47,487 nt of DNA, taken from contig JAEUJA010000218.1 of NCBI GenBank assembly GCA_016793195.1, positions 1 through 47,487 of the forward strand, in the 5' to 3' direction. Below the pieces are notes generated by a model, which was given only the letters and a program-made list of their open reading frames with translations, was not told the origin of the DNA and made no database searches. This DNA is from Phycisphaerae bacterium (GTDB lineage Bacteria; Planctomycetota; Phycisphaerae; Phycisphaerales; UBA1924). Numbering within the stretch: position 1 is the first letter of the stretch; every line of letters starts with the position of its first letter. The translations under genes were made by a program, and so were the position numbers. This document shows positions 1 to 47,487 of this stretch, in pieces.

Positions 1-1007
1 CCCAGGCGATAGCGGTTCTCGTCGAAGAACTTCTCGGCGAACAGCTGGCGGGCCTTCTCGACCTGCGGCGGGTTGCCGGGGCGGAGCTTGCTGTAAATCT
101 TCAGCAGCGCCCGCTCGTACTCGGTCGAGGCCTCGAACTGCTCCAGCTTCTCCTCCGCGACCGTGTTCAGGATCAGCACGTCGCTGGGGTTCTGGATGAC
201 CTTCACGGTCTTCAAATTCGACGCGGTGATGGCGCCGGCGGCCTCGCCGATCTGGCGCCCGACGTGCACCAGCTCCTCGCCGGTTTCCTTGTCGATGATG
301 CTCTCGGCGGCCCAGTGCTCGGGCTTGACCTGCTCGGCCTTGATCGTGCTGATCTCGTAGAACAGACCCAGGAGCGCCTCGGTCGTGCTCACGCTCTCGT
401 CGAGGCAGCGGAGGAAGGTGGTGGCGGCGAGCTTGGTCGACTGGTCGATCCGCATCGCCAGCACGTCCTTCTTGGTCACCTCCAGCTCGATCCACGAGCC
501 GCGCTCGGGGATGATTCGGGTCGAGTGCAGCGGGCGGTCGCCCTCGCTGGAGACGATCGAGAAGTCCACGCCCGGGGAGCGGTGCAGCTGGCTGACGATC
601 ACGCGCTCGGCGCCGTTGACGATGAACTCGCCGCCGCCCTGCATGATCGGGAACTCGCCGAGGTAGATCTCTTCTTCGGGGGTGTCGGGGTGCCCCTCCC
701 GCTTGAGGCGGACGCAGACCCGGAACGGCAGGCCGTAGGTCAGCCGGAGCTCTCGGCACTCGTCCGAGGTGTACCGGGCGTCCTCCAGCTCGTAGTAGGA
801 GTACTCGAGCTGCATGGTGCCGTCGTAGCTCTCGATCGGGAAGATCTCGCGGAGGAGGGACTCCAGCCCGAGCGACTTGTCGCGCTCGTGGGGTCCCTTG
901 CCCAGCTGGAGGAACCGCTCATAGGCGGCCCTCTGCACCTGGGTCAGGTCCGGAACTTCGATCGCGTCGCCACGCTTCGAGAAATCGCGCACTTTCGCCA
1001 TGGCCAT
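1..1007 (-). CDS. rpoB: DNA-directed RNA polymerase beta subunit, N-terminal part (runs off window)
   Basis: This is the amino-terminal 335 or so residues of the RNA polymerase beta subunit; the rest lies beyond position 1. Reading leftward, the protein begins MAMAKVRDFSKRG and contains standard beta-subunit blocks such as GEFPIMQGGGEFIVNGAERV and VSQLHRSPGV, which belong to the beta protrusion and the start of the lobe and form part of the catalytic core of transcription. Two in-frame ATGs lie 6 nt apart at 1007 and 1001. The outer one is chosen because AGGA lies 5 nt upstream of it. It follows rplL on the same strand after a 339-nt gap that carries a terminator/attenuator hairpin, as is common between rplL and rpoB. 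Identity is certain; the exact start is less so. Confidence 0.97.
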   Translation of the reverse strand, partial: MAMAKVRDFSKRGDAIEVPDLTQVQRAAYERFLQLGKGPHERDKSLGLESLLREIFPIESYDGTMQLEYSYYELEDARYTSDECRELRLTYGLPFRVCVRLKREGHPDTPEEEIYLGEFPIMQGGGEFIVNGAERVIVSQLHRSPGVDFSIVSSEGDRPLHSTRIIPERGSWIELEVTKKDVLAMRIDQSTKLAATTFLRCLDESVSTTEALLGLFYEISTIKAEQVKPEHWAAESIIDKETGEELVHVGRQIGEAAGAITASNLKTVKVIQNPSDVLILNTVAEEKLEQFEASTEYERALLKIYSKLRPGNPPQVEKARQLFAEKFFDENRYRL

Positions 1008-1346
1008 CGATGTCCTCACGATGGAGTACAAGGCCGCGTTGTCACGCGCCCCGGCAGAGCCAAATGCTCCAGCATCAGCATGTGGTGGAAGTCAATGCCC
1101 GCCCCTGTTGCACCGACCACACAGTCAGGAATCGCGCAGTGTATCCATCCTGCGCACACCGGACAAATTGGGTCCGCCACACGAAGATCAAAAAAAGAGG
1201 CCCGCCCAATGACGGGCCCCTTCTTTGTTCCAACATTCTCTACCCAGAAACACACATCCGAATCGGGGTGCCCCGTTCGGAGTGCTGAACTCCGCGGGGG
1301 GTTCCCGCCGGGTGGGTGTTCCACCCGGCACCGGATCGAATGGCGA
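1008..1346 (-). other. rplL-rpoB intergenic region
   Basis: This 339-nt gap separates rplL from rpoB. The clear element is the hairpin with a T-run at about 1190-1220, listed separately. No convincing gene was found: reading frames crossing it on both strands have atypical composition and no ribosome site. The part between the hairpin and rpoB (1008-1189) must carry the rpoB leader and possibly an rpoB promoter, but no clear -35/-10 pair was recognised. Confidence 0.5.
1190..1220 (-). terminator. Terminator/attenuator between rplL and rpoB
   Basis: On the minus strand a GGCCCG...CGGGCC stem (arms 1213-1218 and 1199-1204, 8-nt loop) is followed after TC by seven T residues (1196-1190). The upstream side is also A/G-rich and could extend the stem. 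This is a typical intrinsic terminator placed after rplL. Since rpoB follows on the same strand, partial read-through (attenuation that lowers polymerase relative to L7/L12) is likely, as known for this junction in other bacteria. Confidence 0.75.
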
Positions 1347-1730
1347 TCAGGCCATTTCGATCGTGGCGCCGGCCTCTTCCAGGCTCTTCTTGAGCTTGTC
1401 GGCCTCGGCCTTGTCCAGGCCCTGCTTGACCGGCTTGCCCGGGGCATCGACGAAGGCCTTGGCCTCGGCCAGACCCAGGCCGGTGACCTCGCGGACGGCC
1501 TTGATGACGTTGATCTTCTTGGCCGGGTCCACGCCCTTAAGGATCACGTCGAAGCTGGTCTTTTCCTCGGCCTTGGCAGCGCCGCCCGCGGCGGGGGCCG
1601 CCATCATGACCGCGCCACCGGCGGCGGCCTCGATGCCGTACTTGTCCTTCATGTACTTGCCGAGCTCGACCGCGTCCTTGAGGGACAGACCCGCCAGAGC
1701 GTCGCCGAGCTGATCAACCGTCATCGCCAT
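1347..1730 (-). CDS. rplL: 50S ribosomal protein L7/L12
   Basis: L7/L12 forms the multimeric stalk of the large subunit that recruits translational GTPases. The 127-residue product has the expected layout: an N-terminal dimerisation and L10-binding segment (about residues 1-35), an Ala/Gly-rich hinge (about 36-57), and the compact C-terminal domain with the conserved [20 protein letters not shown] and [11 protein letters not shown] segments. GGAAGG lies 6 nt before the chosen ATG. The partner gene rplJ is not adjacent: a 2.1-kb gene for a secreted dockerin protein and two terminator-like hairpins lie between them, so rplL probably has its own promoter. Identity is certain. Confidence 0.98.
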
Positions 1731-1805
1731 GATGCACCTTCCGAGGCCGGGCGGAGCGCCCGAACCAGATTCCCGCGCCCCAGTGGGACCGGAACGCCCG
1801 GTCTT

Positions 1806-1833
1806 TTAATCCGTGCTGCCCGCAACGGGGCAA
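1806..1833 (-). promoter_or_regulatory. Candidate promoter for rplL
   Basis: On the minus strand, TTGCCC (1833-1828) lies 16 nt before GATTAA (1811-1806), about 75 nt upstream of the rplL start. Both boxes are weak matches to a housekeeping consensus. The need for a promoter here follows from the terminator upstream and the loss of linkage to rplJ, so this is partly inference. Confidence 0.35.
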
Positions 1834-1954
1834 GCGGACCAGTGGAGTCGGCAGGGTCGAAATGATTGGCGGGTTGACCGGTTCGATCAAGTCTCCGAAC
1901 AAAGCCAGATCGAGGGGTTGAAAGGCACGAGCGTGAGGCCGGGCGTCGCCAATG

Positions 1955-1981
1955 AAAAGCCCCCGACTGAAGTCGGGGGCT
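1955..1981 (-). terminator. Intrinsic terminator of the dockerin-protein gene
   Basis: A perfect stem AGCCCCCGAC/GTCGGGGGCT (arms 1972-1981 and 1958-1967, TGAA/TTCA loop) is followed on the minus strand by TTTT (1958-1955). It sits about 60 nt after the stop of the dockerin gene and ends that transcript before rplL. Confidence 0.85.
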
Positions 1982-2039
1982 CGGAGTGCGGAGTGCTCTG
2001 GGTGTTCGGTCCTGATGCCCGATGGCTGAAGCCTTGGCT

Positions 2040-4127
2040 TCAGCAGCCGGATTCGAAGGCGGAGGCGAACATGTCGTAGTCGTCGCCGTTGACGAAGTTG
2101 TCGTTGTTGAGGTCGGCGGCGGGGTCGGCGGCCTCGAAGGCGTCGGCGAAGGCGTCGTAGTCATCGCCGTTGACGAAGCCGTCGTTGTTGAAGTCCGCGA
2201 GGCAGGGGGCGTACTGGAACTCGAAGGCGCCGCGGTCGATGACGGGGGCGGGCCCGACGCCGGTGTCGGCGATGAAGGGGACGTCGATGAGACGATCGCC
2301 GCCGCCGAGGTCCTGGCTCCACTTCTCGGCGAAGTTGAGATCGGTGTCGAAGTCCCAGGAGTCGACGGAGACGAGGGAGTTGTTGCCGGCGTCGATGGCG
2401 GGGGAGTTGGACTGGAGGCGGAGGTTGTCGTCGAAGTTGCCGGGGACGTTGTCGGCGCCGTTGATGTCGATGAAGCTGGGGTTGGGGCTCTGGCCTTCGA
2501 TGGTGGTGGAGAGGGCGGTGTAGAAGGAGCCGTGGGCGTTGACGGCGTAGAGCTGGGACTCGGCGGTGGTGTTGGGCGAGCCGTCGGTGTTGCCCCAGAA
2601 GATGGAGTTGGTGATGGTGGCGTCGGTGCCGGTGGAGACGTAGAGGCCGCCGGCGGTGCCCGCGGGGGCGAGGTTGTTGGCGAAGGTGGACATGCGGACG
2701 GTCATGCCGACGCCGGTGTCGCCCGCACAGGCGATGGCGCCGCCGTCGCCGGCGGAGGCGAGGTTTCCGTTGAAGACGCAGCCTTCGGCGGTGCCCTGGG
2801 CGAAGAGGACCTTGACGGCGCCGCCGGAGCCGGTGGCGTGGTTGTCGAGGAACTCGGTGTTGGCGAAGAGGATGGAGCCGGAGGTGTGGTGATAGGTCGC
2901 GCCGCCTTCGCCGCTGGTCCAGTTGTCGTAGAAGAGGCCGCTGATGAACTTGGGGTGGCCGTTGGTGGAGATGACGGCGCCGCCGTCGGTGCTGGCGAAG
3001 TTGGAGAGGAACTTGACGTTTCGGCAGACGATGGAGCTGTTGACGGCGGTCATGCCGCCGCCCTTGCTGTCGGCGCCGCCGCCGCTGGCGTATCCGCGGG
3101 CGATGGAGAAGCCGTCGATGAGGGTGTCGCCGAGGGTGTTGTCGGCGTCGACGACGTGGTAGGAGTTGTCAGTCTGGGCGCTGGTGCCGATGGAGCCGCT
3201 CATGGCGGTGATGAAGGCCCAGGGGCTGGTGCGCTGGGAGAGCGAGGTCTCGGAGCCGGCGAACCCGCCGTAGAGGCGGAGGCCGGAGGGGATGACGAAG
3301 GACGCGGTGCGCGAGGTGCCGCTGGTGGGGTAGTAGAAGCCCTGGGCGGTCCAGATTTCGGCGTAGGCGCCGCCGATGTTCTTGGCGGCGACGAGCGGGA
3401 CCTGGAGGTCGGTGTAGGCGGTGGCCCACGAGGTGCCGTCGGAGGCGCCGGAGGCGTTGTCGTTGACGTAGAAGCGGAGGCGGTTGCTGTCGATCTTGCG
3501 GAGTTGCAGGCCGCCGACGTGGGCGGTGCCGAAGGGCGAGTCGGCGACCTTGACGGTGATGGAGCCGCCGGCGGAGACGGTGATGACGTGGATGGCGTGG
3601 GTGACGCCGGGGACGAGCTTGCTGGCGGACATCGCGCCGCCGACGTATTGATAGCTGCTGGAGGTGCCGGTGACGGTCACGCCGCTCTGGTTGGAGGAGT
3701 CGCCCGGGAGATCGGCGTAGGTGAAGACCGCGTAGGTCCCGGCGGCGAGGTTGTTGAAGCTGTAGGTCAGGGTGCCGAAGCTGGTCAAGCCCTGGTAGTC
3801 GAGCATGAGCTTGGCGGCGTCGCCGGAGACGCCCGCGTCGGCGGCGGCGGCGAACGTGCCGGAGGTGTCGCGGGTGAAGGTGGCGGCGGAGTTGTTGCCC
3901 GCCAGGTCCTTGAGCACCGAGGTGGTCGCGGTCGCCGAAGTGATGGAGTTCCAGAAGCCGGCCTGTCCGGCGGCGCCGGCGAAGGCGTTGGCGGGCACGC
4001 CCGCGCCGTTGCCGCTGGCGTTGTTGAGGTCGACGTTGAAGCTCTGGCCCATCGCCTGGCCGCAGAGGAGGAGGAGGGTGGCGGCGAGCGTGGACGTGGT
4101 GATCGCGCGAGACTTCGTGAGAGCCAT
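2040..4127 (-). CDS. Secreted parallel-beta-helix-like protein with C-terminal paired dockerin repeats
   Basis: The 695-residue product starts with a signal peptide (MALTKSRAITTSTLAATLLL, then an Ala-x-Ala-like end near CGQAMGQS). A jelly-roll-like domain follows, then a Ser/Thr/Asn/Gly-rich repetitive region typical of right-handed beta-helix polymorphic-outer-membrane or 'choice-of-anchor Q' proteins, including the NSPAIDAGNN and DRGAFEF motifs near residues 585-640. The last 50 residues hold two calcium-binding dockerin-like loops, DFNNDGFVNGDDYD and DLNNDNFVNGDDYD, and end in ESGC, matching the 'GC-type dockerin' found in Phycisphaerae exoproteins. The ATG at 4127 is preferred over 4151 because AAAGGA lies 7 nt before it. 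The gene lies inside the ribosomal cluster, between rplJ and rplL, flanked by terminators, so it is probably transcribed alone. Its ligand or substrate is unknown. Confidence 0.85.
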   Translation of the reverse strand: MALTKSRAITTSTLAATLLLLCGQAMGQSFNVDLNNASGNGAGVPANAFAGAAGQAGFWNSITSATATTSVLKDLAGNNSAATFTRDTSGTFAAAADAGVSGDAAKLMLDYQGLTSFGTLTYSFNNLAAGTYAVFTYADLPGDSSNQSGVTVTGTSSSYQYVGGAMSASKLVPGVTHAIHVITVSAGGSITVKVADSPFGTAHVGGLQLRKIDSNRLRFYVNDNASGASDGTSWATAYTDLQVPLVAAKNIGGAYAEIWTAQGFYYPTSGTSRTASFVIPSGLRLYGGFAGSETSLSQRTSPWAFITAMSGSIGTSAQTDNSYHVVDADNTLGDTLIDGFSIARGYASGGGADSKGGGMTAVNSSIVCRNVKFLSNFASTDGGAVISTNGHPKFISGLFYDNWTSGEGGATYHHTSGSILFANTEFLDNHATGSGGAVKVLFAQGTAEGCVFNGNLASAGDGGAIACAGDTGVGMTVRMSTFANNLAPAGTAGGLYVSTGTDATITNSIFWGNTDGSPNTTAESQLYAVNAHGSFYTALSTTIEGQSPNPSFIDINGADNVPGNFDDNLRLQSNSPAIDAGNNSLVSVDSWDFDTDLNFAEKWSQDLGGGDRLIDVPFIADTGVGPAPVIDRGAFEFQYAPCLADFNNDGFVNGDDYDAFADAFEAADPAADLNNDNFVNGDDYDMFASAFESGC

Positions 4128-4310
4128 TGGTTGGTCCTTTCCGTGTGTCATGTGTGCCCGGGGCGGGTGCGAGTCCGCCGCGGGTGTTTGGGTGTCGTCG
4201 CAACCCAGTGCGTCGCGGGGGGTGGAGGCCGCTAACCCGGTCGCGAAAAAAATGGTACCGATCGGGCCGGAGAATCGGGGCTCGGGTGGTTGATGGGGCC
4301 CGGGCGCGCG

Positions 4311-4354
4311 AAAAAACGGGGGCCGCGGCCGGTGGAACCCGGTGCGACCCCCGT
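4311..4354 (-). terminator. Terminator after rplJ
   Basis: On the minus strand ACGGGGG (4354-4348) pairs with CCCCCGT (4322-4316), with GC-rich inner sequence that can fold further, and is followed by a run of T (4316-4311). It lies about 30 nt past the rplJ stop and separates rplKAJ from the dockerin gene. A second, weaker CCGAT/ATCGG stem with seven T residues follows at about 4246-4276. Confidence 0.75.
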
Positions 4355-4382
4355 TGAAAGGGCTGCGAATTCAGATCGAAAT

Positions 4383-4943
4383 TCAGCCGACCTTGGCGAT
4401 GGCCTCGCCCTTTTCGAGCTTGGTCTCGATGGCCTTGATGAGGCCGGCGACCGTGGAGCCCGGCCCCTTGACCTGGCCCATGAGCTTCTTGGCGGGGCTG
4501 ACGACGAGGGTGACCACGTTGGCCACGGCCTCTTCGCGGGTGGGGAGCTTGCTCAGTTCCTCGACGCCGGCCTTGCCCGAGTAGAGCTGTCCATCGAGGA
4601 CGGCGCCCTTGAGCTCGATGCCGGGGAACTTGGCGATGAGCCCGACGACCTCGCGGGCGCACTCGACGACGGACGACCCGCCGTAGACCAGGGCGCTGGG
4701 CCCGGAGAGGAAGTCGGCCAGGGGCGCCAGGGGCGTGCCGGCGAAGTTCTTGCGGGCCAGCGAGTTTCGGATGACGCTGACCTTGATCTTCTTCTTGGCC
4801 AGGCCCAGGCGGACCTTGGTGTTGTCCGTGCCCTTGAGGGCGCGGACGCTGATGAGCATCGCCTCGCGGACCTTGGTGGTCGCGGGGTCGGTGAGACGCG
4901 ACGTGTAATCGCGCATGATGGCCTGCTTGACGGTCTTGGACAT
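4383..4943 (-). CDS. rplJ: 50S ribosomal protein L10
   Basis: L10 is the base of the ribosomal stalk; it binds 23S rRNA and L7/L12 dimers. The 186-residue product has the expected length and blocks: an N-terminal RNA-binding domain (SKTVKQAIMRDYTSRL, VRALKGTDNTKVRLGLAKKK), the conserved VIRNSLARKNFAGT and LSGPSALVYG segments, and a C-terminal helix (VAGLIKAIETKLEKGEAIAK) that would dock L7/L12 dimers. It lies 8 nt after rplA on the same strand. It is followed by a terminator rather than by rplL, which is unusual because L10 and L12 are normally co-translated. Identity is certain. Confidence 0.97.
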   Translation of the reverse strand: MSKTVKQAIMRDYTSRLTDPATTKVREAMLISVRALKGTDNTKVRLGLAKKKIKVSVIRNSLARKNFAGTPLAPLADFLSGPSALVYGGSSVVECAREVVGLIAKFPGIELKGAVLDGQLYSGKAGVEELSKLPTREEAVANVVTLVVSPAKKLMGQVKGPGSTVAGLIKAIETKLEKGEAIAKVG

Positions 4944-4951
4944 GGTTCACC

Positions 4952-5653
4952 TCACTCCGCGGCGACAGCCTGGACGTACTTGATCTGGACTCCGGGGGTC
5001 ATGGCGCCGCTGATCGTGATCTTCTTGATGTACAGGCCCTTGGCGGTCGCGGGGCGGACCTTCTCGATGGCGTGGATGAAGTGCTCGAGGTTGGCGACCA
5101 GGTCGCCCTCCGGGAAGCTCATCTTGCCGATGACCGCGTGGACGTTGCCGCCCTTGTCGGCGCGGTATTCGACCTTGCCGGCCGAGTATTCCTTCACCGC
5201 CTCGGGGACGTTGGTGGCGACGGTGCCGGCCTTGGGCGAGGGCATGAGGCCCTTGGGGCCCAGGACCTTGCCGAGCTTGGAGACGACGCGCATCATGTCG
5301 GGCGACGCGATCGCGACATCGAAATCCATCCAGCCCTTCTCGATTTCGGCGACCAGGTCTTCGGCGCCGGCCTTGATGGCGCCGGCGGCCAAGGCCTTGG
5401 GGGCCACGTCGCTCTGGCAGAACGCCACGACGCGCTTGGTCTTGCCGATGCCCTTGGGGAGCGAGAGCGCGCCGCGGAGGGCCTGGTCGGCCTGCGCGGT
5501 GTCGATCCCCAGATGCATGCAGACGTTGACGGTCTGGTCGAACTTGGGAGCCTTGAACTTCTTCAGGGCGGCCACCGCCTCAGCGGCGGGGAGCGCGTCA
5601 CTGGGCTTCAGCGACGCGTTGGCCTTGGCCCGCTTGGTGATTCTCACTGGCAT
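4952..5653 (-). CDS. rplA: 50S ribosomal protein L1
   Basis: L1 binds 23S rRNA at the mobile L1 stalk and often represses its own operon. The 233-residue length is standard. Family blocks are visible: FDQTVNVCMHLGIDTAQADQ near the N-terminus, GAEDLVAEIEKGWMDFDVAI and LGPKGLMPSPKAGTV in the middle, and GLYIKKITISGAMTPGVQI at the end. It starts 4 nt after rplK and ends 8 nt before rplJ, so rplK-rplA-rplJ form a tight operon. No L1-binding mimic was identified in the leader. Identity is certain. Confidence 0.98.
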   Translation of the reverse strand: MPVRITKRAKANASLKPSDALPAAEAVAALKKFKAPKFDQTVNVCMHLGIDTAQADQALRGALSLPKGIGKTKRVVAFCQSDVAPKALAAGAIKAGAEDLVAEIEKGWMDFDVAIASPDMMRVVSKLGKVLGPKGLMPSPKAGTVATNVPEAVKEYSAGKVEYRADKGGNVHAVIGKMSFPEGDLVANLEHFIHAIEKVRPATAKGLYIKKITISGAMTPGVQIKYVQAVAAE

Positions 5654-5657
5654 GGCT

Positions 5658-6086
5658 TCAGCCCTCCACCGTCACGCCCATCGAGCGCGCGGTCCCTTCG
5701 ATCACTCGCATGGCGGCCTCGATGCTGGCGGAGTTGAGGTCCGCCGCCTTGGCCTCCGCGATCTTCTTGACCTGATCGCGCGTGATCTTGCCGACCTTGT
5801 TCTTGTTGGGAACGCCCGAGCCCTTTTCGGCCTTGGCCGCCTCCTTGATGAGGACGCTGGCGGGCGAGCTCTTGATTTCGAAGTCGAACGAGCGATCGCT
5901 GTACACCGTGACGATGCACCCGACCACCTTGCCCTTGACGTTCTGCGTCGCGGCGTTGAACTTCTGGATGAACTGGCCGGGGTTCACGCCCTTGGAACCA
6001 AGGACGGGGCCCAGCGGCGGCGCCGGCGTGGCCGCGCCACCCGTCGCCATGATCTTGAATACCTGTGTGACTTCTTTCTTGCCCAT
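5658..6086 (-). CDS. rplK: 50S ribosomal protein L11
   Basis: L11 sits at the base of the GTPase-associated centre and binds 23S rRNA. The 142-residue product has both domains: the proline-rich N-terminal half (ATGGAATPAPPLGPVLGSKG, NPGQFIQKFNAAT) and the C-terminal rRNA-binding half (KVGKITRDQVKKIAEAKAAD, IEGTARSMGVTVEG). GGAGG lies upstream of the ATG at 6086. It opens the rplKAJ operon. The genes usually found before it (secE, nusG) are absent; the upstream neighbour is an aldehyde dehydrogenase gene on the same strand. Identity is certain. Confidence 0.98.
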   Translation of the reverse strand: MGKKEVTQVFKIMATGGAATPAPPLGPVLGSKGVNPGQFIQKFNAATQNVKGKVVGCIVTVYSDRSFDFEIKSSPASVLIKEAAKAEKGSGVPNKNKVGKITRDQVKKIAEAKAADLNSASIEAAMRVIEGTARSMGVTVEG

Positions 6087-6214
6087 TGGTCTCCACCTCC
6101 CACCGGCCCCGAGGCCTGGCCTCGGAAGACTCGCCCAGGGTTTCGAGGGCGAGCCGGCGCGGTGGTGCTTTCGGCTCCAACTTGTCGCCCGACCCAGACG
6201 AGGTCAGGGCTGAG

Positions 6215-6243
6215 AGGATAGGCCCGGTGCGCGATGCGGACAA
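6215..6243 (-). promoter_or_regulatory. Candidate promoter of rplK-rplA-rplJ
   Basis: On the minus strand TTGTCC (6243-6238) is followed after 17 nt by TATCCT (6220-6215), about 130 nt upstream of rplK. Spacing is ideal and the boxes match a housekeeping promoter at 4 of 6 positions each. The leader left between it and rplK is long enough for ribosomal-protein feedback, but no specific site was identified. Confidence 0.45.
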
Positions 6244-6299
6244 CGCCTGCCGACGAGGGCTCGCCTCTCAAGCCTTGGCGTTGTATGCTGAACAAAAAC

Positions 6300-8060
6300 C
6301 TATTTTTTGGACCTGGCGGCGGGCGCGGCGTCGGGCTTTTCGGTGTCCTTCGCTGGCAGGGGCTTGGCGGGCTCGATCCACACGCCGTCGACGCGACGGC
6401 GGACCTGGGGGAGGTTTTCCTCGCGCAGCTCGGGCGGGAGAAGGGTGCTCGGCGCGTTTTGATAGCAGACGGGGCGGCACCAGCGTTCGATCGCGTGGTG
6501 CCCCACCGCGGTCGTGTGGGGCTGGTTGGTGGCGGGGAAGGGCCCGCCGTGGACCATGCCCGCGCACACCTCGACACCGGTCGGCACGCCGTTGAACACG
6601 ATGCGGCCGGCGCGGAGTTCGAGGGTGGCGAGGAGCTGGCCGGCGATAGCGGCGTCGGCGGCGCCGGCGAAGATGGAGGCGGTGAGGCTCCCTTGGATCA
6701 TCGAGGCGGCGGCCACGAGCTGGTCTTCGTTCTCGCACACGACGAGCACCGCCGCGGGACCGAAGCACTCTTCGAGAAGTGTGGGGTTGTTCTTGAAGGT
6801 CTCGAAGTTGGTGCGGAAGAGGGTGGCGGAGCAGCGGACGGGGAACGCGGTTTCCTTCTGGTGGGAGGTTCCCTGGGCGCGGTGGCCGGGCTCGGGCGAT
6901 CCGCCGCGGATCTGCACGCCGGGGACGGCGGCGATCTCGCTGGTTCGCTTGATGAAGCCGGCGCGGATGCGTCGGCTGAGCATGGTCTGGGGTTGGAGCT
7001 GGTTCATCTGATCGGCGATGGCGCGGGTGGCGACCTCGAGCCCGTCGCCGCGAACGCCCAGCAGGAGCCCCGGGCAGGTGCACATCTGCCCGCTGGAGTT
7101 GGTGATCGACGCCGCCAGCTTTTCGGCGATGGAGGTCGCCTGGCTCTCGAGCGCGTTGGGCAGGAGGAAGACGGGGTTGACGCTACCCATTTCGGCGAAG
7201 ACGGGGATGGGGTCGGGGCGCGCCGCGCCCTGGTGGGCCAGGGCGAGGCCTCCGGCGGGGGACCCCGTGAAGCCGACGGCGCGGATGCAGGGGTGCGTCA
7301 CCAGTTCGAGGCCGACGGCGGTTTCTCGCTGGGCGCCGGCGTGGAGGAACGAGAAGGCGCCGGCGGGGAGCTTGCACGCCGAGAGTGCGGCGGTGATCGC
7401 GTGGGCGACCAGTTCGCCCGTGCCGGGGTGGGCCGGATGCCCTTTGACGATGACGGGGCAGCCCGCGGCCAGGGCCGAGGCGGTGTCGCCGCCGGCGGTG
7501 CTGTACGCCAGCGGGAAGTTGCTGGCGCCGAAGACGGCGACGGGCCCGAGGGGACGGAGGATGCGGCGGACATCGGGCTTGGGGAGGGGGCGGCGGTTGG
7601 CGTCGCCGTGATCGATGGCGGCGTTGACCCACGAGCCCTCGCGCAGCACGCCGGCGAAGAGCCTGAGTTGATTGACGGTGCGATCGCGCTCGCTGACGAG
7701 GCGCGCGGGGGCGAGGCCGGTTTCGGTCGTGGCGACCGCGATCAGGTCGTCGCCCAGGGCCACGATGTTCTCGGCGCACTTCTCTAGGAACGCGGCGCGG
7801 ACGGCGGCCGGGCGATTGCGATAGTCAAAGAACGCCTCCCACGCGGCGCGGCAGGCCGCCTCGACATCGGCGGGGCTTGCGGCGAAGTACGGCGTGGGGA
7901 CATCCTCGCCCGACGTTGGCGACGTGGCGCGGAACTCATCGCCGGTCTTCTTGCTCAATACGCCGGCAATGATCGAAAGGCCCGCGGGAGTACGGCGGAG
8001 CGCGGGCAAGGCGGTGGGAACTGCGGCGGGAACTGCGGGGGGCTTGGCGGGCTTGGCCAT
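6300..8060 (-). CDS. Aldehyde dehydrogenase, alpha-ketoglutarate semialdehyde dehydrogenase type
   Basis: This is an NAD(P)-dependent aldehyde dehydrogenase of 586 residues. The sequence fits the branch that oxidises 2,5-dioxopentanoate to 2-oxoglutarate in sugar-acid and hydroxyproline catabolism. Key sites are visible: the cofactor/active-site stretch VAVFGASNFPLAYS (Asn181), the VIVKGHPAHPGTGE segment, general-base Glu290 in FAEMGSVNP and catalytic Cys327 in SSGQMCTCPG. It is somewhat longer than usual because of a Pro/Ala-rich N-terminal extension (about residues 1-25) and a Lys/Ala-rich tail. The ATG at 8060 has GGAG 5 nt upstream. It is divergent from rarA and lies upstream of rplK on the same strand. 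No sugar-acid pathway genes are nearby, so the substrate is inferred from the family only. Confidence 0.85.
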   Translation of the reverse strand: MAKPAKPPAVPAAVPTALPALRRTPAGLSIIAGVLSKKTGDEFRATSPTSGEDVPTPYFAASPADVEAACRAAWEAFFDYRNRPAAVRAAFLEKCAENIVALGDDLIAVATTETGLAPARLVSERDRTVNQLRLFAGVLREGSWVNAAIDHGDANRRPLPKPDVRRILRPLGPVAVFGASNFPLAYSTAGGDTASALAAGCPVIVKGHPAHPGTGELVAHAITAALSACKLPAGAFSFLHAGAQRETAVGLELVTHPCIRAVGFTGSPAGGLALAHQGAARPDPIPVFAEMGSVNPVFLLPNALESQATSIAEKLAASITNSSGQMCTCPGLLLGVRGDGLEVATRAIADQMNQLQPQTMLSRRIRAGFIKRTSEIAAVPGVQIRGGSPEPGHRAQGTSHQKETAFPVRCSATLFRTNFETFKNNPTLLEECFGPAAVLVVCENEDQLVAAASMIQGSLTASIFAGAADAAIAGQLLATLELRAGRIVFNGVPTGVEVCAGMVHGGPFPATNQPHTTAVGHHAIERWCRPVCYQNAPSTLLPPELREENLPQVRRRVDGVWIEPAKPLPAKDTEKPDAAPAARSKK

Positions 8061-8087
8061 GGTGGCTCCGATGACGCCGAGTGGCGC

Positions 8088-8117
8088 GTACACAGAGAGT
8101 ACACCTATTCTTTCTCG
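8088..8117 (+). promoter_or_regulatory. rarA promoter with direct repeat; probably leaderless
   Basis: TATTCT (8106-8111) ends exactly 6 nt before the rarA ATG, so transcription would start at or next to the ATG and no ribosome-binding site is present. Just upstream lies a direct repeat GTACAC-N5-GTACAC (8088-8104) with an 11-bp period, which could bind a regulator on one face of the helix. The function of the repeat is inference. Confidence 0.5.
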
Positions 8118-9587
8118 ATGAGCGACCTGTGGGCCCAATCTCGGGAACGGGCGCGGGCGGCGGCGATGCCACTGGCCCTGCGGATGCGCCCGCGATCGCT
8201 CGACGAGTTCGAGGGGCAGGAGCACATCCTGGGGGAGGGCAAACTCCTGAGGCGGATGCTTTCCGCGGGGACAATTACCTCGCTCATCCTGCATGGCCCG
8301 CCGGGCACGGGCAAGACCACGCTGGCCGAACTCATCGCCCGGCACACCAAGCGTCATTTCGAGCAGGAGAACGCGTCGTCGGTGGGCGTGAAGCGCATCC
8401 GCGAGATCATCGACCAGGCGGCCAGCCGGCTGGAGCACGCCGGAACGCGGACGATGCTGTTCCTGGACGAGATCCACCGCTTCACGCGCTCGCAGCAGGA
8501 CGTGCTGCTGGCGGACGTCGAGCGCGGCGTGGTCACGCTGATCGGCGCGACCACGGAAAACCCCTTGTTCAGCGTGAACTCGGCGCTGGTCAGCCGCAGC
8601 ACGCTGTTTGCGCTCCGCCCGCTGGACCCCGAGCGGATCAAGGCGATCGTCCGGCGTGCGGCGGAAGACCCCGAGCGCGGCTTCGGTGCGCGGGCGATCG
8701 ATCTGCGCGAGGATGCGCTCGACGTGTGGGCGATCAAGTGCGATGGCGATGCACGGCGGGCGCTGACGGCGCTTGAAGTCGCGGTGCTGAGCAGTTTAGA
8801 GAGAAAAAGAGACGAAGTGACGGAGAGACGGAGTGGGGAGGAAGAGAAGAGGCAGAGAGACGGAGAGACGAAGAGACGGAGTGAAGAGCAAGAGAAGGAG
8901 AGAGGAGAGGCCGGGACGCCGGGCGTGATCGTGATTGATCGGGCGGTGGCGGAGGACTCGATCCAGCAGAAGGCCGCGGTGTACGACGGCACGGGCGACG
9001 AGCACTACGACCTGGCATCGGCGATGATCAAGAGCGTGCGCGGGAGCGACCCCGACGCCGCGGTGTATTGGATTGCGCGGATGCTGGAGGGCGGCGAGGA
9101 CCCGCGGTTCATCGCGCGGCGGCTGGCGATCCTGGCGAGCGAGGACATCGGCAACGCCGACCCGCGCGCGATCATGGTGGCGGCGTCGGCGTGGGAGCTG
9201 GTGGAGCGGATCGGGATGCCCGAGGCGCGAATCACGCTGTCGCAGTCCGCGATCTATCTGGCACTGGCGCCCAAGAGCAACGCGTCGTACCTGGCGATCG
9301 ACGAGGCGATCGCGGACGTGCGCGAGGGTCGGACGATCCCCGTGCCCATGCACATCAAGGACGGGAACGTTCGCAAGGCCCAGGACCTTTCGCCCGGCGG
9401 GAACCGGGGCGATCGGTACGACTATGCCCACGACCACGCGGACGGCGTGGGGCGGCAGGACTACCTGGGTGTCGAGAAAAGCTATTACAGGCCGGGCGCG
9501 CACGGGCTGGAGGCGCAGCTGGCGGCACGCCTGAGAGAGATAAAAGCTTTGCGGGCCGAGACGAACAAGGAAGCCGGGCGGGCGTGA
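8118..9587 (+). CDS. rarA: Replication-associated recombination protein A (AAA+ ATPase)
   Basis: RarA (MgsA) is a clamp-loader-like AAA+ ATPase that acts at stalled replication forks. The 489-residue product has Walker A GPPGTGKTT (60-68), Walker B LFLDEIHRF (114-122), the sensor-1 stretch LIGATTENP (141-149) and the C-terminal tetramerisation region with DGVGRQDYLGVEKSYYRPG. Between the ATPase lid and the C-terminal part, residues about 226-268 are a highly charged Lys/Glu/Arg insert encoded by a purine-only repeat with 8-nt periodicity. Homologues normally have a short linker here. The insert keeps the frame, so the gene is probably functional. The start has no Shine-Dalgarno but a -10-like box 6 nt upstream. 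Confidence 0.93.
   Translation: MSDLWAQSRERARAAAMPLALRMRPRSLDEFEGQEHILGEGKLLRRMLSAGTITSLILHGPPGTGKTTLAELIARHTKRHFEQENASSVGVKRIREIIDQAASRLEHAGTRTMLFLDEIHRFTRSQQDVLLADVERGVVTLIGATTENPLFSVNSALVSRSTLFALRPLDPERIKAIVRRAAEDPERGFGARAIDLREDALDVWAIKCDGDARRALTALEVAVLSSLERKRDEVTERRSGEEEKRQRDGETKRRSEEQEKERGEAGTPGVIVIDRAVAEDSIQQKAAVYDGTGDEHYDLASAMIKSVRGSDPDAAVYWIARMLEGGEDPRFIARRLAILASEDIGNADPRAIMVAASAWELVERIGMPEARITLSQSAIYLALAPKSNASYLAIDEAIADVREGRTIPVPMHIKDGNVRKAQDLSPGGNRGDRYDYAHDHADGVGRQDYLGVEKSYYRPGAHGLEAQLAARLREIKALRAETNKEAGRA
8798..8910 (+). repeat. Purine-rich degenerate octamer array inside rarA
   Basis: About 113 nt of almost pure A/G sequence is built from degenerate 8-nt units of the kind AGAGACGG, AGAGACGA and AGTGACGG. 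It is translated as the Lys/Glu/Arg-rich insert of RarA. Short related units occur between genes at about 17187-17213 and 30231-30250. The strong strand asymmetry and periodicity differ sharply from the surrounding GC-rich coding sequence. Confidence 0.8.
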
Positions 9588-9743
9588 GGAAGTGCGGTCG
9601 TGCGGGCGGTCAATCTTGACGCCGGGCGACGCGGTTGGTCGATTGATGGGGGTTGCGCCACAGGCGATTCGGCGGGCGCGACGGGGGTTCGGGTTGGAGT
9701 CTTGACGGGCGGTTGGTTGCCTCATCTCTGTCGGGAGCGGCGG

Positions 9744-10364
9744 TTGCGGGTGAGCGATCTGACGGAAGCCAAGCGGGAGATGCGCCGCTCGTTGAAACGG
9801 GCGCTGGACGCGATGTCGCCCGACGACGTTGGCGCGCTGTCGGCTCGGCTGTGCCAGCGCATCCTGGCGTCGGAGTTTGTCCGTGCCGCCGAGGTGGTCA
9901 TGGTGTTTGCGCCGATGCGGGGCGAGACGGACGTGACGCCGGTCATCGAGCGGGCGCTGGCGAGCGGACAGACGGTGGTGCTTCCCTGGATCGACTGGGA
10001 GCAGCGCGAGCTGGTCGCCCGGCGTGTGACTCGCTATCCGGGCGACCTGGAGGCCACCCGGCAGGGACTGCGGCAGCCCAAGGCTTCGTGCGCCGCGGTC
10101 GAGGTCGGATTGATCGACCTGGTGGTCACGCCGGGCCTTGGATTTGACGGCTATGGCGGGCGGCTGGGGCGCGGCGGCGGGTTCTATGATCGGTTCTTCG
10201 CGACGCCCGGGCTGACGGCGGCTCGGGTGGGCGTGGCGTTCGACGGGCAGATCGTCGATCGCGTGCCGCGTGACGAGCGTGATGCGCTCGTGGACGCGGT
10301 GATCACGCCGACGCGAACGATCGTCGCGGATATGTCCGGGCCGCCGGATGTGGCGACGGGCTGA
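9744..10364 (+). CDS. 5-formyltetrahydrofolate cyclo-ligase
   Basis: This enzyme (MTHFS/YgfA family) converts 5-formyl-THF to 5,10-methenyl-THF using ATP and feeds one-carbon metabolism. The family signature GLGFDGYGGRLGRGGGFYDR is intact near residues 131-150, and the N-terminal helix with KREMRRSLKRAL and VFAPMRGETDV fits the fold. A TTG start at 9744 is chosen because GGGAG lies 6 nt before it, giving 206 residues, the normal length. GTG at 9750 is the alternative. An extended frame upstream to 9600 has no family similarity. The gene lies between rarA and the L,D-transpeptidase on the same strand. Confidence 0.9.
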   Translation: MRVSDLTEAKREMRRSLKRALDAMSPDDVGALSARLCQRILASEFVRAAEVVMVFAPMRGETDVTPVIERALASGQTVVLPWIDWEQRELVARRVTRYPGDLEATRQGLRQPKASCAAVEVGLIDLVVTPGLGFDGYGGRLGRGGGFYDRFFATPGLTAARVGVAFDGQIVDRVPRDERDALVDAVITPTRTIVADMSGPPDVATG

Positions 10365-10452
10365 ACGAGACGGGGCGAGGGACCGCTCCTGAGGGAACAG
10401 AAGGGCGCCGGCCCGGATGGGCGCGGGCGCGAGCAACACGGAAGGTTCGGAC

Positions 10453-11700
10453 ATGGCACTTCCATCTCAGATCGAGCACTCGGTGGGGAGCACGCACAGC
10501 TTCGCCGCCAAGCGTCGTCAGCGGAACACGGGACTCATCGTCGCGGCGCTGGTCGTCGTGGCGGCGGGCGGGACCTACGCGGTGTGGACCATGAAGAAGT
10601 CCCCATCGCCCGCGCGGGCGGGGACGGATACTCCCGCGGCGGACGGCGGGCCGGTCACCCCGCCGTCGCTCGTGCCCGAGCCCGGGAAGAAGAACGAGTT
10701 CGTGAAGGGCGACGCGGGCGTTCCCCGCGAGCCGGTGCGGGCCAGCGACCCCGCGCCGGGCGTGCCCTCGCTCTCCATGACCGACGGCACCAAGCCCAAC
10801 CCCGTCAACGTCGCCGACCCGCAGGCCAACCCCGAGGTGAAGCCCGCGGACAAGGACGCGCCCAACACCAGCACCACTGCCGCGACACCGGGCAGCACGC
10901 TCACGCCCAGCATCTCGGGCGCCGCGATTTCTGAGTGGATCAGCGAGGGCGACCGCAAGTATTCCGGCGGCGACCTGCTGGCGGCCCGAGGCCTGTTCGG
11001 CAAGGCGCTCGCCGACCCGCGGAGCGTCGCCGGCGATCGCGACTCGCTCCGCGAGAAACTGTCCAAAATCAGCGATGAACTGATCTTCTCGAGCAAGGTC
11101 GTGGCGGGCGACCCGCTGACGGAGACCTACGCCGTCGTGGCGGGCGACAGCCTCATCAAGATCGCGCGGAAGCGCGACCTGGCGACGGATTGGCGTTTGA
11201 TCCAGCGGATCAACGGCCTGAAGGACCCCGGCGCGCTGAAGGTGGGCCAGAAGCTCAAGCTGGTGCGCGGGCCGTTCCACGCCGTGGTGAGCAAGTCGGC
11301 GTACCGCCTCGACCTTTATACCGGCTCGCCGGACGATCAGGAGACGTGGACCTTCGTGAAATCGTTCAAGGTCGGGCTGGGCACGGACAACGGCACGCCG
11401 ACGGGCACGTTCGTCGTGAAGCCCGCGAGCAAGCTGGTCAACCCGCATTGGACCAACCCCAAGACCGGCGAACACTTTGACGACGACGACCCGAAGAACC
11501 CGATCGGCGAGTTCTGGATGGGCATCGAGGGCGTTGGCGCCTCGGCGGTTCACAAGGGCTTCGGGCTCCACGGCACGATCGAGCCCGATTCCATCGGACA
11601 GCAGAAATCCATGGGGTGCGTGCGCCTAGGCGACCAGGACATCGGGCTGCTCTATGAGCTCTTGTGCGAGAAGATCAGCGTGGTGAAGATCGAGCCGTAG
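10453..11700 (+). CDS. LysM-containing L,D-transpeptidase (YkuD family), membrane anchored
   Basis: The product probably crosslinks peptidoglycan or attaches proteins to it by L,D-transpeptidation. The 415-residue protein has a cytoplasmic N-terminus, one membrane segment (about 27-47), a long Pro/Ala/Asp-rich periplasmic linker (50-155), a short helical repeat (about 160-190), a LysM peptidoglycan-binding domain (224-270) and a YkuD domain (274-414). The catalytic motif is complete: HGT at 373-375, then SIGQQKSMGCVR with Cys389 and Arg391. The ATG at 10453 has GGAAGG 7 nt upstream; an earlier in-frame ATG lacks one. It supports a peptidoglycan wall in this organism. Family assignment is firm; the exact bond formed is not known. 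Confidence 0.92.
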   Translation: MALPSQIEHSVGSTHSFAAKRRQRNTGLIVAALVVVAAGGTYAVWTMKKSPSPARAGTDTPAADGGPVTPPSLVPEPGKKNEFVKGDAGVPREPVRASDPAPGVPSLSMTDGTKPNPVNVADPQANPEVKPADKDAPNTSTTAATPGSTLTPSISGAAISEWISEGDRKYSGGDLLAARGLFGKALADPRSVAGDRDSLREKLSKISDELIFSSKVVAGDPLTETYAVVAGDSLIKIARKRDLATDWRLIQRINGLKDPGALKVGQKLKLVRGPFHAVVSKSAYRLDLYTGSPDDQETWTFVKSFKVGLGTDNGTPTGTFVVKPASKLVNPHWTNPKTGEHFDDDDPKNPIGEFWMGIEGVGASAVHKGFGLHGTIEPDSIGQQKSMGCVRLGDQDIGLLYELLCEKISVVKIEP

Positions 11701-11799
11701 CGCGGCGCGGGTGGGTTGGCGCGCGGGGCGGCGTGCGTTTGATCGTTGTCTCGACGACTCGTACCGATCTGGTTTGACAACCGCGCTTGCGGCGCTTCG

Positions 11800-11825
11800 A
11801 CCCGGACCTTCGCAAGGTCTTGGGT
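11800..11825. terminator. Weak hairpin between convergent genes
   Basis: GACCTT/AAGGTC (11805-11810/11814-11819) with a CGC loop, flanked by ACCC/GGGT, lies between the converging L,D-transpeptidase and SGNH hydrolase genes. There is no T-run on either side, so this is at best a weak bidirectional stop. Confidence 0.3.
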
Positions 11826-11863
11826 TCGGTGTCCAATCGCGCGGAAGCCAGGCCGAGCCCGAA

Positions 11864-12958
11864 TCAGGTCGCGATCTCGATGATTTCCTGGAATCGGCGC
11901 GCGATGCGTCGGTAGCACGAGTCGGCCACGTGCAGTTCGTTGACCCAATCGGCGTCGCGGACCAGGTCTCGCACGTCGACGTGGTAGAAGCGGTCCGGGT
12001 AATCGCTCGCCAGCCCGGCGAGCATGTCGTTGAACATGTCGATAAGCGTGCGCATTGTCTCTTTGGCCTCGCGCGGCCCCCACTGCTTCTCGTCGAAGGC
12101 CGGCTTCAGCCACGGGCCGGCAACGCGGAATATAAGCAGGTCGACCGAGCGCCCGTCGGGGATCGGATATCCATAGCCGTGCGCCAGGACGGGCGTCGTG
12201 ATCGACGCGCCATGGAAGGCATCGAGCAGGTGCTCGTAGGCGCGCCGGACGTTTTCGTTGAAGACCCGCTCGGCGTAATCCAGCCGGATCGCCGGGAGCC
12301 CCGACTGCGCGTGATTGAGGAATGGGCGCAGCTCAGGCCCGGCGACGTCGTTCCCGCCACCCGAGAACAGGAACGCACGCGGGCGGTGGTGCTCGATGGT
12401 GCGGATAAGAAAGTCGGTGGGCTTGGCGGCGGCGGCGTGCTCGCCGTAGATCATGTTCTCGAGCGTGTCGCCGTAGTGGCTGAATTGCTGCACGCTGTAA
12501 CCGTGGTCGACGTGCATCCAGTTGAGGATGTCGACGCCGGGCGGATAGTCGAACCATGAATCACCCTCGGCGACGATCACGGGCCGGTGGGTGGGCTCCT
12601 GGGTGTCGTCGTAGCCGAGCATCCGCGCCCGCGGCCCGGCGCCGGGCGCGGGCGGCGCCACACCACCCGACCTCCCCGAACTCCAGCTCGAAGACTTGCA
12701 CGAGAGCTTGATGTCGCGCACGGCGTCGGGCGAGAGCAGGCCGTCGGTGAAGGCGAAAGCGCTCGAACTCGCGCGATCTGTCGCGGACCTGGGCTTTGAT
12801 GACTTGGGCTTCGATGACTTGGGCTTCGATGACTTGGGCTTTGGTGACTTGGGCGATGCCTTCGTTGTCCCGCGCGTCTTCTTGGCGGGCGTCGGCGGGA
12901 CGGGCGGCTTGGCGTGTGTCTTTTTGAGCGGCTTCTTGCGCGACACTTTCTTCGCCAT
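11864..12958 (-). CDS. SGNH/GDSL-type hydrolase with lysine-rich histone-like N-terminal tail
   Basis: The C-terminal 260 or so residues form an SGNH hydrolase domain: block I EGDSWFDYP with the nucleophile serine, block III SGGGNDVAG, and a block V-like NELHVAD with the catalytic histidine (Asn stands where Asp is usual). Such enzymes hydrolyse esters, often acyl or acetyl groups; the substrate is unknown. The first 60 or so residues are very basic and low in complexity (AKKVSRKKPLKKTHAK, then PKSSK repeated), resembling a histone-like tail; no signal peptide is seen. The ATG at 12958 has GGAG 6 nt upstream. The tail is encoded by a 15-bp tandem repeat. The gene converges with the L,D-transpeptidase. 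Confidence 0.75.
   Translation of the reverse strand: MAKKVSRKKPLKKTHAKPPVPPTPAKKTRGTTKASPKSPKPKSSKPKSSKPKSSKPRSATDRASSSAFAFTDGLLSPDAVRDIKLSCKSSSWSSGRSGGVAPPAPGAGPRARMLGYDDTQEPTHRPVIVAEGDSWFDYPPGVDILNWMHVDHGYSVQQFSHYGDTLENMIYGEHAAAAKPTDFLIRTIEHHRPRAFLFSGGGNDVAGPELRPFLNHAQSGLPAIRLDYAERVFNENVRRAYEHLLDAFHGASITTPVLAHGYGYPIPDGRSVDLLIFRVAGPWLKPAFDEKQWGPREAKETMRTLIDMFNDMLAGLASDYPDRFYHVDVRDLVRDADWVNELHVADSCYRRIARRFQEIIEIAT
12795..12854 (-). repeat. 15-bp tandem repeat (4 units) in the SGNH hydrolase gene
   Basis: Four copies of TTYGRTGACTTGGGC lie head to tail (12795-12809, 12810-12824, 12825-12839, 12840-12854); the middle two are identical and the outer two differ at one or two bases. On the minus strand each unit encodes PKSSK or a close variant. 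The copy number may vary between strains. Confidence 0.85.
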
Positions 12959-13000
12959 GATCTTCTCCGTGCCGCGCAGCCTACCGCTCTATTGCTCGTT

Positions 13001-13969
13001 CTACAACCGATCCTTCGGCAGTTCGGGCGCCTCGGCGGAGCACGTTGCGGCCGAGAGCATCATCGCCGCCAGCTCCGCCCCGCGCGGCACGTTGCGATAT
13101 GAAAAACGCGCTGCGGGAGTCTCGCCCGCGGCGTTCTCGCCATTGTCCGCGGCTCGCGTGAGGTAGATCGCGCGCGCGCGGGCATCGATCGTCAGGCGCA
13201 GCGCGCGAAGGTCGTGCGATTCCGTCGCGGCGAAGCCCCGCCCCAGAAACCCCGCGCGCATCACTTCGAGTTTCCCGGGCGACACGCGGAAATACACGGG
13301 GAAGCACGCGGCCCAGAGAATCGCCAGCACGCCCGCGATCCCCATCATCTCCAGCGACGCGACGTGCGTCCGAAAGCCGCTGGACATCTGCCACCAGAAC
13401 CACGCCAGCCACACCGCCGTCACGCCCAGCCAGAACCCGATGAACATTCGTTTGCGCGGCGCGACGGCGAAGAACGCGAAATACACCGCGGGCTCAAAGC
13501 CGCTGTCGCGTCCGGGGTCGAAGGCGGCGTGAACGGGCCCCAGCGCGTTGACATCGCCGAAGGCACGGACGCGGAAGCGTGCGTCGCTCTCGATGTCGGG
13601 CGCGCCGAAGGTGGGCCGCGATCGTCCCCAGCCCCGCAGCCACGCGAACATCGAGAGCATGACCAGGGCGGCGGCCACGCCGGTGATGATCCACGACCAC
13701 AGCGGACGCGTGCCGAGCCTGGGGAGCACGAGCTGCCCGATCGCGACCACCGCCGCGGTCGCGCCCATGAGCATCCAGATGGGGAGCTGCGCCATCGCGT
13801 CGTGCATGTTGGACTTGTCGGCGAGGAACGCCTTGCTTGGAGCGGTGCCGCGGGCGGCCCAGTGGATGACGCGATGAAAGTCGGGCGTCTCGGCGTCGAC
13901 GGGCGCGGGGTTGAGCGGGCCGGGCGGGTCGGGCGGGTCGGGCGGGTCGGGCGCGATGGGATCAGGCAT
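13001..13969 (-). CDS. Membrane protein of unknown function with four hydrophobic segments
   Basis: The 322-residue product is not recognised as a named family. It starts with a Pro/Asp-rich stretch (PDPPDPPDPP), then has hydrophobic pairs around IWMLMGATAAVVAIGQLVL and IITGVAAALVMLSMFAWL. A soluble loop rich in Phe and Asp follows, then a second pair (MFIGFWLGVTAVWLAWFWW and MMGIAGVLAILWAACFPVYF) and a soluble C-terminal domain of about 90 residues that resembles the membrane-associated PH-like domains in pattern only. The start at 13969 has no clear Shine-Dalgarno. It lies 13 nt after the small gene at 13983 on the same strand and upstream of the SGNH hydrolase gene. Strong third-position GC supports it being real. 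Confidence 0.7.
   Translation of the reverse strand: MPDPIAPDPPDPPDPPGPLNPAPVDAETPDFHRVIHWAARGTAPSKAFLADKSNMHDAMAQLPIWMLMGATAAVVAIGQLVLPRLGTRPLWSWIITGVAAALVMLSMFAWLRGWGRSRPTFGAPDIESDARFRVRAFGDVNALGPVHAAFDPGRDSGFEPAVYFAFFAVAPRKRMFIGFWLGVTAVWLAWFWWQMSSGFRTHVASLEMMGIAGVLAILWAACFPVYFRVSPGKLEVMRAGFLGRGFAATESHDLRALRLTIDARARAIYLTRAADNGENAAGETPAARFSYRNVPRGAELAAMMLSAATCSAEAPELPKDRL
13922..13948 (+). repeat. 9-bp tandem repeat with G-quadruplex potential
   Basis: Three exact copies of GGGCGGGTC lie at 13922-13948, followed by GGGCGCG. On the plus strand this gives at least six GGG runs separated by 1-2 nt, a textbook G-quadruplex pattern. On the minus strand it encodes the DPP repeats near the N-terminus of the membrane protein. 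Confidence 0.8.
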
Positions 13970-13982
13970 GCGAATGGATGTT

Positions 13983-14210
13983 CTACCGCGCCTGCAAGAT
14001 CGAGGTTGCCTCAGCGCCCTTGATCTCAACACTCGCCACGTGGGTCGAAGTCCTGCCCACGTTCCCAAGCGTGCGTGGCGCGAGCGCCGGCGACCACATT
14101 GCCGTGCCGGGACGAGGCCCCGTCGGTACCGCTCGCGTATCAAGCACGCGCACCACGTCGCTCTCCAAGAGCATCGCATGAAACGCCGGCGAGACCTTCA
14201 CCGCGTTCAA
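13983..14210 (-). CDS. Small hypothetical protein, probably the 3' part of a frameshifted or overlapping gene
   Basis: From a TTG at 14210 to the stop at 13983 the frame encodes 75 residues (LNAVKVSPAFHAML... ending VEIKGAEATSILQAR) with strong third-position GC, so it is probably translated. No good ribosome site precedes this TTG. A second short frame, shifted by one base, starts at GTG 14284 with GGAGG 9 nt upstream, encodes MAASGPMSTLVQPIPIDQSL..., and stops at 14207; its TGA overlaps the TTG as TTGA. Either one gene of about 100 residues has a one-base frameshift at 14207-14210, or the short frame is a leader coupled to the second. The gene ends 13 nt before the next start. Function unknown. 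Confidence 0.5.
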   Translation of the reverse strand: MNAVKVSPAFHAMLLESDVVRVLDTRAVPTGPRPGTAMWSPALAPRTLGNVGRTSTHVASVEIKGAEATSILQAR

Positions 14211-14397
14211 GCGGTCGTCCGGGGCAGCGATTGATCGATCGGAATCGGCTGGACGAGCGTGCTCATCGGACCGGACGCTGCCACGCCGACACCCCTCCAA
14301 ACAGCCCTGATTTCTCGTTGTTTTGAGATACGAACACAATCCGATCACAGGGCCGTTGGCAGCCTCCTGTTCGTGGGCGTGAACCCCGGCGAGCCGC

Positions 14398-17186
<2,789 letters not shown>

Positions 17187-17213
17187 GCGAGGCAGAGAGA
17201 CAGCGAGAGGGGA
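17187..17213. repeat. Short GAGA-type repeat after gyrB
   Basis: The sequence GCGAGGCAGAGAGACAGCGAGAGGGG directly follows the gyrB stop. It is built from the same degenerate GAGACAGC/GAGAGACG octamers seen inside rarA and at 30231-30250. Confidence 0.5.
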
Positions 17214-17215
17214 GG

Positions 17216-17401
17216 TTACTCCTCAACCTCACTGAACGCCCCCTTGGCCGCCTCCTGATCGACGTACTTCTGGAAGTCGCTCATCTTGTACGAGATGAAG
17301 CAAAAGGCGTGGTGGATCGCGAGCCACTCAAGGTCGCCCTTGTCCTCGCCCAGGTCCTTGCGCATCCGGTTCAGTTCCGCCAGCAGCGTCTCGGCTTTCA
17401 T
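17216..17401 (-). CDS. Small hypothetical protein (61 aa)
   Basis: The product starts MKAETLLAELNRMRKDLGED and is a soluble, mostly helical, acidic protein with one aromatic patch (WLAIHHAFCFISYKMSDFQ). Third-position GC and the ending at a gene boundary support it. It is not recognised. The start has no Shine-Dalgarno; a TACGAT box ends 8 nt upstream of the ATG, which would fit a leaderless or near-leaderless transcript. It converges with gyrB and lies downstream of znuB on the same strand. Confidence 0.65.
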   Translation of the reverse strand: MKAETLLAELNRMRKDLGEDKGDLEWLAIHHAFCFISYKMSDFQKYVDQEAAKGAFSEVEE

Positions 17402-17491
17402 ATGCGGAGATCGTAGGGGCGAGATCGGCCCGCTCCTTCCCCGCGGACTCTTCAGGTCCGGCGTTCGAGGTTCAAGAAGTCGGATCCCGCC

Positions 17492-18388
17492 TCACGCCTC
17501 CGCGCGTGCGCCCGCCAAGCCACCCTCGCGCGCAAGGCCGGCAAGCCGCGCCAGGGCATAGAGCAGCGTCATCGCTCCCACGATGCACGCGCCGGGGGGC
17601 CAATCGAGTTCCATGCTGGCGACCAGCCCGATCACCAGCGACACCAGGGCCGCCCCAACGCTGATCGCGATGACGTGCGAGAGTTTTCTCGACATCGCCA
17701 GGGCCGTCGCGCCCGGGAGCACCAGCACCGCCGTCGCGAGCACCACGCCCGCGAGCTTCATCGCCGTCACGATCGAGAGGCACAGGAGCACCATCAGCAC
17801 GATCCGCGGCGAGCGCGGCGGGGCGCCGAACGCCGGCGCGCTCGTTTCATCAAACGCCCAGAAGATCAGCTTGCGACGCTCCCACCAGAGCACGACGAGG
17901 ATCGCAAGAGAGACAATCGCCGCGACGATCGCGTCGGACCAGCCGACGGAGAGGATTGCTCCAAAGAGCACGGACTCCCAGCCCGGGCCCTGCGAGCCCT
18001 GGCGCTTGAACGCGGCGTGCATAAGGATCGCGCCAAGCGTCATCGACGCGACGAGCACGATGCCGATCGCGGTGTCGGCCGACGTGCCGCGCCGCTCGCT
18101 CATCCACGCGACGATCATCGCGGCCGCGAGGCAGAACGAGAGGATGATCGAGAACTGCCCCATCGCCTGGGCCGCGGTGAGCGACGCGCCGGTGAGTCCC
18201 AGCACCGCCGCCACGCCCATCCCGCCGAACGCCGCGTGGCTCACGCCCTGCCCGATGAAGCTCATGCGCTTGAGCACAACGAGCACGGCCAGGCACGCGC
18301 ACACGATCGCGATCGCCACGCCCGTGACAATCCCAGGCAGGAACAGCCCGCGCATGATCGGATCGCCGAGATACTCAAGCGTTTTCAC
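17492..18388 (-). CDS. Metal ABC transporter permease (ZnuB/MntB family)
   Basis: This is the membrane component of an ABC importer for zinc or manganese. The 298-residue protein is strongly hydrophobic with about eight predicted membrane helices. It has family features: GVSHAAFGGMGVAAVLG near the N-terminus, GTSADTAIGIVLVASMTLGA in the middle, and MKLAGVVLATAVLVLPGATA near the C-terminus. It overlaps the ATPase gene by 14 nt, so the two are translationally coupled. The His-rich partners make zinc the likeliest substrate. Confidence 0.92.
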   Translation of the reverse strand: MKTLEYLGDPIMRGLFLPGIVTGVAIAIVCACLAVLVVLKRMSFIGQGVSHAAFGGMGVAAVLGLTGASLTAAQAMGQFSIILSFCLAAAMIVAWMSERRGTSADTAIGIVLVASMTLGAILMHAAFKRQGSQGPGWESVLFGAILSVGWSDAIVAAIVSLAILVVLWWERRKLIFWAFDETSAPAFGAPPRSPRIVLMVLLCLSIVTAMKLAGVVLATAVLVLPGATALAMSRKLSHVIAISVGAALVSLVIGLVASMELDWPPGACIVGAMTLLYALARLAGLAREGGLAGARAEA

Positions 18389-19322
18389 GCGGCGACTCCT
18401 TGTTCACGGACGCGGCGGCGCTGGCGGGCTTGGCGCTCACGTTCAAAGTCACGCCCGCCGACGGAGGCGCCCCGTGATGGTCACAGCAGTGATGGTGCGC
18501 GTGATCGCCGGCATCAACGTGGCACGTCGCCGCGGCGTGGGCGTCGACGTGGACATCGCCGAAGACCTCCGCGATGTCGTGGCGGAAGACCTCGCCCAGC
18601 ACCTGCGGCGAAAGGCCGCTCGGCGCGTCGTGAAAGTGCAGGGTCCGCGCGAGGCACGCGACGCGGTCGCAACCTGCCGCGATCGTGCGGATGTCGTGGC
18701 TCACGACGACGATCGTCACGCCCAGACGCTCGCGGAGTGATTGCAGAAGCTCGGCGAACCGGCGCTGGCCTGCGACGTCGATGCCGACGGTCGGCTCGTC
18801 GAGGAGCAGCAACTTCGGGCGCGGCGCGATCGCCCGCGCGATCATCACGCGCTGCAATTGCCCGCCCGAGAGCGCGCCGATCGGTCGGTCCGCAAGTTCC
18901 GCCGCCCCCACCATCGACAACGCCTCGTCCGCCCGGCGCCGCGTCTCGCTTGGCACGCGCTTCCACGGCGCGAGATTCACCACCAGCGGCATAACCACGA
19001 CCTGACGCACGGAGAGCGGGAACGCCAGCTCCGCGTCGACTTTCTGCGGCACATAGCCGACGAGCCCCTCGCGCCGCGCCTCGCGGGGCGAGCGCCCGCA
19101 CACGCGGACCTCGCCCGCCTGCAGGTCGAGCAGGCCGAGCGTGAGTTTCAGCAGCGTGCTCTTGCCGCCGCCGTTGGGCCCCAGGATGCCGAGGCGCTCG
19201 CCGGCGTGGACCGCGAAGGAGATCGAGGTGAGCGCCGGCGTGTCCGCACCCGGATACGAGAACGACACGCCGCGGTATTCCAGCGTGTGTTCGTGCGGGG
19301 TTGGCGGAGTCACGCGGCTCAT
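18375..19322 (-). CDS. Metal ABC transporter ATP-binding protein with His/Cys-rich tail (ZnuC-like)
   Basis: This ATPase powers metal import. The 315-residue protein has Walker A GPNGGGKST, the signature ALSGGQLQRVMIARA, Walker B LLLLDEPTVGID and the switch histidine in VVVSHDIRT. After the ATPase domain it carries an unusual C-terminal extension of about 50 residues with many His and Cys (HVDAHAAATCHVDAGDHAHH and HCCDHH), which could bind Zn2+ inside the cell. The ATG at 19322 (MSRVTPPTPHEH) is chosen because upstream residues do not fit the family; there is no clear Shine-Dalgarno. It lies between znuA and the permease and overlaps the latter by 14 nt. Confidence 0.9.
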   Translation of the reverse strand: MSRVTPPTPHEHTLEYRGVSFSYPGADTPALTSISFAVHAGERLGILGPNGGGKSTLLKLTLGLLDLQAGEVRVCGRSPREARREGLVGYVPQKVDAELAFPLSVRQVVVMPLVVNLAPWKRVPSETRRRADEALSMVGAAELADRPIGALSGGQLQRVMIARAIAPRPKLLLLDEPTVGIDVAGQRRFAELLQSLRERLGVTIVVVSHDIRTIAAGCDRVACLARTLHFHDAPSGLSPQVLGEVFRHDIAEVFGDVHVDAHAAATCHVDAGDHAHHHCCDHHGAPPSAGVTLNVSAKPASAAASVNKESPRENA

Positions 19323-19390
19323 CGTGCGGGTCGAGTGTATCCCATCGGCCGGTATCAATCGGACGCCGCACATGCGGTCAGGACGCCGGT

Positions 19391-19425
19391 GGCTTTGCCA
19401 CTCGGCCACTTTGCCACTTTGACTT
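19391..19425. repeat. Degenerate GCCACTTT octamer array between znuA and znuC
   Basis: TTTGCCACTCGGCCACTTTG and following bases form three to four degenerate 8-nt units (GCCACTCG, GCCACTTT, GCCACTTT) in the short spacer before the stop codon of znuA. The same unit recurs at 30346-30370. A role in mRNA processing between the two genes is possible but unproven. Confidence 0.55.
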
Positions 19426-20449
19426 ACTTCCCCGTCAAGCCCTCCTTCAGCGCCGCCAGGTTCGCGCGCATCGTCGCGAAGTAGTCATCGCCGCCCAGCG
19501 GGTCGAGCACCAGCATCTTCACGCCCGCCGCCTGCGCCACGCGCCCCGCGCTCTCGTTGTTGAACTGCGGCTCGACGAAGATCGCCGTCGCGCCGTGCCC
19601 ACGCACCGCCTCGACCGCCTTGGCGATGTCGGCCGGCGTCGACTCTGCCGTCTCGATCGGGCGCAGCACCGCCGCAACCGTCAATCCATACCGACTCGCC
19701 ATCCGCCCCCACGCGCTGTGGTGCGTCACGATCGATCTTCCCGCGAGCGGCCCGAGCGCCGCGGCATATTCCGCGTGCAGGTCATCCAGTCTTTTCGCCA
19801 GCGCCTCGCGCGACGCGACGAGCTTGGCCTCTTGCTCCGCGCCGAGCCGCCCGGCGGCACGGGCCGCGTGATCGATCGCGTCCGCCAGCGGCGTGAAGAA
19901 CGACTTCACCAGCACGGGGTCAAGCCACACGTGCGGATCGAGCGGGCCGTGATCGTGACCCGCGTGCGGGTCCTCCGCTTCCTGCTCCCCGGCGTGGTCG
20001 TGCGCGTCACCACTCGGGGCGTGCTCGTGATCGTGCTCATCCCCTTCCAGCTTCAGCGCCGCCGCCATCGAGAGATCAACACGCCGCGCCGACGGATTCT
20101 TCTTCAGAAACTCCTCGACCCGCGGCTCAAGCCCCAGCCCGACATACACCACCACGTCCGCTCGCGCGAGCGCCGCGATGTCCTCGGGCGTCGGTTCGTA
20201 GCCGTGCTCGCTGCGCCCCGGCGGCAAGAGCACCCGCAACTGGGCTCCCTCGGGCAAGAGCTCGCGTGACAGCGCTCCGAGCGGCGCGATCGTCGCGACC
20301 ACCCGCGCCGGCCCGGGCTCGCGCGGCGCGACACCCGCGGACTTCTCCGCCGCCCTCTCGCACGCCGGCAGCCCCGCGCCGACCCACGCCGACGCGATCA
20401 CGCCCGCGGCCAACATTCCAACTCGTCGGATCCACGCACGTCGATTCAT
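19424..20449 (-). CDS. znuA: Zinc/manganese ABC transporter substrate-binding protein (ZnuA-like lipoprotein)
   Basis: The extracytoplasmic receptor of the metal importer. The 341-residue protein has an N-terminal signal with two Arg-Arg pairs and a possible lipobox LPAC near residue 31. The cluster A-I fold follows, with metal ligands in SEHGYEPTPEDI, HVWLDP and VTHHSAWGRMASRYGL, plus a terminal FVEPQFNNESAGRVA and LDPLGG. A His/Asp/Glu-rich loop (DEHDHEHAP, DAHDHAGEQ, HAGHDHG) precedes the second ligand, which is typical of zinc-binding ZnuA rather than manganese receptors. The start at 20449 has GGGAG just upstream. It is the first gene of the importer operon and lies behind a Fur/Zur-like palindrome. 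Confidence 0.92.
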   Translation of the reverse strand: MNRRAWIRRVGMLAAGVIASAWVGAGLPACERAAEKSAGVAPREPGPARVVATIAPLGALSRELLPEGAQLRVLLPPGRSEHGYEPTPEDIAALARADVVVYVGLGLEPRVEEFLKKNPSARRVDLSMAAALKLEGDEHDHEHAPSGDAHDHAGEQEAEDPHAGHDHGPLDPHVWLDPVLVKSFFTPLADAIDHAARAAGRLGAEQEAKLVASREALAKRLDDLHAEYAAALGPLAGRSIVTHHSAWGRMASRYGLTVAAVLRPIETAESTPADIAKAVEAVRGHGATAIFVEPQFNNESAGRVAQAAGVKMLVLDPLGGDDYFATMRANLAALKEGLTGK

Positions 20450-20526
20450 CGATCTCCCTCGCAGGCACGTCGCGACGACTCGCTTTGGCGTCCGACCCGT
20501 GCCGCGCACGCCGCCGCGCCCGAGCT

Positions 20527-20548
20527 TATTGAGATTGTATTCTCAATA
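20527..20548 (-). promoter_or_regulatory. Fur/Zur-type operator overlapping the znuA promoter
   Basis: A perfect inverted repeat TATTGAGA-N6-TCTCAATA lies 78-99 nt upstream of the znuA start in a locally AT-rich stretch. It closely resembles Fur-superfamily boxes of the ATTGAGAAT-N-ATTCTCAAT kind. On the minus strand it contains TACAAT, a good -10 box, so a bound repressor would block the promoter. Placement before a zinc importer points to Zur, but Fur or Mur cannot be excluded. Confidence 0.65.
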
Positions 20549-20781
20549 CGAATCGAGCGGGAAAAGGTTCACAGATTCCGAAATCCGCGGCGGATGCTGG
20601 GTGGGCGGAACTCAGCCGGCCGGAGCCTTGCGTCACGCGCCCGCACCCAACGCCGTTGCCATCGGGCCGGCCCATTGAGACCGAGCACGGGGCCAGGGAA
20701 AGGTCCTGTCGGGCGGTGCCGCTCACGGGATCGATTTCCCCGCGGCGGGCACCGGGGCGAGCGCGTCGGCCTGATCGTCGC
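20549..20781. other. Intergenic region between znuA promoter and tRNA-Ala
   Basis: No convincing gene is present. Reading frames on both strands are short, lack ribosome sites and show no family features. The region must hold the -35 side of the znuA promoter. Confidence 0.4.
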
Positions 20782-20808
20782 TTGATCGCTGGGTTGGCCT
20801 CCTATACT
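20782..20808 (+). promoter_or_regulatory. Candidate promoter of tRNA-Ala
   Basis: TTGATC (20782-20787) and TATACT (20803-20808) precede the tRNA by 11 nt, with a 15-nt spacer that is shorter than ideal. The -10 box position fits a start a few bases before the mature 5' end. Confidence 0.45.
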
Positions 20809-20819
20809 CCTGCCCGCTT

Positions 20820-20892
20820 GGGGCGGTAGCTCAGTTGGTAGAGCGCATCGTTCGCAATGATGAGGTCGGGAGTTCGACTCTCCTCCGCTCCA
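20820..20892 (+). tRNA. tRNA-Ala (anticodon CGC)
   Basis: A complete 73-nt cloverleaf. The acceptor stem GGGGCGG/CCGCTCC contains the G3:U70 wobble pair that identifies alanine tRNAs. The D-arm TAGCTCAGTTGGTAGAGC, the anticodon loop TTCGCAA with CGC, and the T-arm GGGAGTTCGACTCTC are all standard. It decodes GCG, which is frequent in this GC-rich genome. The discriminator base is A73 and CCA is not encoded, so it must be added by nucleotidyltransferase. Confidence 0.97.
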
Positions 20893-20905
20893 CTTGTCCA
20901 AGCAT

Positions 20906-20937
20906 TCACGCACGAGATTCGGTTTCGTGCGTGATTT
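20906..20937 (+). terminator. Hairpin terminator after tRNA-Ala
   Basis: TCACGCACGA (20906-20915) pairs perfectly with TCGTGCGTGA (20925-20934) across a 9-nt loop and is followed by TTT. It lies 13 nt after the tRNA. The T-run is short, so efficiency is uncertain. Two more small hairpins (20960-20975 and 20995-21009), without T-runs, follow before the converging ABC permease gene. Confidence 0.6.
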
Positions 20938-21079
20938 ACTGGGGATTTCGACTCGCCGAGGGCGGCCTTCCGCCCGGCGCGAACGGAATCGCCCGACTCT
21001 GACGGAGTCGCCCGAAGGGCGTGGAGTCTTTGTCGCGCGGGAACCACCCGGGCCTTGCGAGGCGCGAACCGGCGTGGCT

Positions 21080-23848
21080 TCACCCCTTCAGCGCCCCGAG
21101 CAGCTCGCGTGGCCTGCGCCGCGCCAGCGTCAGCACCGCCGGGGCCGCGGCGCCGAGCGTCATAATGGCCACTGCCAGCCAGCCCCAGGCGATCGGGCCC
21201 CACGGCGTCTGGAAGGTCAATTCCAATCCGAATAGCGCATGGTTGAGTCGTCGTCCCGCCAGCGCGCCCTGGAACCCGATCGCGGTGCCGAGGACGCACG
21301 CGGCGATGGCGATGACGATCGCCTCGCTGAGGACGAGGCGCGCGATCTGGCCGCGCGTCGCGCCGACGGCTCGCAGGACGCCGAACTCGAAGCTCCTGGT
21401 CGCGATGCCGGCGATAATGAGATTGGCGACACCCAGGCCCGCGACGGCCATGGCGAAGATCGCGATGACGGAGCTGACGAGCAGCGAGCCGTGAACAAAC
21501 GTGCGGATTTCTTCCTTGATCCAGCGCCCGCTCCCGGCGTCGAGCACGCCGGCCTCGAAGGCGGCGGCGCGGATGCGCTTGACCGCCTCCTGATCGTCGA
21601 CGGCGCCGGGCTCGCCGATGGGTTTGAGGCCGATCTGGATCATGTTGATCGCCTCGCTCCCGAATTTTTCGCGGAGGTCGCGGCGGCTGCCGAAGACGGC
21701 GTGCACGGACTGGTCGGTGTATTCCTCTCCAACGTTGAAGAACTTGTTGACGACGTCGAGGCCGGGGCTGGTGACGACGCCGACGATGCGGAACTCGAAG
21801 TCCTTGCCGTCGTGGCGGCACTTGAAGACATCGCCGACGCCGAGCTTCTGGGCCGCGTGGAACTCGCGCGCGACGAGGATCGCGCCGCCCTTGTTGAGTT
21901 CGGCGCGGGCGGTGGCCTCGTCGCCCTGCACCCAGGAGAGCTCGGTCATGTCGAGGAAGGAATCGGGCTCGAAGGCGATGAAGGTGCTGGTGTATTTCTG
22001 GAGGGCGCGGACGCCGAAGGCGTCGGTCTCGACGTTCTGGAGCGCGATCGCGCAGGTGCCGGAGACAAAGGGAAGTTCCCGGATTTCTTGCTGGGTCTTG
22101 GGCGTGAGGTTGAGGCCGACGACGAAGGCGTCGGGGAACTCAAGCTTGCCGAGCCAGTCGCGCATGACCGACGAGCCCTGCGTCCACAGCGCGGTCATGA
22201 GTCCAAGGCCGGTCATCATGGCGCCGGCGGTGAAGCCGTGGCGGAAGGGTGTGCGTGCGACCGAGCGTTCGAGCAGGCGCGGCGGGAGCTTCATCACCTT
22301 CGCGATCACGGGCCCCAGCGCCCACGACGCGAGCAGCACCAGCGGCACGCCGAGCACGAAATAGCCGCAGTACATCGCGGGGAGTCCGACGCTCGCGTAG
22401 CTCCAGAACATGACCTGGCCATCGGGGACCTGCGTCACGATCACCAGCTGGGCCGCGACGCCGAGGAGCCCCGCGAGCAAGAGGGCGACGATCCAAGTGC
22501 GCGACGCGGGCGTCGCACGCTGCGCCAGCGCCTCGAGCGGCGAGACGCGCGAGGCCTGCCACGCCGGATACGCCGAACCCAGCGCGCCCGCGAGCAGGCA
22601 ACCGAACGGCGAGAGGAGCACGCCGGTCCACGAGAACGCGAAGCCCGAGGGGAGCACGTCACGAAAAACCGTGACGAGGGTCCACGCGGCGAGGATGCCG
22701 AGCGGCACGCCGATGATCGCGCCCGCCGCCCCTACCACGAGGCCCACGAACAACTGCGACCATGCCAGCTGCGCGCGTGTGCCGCCGATGCAACGGATCA
22801 CCGCCAGCTCTCGCTGTTTCTCCGTGACGCCCGTGGTGATGCCGGTGGTCACGATGAACGAGGCCGCGAGGAACGCCATGATCGAAGCGAGCGCAAAGCC
22901 GAGCTGGTTGGCCTGCATGTTCTTCGACAGGCCGCTGGTGATCTTCGCGGTGGTCTGCACCAGCATCCCGTCGGGCACGCGGGCCTTGGCCTGCTCGGCG
23001 AGCTTGGTGGCGTCGACGCCCTCGCGCACGACAACATCGATCTGCGTGAGGCGGCCCTTCTTGCCCGCGAGTTCCGCCAGCGCGCCTCGCTCCAGAAAGA
23101 CCTCGGGGCGTCCGAACGCGATCGGCGATCTGCTGATGCCGACGACAGTGAGCCTTACGGGCTCGCGCAGCGGCCTGACAAACTCCAGCACCGAACCGAC
23201 CCTCACCTTCGCGTCGCGCGTGAGCTTGTCCGCTTCGTCCTTGCTCTCGACAAACTCCGGGCCGTTGTCCTGGTCATCCGCGGGCGCGGAGAGCAACCCC
23301 GGCAAGGCCGCCATCACGCTCGCCGCGCCGGGCTCGGGCGTTTTCCCGAACGCGACCTGGCTGGCCTGGTCGATCACGATCTCGCCCGGGCGGGCGGGCC
23401 AGCGGCCTTCGACCAGTTCCATCGGGCGCACGCGCGATTCGGCCTCGACGTCGACGCCCTGGGCCATGGGCGTCTGGCCCATCACGCGCTTCTGGCGCGC
23501 GTAGCCGTTGCGGGTGGGGTCCTTGGATTCGGTCCATTCGTAGCGCACGAAGCGGAGCGAGAGACTGGTGGTGAAACGGGCGCTGGTGCGATCGACCTCG
23601 GGCCAGCCCCCGATGCGTTCGGCCAGCGCCGCGTCGAAATCCCCGCCGCCGGAGCGCGAGGTGACGCGGAGGTCGGCCTTTCCAAAGGTGGCATCGAGGC
23701 GCGAGCCGATGGCGCCCTGCACCGAAGCAAGGGCGAAGGCGATCGCGGTGATGAGGGTCGCGCAGAGCGCGACGACCGCGACCAGAAGCGCCGAGCGGCT
23801 AGGCCGCGCCGACACACTGTTGATAGCGAGCCGCCACGCCGCCCGCAT
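21080..23848 (-). CDS. ABC transporter permease with two FtsX domains (MacB/Lol-like)
   Basis: The 922-residue membrane protein has an N-terminal helix (about 18-42) and a large extracytoplasmic domain. A first FtsX-type set of helices follows (FALASIMAFLAASFIVTTGI and EKQRELAVIRCIGGTRAQLA), then a second extracytoplasmic domain and a second FtsX set near the C-terminus (RSFEFGVLRAVGATRGQIAR). This is the architecture of permeases that extrude lipoproteins, peptides or drugs from the outer leaflet, here with both halves in one chain. The start at 23848 has GGAGGGG just upstream and overlaps the ATPase gene by 50 nt, so the two are coupled. Cargo unknown. Confidence 0.9.
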   Translation of the reverse strand: MRAAWRLAINSVSARPSRSALLVAVVALCATLITAIAFALASVQGAIGSRLDATFGKADLRVTSRSGGGDFDAALAERIGGWPEVDRTSARFTTSLSLRFVRYEWTESKDPTRNGYARQKRVMGQTPMAQGVDVEAESRVRPMELVEGRWPARPGEIVIDQASQVAFGKTPEPGAASVMAALPGLLSAPADDQDNGPEFVESKDEADKLTRDAKVRVGSVLEFVRPLREPVRLTVVGISRSPIAFGRPEVFLERGALAELAGKKGRLTQIDVVVREGVDATKLAEQAKARVPDGMLVQTTAKITSGLSKNMQANQLGFALASIMAFLAASFIVTTGITTGVTEKQRELAVIRCIGGTRAQLAWSQLFVGLVVGAAGAIIGVPLGILAAWTLVTVFRDVLPSGFAFSWTGVLLSPFGCLLAGALGSAYPAWQASRVSPLEALAQRATPASRTWIVALLLAGLLGVAAQLVIVTQVPDGQVMFWSYASVGLPAMYCGYFVLGVPLVLLASWALGPVIAKVMKLPPRLLERSVARTPFRHGFTAGAMMTGLGLMTALWTQGSSVMRDWLGKLEFPDAFVVGLNLTPKTQQEIRELPFVSGTCAIALQNVETDAFGVRALQKYTSTFIAFEPDSFLDMTELSWVQGDEATARAELNKGGAILVAREFHAAQKLGVGDVFKCRHDGKDFEFRIVGVVTSPGLDVVNKFFNVGEEYTDQSVHAVFGSRRDLREKFGSEAINMIQIGLKPIGEPGAVDDQEAVKRIRAAAFEAGVLDAGSGRWIKEEIRTFVHGSLLVSSVIAIFAMAVAGLGVANLIIAGIATRSFEFGVLRAVGATRGQIARLVLSEAIVIAIAACVLGTAIGFQGALAGRRLNHALFGLELTFQTPWGPIAWGWLAVAIMTLGAAAPAVLTLARRRPRELLGALKG

Positions 23849-24533
23849 CGAGCCCCTCCGATTCGATGGTTCCTGTTACTTTGCCGTCCCTGAGCACGAA
23901 GACGCGCCGGCAGTGAGACGCCGCCGCGGGTTCGTGCGTCACCATGAGGACCGTGATCGCGCGTTCTTTGGCCAGTTCTCTGAGCAGCGTCCACAGCTGC
24001 TCGCTGCTGGCCGAGTCGAGATTGCCCGTGGGCTCGTCGGCGAGGACGAGCGAGGGCGAGAAAAGCAGGGCGCGGGCGATGGCGACGCGTTGCTGCTCGC
24101 CGCCCGAGAGCGCGTCGGGGCGGTGCGAGGCTCGCGGCGCGATGCCGAGACGCCCGAGCAATTCGGCGCTGCGTGCCGACATGGCGCCCGCGTCTTCGCC
24201 CGCGAGCAGGCCGGGGAGTTCGATGTTCTCGCGCGCGGAGAGCGTGGGGATCAGGTTGAATTGCTGAAACACGATGCCGATGCCGCGGCGGCGGAACTGG
24301 GTCGCGTCGCGTTCGTCGAGGGCGTGCAGGGCGCGGTCGCCCAGCCAGATCTCGCCGGAGTCGGGTCGGTCGAGCGTCGCGAGCAGGTGGAGCAGGGTTG
24401 ATTTTCCGCTCCCGCTGGCGCCCATGATGGCGTAGAAGCCGGGGGCATCGATGGACAGGTCCACGCCGCGGAGGGCGGGCACCTCGCGCCCGCCGGTTCG
24501 ATACGACTTGTGAACCTGAACGCAGCGCAGCAT
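23799..24533 (-). CDS. ABC transporter ATP-binding protein (LolD/MacB type)
   Basis: The 244-residue ATPase partners the FtsX-type permease that follows. It has Walker A GASGSGKST, the Q-loop region IGIVFQQFNLIPTLSARENI typical of the LolD/MacB group, signature LSGGEQQRVAIARAL, Walker B LVLADEPTGNLDS and the switch His in VTHEPAAA. It starts near the C-terminal side of the gcvH region and ends inside the permease gene. Together they form a two-gene exporter operon. Confidence 0.93.
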   Translation of the reverse strand: MLRCVQVHKSYRTGGREVPALRGVDLSIDAPGFYAIMGASGSGKSTLLHLLATLDRPDSGEIWLGDRALHALDERDATQFRRRGIGIVFQQFNLIPTLSARENIELPGLLAGEDAGAMSARSAELLGRLGIAPRASHRPDALSGGEQQRVAIARALLFSPSLVLADEPTGNLDSASSEQLWTLLRELAKERAITVLMVTHEPAAASHCRRVFVLRDGKVTGTIESEGLDAGGVAARYQQCVGAA

Positions 24534-24568
24534 CGGAAGTTCAACGCTCCAGAACGCGGTTCAATGCG

Positions 24569-24585
24569 GCGGGCGAAGCGCCCGC
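24569..24585 (-). terminator. GC-rich hairpin downstream of gcvH
   Basis: GCGGGCG/CGCCCGC (7-bp stem, AAG/CTT loop) lies between gcvH and the ABC ATPase gene. No T-run follows, so it is only a possible transcript 3' end or processing site. Confidence 0.3.
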
Positions 24586-24589
24586 ACCT

Positions 24590-24627
24590 GGCCAAATCGC
24601 AAAGCTGCCAAATGGCCAAAGCAAAGA
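24590..24627. repeat. Degenerate GCCAAAT array between gcvH and the ABC operon
   Basis: The stretch contains GCCAAATC, GCAAAGCT, GCCAAATG and GCCAAAGC in a row, i.e. degenerate 8-nt units. Related arrays occur at 30254-30305 and 46229-46265. Confidence 0.55.
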
Positions 24628-24694
24628 CGGGGCGGACTGGTGAAGCCGAGAGCCGCTTCCTCCTCGTGCGCGGCGACTGGCGCCCCGTGCCTCA

Positions 24695-25075
24695 TCACGC
24701 CGGATGGGCCGCGTCGTACTTGGCCGAGTCCATCAGCGAGCCGAGCTTCGACTTGTCGCCCACCTTGATCTTGACCAGCCAGCCCTTGCCGTAGGGATCG
24801 CTGTTGAGGAGCGAGGGGTCGTCGGCCAGCGCCTTGTTGACCTCGACGATTTCGCCGCCGGCGGCGCAGTACACGTCGCTGGTGGTCTTCACGCTCTCGA
24901 CCTCGCCGACGATCTCGCCGGCGGAGAACTTGGTGCCTGCCTTTTTCATCTCGACGTAGGTGACGTCGGTGAGGGCATTGACGGCAAACTGCGTCAGGCC
25001 GAGCGTCAGCGTGTCGCCCTCAAGTTTGTGCCACTCGTGCGAGTCCGAATACACCCGATCCGCTGGGCTGCCCAT
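24695..25075 (-). CDS. gcvH: Glycine cleavage system H protein
   Basis: GcvH is the lipoylated carrier that shuttles the aminomethyl group in the glycine cleavage system. The 126-residue product has the normal length. The lipoyl site is intact: GEVESVKTTSDVY with Lys63. The N-terminal YSDSHEWHKLEGDTLTLGLT and the C-terminal GWLVKIKVGDKSKLGSLMD match the family. The ATG at 25075 has GAAGG 6 nt upstream. The other glycine cleavage genes are not nearby. No glycine riboswitch was recognised upstream. Confidence 0.96.
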   Translation of the reverse strand: MGSPADRVYSDSHEWHKLEGDTLTLGLTQFAVNALTDVTYVEMKKAGTKFSAGEIVGEVESVKTTSDVYCAAGGEIVEVNKALADDPSLLNSDPYGKGWLVKIKVGDKSKLGSLMDSAKYDAAHPA

Positions 25076-25274
25076 AACGACCTTCCGTTCCGGCGCGGGC
25101 CCGGCCACCACCGCGGCCGCCGAACCCGCGCGCCATCCGTCCCATGCTAGGGTGCGTGGGCCGGAACGTCTCCCGGCGGCGTCGGCTCGGCGAGAAACCA
25201 GGCGCCATCGATGTTTCGTGCGATCGCGGCGCAACTGGCATGGGGAACCCTCCCCCGCTACAGTCCGCCCGACC

Positions 25275-26156
25275 ATGCTCCTGACCCTCAACGCCGCCTG
25301 CGCCGCCCCCTGGCTCACCAGCGCCCCCAAGGGCCGCACACGCCCCCTCACGATCTACGACCTTCCGGTCTTCGCGAAGGAAACGCTTGGGATGGCGGGT
25401 CTCTCGCTGCCCACGAACCTGCTGGCGGGGTTTGATCGGCAGCAGCTCGAGCAGCTGCGCGAGCGGGCGGACAAGTCCGGGTGCGCCGTGCTTCTCATCT
25501 ACGAGCCCGAGCCGCAGGCCTTCGCCGATCCCACGCTCGCGGACGCGGCGGTTGGGCGGATGAAGCGCGTGGTGCAGGCGGCCCATGTGCTGGGCTGCAA
25601 CGCCGCCGCGGTCAAGGTCAAGGCCGCCGATTGGCCCGCGGAGCTCGAAGCCGCGGCCAAGAAGCTCCGCAGCGTCTCGGAGCCCGCGGAGAAGATGGAC
25701 ATTTCGCTGCTGATCTCGCCGCACGCGGGGCTGACCAGCACGCCCGAACGCGTCACCGATCTCATCAAGAAGGTCGGCGGGTTCCGCGTCGGCACCTTCC
25801 CGGATTTCCAGGCCGCCGCCGCCACCAAGGACCCGACGGCGTACCTGCGGCGGATCACGCCCTACGCCTCGTGCGTGTGCGCGTCGACCGTGTCGTTCAA
25901 GGACGGCACGCCGCCGGTCCACACCGCCTATGACCTGAATCTGATGGTCCAGGCGGTGCTCTCGGTCGGCTATGACGCGGCCCTTTCGATCGACTACCGG
26001 GGGACCGGAGACGTTACACTGGGCGTGGCCCAGTCCCGCGACGCGCTCCTGGCGGCCATGAAGCTCGACGAGGTCGGCCCGAGCGACGAGGAGCTCGCCG
26101 ACCTCGAGGCCGAACTCGGCGAAGACGACGGGGACGACGCCGAGGAAACGGCCTGA
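25275..26156 (+). CDS. TIM-barrel protein (sugar phosphate isomerase/epimerase-like)
   Basis: The 293-residue product resembles xylose-isomerase-like TIM-barrel proteins of the sugar phosphate isomerase/epimerase group. It has alternating beta-alpha units, e.g. VLLIYEPEPQAF, CNAAAVKVKAADW, DISLLISPHAGLTS, GTFPDFQAAAA, and DAALSIDYRGTGD near the end, but metal ligands are not obvious. The C-terminus is very acidic (EDDGDDAEETA). A TACAGT box lies 10 nt before the ATG and no Shine-Dalgarno is visible, so the leader is very short. It is divergent from gcvH and followed by cmk after 52 nt. Substrate unknown. Confidence 0.6.
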   Translation: MLLTLNAACAAPWLTSAPKGRTRPLTIYDLPVFAKETLGMAGLSLPTNLLAGFDRQQLEQLRERADKSGCAVLLIYEPEPQAFADPTLADAAVGRMKRVVQAAHVLGCNAAAVKVKAADWPAELEAAAKKLRSVSEPAEKMDISLLISPHAGLTSTPERVTDLIKKVGGFRVGTFPDFQAAAATKDPTAYLRRITPYASCVCASTVSFKDGTPPVHTAYDLNLMVQAVLSVGYDAALSIDYRGTGDVTLGVAQSRDALLAAMKLDEVGPSDEELADLEAELGEDDGDDAEETA

Positions 26157-26208
26157 GCGCCGAGATGGCCGACGCCGGGCCGCACGCCGCACGCCACGGA
26201 GCATCGCC

Positions 26209-26973
26209 GTGAACGCCACACCCGCCCCCGCCCCGACCAAGCCCGCGCCCGCCAAGATCGATCTGCCCCCCAAGAATCCCATCGTGCTCCCGCACTCACG
26301 GCCCATCATCATCACGATCGACGGCCCGGCGGGCACGGGCAAGTCGTCCGTCGCGCGAACCCTCGCCAAGCATCTGGGCCTGGATTTCCTGGATACCGGC
26401 GCCATGTACCGCGCCGCCGCCGCCATCGTCATCGACCATCAGATCGACCCCAACGACGTCGACGCGATCGTCGCCCAGGTGCACAGCGCCGACCTCCACT
26501 TCGACTGGAAGACCGACCCCCCCACCATCATGGCCTGGGATCGCTCCATCGCCTCGCGCCTCCGCGACGCCGACGTGACCGCGATCGTTTCTCCCATCGC
26601 CGGCATCGCCGAGCTGCGCCGACTCATGGTCGGCGAGCAGCGCCTCATCGCCCAGGAGCACCCGCGCCTGGTCACCGAAGGCCGCGACCAGGGCACCGTG
26701 GTCTTCCCGGACGCGGCGGTGAAGTTCTATTTGGATGCCTCGCCTGAGGTGCGTGCGTCGCGCCGGGCCGACCAGCTCCGCGCCGCGGGACGCTTCGCGG
26801 ATGAGGCCGAGCTTCTCAAAGAGATCATCGCCCGGGATCAGTCGGACTCGACCCGCTCGGACGGCCCGCTCCGCGCCCCATCGGACGCGATTCGCATCGA
26901 TACGTCCGCAATGACGTTCGGGCAGGTGGTGGACACCTTGGAACGCCAGGTCCGGGCCCGGGCGACGCGGTAG
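26209..26973 (+). CDS. cmk: Cytidylate kinase
   Basis: Cytidylate kinase phosphorylates CMP and dCMP. The 254-residue product has a Pro/Ala-rich N-terminal extension of about 30 residues, then the P-loop IDGPAGTGKSSVAR (residues 37-50), LDFLDTGAMYRAAA, and the ITEGRDQGTVVFPDA-like segment (VTEGRDQGTVVFPDA) with the conserved GRD, followed by FYLDASPEVRASRR and the C-terminal helix. The GTG start at 26209 has GGAG 7 nt upstream. It lies in a plus-strand run between the TIM-barrel protein and the histone H1-like gene. Confidence 0.93.
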   Translation: MNATPAPAPTKPAPAKIDLPPKNPIVLPHSRPIIITIDGPAGTGKSSVARTLAKHLGLDFLDTGAMYRAAAAIVIDHQIDPNDVDAIVAQVHSADLHFDWKTDPPTIMAWDRSIASRLRDADVTAIVSPIAGIAELRRLMVGEQRLIAQEHPRLVTEGRDQGTVVFPDAAVKFYLDASPEVRASRRADQLRAAGRFADEAELLKEIIARDQSDSTRSDGPLRAPSDAIRIDTSAMTFGQVVDTLERQVRARATR

Positions 26974-27063
26974 AACCTCATTCTGACCCGTCCACGCGGG
27001 GGGCATACGCTTGCCCGTTCGCCGGGAGGGGTCCACCCGGTCGCCGGCGTACGGAGGTCACCT

Positions 27064-27246
27064 ATGGAAGCGTTCGAGCAACTCAAGCGGCTGATCGCCG
27101 ATGTCGAGGGGGACATTGCCAAGGCCGAGGGCGGCAACAAGGCCGCGGGCACGCGGGTCCGCCAGATCATGCAGGACATCAAGAACGCCGCCCAGGATAT
27201 TCGCGCCAAGATCCTGGAGATCCGCGATGCAGGAAAGCAGAGCTGA
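27064..27246 (+). CDS. Histone H1-like DNA-binding protein
   Basis: The 60-residue product (MEAFEQLKRLIADVEGDIAK, then GGNKAAGTRVRQIMQDIK, then AQDIRAKILEIRDAG) matches the short histone H1/Hc1-like proteins of chlamydiae and planctomycetes that compact DNA. It is helical and basic, without the long Lys/Ala tail of full-size members. A strong GGAGGT lies 5 nt before the ATG, suggesting high expression. Its last 20 nt overlap the start of the FabZ-like gene, so the two are translationally coupled. Confidence 0.85.
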   Translation: MEAFEQLKRLIADVEGDIAKAEGGNKAAGTRVRQIMQDIKNAAQDIRAKILEIRDAGKQS

Positions 27247-27736
27247 GGCCCCGCCCGCGCGGCACGGGCTTCTGTTTGACCTCTCCGCCATCGACCTCTC
27301 CGCGCGCCTGCGCTCGAAGGCCGAAATCGAGTCGTTTCTTCCGCACCGCGGGCAGATGTCGCTGCTCGACGCGGTCATCTGGGAACACCCCGAACACCTG
27401 CGGGCCGTCGCGATCAAGCACGTCCGCCACGACGAGTTCTGGGTGCCCGGGCACTTCCCCGGCCATCCGACGTTCCCCGGCGTGATGATGATCGAGGCGG
27501 GGGCCCAGCTGGCGTGCTACGAGTTCATGGCCCGCAAGTGCGGGCCGACGCTGGTGGCGTTCCTGCGCATCGAGGACGCCGCGTTTCGGGCCGCGGTGCA
27601 CCCGGGCGAGGATCTGTACCTCCTCTGCCACGAGGTGAAAGTCGGGCGGCGACAGTTCACCTCCGACATCCAGGGCGTGGTCCGGGGCCAGCTGGCCTTC
27701 GAGGCCCGCATCAGCGGCATGGTGACGGCGAAGTAG
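27227..27736 (+). CDS. 3-hydroxyacyl-ACP dehydratase-like protein (FabZ-type hot-dog fold)
   Basis: The 169-residue product has the FabZ active-site layout: ESFLPHRGQMSLLDAV, then VPGHFPGHPTFPGVMMIEAG with His76 and Glu90, the catalytic pair of FabA/FabZ dehydratases. It would dehydrate 3-hydroxyacyl-ACP in fatty acid or lipid A precursor synthesis. Variation from canonical FabZ (RGQMSLLDAV in place of RYPFLLVDRV) suggests a lineage-specific paralogue. The start at 27227 has GGAG 7 nt upstream and lies inside the histone H1-like gene (20-nt overlap). Confidence 0.82.
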   Translation: MQESRAEAPPARHGLLFDLSAIDLSARLRSKAEIESFLPHRGQMSLLDAVIWEHPEHLRAVAIKHVRHDEFWVPGHFPGHPTFPGVMMIEAGAQLACYEFMARKCGPTLVAFLRIEDAAFRAAVHPGEDLYLLCHEVKVGRRQFTSDIQGVVRGQLAFEARISGMVTAK

Positions 27737-27770
27737 CGATTCTCCGTGCCGTCCGGCCCGGGGCAGGGTC

Positions 27771-28046
27771 ATGAACCGAACCTCACAGCCACCGAAGTTC
27801 GACAACCGACTCTTCGTCTGCTATCTGAGTGTCTCGACCTCGCTGTTGGTGAAGGCCATCGATAATGGCTACCTCTTCCCGCTCGGCCTCAACGCGTGGA
27901 TCACAACGGCCATCGCCGCTTTGCTGCTGGCAACTGCCTTCCTCGCGTTGTGCGTCAGCGACTCTGATTGGTCTCGCGAGCACTGGAAGTCGATCGCCGT
28001 TTGGTCGGTCACGACCGTCGGCGTTGTCGCTTCGTATCTCTCATGA
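27771..28046 (+). CDS. Small membrane protein of unknown function
   Basis: The 91-residue product has two or three hydrophobic segments (around LFVCYLSVSTSLLVKAI, AWITTAIAALLLATAFLALC and SIAVWSVTTVGVVASYLS). It is not recognised. Its codon use is less GC-biased at the third position than its neighbours, so it may be a recent arrival or weakly constrained. It lies between the FabZ-like gene and the isomerase gene. Confidence 0.55.
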   Translation: MNRTSQPPKFDNRLFVCYLSVSTSLLVKAIDNGYLFPLGLNAWITTAIAALLLATAFLALCVSDSDWSREHWKSIAVWSVTTVGVVASYLS

Positions 28047-28101
28047 CGAATACTCGGCTGTGCCGTCAATGTGGCAGAGCCGACGTCGGTGGCGGCTCCG
28101 C

Positions 28102-28113
28102 TATTCTTCCTCC
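28102..28113 (+). promoter_or_regulatory. -10 box placed for a leaderless manA transcript
   Basis: TATTCT (28102-28107) is followed by exactly 6 nt and then the ATG. The hexamer and spacing are the same as before rarA. No ribosome-binding site is available to the ATG if transcription starts at the usual distance. Confidence 0.5.
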
Positions 28114-29121
28114 ATGCCCACCTATCCCCTTCTCTTTGAGCCGCTCTTCTTCGCCAAGGTCTGGGGCGGGCGCGCCCTGGAGCACCTGCGCAAGCCCATC
28201 CCGGCGCGCGAGAACATCGGCGAATCGTGGGAACTGGCCGACCTTGCCTCCACCTCCTCCGGCGGCGCGGGCGGCGGCGCGGCACGCTCGATCATCGCCA
28301 ACGGCCCGCTCCAGGGACGCTCGCTGAATGACGCCGTCACGCTCTGGAAGTCCGATCTGCTCGGCGCGACGCCCCCGACACCATCGGGCTGCTTCCCGCT
28401 GCTGGTGAAGTTTCTCGATGCGCGCGAGAACCTCAGTGTGCAAGTTCATCCGAGCCCGGCGTACGCCCGCACGCACGCGGCCGCGCACCTCAAGACCGAG
28501 AGCTGGTACATCCTCCACGCCGAGCCCGGCGCCGTGATCTACAAGGGCATCAGGCCGGGCGTCTCGCGCGAAGAGTTCGCGGCCCACGCCCGCGCCAATT
28601 CTCCCGACATCGTACAGGACATGATCTCGCTCCCCGCGATTCCCGGCGAGTGTCACAACCTGCCCAGCGGCACGGTCCACGCCCTCGGCGCTGGCGTGCT
28701 CGTCGCCGAGGTACAAACGCCCAGCGACACGACGTTCCGCCTCTACGACTGGGGACGCACGGGGCGCGAGCTGCACACCGAGCCCGCGCTGGAATGCTCG
28801 GATTTCTCTGCCGCACCGGCGGCGGCGAGGCTCGGCGCGGGCCGGTCGTTCGCCACGCTGGTCACCACCGAGTTCTACACGATCAACGAGCTTTCGCTGG
28901 GCGCGGGCGAGTCGCACGCGATCGCGGGGTCGGGCTCGGGCAGGGGATCTCGCCCGGTCGTGATCATCACGCTCTCGGGCTCGGCCCGCCTCGAATCGCA
29001 GAGCGGCGTGACCTCGCTCATTCTGGGCTCCACGTGCCTGGTTCCGGCGGGTCTGGCCGCGGGATCGCGCGTGATCGCCGAATCCGCGGCACGCCTGCTC
29101 GTGGTCCTGGTCGGGGTGTGA
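28114..29121 (+). CDS. manA: Mannose-6-phosphate isomerase, class I
   Basis: The enzyme interconverts mannose-6-phosphate and fructose-6-phosphate. The 335-residue product has the cupin features of the class: the N-terminal FEPLFFAKVWGGRALEHL and IGESWELAD, zinc ligands in LSVQVHPSPAYA and KTESWYILHA, and CHNLPSGTVHALGAG with a further histidine, then DWGRTGRELHTEPAL. Length is typical of the short bacterial form. It probably supplies mannose or fructose phosphates for surface polysaccharide made by nearby glycosyltransferases, but this link is inference. Confidence 0.88.
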   Translation: MPTYPLLFEPLFFAKVWGGRALEHLRKPIPARENIGESWELADLASTSSGGAGGGAARSIIANGPLQGRSLNDAVTLWKSDLLGATPPTPSGCFPLLVKFLDARENLSVQVHPSPAYARTHAAAHLKTESWYILHAEPGAVIYKGIRPGVSREEFAAHARANSPDIVQDMISLPAIPGECHNLPSGTVHALGAGVLVAEVQTPSDTTFRLYDWGRTGRELHTEPALECSDFSAAPAAARLGAGRSFATLVTTEFYTINELSLGAGESHAIAGSGSGRGSRPVVIITLSGSARLESQSGVTSLILGSTCLVPAGLAAGSRVIAESAARLLVVLVGV

Positions 29122-29399
29122 CGGCCGCGGCTTGCTCGGCGCTTCGTGCCTTTGCGCGCTCGCTTATCGCTCGCACCGGTGCGCACGCGTGTTCGCGTTG
29201 TAGTGACTTTGCCGCCGTCGACATCGTTATCGCGCGTGCGGGCGCGTGACTCTGTGCATCTCGTGCGGCAATCGCGTCCGCCCGGTGTAGATTCCCGTCA
29301 GTACCCATGTTGCCCGGTTTCCAGGGGCGTTGCGTCCGTTTCGCTTGTGTTTGCGAGCGCGCCGCGTCCGCGGGCTGGCCTTGATTTCGGAGAGATGAA

Positions 29400-30131
29400 A
29401 TGAAGATTGTTGCTGCCCTTGCCGTCCTCGCGTGCGCCGGCGCCGCCGTCGCGGGTCCCATCCAGTCGGGCAACTCCGGCGCCGGCTCGGCGTCGATCGG
29501 CGTGGCCCGCGCGGTGCTCTGGAACCAGAACACCACGAACTTCAACGGCGTCGTCGATCAGGACTTCCCCGACTTCGCCACGTACTCCGCCGGCATGGTC
29601 GATGACTTCTCGACCGGCGGCCAGACGTGGAACGTCAACCGCGTCACCACCTATTACACCCAGGGCATCGGAATCTGGCCCGCGGGCAACATCAGCGCGC
29701 AGCTCAGCCTCTACACCAAGTCCGGCTCGTCCCCGACCGGCGCTGACCTGGTCGGCAACCTCGGCTCCGTCTCCGCCACCCTCGTCAACCTGAGCGGCGC
29801 CTGGGCTCTTGTCGCCGACACCTCGGGCGTCGGCGCCCTCCAGGGCATCAACGGCGACTTCTGGGTCGGCCTCACCCCCACCCTCGCCTTCGGCAGCTAC
29901 GGCCAGGAGTTCCACCTCCTGTCCGGCGTCGCCACCAACGGCGCCGGCTCGGCCGTCCGCAACGTCGGCGGCAGCTTCGGCTTTGGCAGCGACTGGTACG
30001 ACGCCGGCTCGCTCGGCGGCCAGCCCGAGGCCGACATGCTCTTCACGCTCGAGGGTGACGTGGTCCCCGCCCCGGGCGCCGCGGCCCTGCTTGCCCTCGG
30101 CGGCATCTTCGCCGGGCGTCGTCGCCGCTAA
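29400..30131 (+). CDS. Exported protein with PAPG-type PEP-CTERM sorting signal
   Basis: The 243-residue product has a signal peptide (MKIVAALAVLACAGAAVAGP) and a beta-rich Gly/Ser/Asn/Thr middle. It ends in VVPAPGAAALLALGGIFAGR followed by Arg residues: a Pro-containing motif, a hydrophobic helix and a basic cluster, i.e. a PEP-CTERM-like sorting tail. In other bacteria such tails are processed by exosortase, which is not in this window. GGAG lies 7 nt before the ATG. It is followed by a strong terminator, so it is probably monocistronic. The middle region is not assigned to a named family. Confidence 0.8.
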   Translation: MKIVAALAVLACAGAAVAGPIQSGNSGAGSASIGVARAVLWNQNTTNFNGVVDQDFPDFATYSAGMVDDFSTGGQTWNVNRVTTYYTQGIGIWPAGNISAQLSLYTKSGSSPTGADLVGNLGSVSATLVNLSGAWALVADTSGVGALQGINGDFWVGLTPTLAFGSYGQEFHLLSGVATNGAGSAVRNVGGSFGFGSDWYDAGSLGGQPEADMLFTLEGDVVPAPGAAALLALGGIFAGRRRR

Positions 30132-30181
30132 TCCACCGACGCGGTGAGCCGCGTCCGATGTTTCACGCTTGAAACTCGCGG

Positions 30182-30215
30182 GGGCGTCCGATCGTCGGAC
30201 GCCCTCGTTGTTTTT
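30182..30215 (+). terminator. Terminator of the PEP-CTERM gene
   Basis: A perfect 10-bp stem GGGCGTCCGA/TCGGACGCCC (30182-30191/30195-30204) with a TCG loop is followed by TCGTTGTTTTT. It lies about 50 nt after the stop codon and is a strong intrinsic terminator. Confidence 0.9.
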
Positions 30216-30230
30216 GGGGAGAGGTATCGG

Positions 30231-30305
30231 GCAGCGAGACAGCGAGACCGGAACAAATCGCCAAATTGCCAAAGCGCCAAATTGCCAAATGAAGAAATCG
30301 CCAAG
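30231..30305. repeat. Composite octamer array (GAGACAGC then GCCAAATT units)
   Basis: GCAGCGAGACAGCGAGAC is followed by a run of 8-nt units AAATCGCC, AAATTGCC, AAAGCGCC, AAATTGCC, AAATGAAG and AAATCGCC. Two unit types are thus joined in one intergenic array. Related units occur at 17187, 24590 and 46229. Confidence 0.7.
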
Positions 30306-30345
30306 GACTCTCCGAGTGGATGAACGCGGTTCCGCGGCATAGTTC

Positions 30346-30370
30346 TTGACTTCGCCACTTCGCCACTTCT
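30346..30370. repeat. Short GCCACTTC octamer array
   Basis: TTGACTTCGCCACTTCGCCACTTCT contains two exact CGCCACTT units plus flanks, matching the array at 19391-19425. It lies just before the stop of the DinB-like gene. Confidence 0.55.
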
Positions 30371-30386
30371 TTCCCGTTGCGCCGCC

Positions 30387-30905
30387 CTACAGCACGCCCT
30401 TCATTCCCAGGGCTTTTCGGAGCGACGCGAGCTGGCCGGCGTGGAATCCGTTGTGAAATCCCATGCGTGCTGCCAGGGCCGAGAGCGGCATCTCACGCAC
30501 CCCCCACTTGGTCGTGCTCGCGAGCTTCTCGTCGCTCGCGCTGCGCACGGCCGCGATCAGGCGCGTGGCGGCTTTGGCAAAGATTTCGCGGGAGCGCGCG
30601 TCGCCTGGGTACGCGGCCGCGTCCGCGACCGGCACCGAATCCTTCGCCACGCCCTCGATGCCGAAGCGTGCCGCGTCGCCGCGAGTCTCGGGCACAAAGT
30701 CAGACTCGGGCAACGCCCCGGCGTCGAAGCGCTCCGCGGCGCGGTGCATGACAAACGCCAGGTGCCCGAGCGTCCACGCGAAGTGATTGGGCAGCCCCGG
30801 CGCCTGACTCGTCCGATTCGAGTCGTCAAAGCCCGCGAAGAACAGCTCGGTCGCCATCCGCGACGCCTCGATCGCGTCGGCCAGCACGCTTGATCTCTCG
30901 CTCAT
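30387..30905 (-). CDS. DinB-family (four-helix bundle) protein
   Basis: The 172-residue product fits the DinB/YfiT-like metal-binding four-helix bundle. Histidines lie in FAWTLGHLAFVMHRA and in the C-terminal MGFHNGFHAGQLASLRKALG, which is the typical last helix with the HxxxHxxQ spacing. Family members include DNA-damage-inducible proteins and thiol transferases; which applies here is unknown. Third-position GC is high, supporting the frame. It lies downstream of the fucosidase gene on the same strand. Confidence 0.75.
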   Translation of the reverse strand: MSERSSVLADAIEASRMATELFFAGFDDSNRTSQAPGLPNHFAWTLGHLAFVMHRAAERFDAGALPESDFVPETRGDAARFGIEGVAKDSVPVADAAAYPGDARSREIFAKAATRLIAAVRSASDEKLASTTKWGVREMPLSALAARMGFHNGFHAGQLASLRKALGMKGVL

Positions 30906-31032
30906 CGGTCAACTCCTTGGGAACCCGCCGTCGGGACCGGCGCATTCAATCAGATCACCCACCGAGGAAAAACAGGGCGCACGGGGAGGAGGGAGAGCCG
31001 TCCGGCCGGACACGCCTAGAAACTGCTTCCAC

Positions 31033-31062
31033 CACTCACGACTCACGACTCTCGGCTCACGG
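31033..31062. repeat. Degenerate ACTCACG heptamer array
   Basis: ACTCACG, ACTCACG, ACTCTCG and GCTCACG follow one another directly in the spacer between the fucosidase and DinB-like genes. Unit length is seven here rather than eight. Confidence 0.6.
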
Positions 31063-31094
31063 CATCTCTGACATCGTGCTTTCGTGACTTCTTC

Positions 31095-33041
31095 TCACGG
31101 ATTCGGCCGCACCGTGACCCGCCGCAGGTTCATCAGGGCCGCGTCCATCTTGACGGGCGTGACGCGCAGCTCGTACCGCCCGGCGCGGAGGCCGACACTC
31201 CCGACGATCTGGCGCGCGAACTCCGTCCAGCCCGTGGTCTGTTTCACGCCGGCTTCCAGCATTGCCTCGGCCTTGCCGTCGCGCACAAACTCGACGCGGT
31301 ACGTTCCGCCGTTGCCCGGTGCGCAGGCGCTCTCCACCTCGATGGCGTACTTGCCGTCCTTGGCGACCTCGACGTTCCACTTCACCGAGTCCTTGGCGTC
31401 CGTCCACCAGCCGATGGCGTTTTTGGGCTCGCCCTCGAAGCGGGCGGTCTGGCCAACGACCTCGGCATCGACCGCCATCGCCGAGAGCACGCCGTCGCCG
31501 CCCATTTTCACGGGCCTCTCGAACACCTGCGGCTCTCCCTCGATCACCAGCTTCACCACCGTCGCGTGCGGGTTGCGGGGCGAGTTGCCGACCTTGATCG
31601 CGATGTCGTCGCCGTCACGACGGGCCATCGTCTCGCCGCCGCCCAGGATGGTCGCCGACACCGCGTTGTTCGTCAGGCCCGGCACGCGCAGCACGCCGTC
31701 GCTCGGCCAGTCGTAGACACAGAGGTAGAGCGTCGTGTTCTTGCCTTCCGTCTTGGCCGTCGCGCGACCCCAGGGGAGTTTCTTGAACGGCCCGGCGTGC
31801 GTGCCGTAGATCGCCTCGGCGTTCACGTCGATCCACGTGCCGACCTCCGCCAAACGCTCGACCGATTCCGGCGGGATCAGGCCCTCGCTGGTCGGCCCGA
31901 CATTGAGCAGGAAGTTCCCGCCCTTGCTCGAGGTCTCGATCAACATGCGGACGAGCGTCGTGGCGGATTTCCAGTTGTGGTCGTTCTTCTTGAAGCCCCA
32001 CGTGTCGTTCATCGTCATGCAGGATTCCCAGTCCACGCCGGGCATTCCCGTCGCCGGAATCTCCTGTTCGGGCGTGCCGTAGTCGCCGGCGAAGCCCGCG
32101 TCGCTCATGCCCGCCATCCCGCCGCGCCCCTTGTCCACGCGGTTGTTCACGATCACGCCCGGCGCCAGCTTCCGGCACAGGTCATAGAGCGGCTGGCCCT
32201 GCTCGTGCGTCCAGGTGTTCTCCCACTCGCCGTCGAACCACAGAATCCCCGTCTTGGGGAAGTTCGTCAGCAGCTCCGCCACCTGCCCGCGCAGATGCTC
32301 CACATACCTCGGAAAATCGGCCTTCACGTCCGGGCGCGGGTCCCACGCACGACGCGGCAGATAGTCCGGGTGGTGCCAGTCCATGATCGAGTGATAGAAG
32401 CACATCGTGAGCCCCTGCTTCTGGCACTCGTCGTAGAGCTCGCGCAGGATGTCGCGCTTGAAGGGCGACGCGTCCATCACGTCGTAGTCGGTGAGCTTGG
32501 AATCCCACAGGCAGAAGCCGTCGTGGTGCTTGCTGGTGATGACGATGTATTTCATCCCCGCGCCCTTGGCGGTTGATACCCATTCCTTGGCGTTGAACTT
32601 CACGGGGTTGAACTGCTTGGCCAGCGGCTCATACTCGGCCACCGGGATCTGCGCCGAGTTCATGATCCATTCGCCGATCCCGCCGACCTCCTTGCCCTTC
32701 CACTCGCCGGCGGGGACGGAATAAAGCCCCCAGTGGATGAACATGCCAAAGCGTGCCTCGCGGAACCACTTCATGCGCGCGTCGCGCTGGGCGGGGGTTT
32801 CGGACGAGGATGCCTGGGCCGAGGGCTGGGCCGCCGCCGGAACGCTCGATGTCGAGGGCGCGGCCGCGGTAGCGCCGGCGGTTGCTCCGAAGGTGATGCC
32901 CGCGCAGATGGGGCCTTGTGCGGCTCCGAGTTGGAACTCACGCGCCGCCGCGAGCGTACCCCACGACATCAGCCCCGCGACGCACGCCAATCCCGCAGCC
33001 GTCCGCATCGCCCGTCCCCGCGTCATTCCGAGCATGTTCAT
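31095..33041 (-). CDS. Alpha-L-fucosidase, GH29, secreted
   Basis: The enzyme should release L-fucose from glycans or polysaccharides outside the cytoplasm. The 648-residue product has a signal peptide (about 1-33), a low-complexity Ala/Ser/Pro linker (about 50-83) and a GH29 barrel. Barrel motifs include RFGMFIHWGLYSVPAGEW, VITSKHHDGFCLWDS, YHSIMDWHHPDY and ILWFDGEW with the likely nucleophile Asp270, plus FLLNVGPTSEGLIP. A C-terminal beta-sandwich region of about 150 residues includes features like GGTYRVEFVRDGK and RAGRYELRVTPV and may bind carbohydrate. GGGAG lies 7 nt before the ATG at 33041. It is divergent from an MFS transporter across a symmetric promoter, suggesting joint control. 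Confidence 0.93.
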   Translation of the reverse strand: MNMLGMTRGRAMRTAAGLACVAGLMSWGTLAAAREFQLGAAQGPICAGITFGATAGATAAAPSTSSVPAAAQPSAQASSSETPAQRDARMKWFREARFGMFIHWGLYSVPAGEWKGKEVGGIGEWIMNSAQIPVAEYEPLAKQFNPVKFNAKEWVSTAKGAGMKYIVITSKHHDGFCLWDSKLTDYDVMDASPFKRDILRELYDECQKQGLTMCFYHSIMDWHHPDYLPRRAWDPRPDVKADFPRYVEHLRGQVAELLTNFPKTGILWFDGEWENTWTHEQGQPLYDLCRKLAPGVIVNNRVDKGRGGMAGMSDAGFAGDYGTPEQEIPATGMPGVDWESCMTMNDTWGFKKNDHNWKSATTLVRMLIETSSKGGNFLLNVGPTSEGLIPPESVERLAEVGTWIDVNAEAIYGTHAGPFKKLPWGRATAKTEGKNTTLYLCVYDWPSDGVLRVPGLTNNAVSATILGGGETMARRDGDDIAIKVGNSPRNPHATVVKLVIEGEPQVFERPVKMGGDGVLSAMAVDAEVVGQTARFEGEPKNAIGWWTDAKDSVKWNVEVAKDGKYAIEVESACAPGNGGTYRVEFVRDGKAEAMLEAGVKQTTGWTEFARQIVGSVGLRAGRYELRVTPVKMDAALMNLRRVTVRPNP

Positions 33042-33076
33042 GGTTGATCTCCCGGCGCCGATTTCTCGGCGGCGCG

Positions 33077-33109
33077 AGCATACACGAGCGCCCGCGGGAC
33101 GTGTATGCT
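33077..33109. promoter_or_regulatory. Inverted repeat forming symmetric divergent promoters
   Basis: AGCATACACG (33077-33086) and CGTGTATGCT (33100-33109) are perfect 10-bp inverted arms around a 13-nt spacer. Each arm contains TATGCT, a plausible -10 box, pointing outward: one toward the MFS gene, the other toward the fucosidase. The two promoters would share the same DNA, so polymerase binding on one side should exclude the other, and a dimeric regulator could bind both arms. Confidence 0.65.
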
Positions 33110-33223
33110 GGTGCGACGGTTTCCATCTGTGCGCCGCGGCACGTTCCCACCGCCGCCCGCACGCCCCCTCACGCGCCGCCGCGCCCCATCGCCGCTCGGC
33201 CCATCGCGCACGCGAGAAAAACC

Positions 33224-34612
33224 ATGACGACCTCCGACACCTTCCCTCAGGCAGCCCTCGAACCCAAGTCTCCCTTCCTTCGCCTGGCCACCATGATGTT
33301 CCTGCAGTTCTTTGTCTGGGGCGCGTGGTACGTCACGATGGGCCCCTACATGGGCGCGGTGGGACTCGGTGATTCCATCGGCCACGCCTATACCGTCGGC
33401 CCGATCGCCGCCATCCTCTCCTCGCTCTTCCTGGGCATGATCGCCGACCGCTTCTTCGCGTCGCAGAAGGTGCTCGGCCTGCTCCACATCCTGGGCGGGC
33501 TGGCCCTCGCCGCCGCCCCGGCCCTGGCAAAGATGTCCGTCGACGCCGCCGCGGCCCACCCGCTGGCCGAGGGCGCGGAAAAGCCTTTCCTCAACACGCA
33601 CCACCTGCCCTACCTGGCCGCGTTGCTCGTCCACATGCTGTGCTACATGCCCACGCTGGGCCTGACCAACTCGATCGCCTTCGCGCACATCAAGCACCCC
33701 GAGAAAGAGTTCCCGGTCATCCGCGTGCTGGGCACGATCGGCTGGATCGTCGCCGGTTTCGCCGTGGGCTACGCCGTGCAGTACCTGGTCCCCGCGAGCG
33801 TCGCGGCGGATCAGTCCGAGGGCGCCATCGCCGCCGCGGCCAAGGCCACCGAGGCCGCGCGGGCGTCCTCGCCGCTCTTCTTCTACATCGCGGGCGGTTC
33901 GGCCGTGGTGCTCGGGCTGTTCTCGTTCGCGCTCCCGCACACGCCGCCGCCCGCCGCGGGCAAGGCCGTGCGAGTTTCTGAATTACTCGGCGCCGACGCG
34001 CTCTCGCTCCTCAAGAGCCCGAGCTTCGCGGTGTTTGCGTTGTGCTCGCTGCTCATCTGCGCCCCGCTGGCCGGCTACTACAGCTTCGCGGCCACCTTCG
34101 CCGGCGCCTCGGGCATCAAGAACGTACCCGTCACGATGACGTTCGGCCAGATGTCCGAGATCGTCTTCATGCTCCTCATGCCCGCCTTCTTCGCCCGCCT
34201 GGGCGTCAAGTGGATGCTGCTCGTCGGCATGTTCGCCTGGACGCTCCGCTACGGCCTGTTCGCCGCCGCCGCCCCCAGCAGCACCCAGTGGATGATCCTC
34301 GCCGGCATCATCCTCCACGGCATCTGCTACGACTTCTTCTTCGTCACCGGCTTCATCTACGTCGACAAGAAGGCGCCCAAGGAGATTCGTGCTCAGGCCC
34401 AGACCTTCCTCGTCCTCATCACGCAGGGCCTGGGCCTCGGCCTTGGCGCGCAGGCCTTCGGGCGGCTTGTCACCAACTACACCGACAAGGCCACCGGGGC
34501 CGTCGATTGGAAGATGGTCTGGACCTATCCCGCCATCGCCGCCGCGGCCATCATGGTCATCTTCTTCCTGGGCTTCTGGGAAAAGGGCAAGTCGAGCGAG
34601 AATGCCGCCTAG
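33224..34612 (+). CDS. MFS transporter, nucleoside:H+ symporter (NupG)-like
   Basis: The 462-residue protein has 12 predicted membrane helices and the N-terminal MMFLQFFVWGAWYVTMGPYM with the GxxADRFF-type loop (GMIADRFFASQKVLG). These are features of the nucleoside:proton symporter branch of the major facilitator superfamily that is common in planctomycetes. A conserved VIRVLGTIGWIVAGFAVGY follows in helix 5 and PKEIRAQAQTFLVLITQGLG in helix 10-11. The substrate may be a nucleoside or a sugar. Divergence from a fucosidase gene behind a symmetric promoter makes a glycan-derived sugar possible (inference). The ATG at 33224 was chosen because the family N-terminus follows; only weak GAGA precedes it. 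Confidence 0.85.
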   Translation: MTTSDTFPQAALEPKSPFLRLATMMFLQFFVWGAWYVTMGPYMGAVGLGDSIGHAYTVGPIAAILSSLFLGMIADRFFASQKVLGLLHILGGLALAAAPALAKMSVDAAAAHPLAEGAEKPFLNTHHLPYLAALLVHMLCYMPTLGLTNSIAFAHIKHPEKEFPVIRVLGTIGWIVAGFAVGYAVQYLVPASVAADQSEGAIAAAAKATEAARASSPLFFYIAGGSAVVLGLFSFALPHTPPPAAGKAVRVSELLGADALSLLKSPSFAVFALCSLLICAPLAGYYSFAATFAGASGIKNVPVTMTFGQMSEIVFMLLMPAFFARLGVKWMLLVGMFAWTLRYGLFAAAAPSSTQWMILAGIILHGICYDFFFVTGFIYVDKKAPKEIRAQAQTFLVLITQGLGLGLGAQAFGRLVTNYTDKATGAVDWKMVWTYPAIAAAAIMVIFFLGFWEKGKSSENAA

Positions 34613-34848
34613 GCGCTGTGTCAATCCCAGCGGCCCGTTCCGCGATATCCCGTCCAGCTCTGTGCCGACGGGCTTGGCAGGCCCGGCAGCCCCAAATCTC
34701 GGGGAGCAAACTTGTTCCGGCGCGCCCCCCGCTCATTGGGAACCGCTCGCCCTGTCGCACGCCAGACCGGAACTCAGGTTTTCCTCCGTATGATTTTTTC
34801 CGCCACTTCCTTCGATGGGCTCCAAGGCGCGTGGGCACCATCCCTCCA

Positions 34849-35235
34849 ATGACCTCCTCCCCCGCCACCCCGCTGGGCCGATTCATCGCGAGGGTCTTCC
34901 TCACGCTCTTCATGGCCTCGTTCTTCGCGGGCGGATGGTTCTTCGCATTCGGCGCGGGCTCGCCGGACGGCGCGTTCGGCGCGGTCTTCACCGCTTTCGG
35001 CCTGGCGTTCATGGGCCTCGCGGTTTTCGTCGTCGGCGCCGCGTGGTTCGGCAATGTTCTTCGCGCGCCCGCGACCACCAACAACAACCCTGCCACGCCC
35101 GACGCGCCCGGCTCTCCATCCCGCGGCGCGCCCAACCCGAAGGCACCCAAGCCCGGCGGGCAGATCACATGCTCCTACTGCGGGCGCGTCCGCGCCAACG
35201 CCGGCGCCCCCTGCGAGTCCTGCGGCGGCGCGTAG
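34849..35235 (+). CDS. Small membrane protein with C-terminal zinc ribbon
   Basis: The 128-residue product has two hydrophobic segments (about 14-33 and 42-66) followed by a Pro/Asn-rich linker and a C-terminal CSYCGRVRANAGAPCESCGG zinc ribbon with four cysteines. It is not a named family, but membrane-plus-zinc-ribbon layouts recur elsewhere in this window (38580-40303). No Shine-Dalgarno is visible. It lies 88 nt before the glycosyltransferase gene on the same strand. Confidence 0.65.
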   Translation: MTSSPATPLGRFIARVFLTLFMASFFAGGWFFAFGAGSPDGAFGAVFTAFGLAFMGLAVFVVGAAWFGNVLRAPATTNNNPATPDAPGSPSRGAPNPKAPKPGGQITCSYCGRVRANAGAPCESCGGA

Positions 35236-35323
35236 GCGGGACCCCCCCCAAATCGAGTTCACCGCGCCGCCGTCGAATGAGCTTCTACGCTTGGAACGCG
35301 GCGCACCCGAGGCCGCCACGACG

Positions 35324-36553
35324 ATGCAACCTCTCCGCATTCTCCATATCCACCGAAATCTCAGGCTCGCCAAGGGCGGCGTGGTGCGTTTCGTGATCGA
35401 CCTGGCCCAGGCGCTGTCGCGCGAGCACGAGGTCGCCGTCGTGTCGCCCGACGTGTCCGACGCGCCCAGCGAATGGAAGAACGCGACGGAGCACGACAGA
35501 CCCGCGGCTCCAACTCCGACGACGCTAACGCCCCAAGCGCCGGGACGCTCGCGCGCGCCGCGATACGTCGAGATGAGCCCGCCGTCGCTCCCGATGGACG
35601 TGCTGTCGGCGGGCGCGATCGCCGGGGTGCTCCCGCTCATCGAGTGGTGCGACGTCGCGCATTTCCACGGCGCGTGGATGCCGATGAACATCCAGCTCGC
35701 GGCCCAGTGCCGCCGCCTCGGCAAGCCCTACATCGCCTCGCCCCACGGCATGCTCGACGACTGGTGCATGAACCAAGCACGCCTGAAGAAACGCATATTC
35801 CACGCGCTGGCGGGCGCGAGGTTCTTCGCCAACGCGGCCGCGGTTCACTGCACCGCGCAGGCGGAACTCGACCAGTCCGGCGCCTGGTTCCCGCGGGCGC
35901 TGGGCGTGGTGATCCCGCCGTTGGTCGATCTCTCGGCGTATCGGACCCTGCCCGGGCCTGACCTGTGGCGGCACGAGCGGGCGCGCCGCGCAGCAACCGA
36001 TTCGCCGATCGTCCTCTTTCTCTCGCGTCTCCATCCCAAGAAGCGCCCCGACATCCTGATCGACGCGGCCGCCATGCTCCGCGATCGAGGCATCGCGGCG
36101 ACGATCGTGCTCGCGGGCCCGGGCGATGAGTCGTATGTCGCGTCGCTGCGCGACAAGGCGCGGTCGCTGAAAGTTGATGATCGCGTGGAGTTTCCGGGCT
36201 TGGTGACGGGCGCGTTGAAGCTGTCGCTGTACCAGGCCGCCGGCGTGTTCGCGCTCCCGACCAGCCAGGAGAACTTCGGGCTGGTGCTGGCCGAGGCGAT
36301 GGCGTGCGGCACGCCGGTGGTGACGACGCGCGGCGTTGACATCTGGCCGGAGCTCGAGTCCTCCGGCGGCGCGATCGTCACCGAGCCAGGCGCCGGCGCG
36401 TTCGCGGACGCGATCGCGATGCTCCTCTCGGATCAAGCGAAGCGCCACGCGATGAGCGTCGCCGCCCGGTCGCACATCTTTTCGTGGCTTGATGAGGCGA
36501 GCGTGCTCTCGCGCTATGTCGAGATGTACGCGCGAGCGGCGGGCCGAGCCTGA
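35324..36553 (+). CDS. Glycosyltransferase family 4
   Basis: A retaining GT-B glycosyltransferase of 409 residues that transfers a sugar from a nucleotide donor, probably for cell-surface polysaccharide or glycolipid. The N-terminal half starts LRILHIHRNLRLAKGGVVRF (family GG loop) and has ASPHGMLDDWCMNQARLKK. The C-terminal half has FLSRLHPKKRPDILIDAA, VLAGPGDESYV and the donor-binding SQENFGLVLAEAMACGTPVV with the conserved E-x7-E motif. The ATG at 35324 lies just before the family start; no strong Shine-Dalgarno is seen. Acceptor and donor are unknown. Confidence 0.9.
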   Translation: MQPLRILHIHRNLRLAKGGVVRFVIDLAQALSREHEVAVVSPDVSDAPSEWKNATEHDRPAAPTPTTLTPQAPGRSRAPRYVEMSPPSLPMDVLSAGAIAGVLPLIEWCDVAHFHGAWMPMNIQLAAQCRRLGKPYIASPHGMLDDWCMNQARLKKRIFHALAGARFFANAAAVHCTAQAELDQSGAWFPRALGVVIPPLVDLSAYRTLPGPDLWRHERARRAATDSPIVLFLSRLHPKKRPDILIDAAAMLRDRGIAATIVLAGPGDESYVASLRDKARSLKVDDRVEFPGLVTGALKLSLYQAAGVFALPTSQENFGLVLAEAMACGTPVVTTRGVDIWPELESSGGAIVTEPGAGAFADAIAMLLSDQAKRHAMSVAARSHIFSWLDEASVLSRYVEMYARAAGRA

Positions 36554-36623
36554 TCGCGAATCTCGGTATTCTGCCCTCCGAGCGATCGCGGCGCGCACGG
36601 CCGCCGGGCTCGACTGGAGGAGA

Positions 36624-37085
36624 ATGGTGGCGGGCAACTCACCAGCGGCGGCTCTACGCGGAAGGCGATCCTTCATCGCCGGCTGCGTCGTGCTGATTCT
36701 GTTCAGCAGCGTGCACACGATCCCGATGTTCATCGGGCTCTTCAGTGAACCCACCGCGCCGCTGGAAGTCGAGGCCCGGCGCGCGATGACAGCGGTGGCA
36801 GTGGACATCGGACCGATCCGCTCCGACTGGACGAAGCTGAACCATCTTCTCAGCACCAGCTACTCGGCGCTGTTGTACTTCGTGGCGGCGGTCAATCTCG
36901 TCGCGCTTCCTGCGGTGATCGCGCACGGGCGATTGCGCGCCCTGGCGGTGGTGAATATGGTGTTCTCCGCCGTGCTGCTGGGGCTCTCCGCCGTGTTCAT
37001 GTTTCCACCGCCAGGAGTGTTTGCGTTGGCGGCAGCGGTGTGCTTCGCTTGCGCGGCGGCCGGAGCGGGCGCGAGTCGCTCGTGA
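36624..37085 (+). CDS. Four-helix membrane protein of unknown function
   Basis: The 153-residue product has four predicted membrane helices (around FIAGCVVLILFSSVHTIPMF, ALLYFVAAVNLVALPAVIA, LAVVNMVFSAVLLGLSAVFM and VFALAAAVCFACAAAGAG) and a short loop between the first two. The pattern with HTIPMFIGLF resembles small conserved DUF-type membrane proteins. GGAGGAG lies directly before the ATG. It follows the glycosyltransferase gene by 70 nt. Confidence 0.65.
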   Translation: MVAGNSPAAALRGRRSFIAGCVVLILFSSVHTIPMFIGLFSEPTAPLEVEARRAMTAVAVDIGPIRSDWTKLNHLLSTSYSALLYFVAAVNLVALPAVIAHGRLRALAVVNMVFSAVLLGLSAVFMFPPPGVFALAAAVCFACAAAGAGASRS

Positions 37086-37164
37086 GAGACGCGCGGGTCG
37101 TCCCGAAATCGGAAGATGCCGCCGCGCCACGCGACCTCCCCCGAACGGGGGGGTTGATATTGCA

Positions 37165-37192
37165 TTGGAGCGAACCGCGATGTTGGTATACT
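37165..37192 (+). promoter_or_regulatory. Promoter of the ClpP/NfeD-like gene
   Basis: TTGGAG (37165-37170) and TATACT (37187-37192) are separated by 16 nt and lie about 50 nt before the ATG. Both boxes match the housekeeping consensus well and the region is locally AT-rich. Confidence 0.6.
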
Positions 37193-37241
37193 CGCGCCAC
37201 GTCTGGTCGCAGATTCGATCCGCGTTCGAGTGAGGTGGGCG

Positions 37242-38525
37242 ATGCGTTGGCTGGCAAGCGTGGCGGCGTATGTCTTGTGCGGCGCGACATGTGCATGGAC
37301 GCGCGCGGGGGTCGGGGTCGGGGCAACGCATGATGGCGATCCCGATTGGCCCAAGGACTCGTACCTCGCGGTGCCGCTCAAAGGCACGATCGGCGACGAG
37401 GTCACCGCGCCGGGCGTCCGTGACGCCCTGCGTCACGCGGCGGACAACAAGATCGGGCACGTGCTCCTGTACTTCGAGACGCCCGGGGGCGTCGTGGCCG
37501 ACGGCTTGGCGATCGCGCGCGTCATCCACGACAAGCCCGAGGGCGTGAAGGTTCACGCGGTGGTGGAGGAGGCCTATAGCGCCGCGATGTGGCCGCTGGT
37601 GGAGTGCGACGCGGTGTGGGTTCTTCCGAGCGGGCGGATGGGAGCGGCGGTGGCGTTCCGGGTCAACCCCGACACGGGCTCGGCGGAGGTGGATCGCAAG
37701 CTGATCGCGGCGCTGGCGACGCGGCTGGGGGCTCTGGCGGAGGCGCACGGCATGCCGTCGGCGCTCTTCAAGGCGATGGTGGACATGAAGGCCCAGGTGT
37801 GGGTGCAGCGAGCGATTGGTGAGAAGCCGAAGATCACCGGAGAGAAGCCCGACGCCAAGGATGTTGAGGCCAGGTGCATCGACGATGAGAACTCGGTGGT
37901 CGCGCTCGACGCGACGCAGGCGGTGGAGTTTGGCGTCGCGACGCGAGCGCCGGGCGAGCTGCGTCAGTGGAGCGACCTCGCGGGCGACAAGGGCGCCTCG
38001 GGCAAGGACGGCACGCGATTCATGAAGGCCGCGGCGACCAAGATCACACGCGAGCGGAAGGCTTATGACCGCGCGCTGGAATCGCTGCGTGAGACGGACA
38101 AGCTGATTCTGGAGCAGGCCAAGTTCATCAAGAGCGAGGCGGGGCGTGCGGCGGACGCGGACCCATCGACGCTGACGGTTCGCTACCGGGAGAGCTCCGG
38201 CACGCTGACGCCCGAGTCGCAGCTGGAATGGAAGAACAAGTCGGACGAATGCCTGGGGCTGTGGAATTCGGTCTCGAGGGCGGCGGGCGAGCTCGAGTCC
38301 GCGGTGAAGAGCTTCAGGACCAAGCGGTCGGCGCTTCAGTCGGCGGAGAAGAAGCTGGCGAAGGTCGCGCTGTGGGAGGAAGACAAGGGCGCGGGTGAGG
38401 GAGAGGACGAGGTGGAGGCGATGCTCAAGGAGGTATCGAAGTTCGCGAGCGGTGCCCGGGAGACGTCGTCGAAGGAGATCGAGCGCGTGCGCAAGGAGCG
38501 GACGCGGTACCGCATCGAGAAGTGA
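37242..38525 (+). CDS. Secreted ClpP/NfeD-like protein with long helical C-terminal region
   Basis: The 427-residue protein has a signal peptide (about 1-22) and a ClpP-crotonase-type domain. The start of that domain reads like NfeD/SppA proteases: VPLKGTIGDEVTAPGV, HVLLYFETPGGVVADGLAIA and AVVEEAYSAAMWPLVECDAV, where the Ser of AYSAA is at the place of the family nucleophile. The C-terminal 180 or so residues are charged and helical (e.g. KITRERKAYDRALESLRETD), probably coiled coil, in place of the membrane helices and OB domain of NfeD. Proteolytic activity is not certain. GAGG lies 6 nt before the ATG and a good promoter precedes it. Confidence 0.65.
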   Translation: MRWLASVAAYVLCGATCAWTRAGVGVGATHDGDPDWPKDSYLAVPLKGTIGDEVTAPGVRDALRHAADNKIGHVLLYFETPGGVVADGLAIARVIHDKPEGVKVHAVVEEAYSAAMWPLVECDAVWVLPSGRMGAAVAFRVNPDTGSAEVDRKLIAALATRLGALAEAHGMPSALFKAMVDMKAQVWVQRAIGEKPKITGEKPDAKDVEARCIDDENSVVALDATQAVEFGVATRAPGELRQWSDLAGDKGASGKDGTRFMKAAATKITRERKAYDRALESLRETDKLILEQAKFIKSEAGRAADADPSTLTVRYRESSGTLTPESQLEWKNKSDECLGLWNSVSRAAGELESAVKSFRTKRSALQSAEKKLAKVALWEEDKGAGEGEDEVEAMLKEVSKFASGARETSSKEIERVRKERTRYRIEK

Positions 38526-38579
38526 GCGGGGCGACGGGAGATTGATCGTTTGAGCGGGCCGACGGTCGGCTGGGTGACT

Positions 38580-39146
38580 TCAGCACGGCGTGGGCTTGTT
38601 GACCTGGACGTGGGTCGTGCCGCATTCAGGGCACATGATGAGATTGTTCGCGGGCGCGAGCCCGGCGAGGGCGTAGCCGCAGGAGCAGCGGCCGTGGATT
38701 GAGCGGTTCCGCCAGAGGATGCAGAGCCCAATCCCGAGGAATGTCGCACTCAAGGGGAGCATCGGAATCGTCAACAACCAAGAGCGAAGCGGGACAACGG
38801 TGCCGTCCGCATTCACCTGCGCCCAAGGATCGGTCCATGCAAACTGAGGGAGGCTCCATCCGCACATGTCATCGATCGGGGACGAGGAGAGGTTAAGAAT
38901 CGAATCGCGCAGGTCGTGCATGCAGCGAGCAATGAGGACCCGTCCATTGCGAACAACGAGGCCTCCGTCACCAAAGGTGAGGTCGCAATTGGGCGCAAAC
39001 GGACCAAGAACCGAATACTCCCCGCCCGGAGATGACGCGCGAGTGGTGGCCACAATCGTGATGATGCTTGCGACAAACATCGCGATCCACACCCACGCCC
39101 ATCGGCGCCGGACGACTCTTCGGTGATTTGTTGCTCGCTTATCCAT
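38580..39146 (-). CDS. Membrane protein with C-terminal zinc ribbon, paralogue 3 of 3
   Basis: The 188-residue product has an N-terminal membrane helix (WAWVWIAMFVASIITIVATT), an exported loop of about 80 residues, a second helix (LLTIPMLPLSATFLGIGLCI) and a cytoplasmic zinc ribbon CSCGYALAGLAPANNLIMCP followed by ECG. It is a paralogue of the two genes upstream. Its start overlaps the stop of the previous gene by 8 nt (ATGGATAA), so the three are co-translated. Function unknown. Confidence 0.75.
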   Translation of the reverse strand: MDKRATNHRRVVRRRWAWVWIAMFVASIITIVATTRASSPGGEYSVLGPFAPNCDLTFGDGGLVVRNGRVLIARCMHDLRDSILNLSSSPIDDMCGWSLPQFAWTDPWAQVNADGTVVPLRSWLLTIPMLPLSATFLGIGLCILWRNRSIHGRCSCGYALAGLAPANNLIMCPECGTTHVQVNKPTPC

Positions 39147-39720
39147 CGTGTGTGGCGTGATCGGGTTGGATCGGTGCTGATGCGGAAGATATGGGCGCGT
39201 GAGGCGTGCCGCATTCGGGGCAGGTGATGAGATTGTTCGCCGGCGCGAGCCCGGCCAGGGAGTACCCGCAGGAGCATTGGGCGGGGAGAGGGCGGGAGGA
39301 TTTTGAGAGGAGAATGCCGCCGCAGGCGAGAGCGAGCAAAGTCAATGGGAGAACAGGGATAATGAAGATGTGACCACAAGGCGGGTCGTACTGCGGCGGA
39401 AGGAGCGGGCTTTCCCAAGTACGACGGATAGCGATGCCGTGCGCGTGATCGGGCAACCACCAGCCGGTTCTCGACCAGACGAACGGGGTGCCGAGCGCTC
39501 TTAGTTCAAGTGCGGTAACCCAGTCGTCGGCGATAAGTACGCGCCCGTTGAGTAGCCAAACAGCATTTGTGCCCAGATTCACTTCGATGAAATTGCTGGT
39601 CGAAGCTGGGTCGACTGAGGACGAAATACCGAGGCAGGTTCCCAGGAATCCAACGGTGAGCCACACCCACGCCCATCGGCACCGGGCGACTCTTCGGTGA
39701 TTTGATCGCCGCTCAGGCAT
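39139..39720 (-). CDS. Membrane protein with C-terminal zinc ribbon, paralogue 2 of 3
   Basis: The 193-residue product has the same layout as its neighbours: basic N-terminus and membrane helix (RWAWVWLTVGFLGTCLGISS), exported loop of about 85 residues including a YDPPCG segment, second helix (IFIIPVLPLTLLALACGGIL) and the ribbon CSCGYSLAGLAPANNLITCP followed by ECG. It overlaps both neighbours by 8 nt. The DNA encoding the N-terminal RxRWAWVW and the ribbon is nearly identical to that of paralogue 3, suggesting recent duplication. Function unknown. Confidence 0.75.
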   Translation of the reverse strand: MPERRSNHRRVARCRWAWVWLTVGFLGTCLGISSSVDPASTSNFIEVNLGTNAVWLLNGRVLIADDWVTALELRALGTPFVWSRTGWWLPDHAHGIAIRRTWESPLLPPQYDPPCGHIFIIPVLPLTLLALACGGILLSKSSRPLPAQCSCGYSLAGLAPANNLITCPECGTPHAPISSASAPIQPDHATHDG

Positions 39721-40303
39721 GGTGCGTGGTGGGGTCGGGTTGGCTCGGCGAGGAAGCGAGAGGCGTGTGGGTCGCGCCGCATTCGGGGCACGTGACGAGA
39801 TTGTTCGCGTGCGCGAGCCCGGCGAGCGAGTAGCCGCAGGGGCAGTGGCCGGGGCGTTGACGCCGAACCCACAGCGTGAGAATCCCCGCGAGCACGAGGC
39901 CCAAGGACATGGGAAGCAGAGGAAGTGTGAACACCCACGGGCGAGGCACTTGATCGCGCAGCGACCGGTCGATGCGGCCGCGAGGCCACCGAAAGGTCAG
40001 CGTGGGAATCGTCCAATCTCGAACATTCATGAGAGAGATGGGTTCGCTCTGGTTGGCCGCGATTGTGGCAAAGCGCTCTTGCGAACTGATGAAGAGCACG
40101 GTGTTGCGGACAACAAGCTCATGCGACCGAATGGCCACGAGGCCCTTGGGGGGTCTGAGGTACTGGGCCGTGTTCGCCGGACCGACGAAACTGACGGAGA
40201 GAACCACGCACAGGATGGCCGCGATAAAAAACACGGCCGCGATGACTCGGCGTGTGCGTCGGCGGGGTTGGCCGTCGTGGGCTGCTCGCACCGGGCTCTC
40301 CAT
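39713..40303 (-). CDS. Membrane protein with C-terminal zinc ribbon, paralogue 1 of 3
   Basis: The 196-residue product is the first of three tandem paralogues. It has a basic N-terminus, a membrane helix (VIAAVFFIAAILCVVLSVSF), an exported loop of about 80 residues, a second helix (VFTLPLLPMSLGLVLAGILT) and the ribbon CPCGYSLAGLAHANNLVTCP followed by ECG. Its stop overlaps the next start by 8 nt (ATGCCTGA). It is divergent from the receiver-like gene at 40358; the gap between them is only 54 nt and must carry both promoters. Function unknown; the ribbon suggests nucleic acid or protein binding. Confidence 0.75.
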   Translation of the reverse strand: MESPVRAAHDGQPRRRTRRVIAAVFFIAAILCVVLSVSFVGPANTAQYLRPPKGLVAIRSHELVVRNTVLFISSQERFATIAANQSEPISLMNVRDWTIPTLTFRWPRGRIDRSLRDQVPRPWVFTLPLLPMSLGLVLAGILTLWVRRQRPGHCPCGYSLAGLAHANNLVTCPECGATHTPLASSPSQPDPTTHHA

Positions 40304-40345
40304 GTGGCCTGCCGACGCAGTCTACCCGTCCGCCCCCCGGCGCGG

Positions 40346-40357
40346 TAGGATTCTGTC
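40346..40357 (+). promoter_or_regulatory. -10 box placed for a leaderless transcript
   Basis: TAGGAT (40346-40351) is followed by exactly 6 nt and then the ATG of the receiver-like gene, the same geometry as before rarA and manA. No Shine-Dalgarno is present. Confidence 0.45.
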
Positions 40358-41194
40358 ATGCAGACGCGTTCGGCGGAGCCGATCGATCGTTGTGTCATCT
40401 GGACGCCCCGGGGGCGGCACGCGCCCGAGGAGCTGGTGGGCGTCTTGGAAAAGCGAGGGTTCCACATCGCGCACGCCGCCAGTGCGCATGAGGCCGTGGG
40501 CGAGTTGTGCGCGCTGGCGCGCGAGGGATTCGTTGGCCACATCGGGCGGCCCGAGGATGAAATCCCCGCGAACCGTCCGCGCATCATCGTCCTCATCGTG
40601 ACCGAACCGACCAACCTCGAGCATCTTTCCGCGGCATATTCGGCCGCGAGTGAGTACACGCCCCGACTCGACGCGCGCGTCGTCTGCTGGTGGTTCGACG
40701 AAGCGTCGCGGCGCTTGCGGGCGGCCGACACTTCGGACCTCGCGCGCTGGAGCGCGATCCCCGGAATCGTCGTCAGGCCCGGCGCGGGCGAGTCCCTCAT
40801 CGAACGAGGCCTTGGAAGCCCCGGCGCGCGGGCGAGCTCGAACCAGAATCCCGGCGACAAGCCAGGGCATCCTTCGAACGATGACGCGGGCGACCATCCG
40901 GCGCGCGCCCCAGATGCCGTTCCGAGCAACGCCCCCGCGGCGCGGCTCGGCCCGATGTCGCCCGGCGTGGCCAAGCAGGCAGACGATGTCACCGAGGCGT
41001 TCCTCGGCAAGGGCCGCCCCTCGCTCCGTCTCGCCGGCGAAGGAACCTTGCCCCCGGGCCCGGAAGAGTCCGAGAACCCACGTCCGGGGGATATCCCGAA
41101 CCCCACCGGCGGCATGGGGGGAATGCTCACCGGTGAAGAACTCGCGATGTTGCTCGATCCCGATCCGCCGGGGCGTGCATTTCGTACTGAATAA
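40358..41194 (+). CDS. Receiver-like protein with FliM-like C-terminal peptide
   Basis: The 278-residue product has an N-terminal alpha/beta domain (about 1-125) with a receiver-like pattern: CVIWTPRGRHAPEELVGVLE, HIAHAASAHEAVGELCAL, RIIVLIVTEP and RVVCWWFDE. The phosphoacceptor Asp is not evident. A low-complexity Pro/Ala/Gly linker follows (about 150-240), then a conserved-looking C-terminus GGMGGMLTGEELAMLLDPDP. The LTGEELAMLL part resembles the LSQDEIDALL peptide of FliM that binds CheY. It lies 52 nt before a diguanylate cyclase gene that also begins with a receiver-like domain, so the two probably act together. Function is inferred. Confidence 0.6.
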   Translation: MQTRSAEPIDRCVIWTPRGRHAPEELVGVLEKRGFHIAHAASAHEAVGELCALAREGFVGHIGRPEDEIPANRPRIIVLIVTEPTNLEHLSAAYSAASEYTPRLDARVVCWWFDEASRRLRAADTSDLARWSAIPGIVVRPGAGESLIERGLGSPGARASSNQNPGDKPGHPSNDDAGDHPARAPDAVPSNAPAARLGPMSPGVAKQADDVTEAFLGKGRPSLRLAGEGTLPPGPEESENPRPGDIPNPTGGMGGMLTGEELAMLLDPDPPGRAFRTE

Positions 41195-41246
41195 GTGGAC
41201 AATGGGAGGCGCGGCGTGCGGACGCACGACGCGGTGGGGAGAATCC

Positions 41247-42839
41247 GTGACCGGCGCTCCGCGCTCACAACCCGGCGACCCGCACGCGCGCCATCGACGC
41301 GCGATCGACCTGTCCACCGCCAGCGGACGGCGCGTGATCCTCGTCGGGCGCACCGGGCTCGAGAGCGTCTTGCGCGCCGACGCGGACCTCGAAGTCACCC
41401 GCGTCGCAAACACCTTCGACGCCATCGGGGAGCTCTCGTCGCCCATCGATCGTGATTCGCCGCGCGACGCGGTGGTGATCGTCGGCCCCGACGCCGACCC
41501 GGCGCTGCGCGCAAGCCCTGCGAAGGGCGCGAGCGGCGCGGGGATGACCGAGGCGGAGGAGTTTGTACGAGGCCTGCGCCGGATCCAACCGCTCGTGCGC
41601 GTGCTGCGCGTGGCCGAGCCGGGGATGAGCGGCGTGCCGTACGACGGCGTGATCTCTCCCCGATGCGACGCGGCAGCCGCAAAGCTCGCCATCCTGGGGG
41701 TCGCGGATCACGGCGCGACAAGCGTGGCCCCGCGTGGGCGCTCCGATGCTCTGAGCGCGAGCGGCCCGAGCTCGAGCAGATCGGACGCGGGCGGCCCGGG
41801 CGCGGTCGGCGTCGGGGACGCGGCGCTCGACACGGAGATCGACGCCGGGCTTGCGCACCAGCCCGAGGGCGGCAAGAGGGCGAGCGGACCGATGGGTGTA
41901 CCGATGAGCGTGCCGATGGGCGCGGCGGAGCATCCGGTGTCGGGCGCGATGGGCGGGGCGGGCGACGAGGCGCTGGTGCGGGCCGTGCTGCAGGGGCGCG
42001 ACGTGCTGGGGCCGGCGTTGGAGCTCGCGCGGACGCGCACGGGCGACGCGACGTTGAACGTCACCGGGGTTGTCGGGGGGATTGTCGGCGGGGGAATGAG
42101 CGACCGGGGAGCGACGCCGGGGGCCGGTTCCGGGCTGGGCGTGACGCTTCCCAACGCCGCCGGTTCGATTGAAATCAGTGACGGAGTTTCAATCGTCGGC
42201 GTGCTGAGCGGCACGCGGATTGATCCCGCGGCCCTGCGCGCGACGGGCGCGTGGCTGTCGGGCTGGCTGAAACTGGCGCGCCAGCAGGGCGAGCTGCGCC
42301 GGGCCGCGTTCACCGACGCGCTCACCGGCGCGTGGAACCGCCGGTATTTCGAGCGGTTTTTGTCGGCGGCGGTCGAGCAATCGGCCAGGGCGCGCCACCA
42401 GCTCACCGTGCTGGTCTTCGACATCGACGACTTCAAGCGGTTCAACGAGCGCTACGGGCACGTGGCGGCCGACGAGGTGCTGATCGAGGTGGTGAGGCTG
42501 CTCACCAGCGTGATCAGGCCGAGCGACCGCGTGTGCCGGATCGGCGGCGACGAGTTCGCGGTGGTGTTTTATGAGCCGGGCGGGCCGCGGAACCCGGGGA
42601 GCAAGCACCCGTCGAGTGTGCAGGAGATCGCGGCCCGGTTCCAGGCGCAGATCAGGCAGAAGCGATTCCCGAAATTGGGGCTGGACGCGCCGGGGACGCT
42701 GACCATCTCGGGCGGGGTGTCGACGTTCCCATGGGACGGGCGGAGCGCGGAAGAACTGCTGCGCCACGCGGACCTGCTCGCGCTGGAGAGCAAACGCCAG
42801 GGAAAAAACGCGATCACGCTGGGCCCGGGCGGGGCGTGA
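41247..42839 (+). CDS. Diguanylate cyclase with degenerate receiver-like N-terminus (GGDEF)
   Basis: The 530-residue product should make c-di-GMP. The N-terminal 130 or so residues read like a degenerate receiver (RRVILVGRTGLESVLRADAD, DAVVIVGPDADPALRA); a Ser/Gly/Ala/Met-rich linker, a possibly GAF-like region (about 240-345) and a GGDEF domain follow. The catalytic motif RIGGDEFAVVF is intact at 433-437 and the inhibitory I-site RPSD lies 5 residues before it (424-427), so product inhibition is likely. The substrate signature AFTDALTGAWNRRYFERFL is present. The GTG start at 41247 has GGGGAG upstream; ATG 41202 is an alternative. It is paired with the preceding receiver-like gene. Confidence 0.87.
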   Translation: MTGAPRSQPGDPHARHRRAIDLSTASGRRVILVGRTGLESVLRADADLEVTRVANTFDAIGELSSPIDRDSPRDAVVIVGPDADPALRASPAKGASGAGMTEAEEFVRGLRRIQPLVRVLRVAEPGMSGVPYDGVISPRCDAAAAKLAILGVADHGATSVAPRGRSDALSASGPSSSRSDAGGPGAVGVGDAALDTEIDAGLAHQPEGGKRASGPMGVPMSVPMGAAEHPVSGAMGGAGDEALVRAVLQGRDVLGPALELARTRTGDATLNVTGVVGGIVGGGMSDRGATPGAGSGLGVTLPNAAGSIEISDGVSIVGVLSGTRIDPAALRATGAWLSGWLKLARQQGELRRAAFTDALTGAWNRRYFERFLSAAVEQSARARHQLTVLVFDIDDFKRFNERYGHVAADEVLIEVVRLLTSVIRPSDRVCRIGGDEFAVVFYEPGGPRNPGSKHPSSVQEIAARFQAQIRQKRFPKLGLDAPGTLTISGGVSTFPWDGRSAEELLRHADLLALESKRQGKNAITLGPGGA

Positions 42840-42914
42840 GCGGGGCAAGGCCAAGAGCGGACCATTCAACGCAAAGGTGCGGAGAAGGATTGAACTCGAA
42901 GGACGCGAAGGGGC

Positions 42915-43229
42915 ATGGACAAACCGAATCGCCAGCGCGGGTTCTGGGCGAACGCTTGGCCGCCGCTGCTTGGAATGGCGGTGGCGGGCCTCGGATGGGC
43001 GTTCCCGGAACGCGATGACTTCGGTTTGGGGCCCAGCGGGGCCGCCAGCAATGCGTTCCTCATCATCGGCATGTTCTGGAGTTGCGTCCTGACGGCGTGG
43101 GCCTTGCAGCGTGACGCGCCGAGCGCATATCGACGCTTTGAGCTGGCGGTGTTCGGGCTGGTCATCGGATTCCTGTGCGCGGCCGGCACATGGTTCGTGC
43201 CGATGATGATCCGTTTCTTGTTGCCGTGA
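42915..43229 (+). CDS. Small three-helix membrane protein, paralogue A
   Basis: The 104-residue product (MDKPNRQRGFWANAWPPLLG...) has three hydrophobic segments and no recognised family. It is a close paralogue of the gene at 43389: both share KxRGFWxxAWP, GWAFPxxDxFGxxxSxASN, a WxCxxTAWALQR core and a FVPxM end. GAAGGGG lies just upstream of the ATG. Confidence 0.65.
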   Translation: MDKPNRQRGFWANAWPPLLGMAVAGLGWAFPERDDFGLGPSGAASNAFLIIGMFWSCVLTAWALQRDAPSAYRRFELAVFGLVIGFLCAAGTWFVPMMIRFLLP

Positions 43230-43388
43230 TTTCGCACGCTTGGACCACGGGGCTCTGAAGGCTCGGCGAGTCCAAAAACCTTCAATTGGGGCGAGGCTGA
43301 GAGCGATGGAGAGCGGAGGGTCGTGGTCAACAGGTTGACCACTCCACCCAGAGCAGGCGAGCATCGGGAGCGAGGTGCACGAAGGGCG

Positions 43389-43706
43389 ATGGGAAAGCCG
43401 AAACGTAAACGTGGGTTCTGGCTGGAAGCATGGCCTCTTGTGCCGGGCGTGGTGGTGGCGAGTCTGGTGTGGGCGTTCCCGGGCCACGATGAGTTCGGGT
43501 TTCCGAATTCGACGGCGAGCAACGTGTTCTTTTCCATCGGCCTGGCGTGGAACTGCATCTACACGGCGTGGGCGTTGCAGCGAAGCGCTTCGGGTGTGCT
43601 CCGACGCGTTGGGATGGCGGCGATCGGATTGGTTGGCGGTGTCTTGTTCACCTACGTCGTGGTCTTCGTGCCGCCGATGGTGATCTGGGTTCTGATGCAC
43701 CGATGA
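43389..43706 (+). CDS. Small three-helix membrane protein, paralogue B
   Basis: The 105-residue product (MGKPKRKRGFWLEAWPLVPG...) is the duplicate of the gene at 42915 and shares its layout and motifs (WAFPGHDEFGFPNSTASNVF, WNCIYTAWALQRSA). GAAGGGCG precedes the ATG. An upstream in-frame extension to 43323 has no similarity to paralogue A, which supports this start. Function unknown. Confidence 0.65.
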   Translation: MGKPKRKRGFWLEAWPLVPGVVVASLVWAFPGHDEFGFPNSTASNVFFSIGLAWNCIYTAWALQRSASGVLRRVGMAAIGLVGGVLFTYVVVFVPPMVIWVLMHR

Positions 43707-43710
43707 TGAC

Positions 43711-43765
43711 CGCGTGCGGACGCCACCTGGTTCGTGCCGATGGCGATCCGGTTTTCTGGCCGTGA
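43711..43765 (+). pseudogene. 3' remnant of a third copy of the membrane gene
   Basis: The stretch reads ADATWFVPMAIRFSGR then stop, close to the end of paralogue A (AAGTWFVPMMIRFLLP then stop). The DNA similarity continues past the stop codon into the following 25 nt (TGATTCCGCACGATTGAGCC against TGATTTCGCACGCTTGGACC). No start or upstream part of this copy is present, so it is a truncated duplicate. Confidence 0.75.
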
Positions 43766-43907
43766 TTCCGCACGATTGAGCCAAGGGACTCACAGGGCTC
43801 GAAGAGCGCGATGACATTCGGAAGTGAAGCGGGACTATGCGCGTTGACATGCGCGTGCCGGGGTTTGCGCCCGCCCTTATTTCGTGGACGGCATCGCGGT
43901 CAGCGGA

Positions 43908-45167
43908 TCACAAATTCCCCCGCCGCTCCTGCTCCAGCTCCAGCGCCTCGAAGAGCGCCTTGAAGTTGCCCTTGCCAAAGCTCTGGCTCCCGCGACGGCA
44001 GATGATCTCAAAGAACAGCGTCGGGCGATCCTGGAGCGGCTTGGTGAAGAGCTGGAGCAGGTAGCCCTCGTCGTCGGCGTCGACGAGGATGCCGAGCTTG
44101 CGGATCGCCTCGTGATCCTCCTTGACGGCCTGGTGCCCGTGGCCGGTCAGCATCGTGTTGACGCGGTTCCACACGCTCTCGTAATACGCGTCGGGGAGCG
44201 TGAGGAAATCCACGCCGCGCGAGCGCAGGGCCGCGATCGACGCGAGCTCGTCGTCGGTGCGGAGGGCCAGGTGCTGCACGCCCGGCGTGTTGGAGTGCCA
44301 GTCGAGGTATTCCTGGACCTGGCTCTTCTTTTTGCCGGCGGCGGGCTCGTTGATAGGGATCTTGATGAGGTTATTCCCGCTGGACATGACCTTGGACATG
44401 AGGGCGGAGAACTCGGTCGAGATGTCCTTGTCGTCGAAGTGCTTGAACATGGAGAATTCGAGGACGTTCTCGTAGAAGGCGACCCAGTGGTTCATCTTGC
44501 CCATCTCGACGTTGCCGACGAGGTGGTCGACGTACTTCAGGCCGCACGGGTGCTTCTTGTTGTGCTCGTTGATGGAGAGGACCGAGGTGACGCCGGACTG
44601 GGGCGCGCAGCCGCGGGCGGGCTCGTGGGCGCAGCCCTCGGCGAGTCGCCGGAACTGGGGGGCGAAGGTCGCGCCCTGCTTGACCTTGGTCAGTTCATAC
44701 GCGCCGGTGCGGCTGACAAAGGTGTGGACGACGCGCCCAAACGTGCGGATGGCGGCGGTGGTCACGCTGCCGCTCGCGTCCTTGATGGTGCGCGGCTCGT
44801 ACGCGGACTGCGCGCCGTTCTTGATCGCGCGTTCATAGGCCTTCTCGGCGTCGAAGACGGTGAAGGCGACGTCCTTCACGCCGTCGCCATACATCGCGAC
44901 CTCCATCGCCGCCGGGTGCTCGGGCGTGAGGGCGCTGGTGAGGACAAAGCGGATGTTGCCCTGGGTGAGGAGGTAGTGCGAGGCGTCGCGCGTGCCGGTC
45001 GTCAGGTCGGCGACCTGCTCGATCTGAAAGCCGAAGCAGTGCGCATAAAAGAACGCGGCCTGCTTGGCGTTGCCGACATAAAAACGAACGTGGTCGACAT
45101 CAATGAGCTGGAGAGGATCGGTCGCGGGGTTCACCTTGACGGCGGTCGAGGGCGAAAGGGTGGTCAT
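43908..45167 (-). CDS. hppD: 4-hydroxyphenylpyruvate dioxygenase
   Basis: The enzyme converts 4-hydroxyphenylpyruvate to homogentisate in tyrosine catabolism. The 419-residue product has two vicinal-oxygen-chelate halves. Iron ligands are intact: His215 in KYVDHLVGNV, His299 in GVQHLALRTDD and Glu387 in LFFEIICRRG; the terminal FGKGNFKALFEALELEQ is the family gating helix. The ATG at 45167 has GGAG 6 nt upstream; the longer frame adds residues unlike the family. No other tyrosine-degradation gene (hmgA, fahA) is nearby. A palindrome lies in its promoter. Confidence 0.95.
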   Translation of the reverse strand: MTTLSPSTAVKVNPATDPLQLIDVDHVRFYVGNAKQAAFFYAHCFGFQIEQVADLTTGTRDASHYLLTQGNIRFVLTSALTPEHPAAMEVAMYGDGVKDVAFTVFDAEKAYERAIKNGAQSAYEPRTIKDASGSVTTAAIRTFGRVVHTFVSRTGAYELTKVKQGATFAPQFRRLAEGCAHEPARGCAPQSGVTSVLSINEHNKKHPCGLKYVDHLVGNVEMGKMNHWVAFYENVLEFSMFKHFDDKDISTEFSALMSKVMSSGNNLIKIPINEPAAGKKKSQVQEYLDWHSNTPGVQHLALRTDDELASIAALRSRGVDFLTLPDAYYESVWNRVNTMLTGHGHQAVKEDHEAIRKLGILVDADDEGYLLQLFTKPLQDRPTLFFEIICRRGSQSFGKGNFKALFEALELEQERRGNL

Positions 45168-45233
45168 GGCCGGCTCCGTGCAAAGGGTCCGCGCGTTCCC
45201 GCCCCCGGCAAGGAGCGGCGACGGCGCCACCAC

Positions 45234-45256
45234 ATTCTACGTTCACGGATGTGAAC
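45234..45256 (-). promoter_or_regulatory. hppD -10 box and adjoining palindrome
   Basis: On the minus strand TAGAAT (45239-45234) lies 66 nt upstream of the ATG and is preceded directly by the perfect palindrome GTTCACATCCGTGAAC (45256-45241). The palindrome fills the -35/-10 spacer. No good -35 hexamer is present, which fits an activator or a repressor binding at the dyad. Confidence 0.55.
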
Positions 45257-45417
45257 GGGTGCTTTGGGCGTGGCACGGCGCGAGCCACGTGGGGGGGTTT
45301 GTTCGGTAACGTTGGGCGGGCCGGGCGGAGGGGAGCGATGATGGATATGCTTCGGGTTCACCCGGCGAGCAACCGGCCTTTCGGCCGATCGACCGGGGCC
45401 AATCTGGACCACCCGCG

Positions 45418-46221
45418 TTGGGCGCATCCAAACACGAGACACCCACCTTCGGCTCGTACCGGCTGATCCGCCGTCTCGCGGATGCTCCGATGGGCGAGCG
45501 CTGGGTCGCGCGCCACGAGATCAACCACACCGCCCACGTCGTGTATCGCCTCACCAAGCGGTTCGACCGGGCGGCCCAGGCGCGGTTCTTGGCGGCGGCG
45601 TCGGAGAGTTCCTACAAGCACCCGCATCTTCTTGAAATTCAAGAATTTGCGTTCGATTTGCAGGGCCGGGCCTGCGTGGTCACACCGTTCACGGGCAACC
45701 ACCTTGGGCTCGTCACGCTCGGCTCGCTGGTGGAATTGAAGGGCGGGCGGATGTCGCCGACGGAGGCCGAGCGGGCGACGCTCCACCTGCTCGGCGCCCT
45801 GGCGCACGCCCATTCCAACGGCGGGCCGGCCCACGGCGAAATCGGCATCGACGAGGTGCTGGTCGACAAGCACGGCCGGGCCGTCATTGAGTTGTATGGC
45901 CTGTCGAGCCGGCTTTCGGCCCATGCGGCGCCGGCTCGCGCGATGGCGGCCGACGAAATCCGTAGCGTGGGCCAGATCGCGTATCGGCTCCTCACCGGTC
46001 TGCCGGCGGAAGAACCCATGATCTCGGCGGGGCGGCTCGTCAAAAAGCTGCCGGAGTCGTGGGACCGCTGGCTGGAGCGGGCCCTGGACCCGTCCGGCGG
46101 CTTTGAGTCGGCCGAGCGCGCCATCGAGCAGCTGCCTTCGAGCGTGCGTGAGTCAGAATCGCCCTCGGCGTTCCCGACGGTGCGGGTGGTGCTGGACAAG
46201 TTCCGGGCCAGGACGCCGTAG
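45418..46221 (+). CDS. Protein kinase-like protein lacking catalytic residues (pseudokinase)
   Basis: The 267-residue product has the outline of a small Ser/Thr kinase of the PknB/Hanks type: FGSYRLIRRLADAPMGERWV in place of the glycine loop, HPHLLEIQEFAFDLQGRACV in the middle, HGEIGIDEVLVDKHGRAVIE where HRDLKPxN...DFG should be, and ADEIRSVGQIAYRLLTGLPA in place of the activation-end/helix F. The catalytic Asp of HRD is replaced (HGE), DFG is absent (ELYG) and no obvious Lys of the VAIK motif is seen, so phosphotransfer is unlikely; a scaffold or sensor role is more likely. The start is unclear: a TTG at 45418 opens the frame, but the strong ribosome site GGAGGGGAG precedes ATG 45338, which is in another frame. 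Confidence 0.65.
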   Translation: MGASKHETPTFGSYRLIRRLADAPMGERWVARHEINHTAHVVYRLTKRFDRAAQARFLAAASESSYKHPHLLEIQEFAFDLQGRACVVTPFTGNHLGLVTLGSLVELKGGRMSPTEAERATLHLLGALAHAHSNGGPAHGEIGIDEVLVDKHGRAVIELYGLSSRLSAHAAPARAMAADEIRSVGQIAYRLLTGLPAEEPMISAGRLVKKLPESWDRWLERALDPSGGFESAERAIEQLPSSVRESESPSAFPTVRVVLDKFRARTP

Positions 46222-46228
46222 GCGGGGC

Positions 46229-46265
46229 GCAAAGTTGCAAATTGCAAATCGCCAAACGGCAAACC
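46229..46265. repeat. Degenerate GCAAATT array
   Basis: GCAAAGTT, GCAAATT, GCAAATC, GCCAAAC and GGCAAACC follow one another just after the pseudokinase stop. These are degenerate 7-8-nt units of the same family as those at 24590 and 30254. Confidence 0.55.
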
Positions 46266-46374
46266 GACGGGATCGGCGCGGTGCCCTCTCATCGCAGAGT
46301 TCGCACCTTGGAGTCACCGTTTCCGCACGCTGCAAACACCCGGCCGCTGCGGCGTGGGCATGGAATGGTGTTGG

Positions 46375-47487
46375 CTACCGATCCGGCACGGGTTCCGAGC
46401 CGGGCGAGGACTCGAGCACCCTGGCGATTTGGTCGCGGCGTTCCTCGAACGACCGCTGCTCGTCCTCGTCCATGCGCCCGGAAAAAAGCATGTCGGTGTA
46501 GTTGAGCAGCGACGAGGCGTAGGGGCGGCCGGGCGCGTTCTTCATCGCCTCCAGCCAGGGCGTAGCGTAGGGGGCGACGCTCTCGGCGTCGTCGGGACGC
46601 CCCATCTCCAGCAGGGCCGCCACCTGCACCGCGTCGAACGCCACCTCCCCCACCACCGCGCGCAGGTTCGCCATCGCCGACAAGGCCAGCAGCGCCTGAT
46701 CGCCGCGCCCGCCGGCCAGGTGCGAGTCGGCCAGCAGCATGACACCCTCCGCCAGCGAGGGGATGGTCGCTTGGGCGGCGGATTCGGACATGACGCGGTC
46801 GGGGTCGACGAAGTTCTTGAGCAAGCGCTCGCGCAAGGGGTCGGCGGCGGGCGTGCGCGCGACGACCGAGAGCAAGTCGGCGGAGGTGAGGAATTCGCCC
46901 AGGCCGGCGAGGGCCTCGGTCTTTTCGTCGGCGGAGATGTTGGTGAGCGCACGCAGCCGCTCGAACGTCGACGCCTCGGCCCGTGAGAGGATCACGCCCC
47001 GGACCGCGACCGAGAGGAGCTGTCCGTCGCCCGCGGCGGCGTCGAGCAGGGTGTCCAGGAATTCCGGGTACGCGACGAGCGCGTCGGCCGCCGCCAGACG
47101 CTGCGCGGGCCGATCGGAGCGGAGCAGTTCGGCCAGGCGGCGACGGTCCTCGTCGCGCCCGATGGCGGCGACGAGCTTGCACGCCGCGGGCGGGAACGCC
47201 GCTCCCTCCATCGCTCGCAGTCGCGCCAGCGCTCGCTCGCGCTGCACGTCCGTCAGCGCGCCCAGCCGCTCGGCGGAGGAAAGAGTCTCGGCGGCGGCGC
47301 CCGCGGCGGAGGTTCCGGTCTCCAGCCAGCGCAGCGCTAGGTCGATCGTCTCCGGCGATAGCCAGCGCGACGACGCCGACAGCAACGCCGACGCGGCCTG
47401 CGCCGACGTCTCCCGCTCAAGCCCCGCCAGAATCGCCGCCTGCCCGCCCGGCGGGTCGAGCTGCGCCACCAGCAGCGCGGCACGCTC
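46375..47487 (-). CDS. HEAT-repeat-like protein, 5' end beyond window
   Basis: At least 370 residues are visible and the frame runs off the right edge (ERAALLVAQLDPPGG at the edge). The sequence consists of repeated amphipathic helix pairs, e.g. DVQRERALARLRAMEG, RPAQRLAAADALVAYPEFLD and FERLRALTNISADEKTEALA, typical of HEAT/armadillo-like scaffolds. The last 80 or so residues look more like a TPR (GDQALLALSAMANLRAVVGE). A GTG at 47469 is present but is probably not the start, since the residues before it continue the repeat pattern. Function unknown. It converges with the pseudokinase gene. Confidence 0.65.
   Translation of the reverse strand, partial: ERAALLVAQLDPPGGQAAILAGLERETSAQAASALLSASSRWLSPETIDLALRWLETGTSAAGAAAETLSSAERLGALTDVQRERALARLRAMEGAAFPPAACKLVAAIGRDEDRRRLAELLRSDRPAQRLAAADALVAYPEFLDTLLDAAAGDGQLLSVAVRGVILSRAEASTFERLRALTNISADEKTEALAGLGEFLTSADLLSVVARTPAADPLRERLLKNFVDPDRVMSESAAQATIPSLAEGVMLLADSHLAGGRGDQALLALSAMANLRAVVGEVAFDAVQVAALLEMGRPDDAESVAPYATPWLEAMKNAPGRPYASSLLNYTDMLFSGRMDEDEQRSFEERRDQIARVLESSPGSEPVPDR

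Follow-up and report, generated by a model that had tools for sequence, protein, structure and literature searches.

Introduction

L12 is the multi-copy protein of the ribosomal stalk, and its supply in bacteria is thought to be tied to that of L10 by the rplJL leader together with co-translation; rplJ and rplL are otherwise almost always adjacent. The rplJL pair is autoregulated by the L10(L12)4 complex – through translational repression in E. coli and through attenuation in B. subtilis – and in the RNA target of that complex a kink-turn is combined with a UAA that is unpaired (PMC4538822). Among the 20 ribosomal protein leaders (r-leaders) tabulated by Eckert and Weinberg in 2020 there is none for L10 or L12, and none in Planctomycetota (PMC7247131). 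Insertions into the rpoBC/ribosomal protein cluster are also on record: nrdHEF lies between rplL and rsmC in Lactobacillaceae, and in Haemophilus rplJL has moved together (PMC8046335).

The locus described here shares with those insertions the entry of foreign genes into the cluster between parts of an operon. It differs in that rplJ and rplL have themselves been parted, in that new terminators are present, and in that a putatively regulatory RNA has stayed with rplL. The window – the whole stretch of DNA analysed, 47,487 nt, which is the entire contig G000:C247 of an 84%-complete metagenome-assembled genome (MAG) – belongs to one genus of the class Phycisphaerae. The class as a whole carries a strongly conserved, apparently undescribed RNA that stands before rplL only, and a genus in which the two genes have come apart while the RNA remained with rplL amounts to a natural experiment showing which gene the element belongs to.

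A parted rplJ and rplL

On the minus strand of the window the order is rplK, rplA, rplJ, a dockerin gene, rplL and the start of rpoB (Table 1), with a distance between rplJ and rplL of 2652 nt, exactly positions 1731-4382. The original prediction had placed a gene for an exported dockerin protein between rplJ and rplL, in the same direction, with a terminator behind rplJ and another behind the insert; gene calls and profile matches bear out the first claim, and hairpins with T-tracts at both places the second. A third hairpin, after rplL, was found in addition to those predicted. A simple terminator scan of the window listed none of the three. The rplL of the window is the sole full L12 gene in the G000 genome, and the gap between rplA and rplJ, only 8 nt, is too short for an L10 leader to fit before rplJ.

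Table 1. Features of the rplK-rpoB region, in the order of transcription (window coordinates)
Feature	Position	Strand	Evidence and remarks
rplK	5658-6086	-	
rplA	4952-5653	-	
rplJ (L10), last of rplK-rplA-rplJ	4383-4943	-	Pfam PF00466 E=3.9e-8; NCBIfam L10 E=2.5e-30
Intrinsic terminator 3' of rplJ	4310-4356	-	hairpin -33.0 kcal/mol, then TTTTTT
Motif GGTTAGC-N18-CGCACT upstream of dockerin gene	4207-4237	-	common to paralog
Dockerin gene, exported 695-aa protein, C-terminal GC-type dockerin domain	2040-4127	-	NCBIfam NF041540 E=4.5e-8
Intrinsic terminator 3' of dockerin gene	1951-1982	-	11-bp stem, -22.0 kcal/mol, then TTTTC; GGGGGCTTTTC
Promoter-like site for rplL, TTGATC-17-AATCAT	1862-1890	-	hexamers identical in G000, G001, G003
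Putative rplL leader RNA, three-way junction	1773-1850	-	R1 32.5 bits E=1.5e-6; R2 49.0 bits E=1e-10; covariation
rplL (L7/L12)	1347-1730	-	TIGR00855 E=6.4e-34
Intrinsic terminator 3' of rplL	1186-1225	-	-24.5 kcal/mol, then TTTTTTT; kept in G003
Promoter-like site for rpoB, TTGTCC-17-TACACT	1138-1166	-	sequence inspection
rpoB 5' part, runs off contig	1-1001	-	98% identical to G003 rpoB, which is 3' of rplL there

A critical issue is whether the arrangement is real. Comparison of gene order across relatives, which the original prediction had proposed as a check, found the insert in all four genomes of the genus, whereas rplJ and rplL are adjacent in the 55 other same-order genomes that hold both genes (84-417 nt apart, median 142). 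Gene order, its presence throughout the genus and its absence outside are direct observations, and they indicate that the split is a derived trait, fixed in the genus as sampled by four genomes (G000-G003), all of them MAGs. That the genomes are MAGs, that the contig of G001 ends inside rplL, behind the insert, and that G002 leaves the gene order after the dockerin gene might be taken to point to an error of assembly or binning – the outcome that the original prediction named as fatal to it. The junction between rplJ and the dockerin gene, however, occurs in four separate MAGs and that between the dockerin gene and rplL in three, in diverged sequence (proteins 83-86% identical), so that the same error would have to recur; in G003 both rplL and rpoB follow the insert exactly as in the window. 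We therefore reject an artefact, whose probability we regard as negligible.

The deviating G002 locus (L034 16796-19001) has opposite-strand genes after the dockerin gene in place of rplL, one of which resembles a pseudopilin-type prepilin by eye; neither rplL nor rpoB was found in the G002 bin.

The inserted gene

The dockerin gene is taken to start at an ATG behind a conserved GGAAAGGA, giving a protein of 695 aa; the start in the list of open reading frames, 4151, lies upstream of that. The protein belongs to the GC-type dockerin proteins: its C-terminal domain (NF041540, dockerin_GC; residues 650-703) scores 33.4 bits against a cut-off of 29, and its N-terminus carries a hydrophobic export signal, MALTKSRAITTSTLAATLLLLCGQAMGQ, which is signal-like by inspection only. 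Orthologs, with the protein identities given above, stand directly after rplJ in the same-genus MAGs G001, G002 and G003. Within the genus dN/dS is 0.28-0.50 for the dockerin gene and 0.09-0.19 for rplJ, values that indicate purifying selection on the inserted gene.

Beyond the domain that it shares with other NF041540 proteins there is nothing unusual about the insert. The 3.6 Mb of the G000 genome encode 114 dockerin domains of the GC type, and a full-length paralog of the insert, 47% identical, lies on contig C124. We considered a special role of the inserted protein in the ribosome and rejected it as unneeded, the protein carrying one of 114 such domains and having this paralog elsewhere. 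Between the rplJ terminator and the dockerin gene are some 180 nt that hold a motif common to the paralog. The genome contains the pattern GGTTAGC-N18-CGCACT in two places, as often as it contains the reversed pattern used as a control: the one in Table 1 and one at G000:C124:5776-5806, each about 80-110 nt upstream of one of the two full-length paralogs. A similar sequence precedes the G001 paralog. The gene, drawn from a large paralogous family, probably came in between rplJ and the RNA element, bringing its own upstream region and terminator.

Transcription of rplL

The terminator after rplJ is present in all four genomes of the genus (-27.6 to -33.6 kcal/mol, followed by T6-T7), with its stem kept throughout and a compensated pair in G001. 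That after the dockerin gene reaches -21 to -24 kcal/mol across the genus, a different hairpin occupying the same place in G001-G003. Among same-order relatives an intrinsic terminator was found in the rplJ-rplL gap in 1 of 55 genomes (shuffles 6/275) and in the rplL-rpoB gap in 27 of 36 (shuffles 18/180). The first of these counts led us to reject the possibility that the rplJ terminator was inherited from relatives; taken together they point to rplL as the ancestral last gene of rplKAJL. Most likely, as judged from these sequences, the ancestral unit rplKAJL ended after rplL, and rpoBC had its own promoter. We envisage that this unit, rplK-rplA-rplJ-rplL with rplL as the gene next to the terminator, came apart in the ancestor of the G000 genus.

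In most relatives rplJ and the RNA element are only an estimated 40 nt or so apart, which would not accommodate a promoter. Members of the genus have a conserved stretch upstream of the element that carries the two hexamers of the promoter-like site TTGATC-17-AATCAT; both are invariant in G000, G001 and G003, while 8 of the 17 spacer positions vary. The site matches the consensus at only 8 of 12 positions and falls below the cut-off of the promoter scan. Given that all four genomes have both the insert and a terminator behind rplJ, rplL is very probably transcribed from its own promoter in this genus. The original prediction had held that rplL must be transcribed on its own, and had looked to a new start before rplL for support. 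The terminators and the conserved hexamers favour that claim; its "must" goes further than these sequences do, which are not yet proof that rplL has an independent transcript, and the new start is a weak match.

Transcript ends and promoter use are here what we infer from observed terminator sequences, and they could be read in another way. If the terminators leaked, rplL would still share a transcript with rplJ, one that runs on across the dockerin gene, and nothing important would have changed – a reading in keeping with the preserved gene order and direction and with the modest promoter match before rplL. We consider it improbable. Read-through would have to pass two strong hairpins with T-tracts in series (-33 and -22 kcal/mol), the first conserved in four genomes but lacking in 54 of 55 relatives, and to cross a 2.6-kb insert with a non-ribosomal exported gene; moreover, the -35/-10-like hexamers are conserved directly upstream of the leader. 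With separate transcription of rplL as the preferred reading, rplKAJ would now end at the terminator after rplJ, the dockerin gene would form a unit of its own, and rplL would be transcribed from a new promoter immediately before the element, such that its mRNA starts with a structured leader.

A structured RNA before rplL

Directly upstream of rplL lies a three-way-junction RNA of about 60 nt, built from a stem P1, a CU/UC loop, a GG/CC step, a stem P2, an unpaired UUAAA linker and a stem P3. The pattern common to the aligned rplJ-rplL gaps is CCGACUGG-CCC..GGG-UUAAA-hairpin-CCUCUCGG. The UUAAA between P2 and P3 is nearly invariant. Sixteen rplJ-rplL gaps, aligned by sequence only, served as the seed, and in this alignment both partners have changed in 15 of 19 pairs, a result that none of 500 shuffles and no slid register came near. 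In an alignment of 58 sequences the figure is 16 of 19, with 94.8% of cells paired (again not approached by any of 500 shuffles or by any slid register); this larger alignment was fitted to the model and so leans towards it, which the seed alignment does not. The element thus has the conserved, covariation-supported secondary structure of an r-leader.

The seed model (R1) gave exactly one match per locus in 58 of 58 same-order genomes with both genes, the window among them, and always in the rplJ-rplL gap. A scan of 84,980 species genomes with an exact pattern returned 65 matches, every one beside rplJ and/or rplL, and between the two wherever both genes are on the stretch; all 65 stretches are titled Planctomycetota, nearly all of them Phycisphaerales or Phycisphaerae. 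In these two sets, then, the element stands directly upstream of a ribosomal protein gene and nowhere else.

Across 198 genomes of the class a refined model (R2) found 39 matches, 32 in the order and 7 in other families. The latter, in seven genomes of four other Phycisphaerae families, all fall between rplJ and rplL (8 further matches checked). Sister orders missed by the strict filters keep a divergent form, which in G116 reads CCGACUGUCC..GGGUUAAA..GCUCUCGG (E=3.5e-5); the matches in G116 and G184 are also in the rplJ-rplL gap. Weak whole-genome matches in G212, G203 and G077 have neither rplJ nor rplL nearby and were set aside as chance. In 57 loci from outside the order there was no convincing match, the best E value being 1.8 (L193 and L209 are members of the class), and outside class Phycisphaerae the rplJ-rplL gap is short and without a match to the element.

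When Rfam 15 was searched, nothing credible matched the element region at E up to 10 or the whole loci of nine relatives at E up to 1. As a control, the same scan was applied to the established leader region of E. coli, where it gave no L10 leader match either; the Rfam result therefore marks the element as undescribed in that database and has little bearing on whether it resembles an L10 site. The new model, in turn, had no match in the rplJL region of E. coli. The element is apparently new to description, and conserved across the class.

Relation to known RNAs

The L10 leader is the natural point of comparison. Both are structured RNAs in the L10/L12 message with an unpaired stretch that contains UAA – in our element the UUAAA linker – and with the setting of L10 and L12 supply as their aim, for our element a putative one. 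Position and architecture differ. The known leader lies upstream of rplJ and governs both genes, whereas the Phycisphaerae RNA lies between rplJ and rplL (58 of 58) and is a compact three-way junction without a kink-turn, that is, without tandem G.A/A.G pairs next to a 3-nt bulge. We considered the possibility that it is a direct copy of the L10 kink-turn and rejected it, since in nearly all sequences the GA of CCGACUGG forms Watson-Crick pairs with UC (AU in 55 of 58 at that pair).

With the r-leaders (PMC7247131) the element shares a restriction to one lineage, support from covariation and a place just upstream of one ribosomal protein gene; unlike those tabulated, it stands before the gene for L12 and belongs to Planctomycetota, and its ligand is a candidate. 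A further likeness is to the GTPase-associated centre, helices 42-44 of 23S rRNA, which contains the L11 and L10 site. Both are three-way junctions with an unpaired UUAAAGAG between arms, and these letters are the same in the element and in the 23S rRNA of these bacteria. The closing stem of the element differs, however, its P2 ranges from a short hairpin to a long arm, and the loops recognised by L11 are not copied. A copy of the L11-binding 58-mer was accordingly rejected, only the linker agreeing. The likeness of the linker would fit L11 or L10 as a ligand, and may be chance.

What the element serves and how it may work

Lying between two genes, the element of the relatives might serve either of them. 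In the G000 genus the insert lies between rplJ and the element, which has kept its place next to rplL; its core is identical or one base different among G000, G001 and G003, while its flanks have drifted. By this comparison of sequences the element belongs to rplL and not to rplJ: it is an rplL leader. The original prediction had further concluded that some other means must set the balance of L12 with L10. That conclusion needs refinement, for the structured RNA before rplL is class-wide and predates the split, and a device for setting L12 was plausibly already present when the genes were parted.

The covarying fold and its exclusive position before rplL are observed; from these we infer a ligand and a direction of regulation. 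The leader would act as other ribosomal protein leaders do, a ribosomal protein complex binding it and so reducing the translation of rplL whenever there is too much L12. The first candidate ligand is L10(L12)4, because rplL is the sole downstream gene and L12 has access to RNA only by way of L10. The unpaired UUAAA speaks for a feedback leader; the missing kink-turn, half of the known L10(L12)4 signature, counts against it. The explanation as a whole – a split of the ancestral unit, a separate promoter for rplL, and a class-wide rplL leader with ribosomal protein feedback – is the best that we can offer, and we consider it rather probable.

A different function deserves serious attention. The element was ancestrally intra-operonic, between two genes needed in unequal amounts; it lies 16-82 nt (median 38.5) from the rplL start codon, and the Shine-Dalgarno site lies outside the fold. 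There was no consistent predicted signal of Shine-Dalgarno sequestration by the element (mean unpaired probability 0.51), and no attenuator-like terminator was seen between element and rplL. These two negative results count against a feedback leader. A real rival is an element that works without feedback, with a fixed effect on processing, stability or translation; it would bring about an L12:L10 ratio of about 4:1 through a longer-lived or better translated rplL message, and would be kept because rplL needs a high yield. We nevertheless regard this as unlikely: the nearly invariant single-stranded UUAAA and the CU/UC loop point to a ligand or a tertiary contact, and a plain enhancer would have no need of an exact three-way junction across a whole class.

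Returning to the feedback leader, its broadest form is that class Phycisphaerae controls L12 apart from L10 by means of a new RNA family before rplL, and that this feedback sets the L10:L12 ratio, letting one genus part rplJ and rplL without harm. We advance this tentatively, as a possibility to which we give slightly less than even weight. If true, the ratio is set by feedback on rplL and not by co-regulation of rplJL. A 60-nt RNA and two proteins suffice to put separate control of L12 to a direct test.

Other rearrangements around rplJ, rplL and rpoB

About 143 Planctomycetota genomes were read by eye, and with few exceptions rplJ and rplL lie on one contig at a normal distance. The exceptions are G000 itself, G131 and G191 (contig ends), and G071, G121 and G157, in which the two genes are on different contigs. 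In these last three, from three other Planctomycetota families (L261-L266), rplJ and rplL lie inside their contigs among unrelated neighbours, apparently a second, separate parting of the pair; in both G071 and G157 a UDP-GlcNAc-epimerase-like gene (by eye) follows rplJ.

The gap between rplL and rpoB in the window (1002-1346) contains a terminator and a promoter-like site. Over roughly 250 nt before rpoB the sequences of G000 and G003 hardly differ, and they agree better there than in the flanking intergenic DNA, a degree of conservation that suggests an rpoB leader. In G032, G028, G040 and G046 (L267, L268, L269 and L270) the same gap has widened to 1.0-2.8 kb; that of G028 encodes a 415-aa protein without a Pfam match, and that of G032 a hybrid histidine kinase on the opposite strand.
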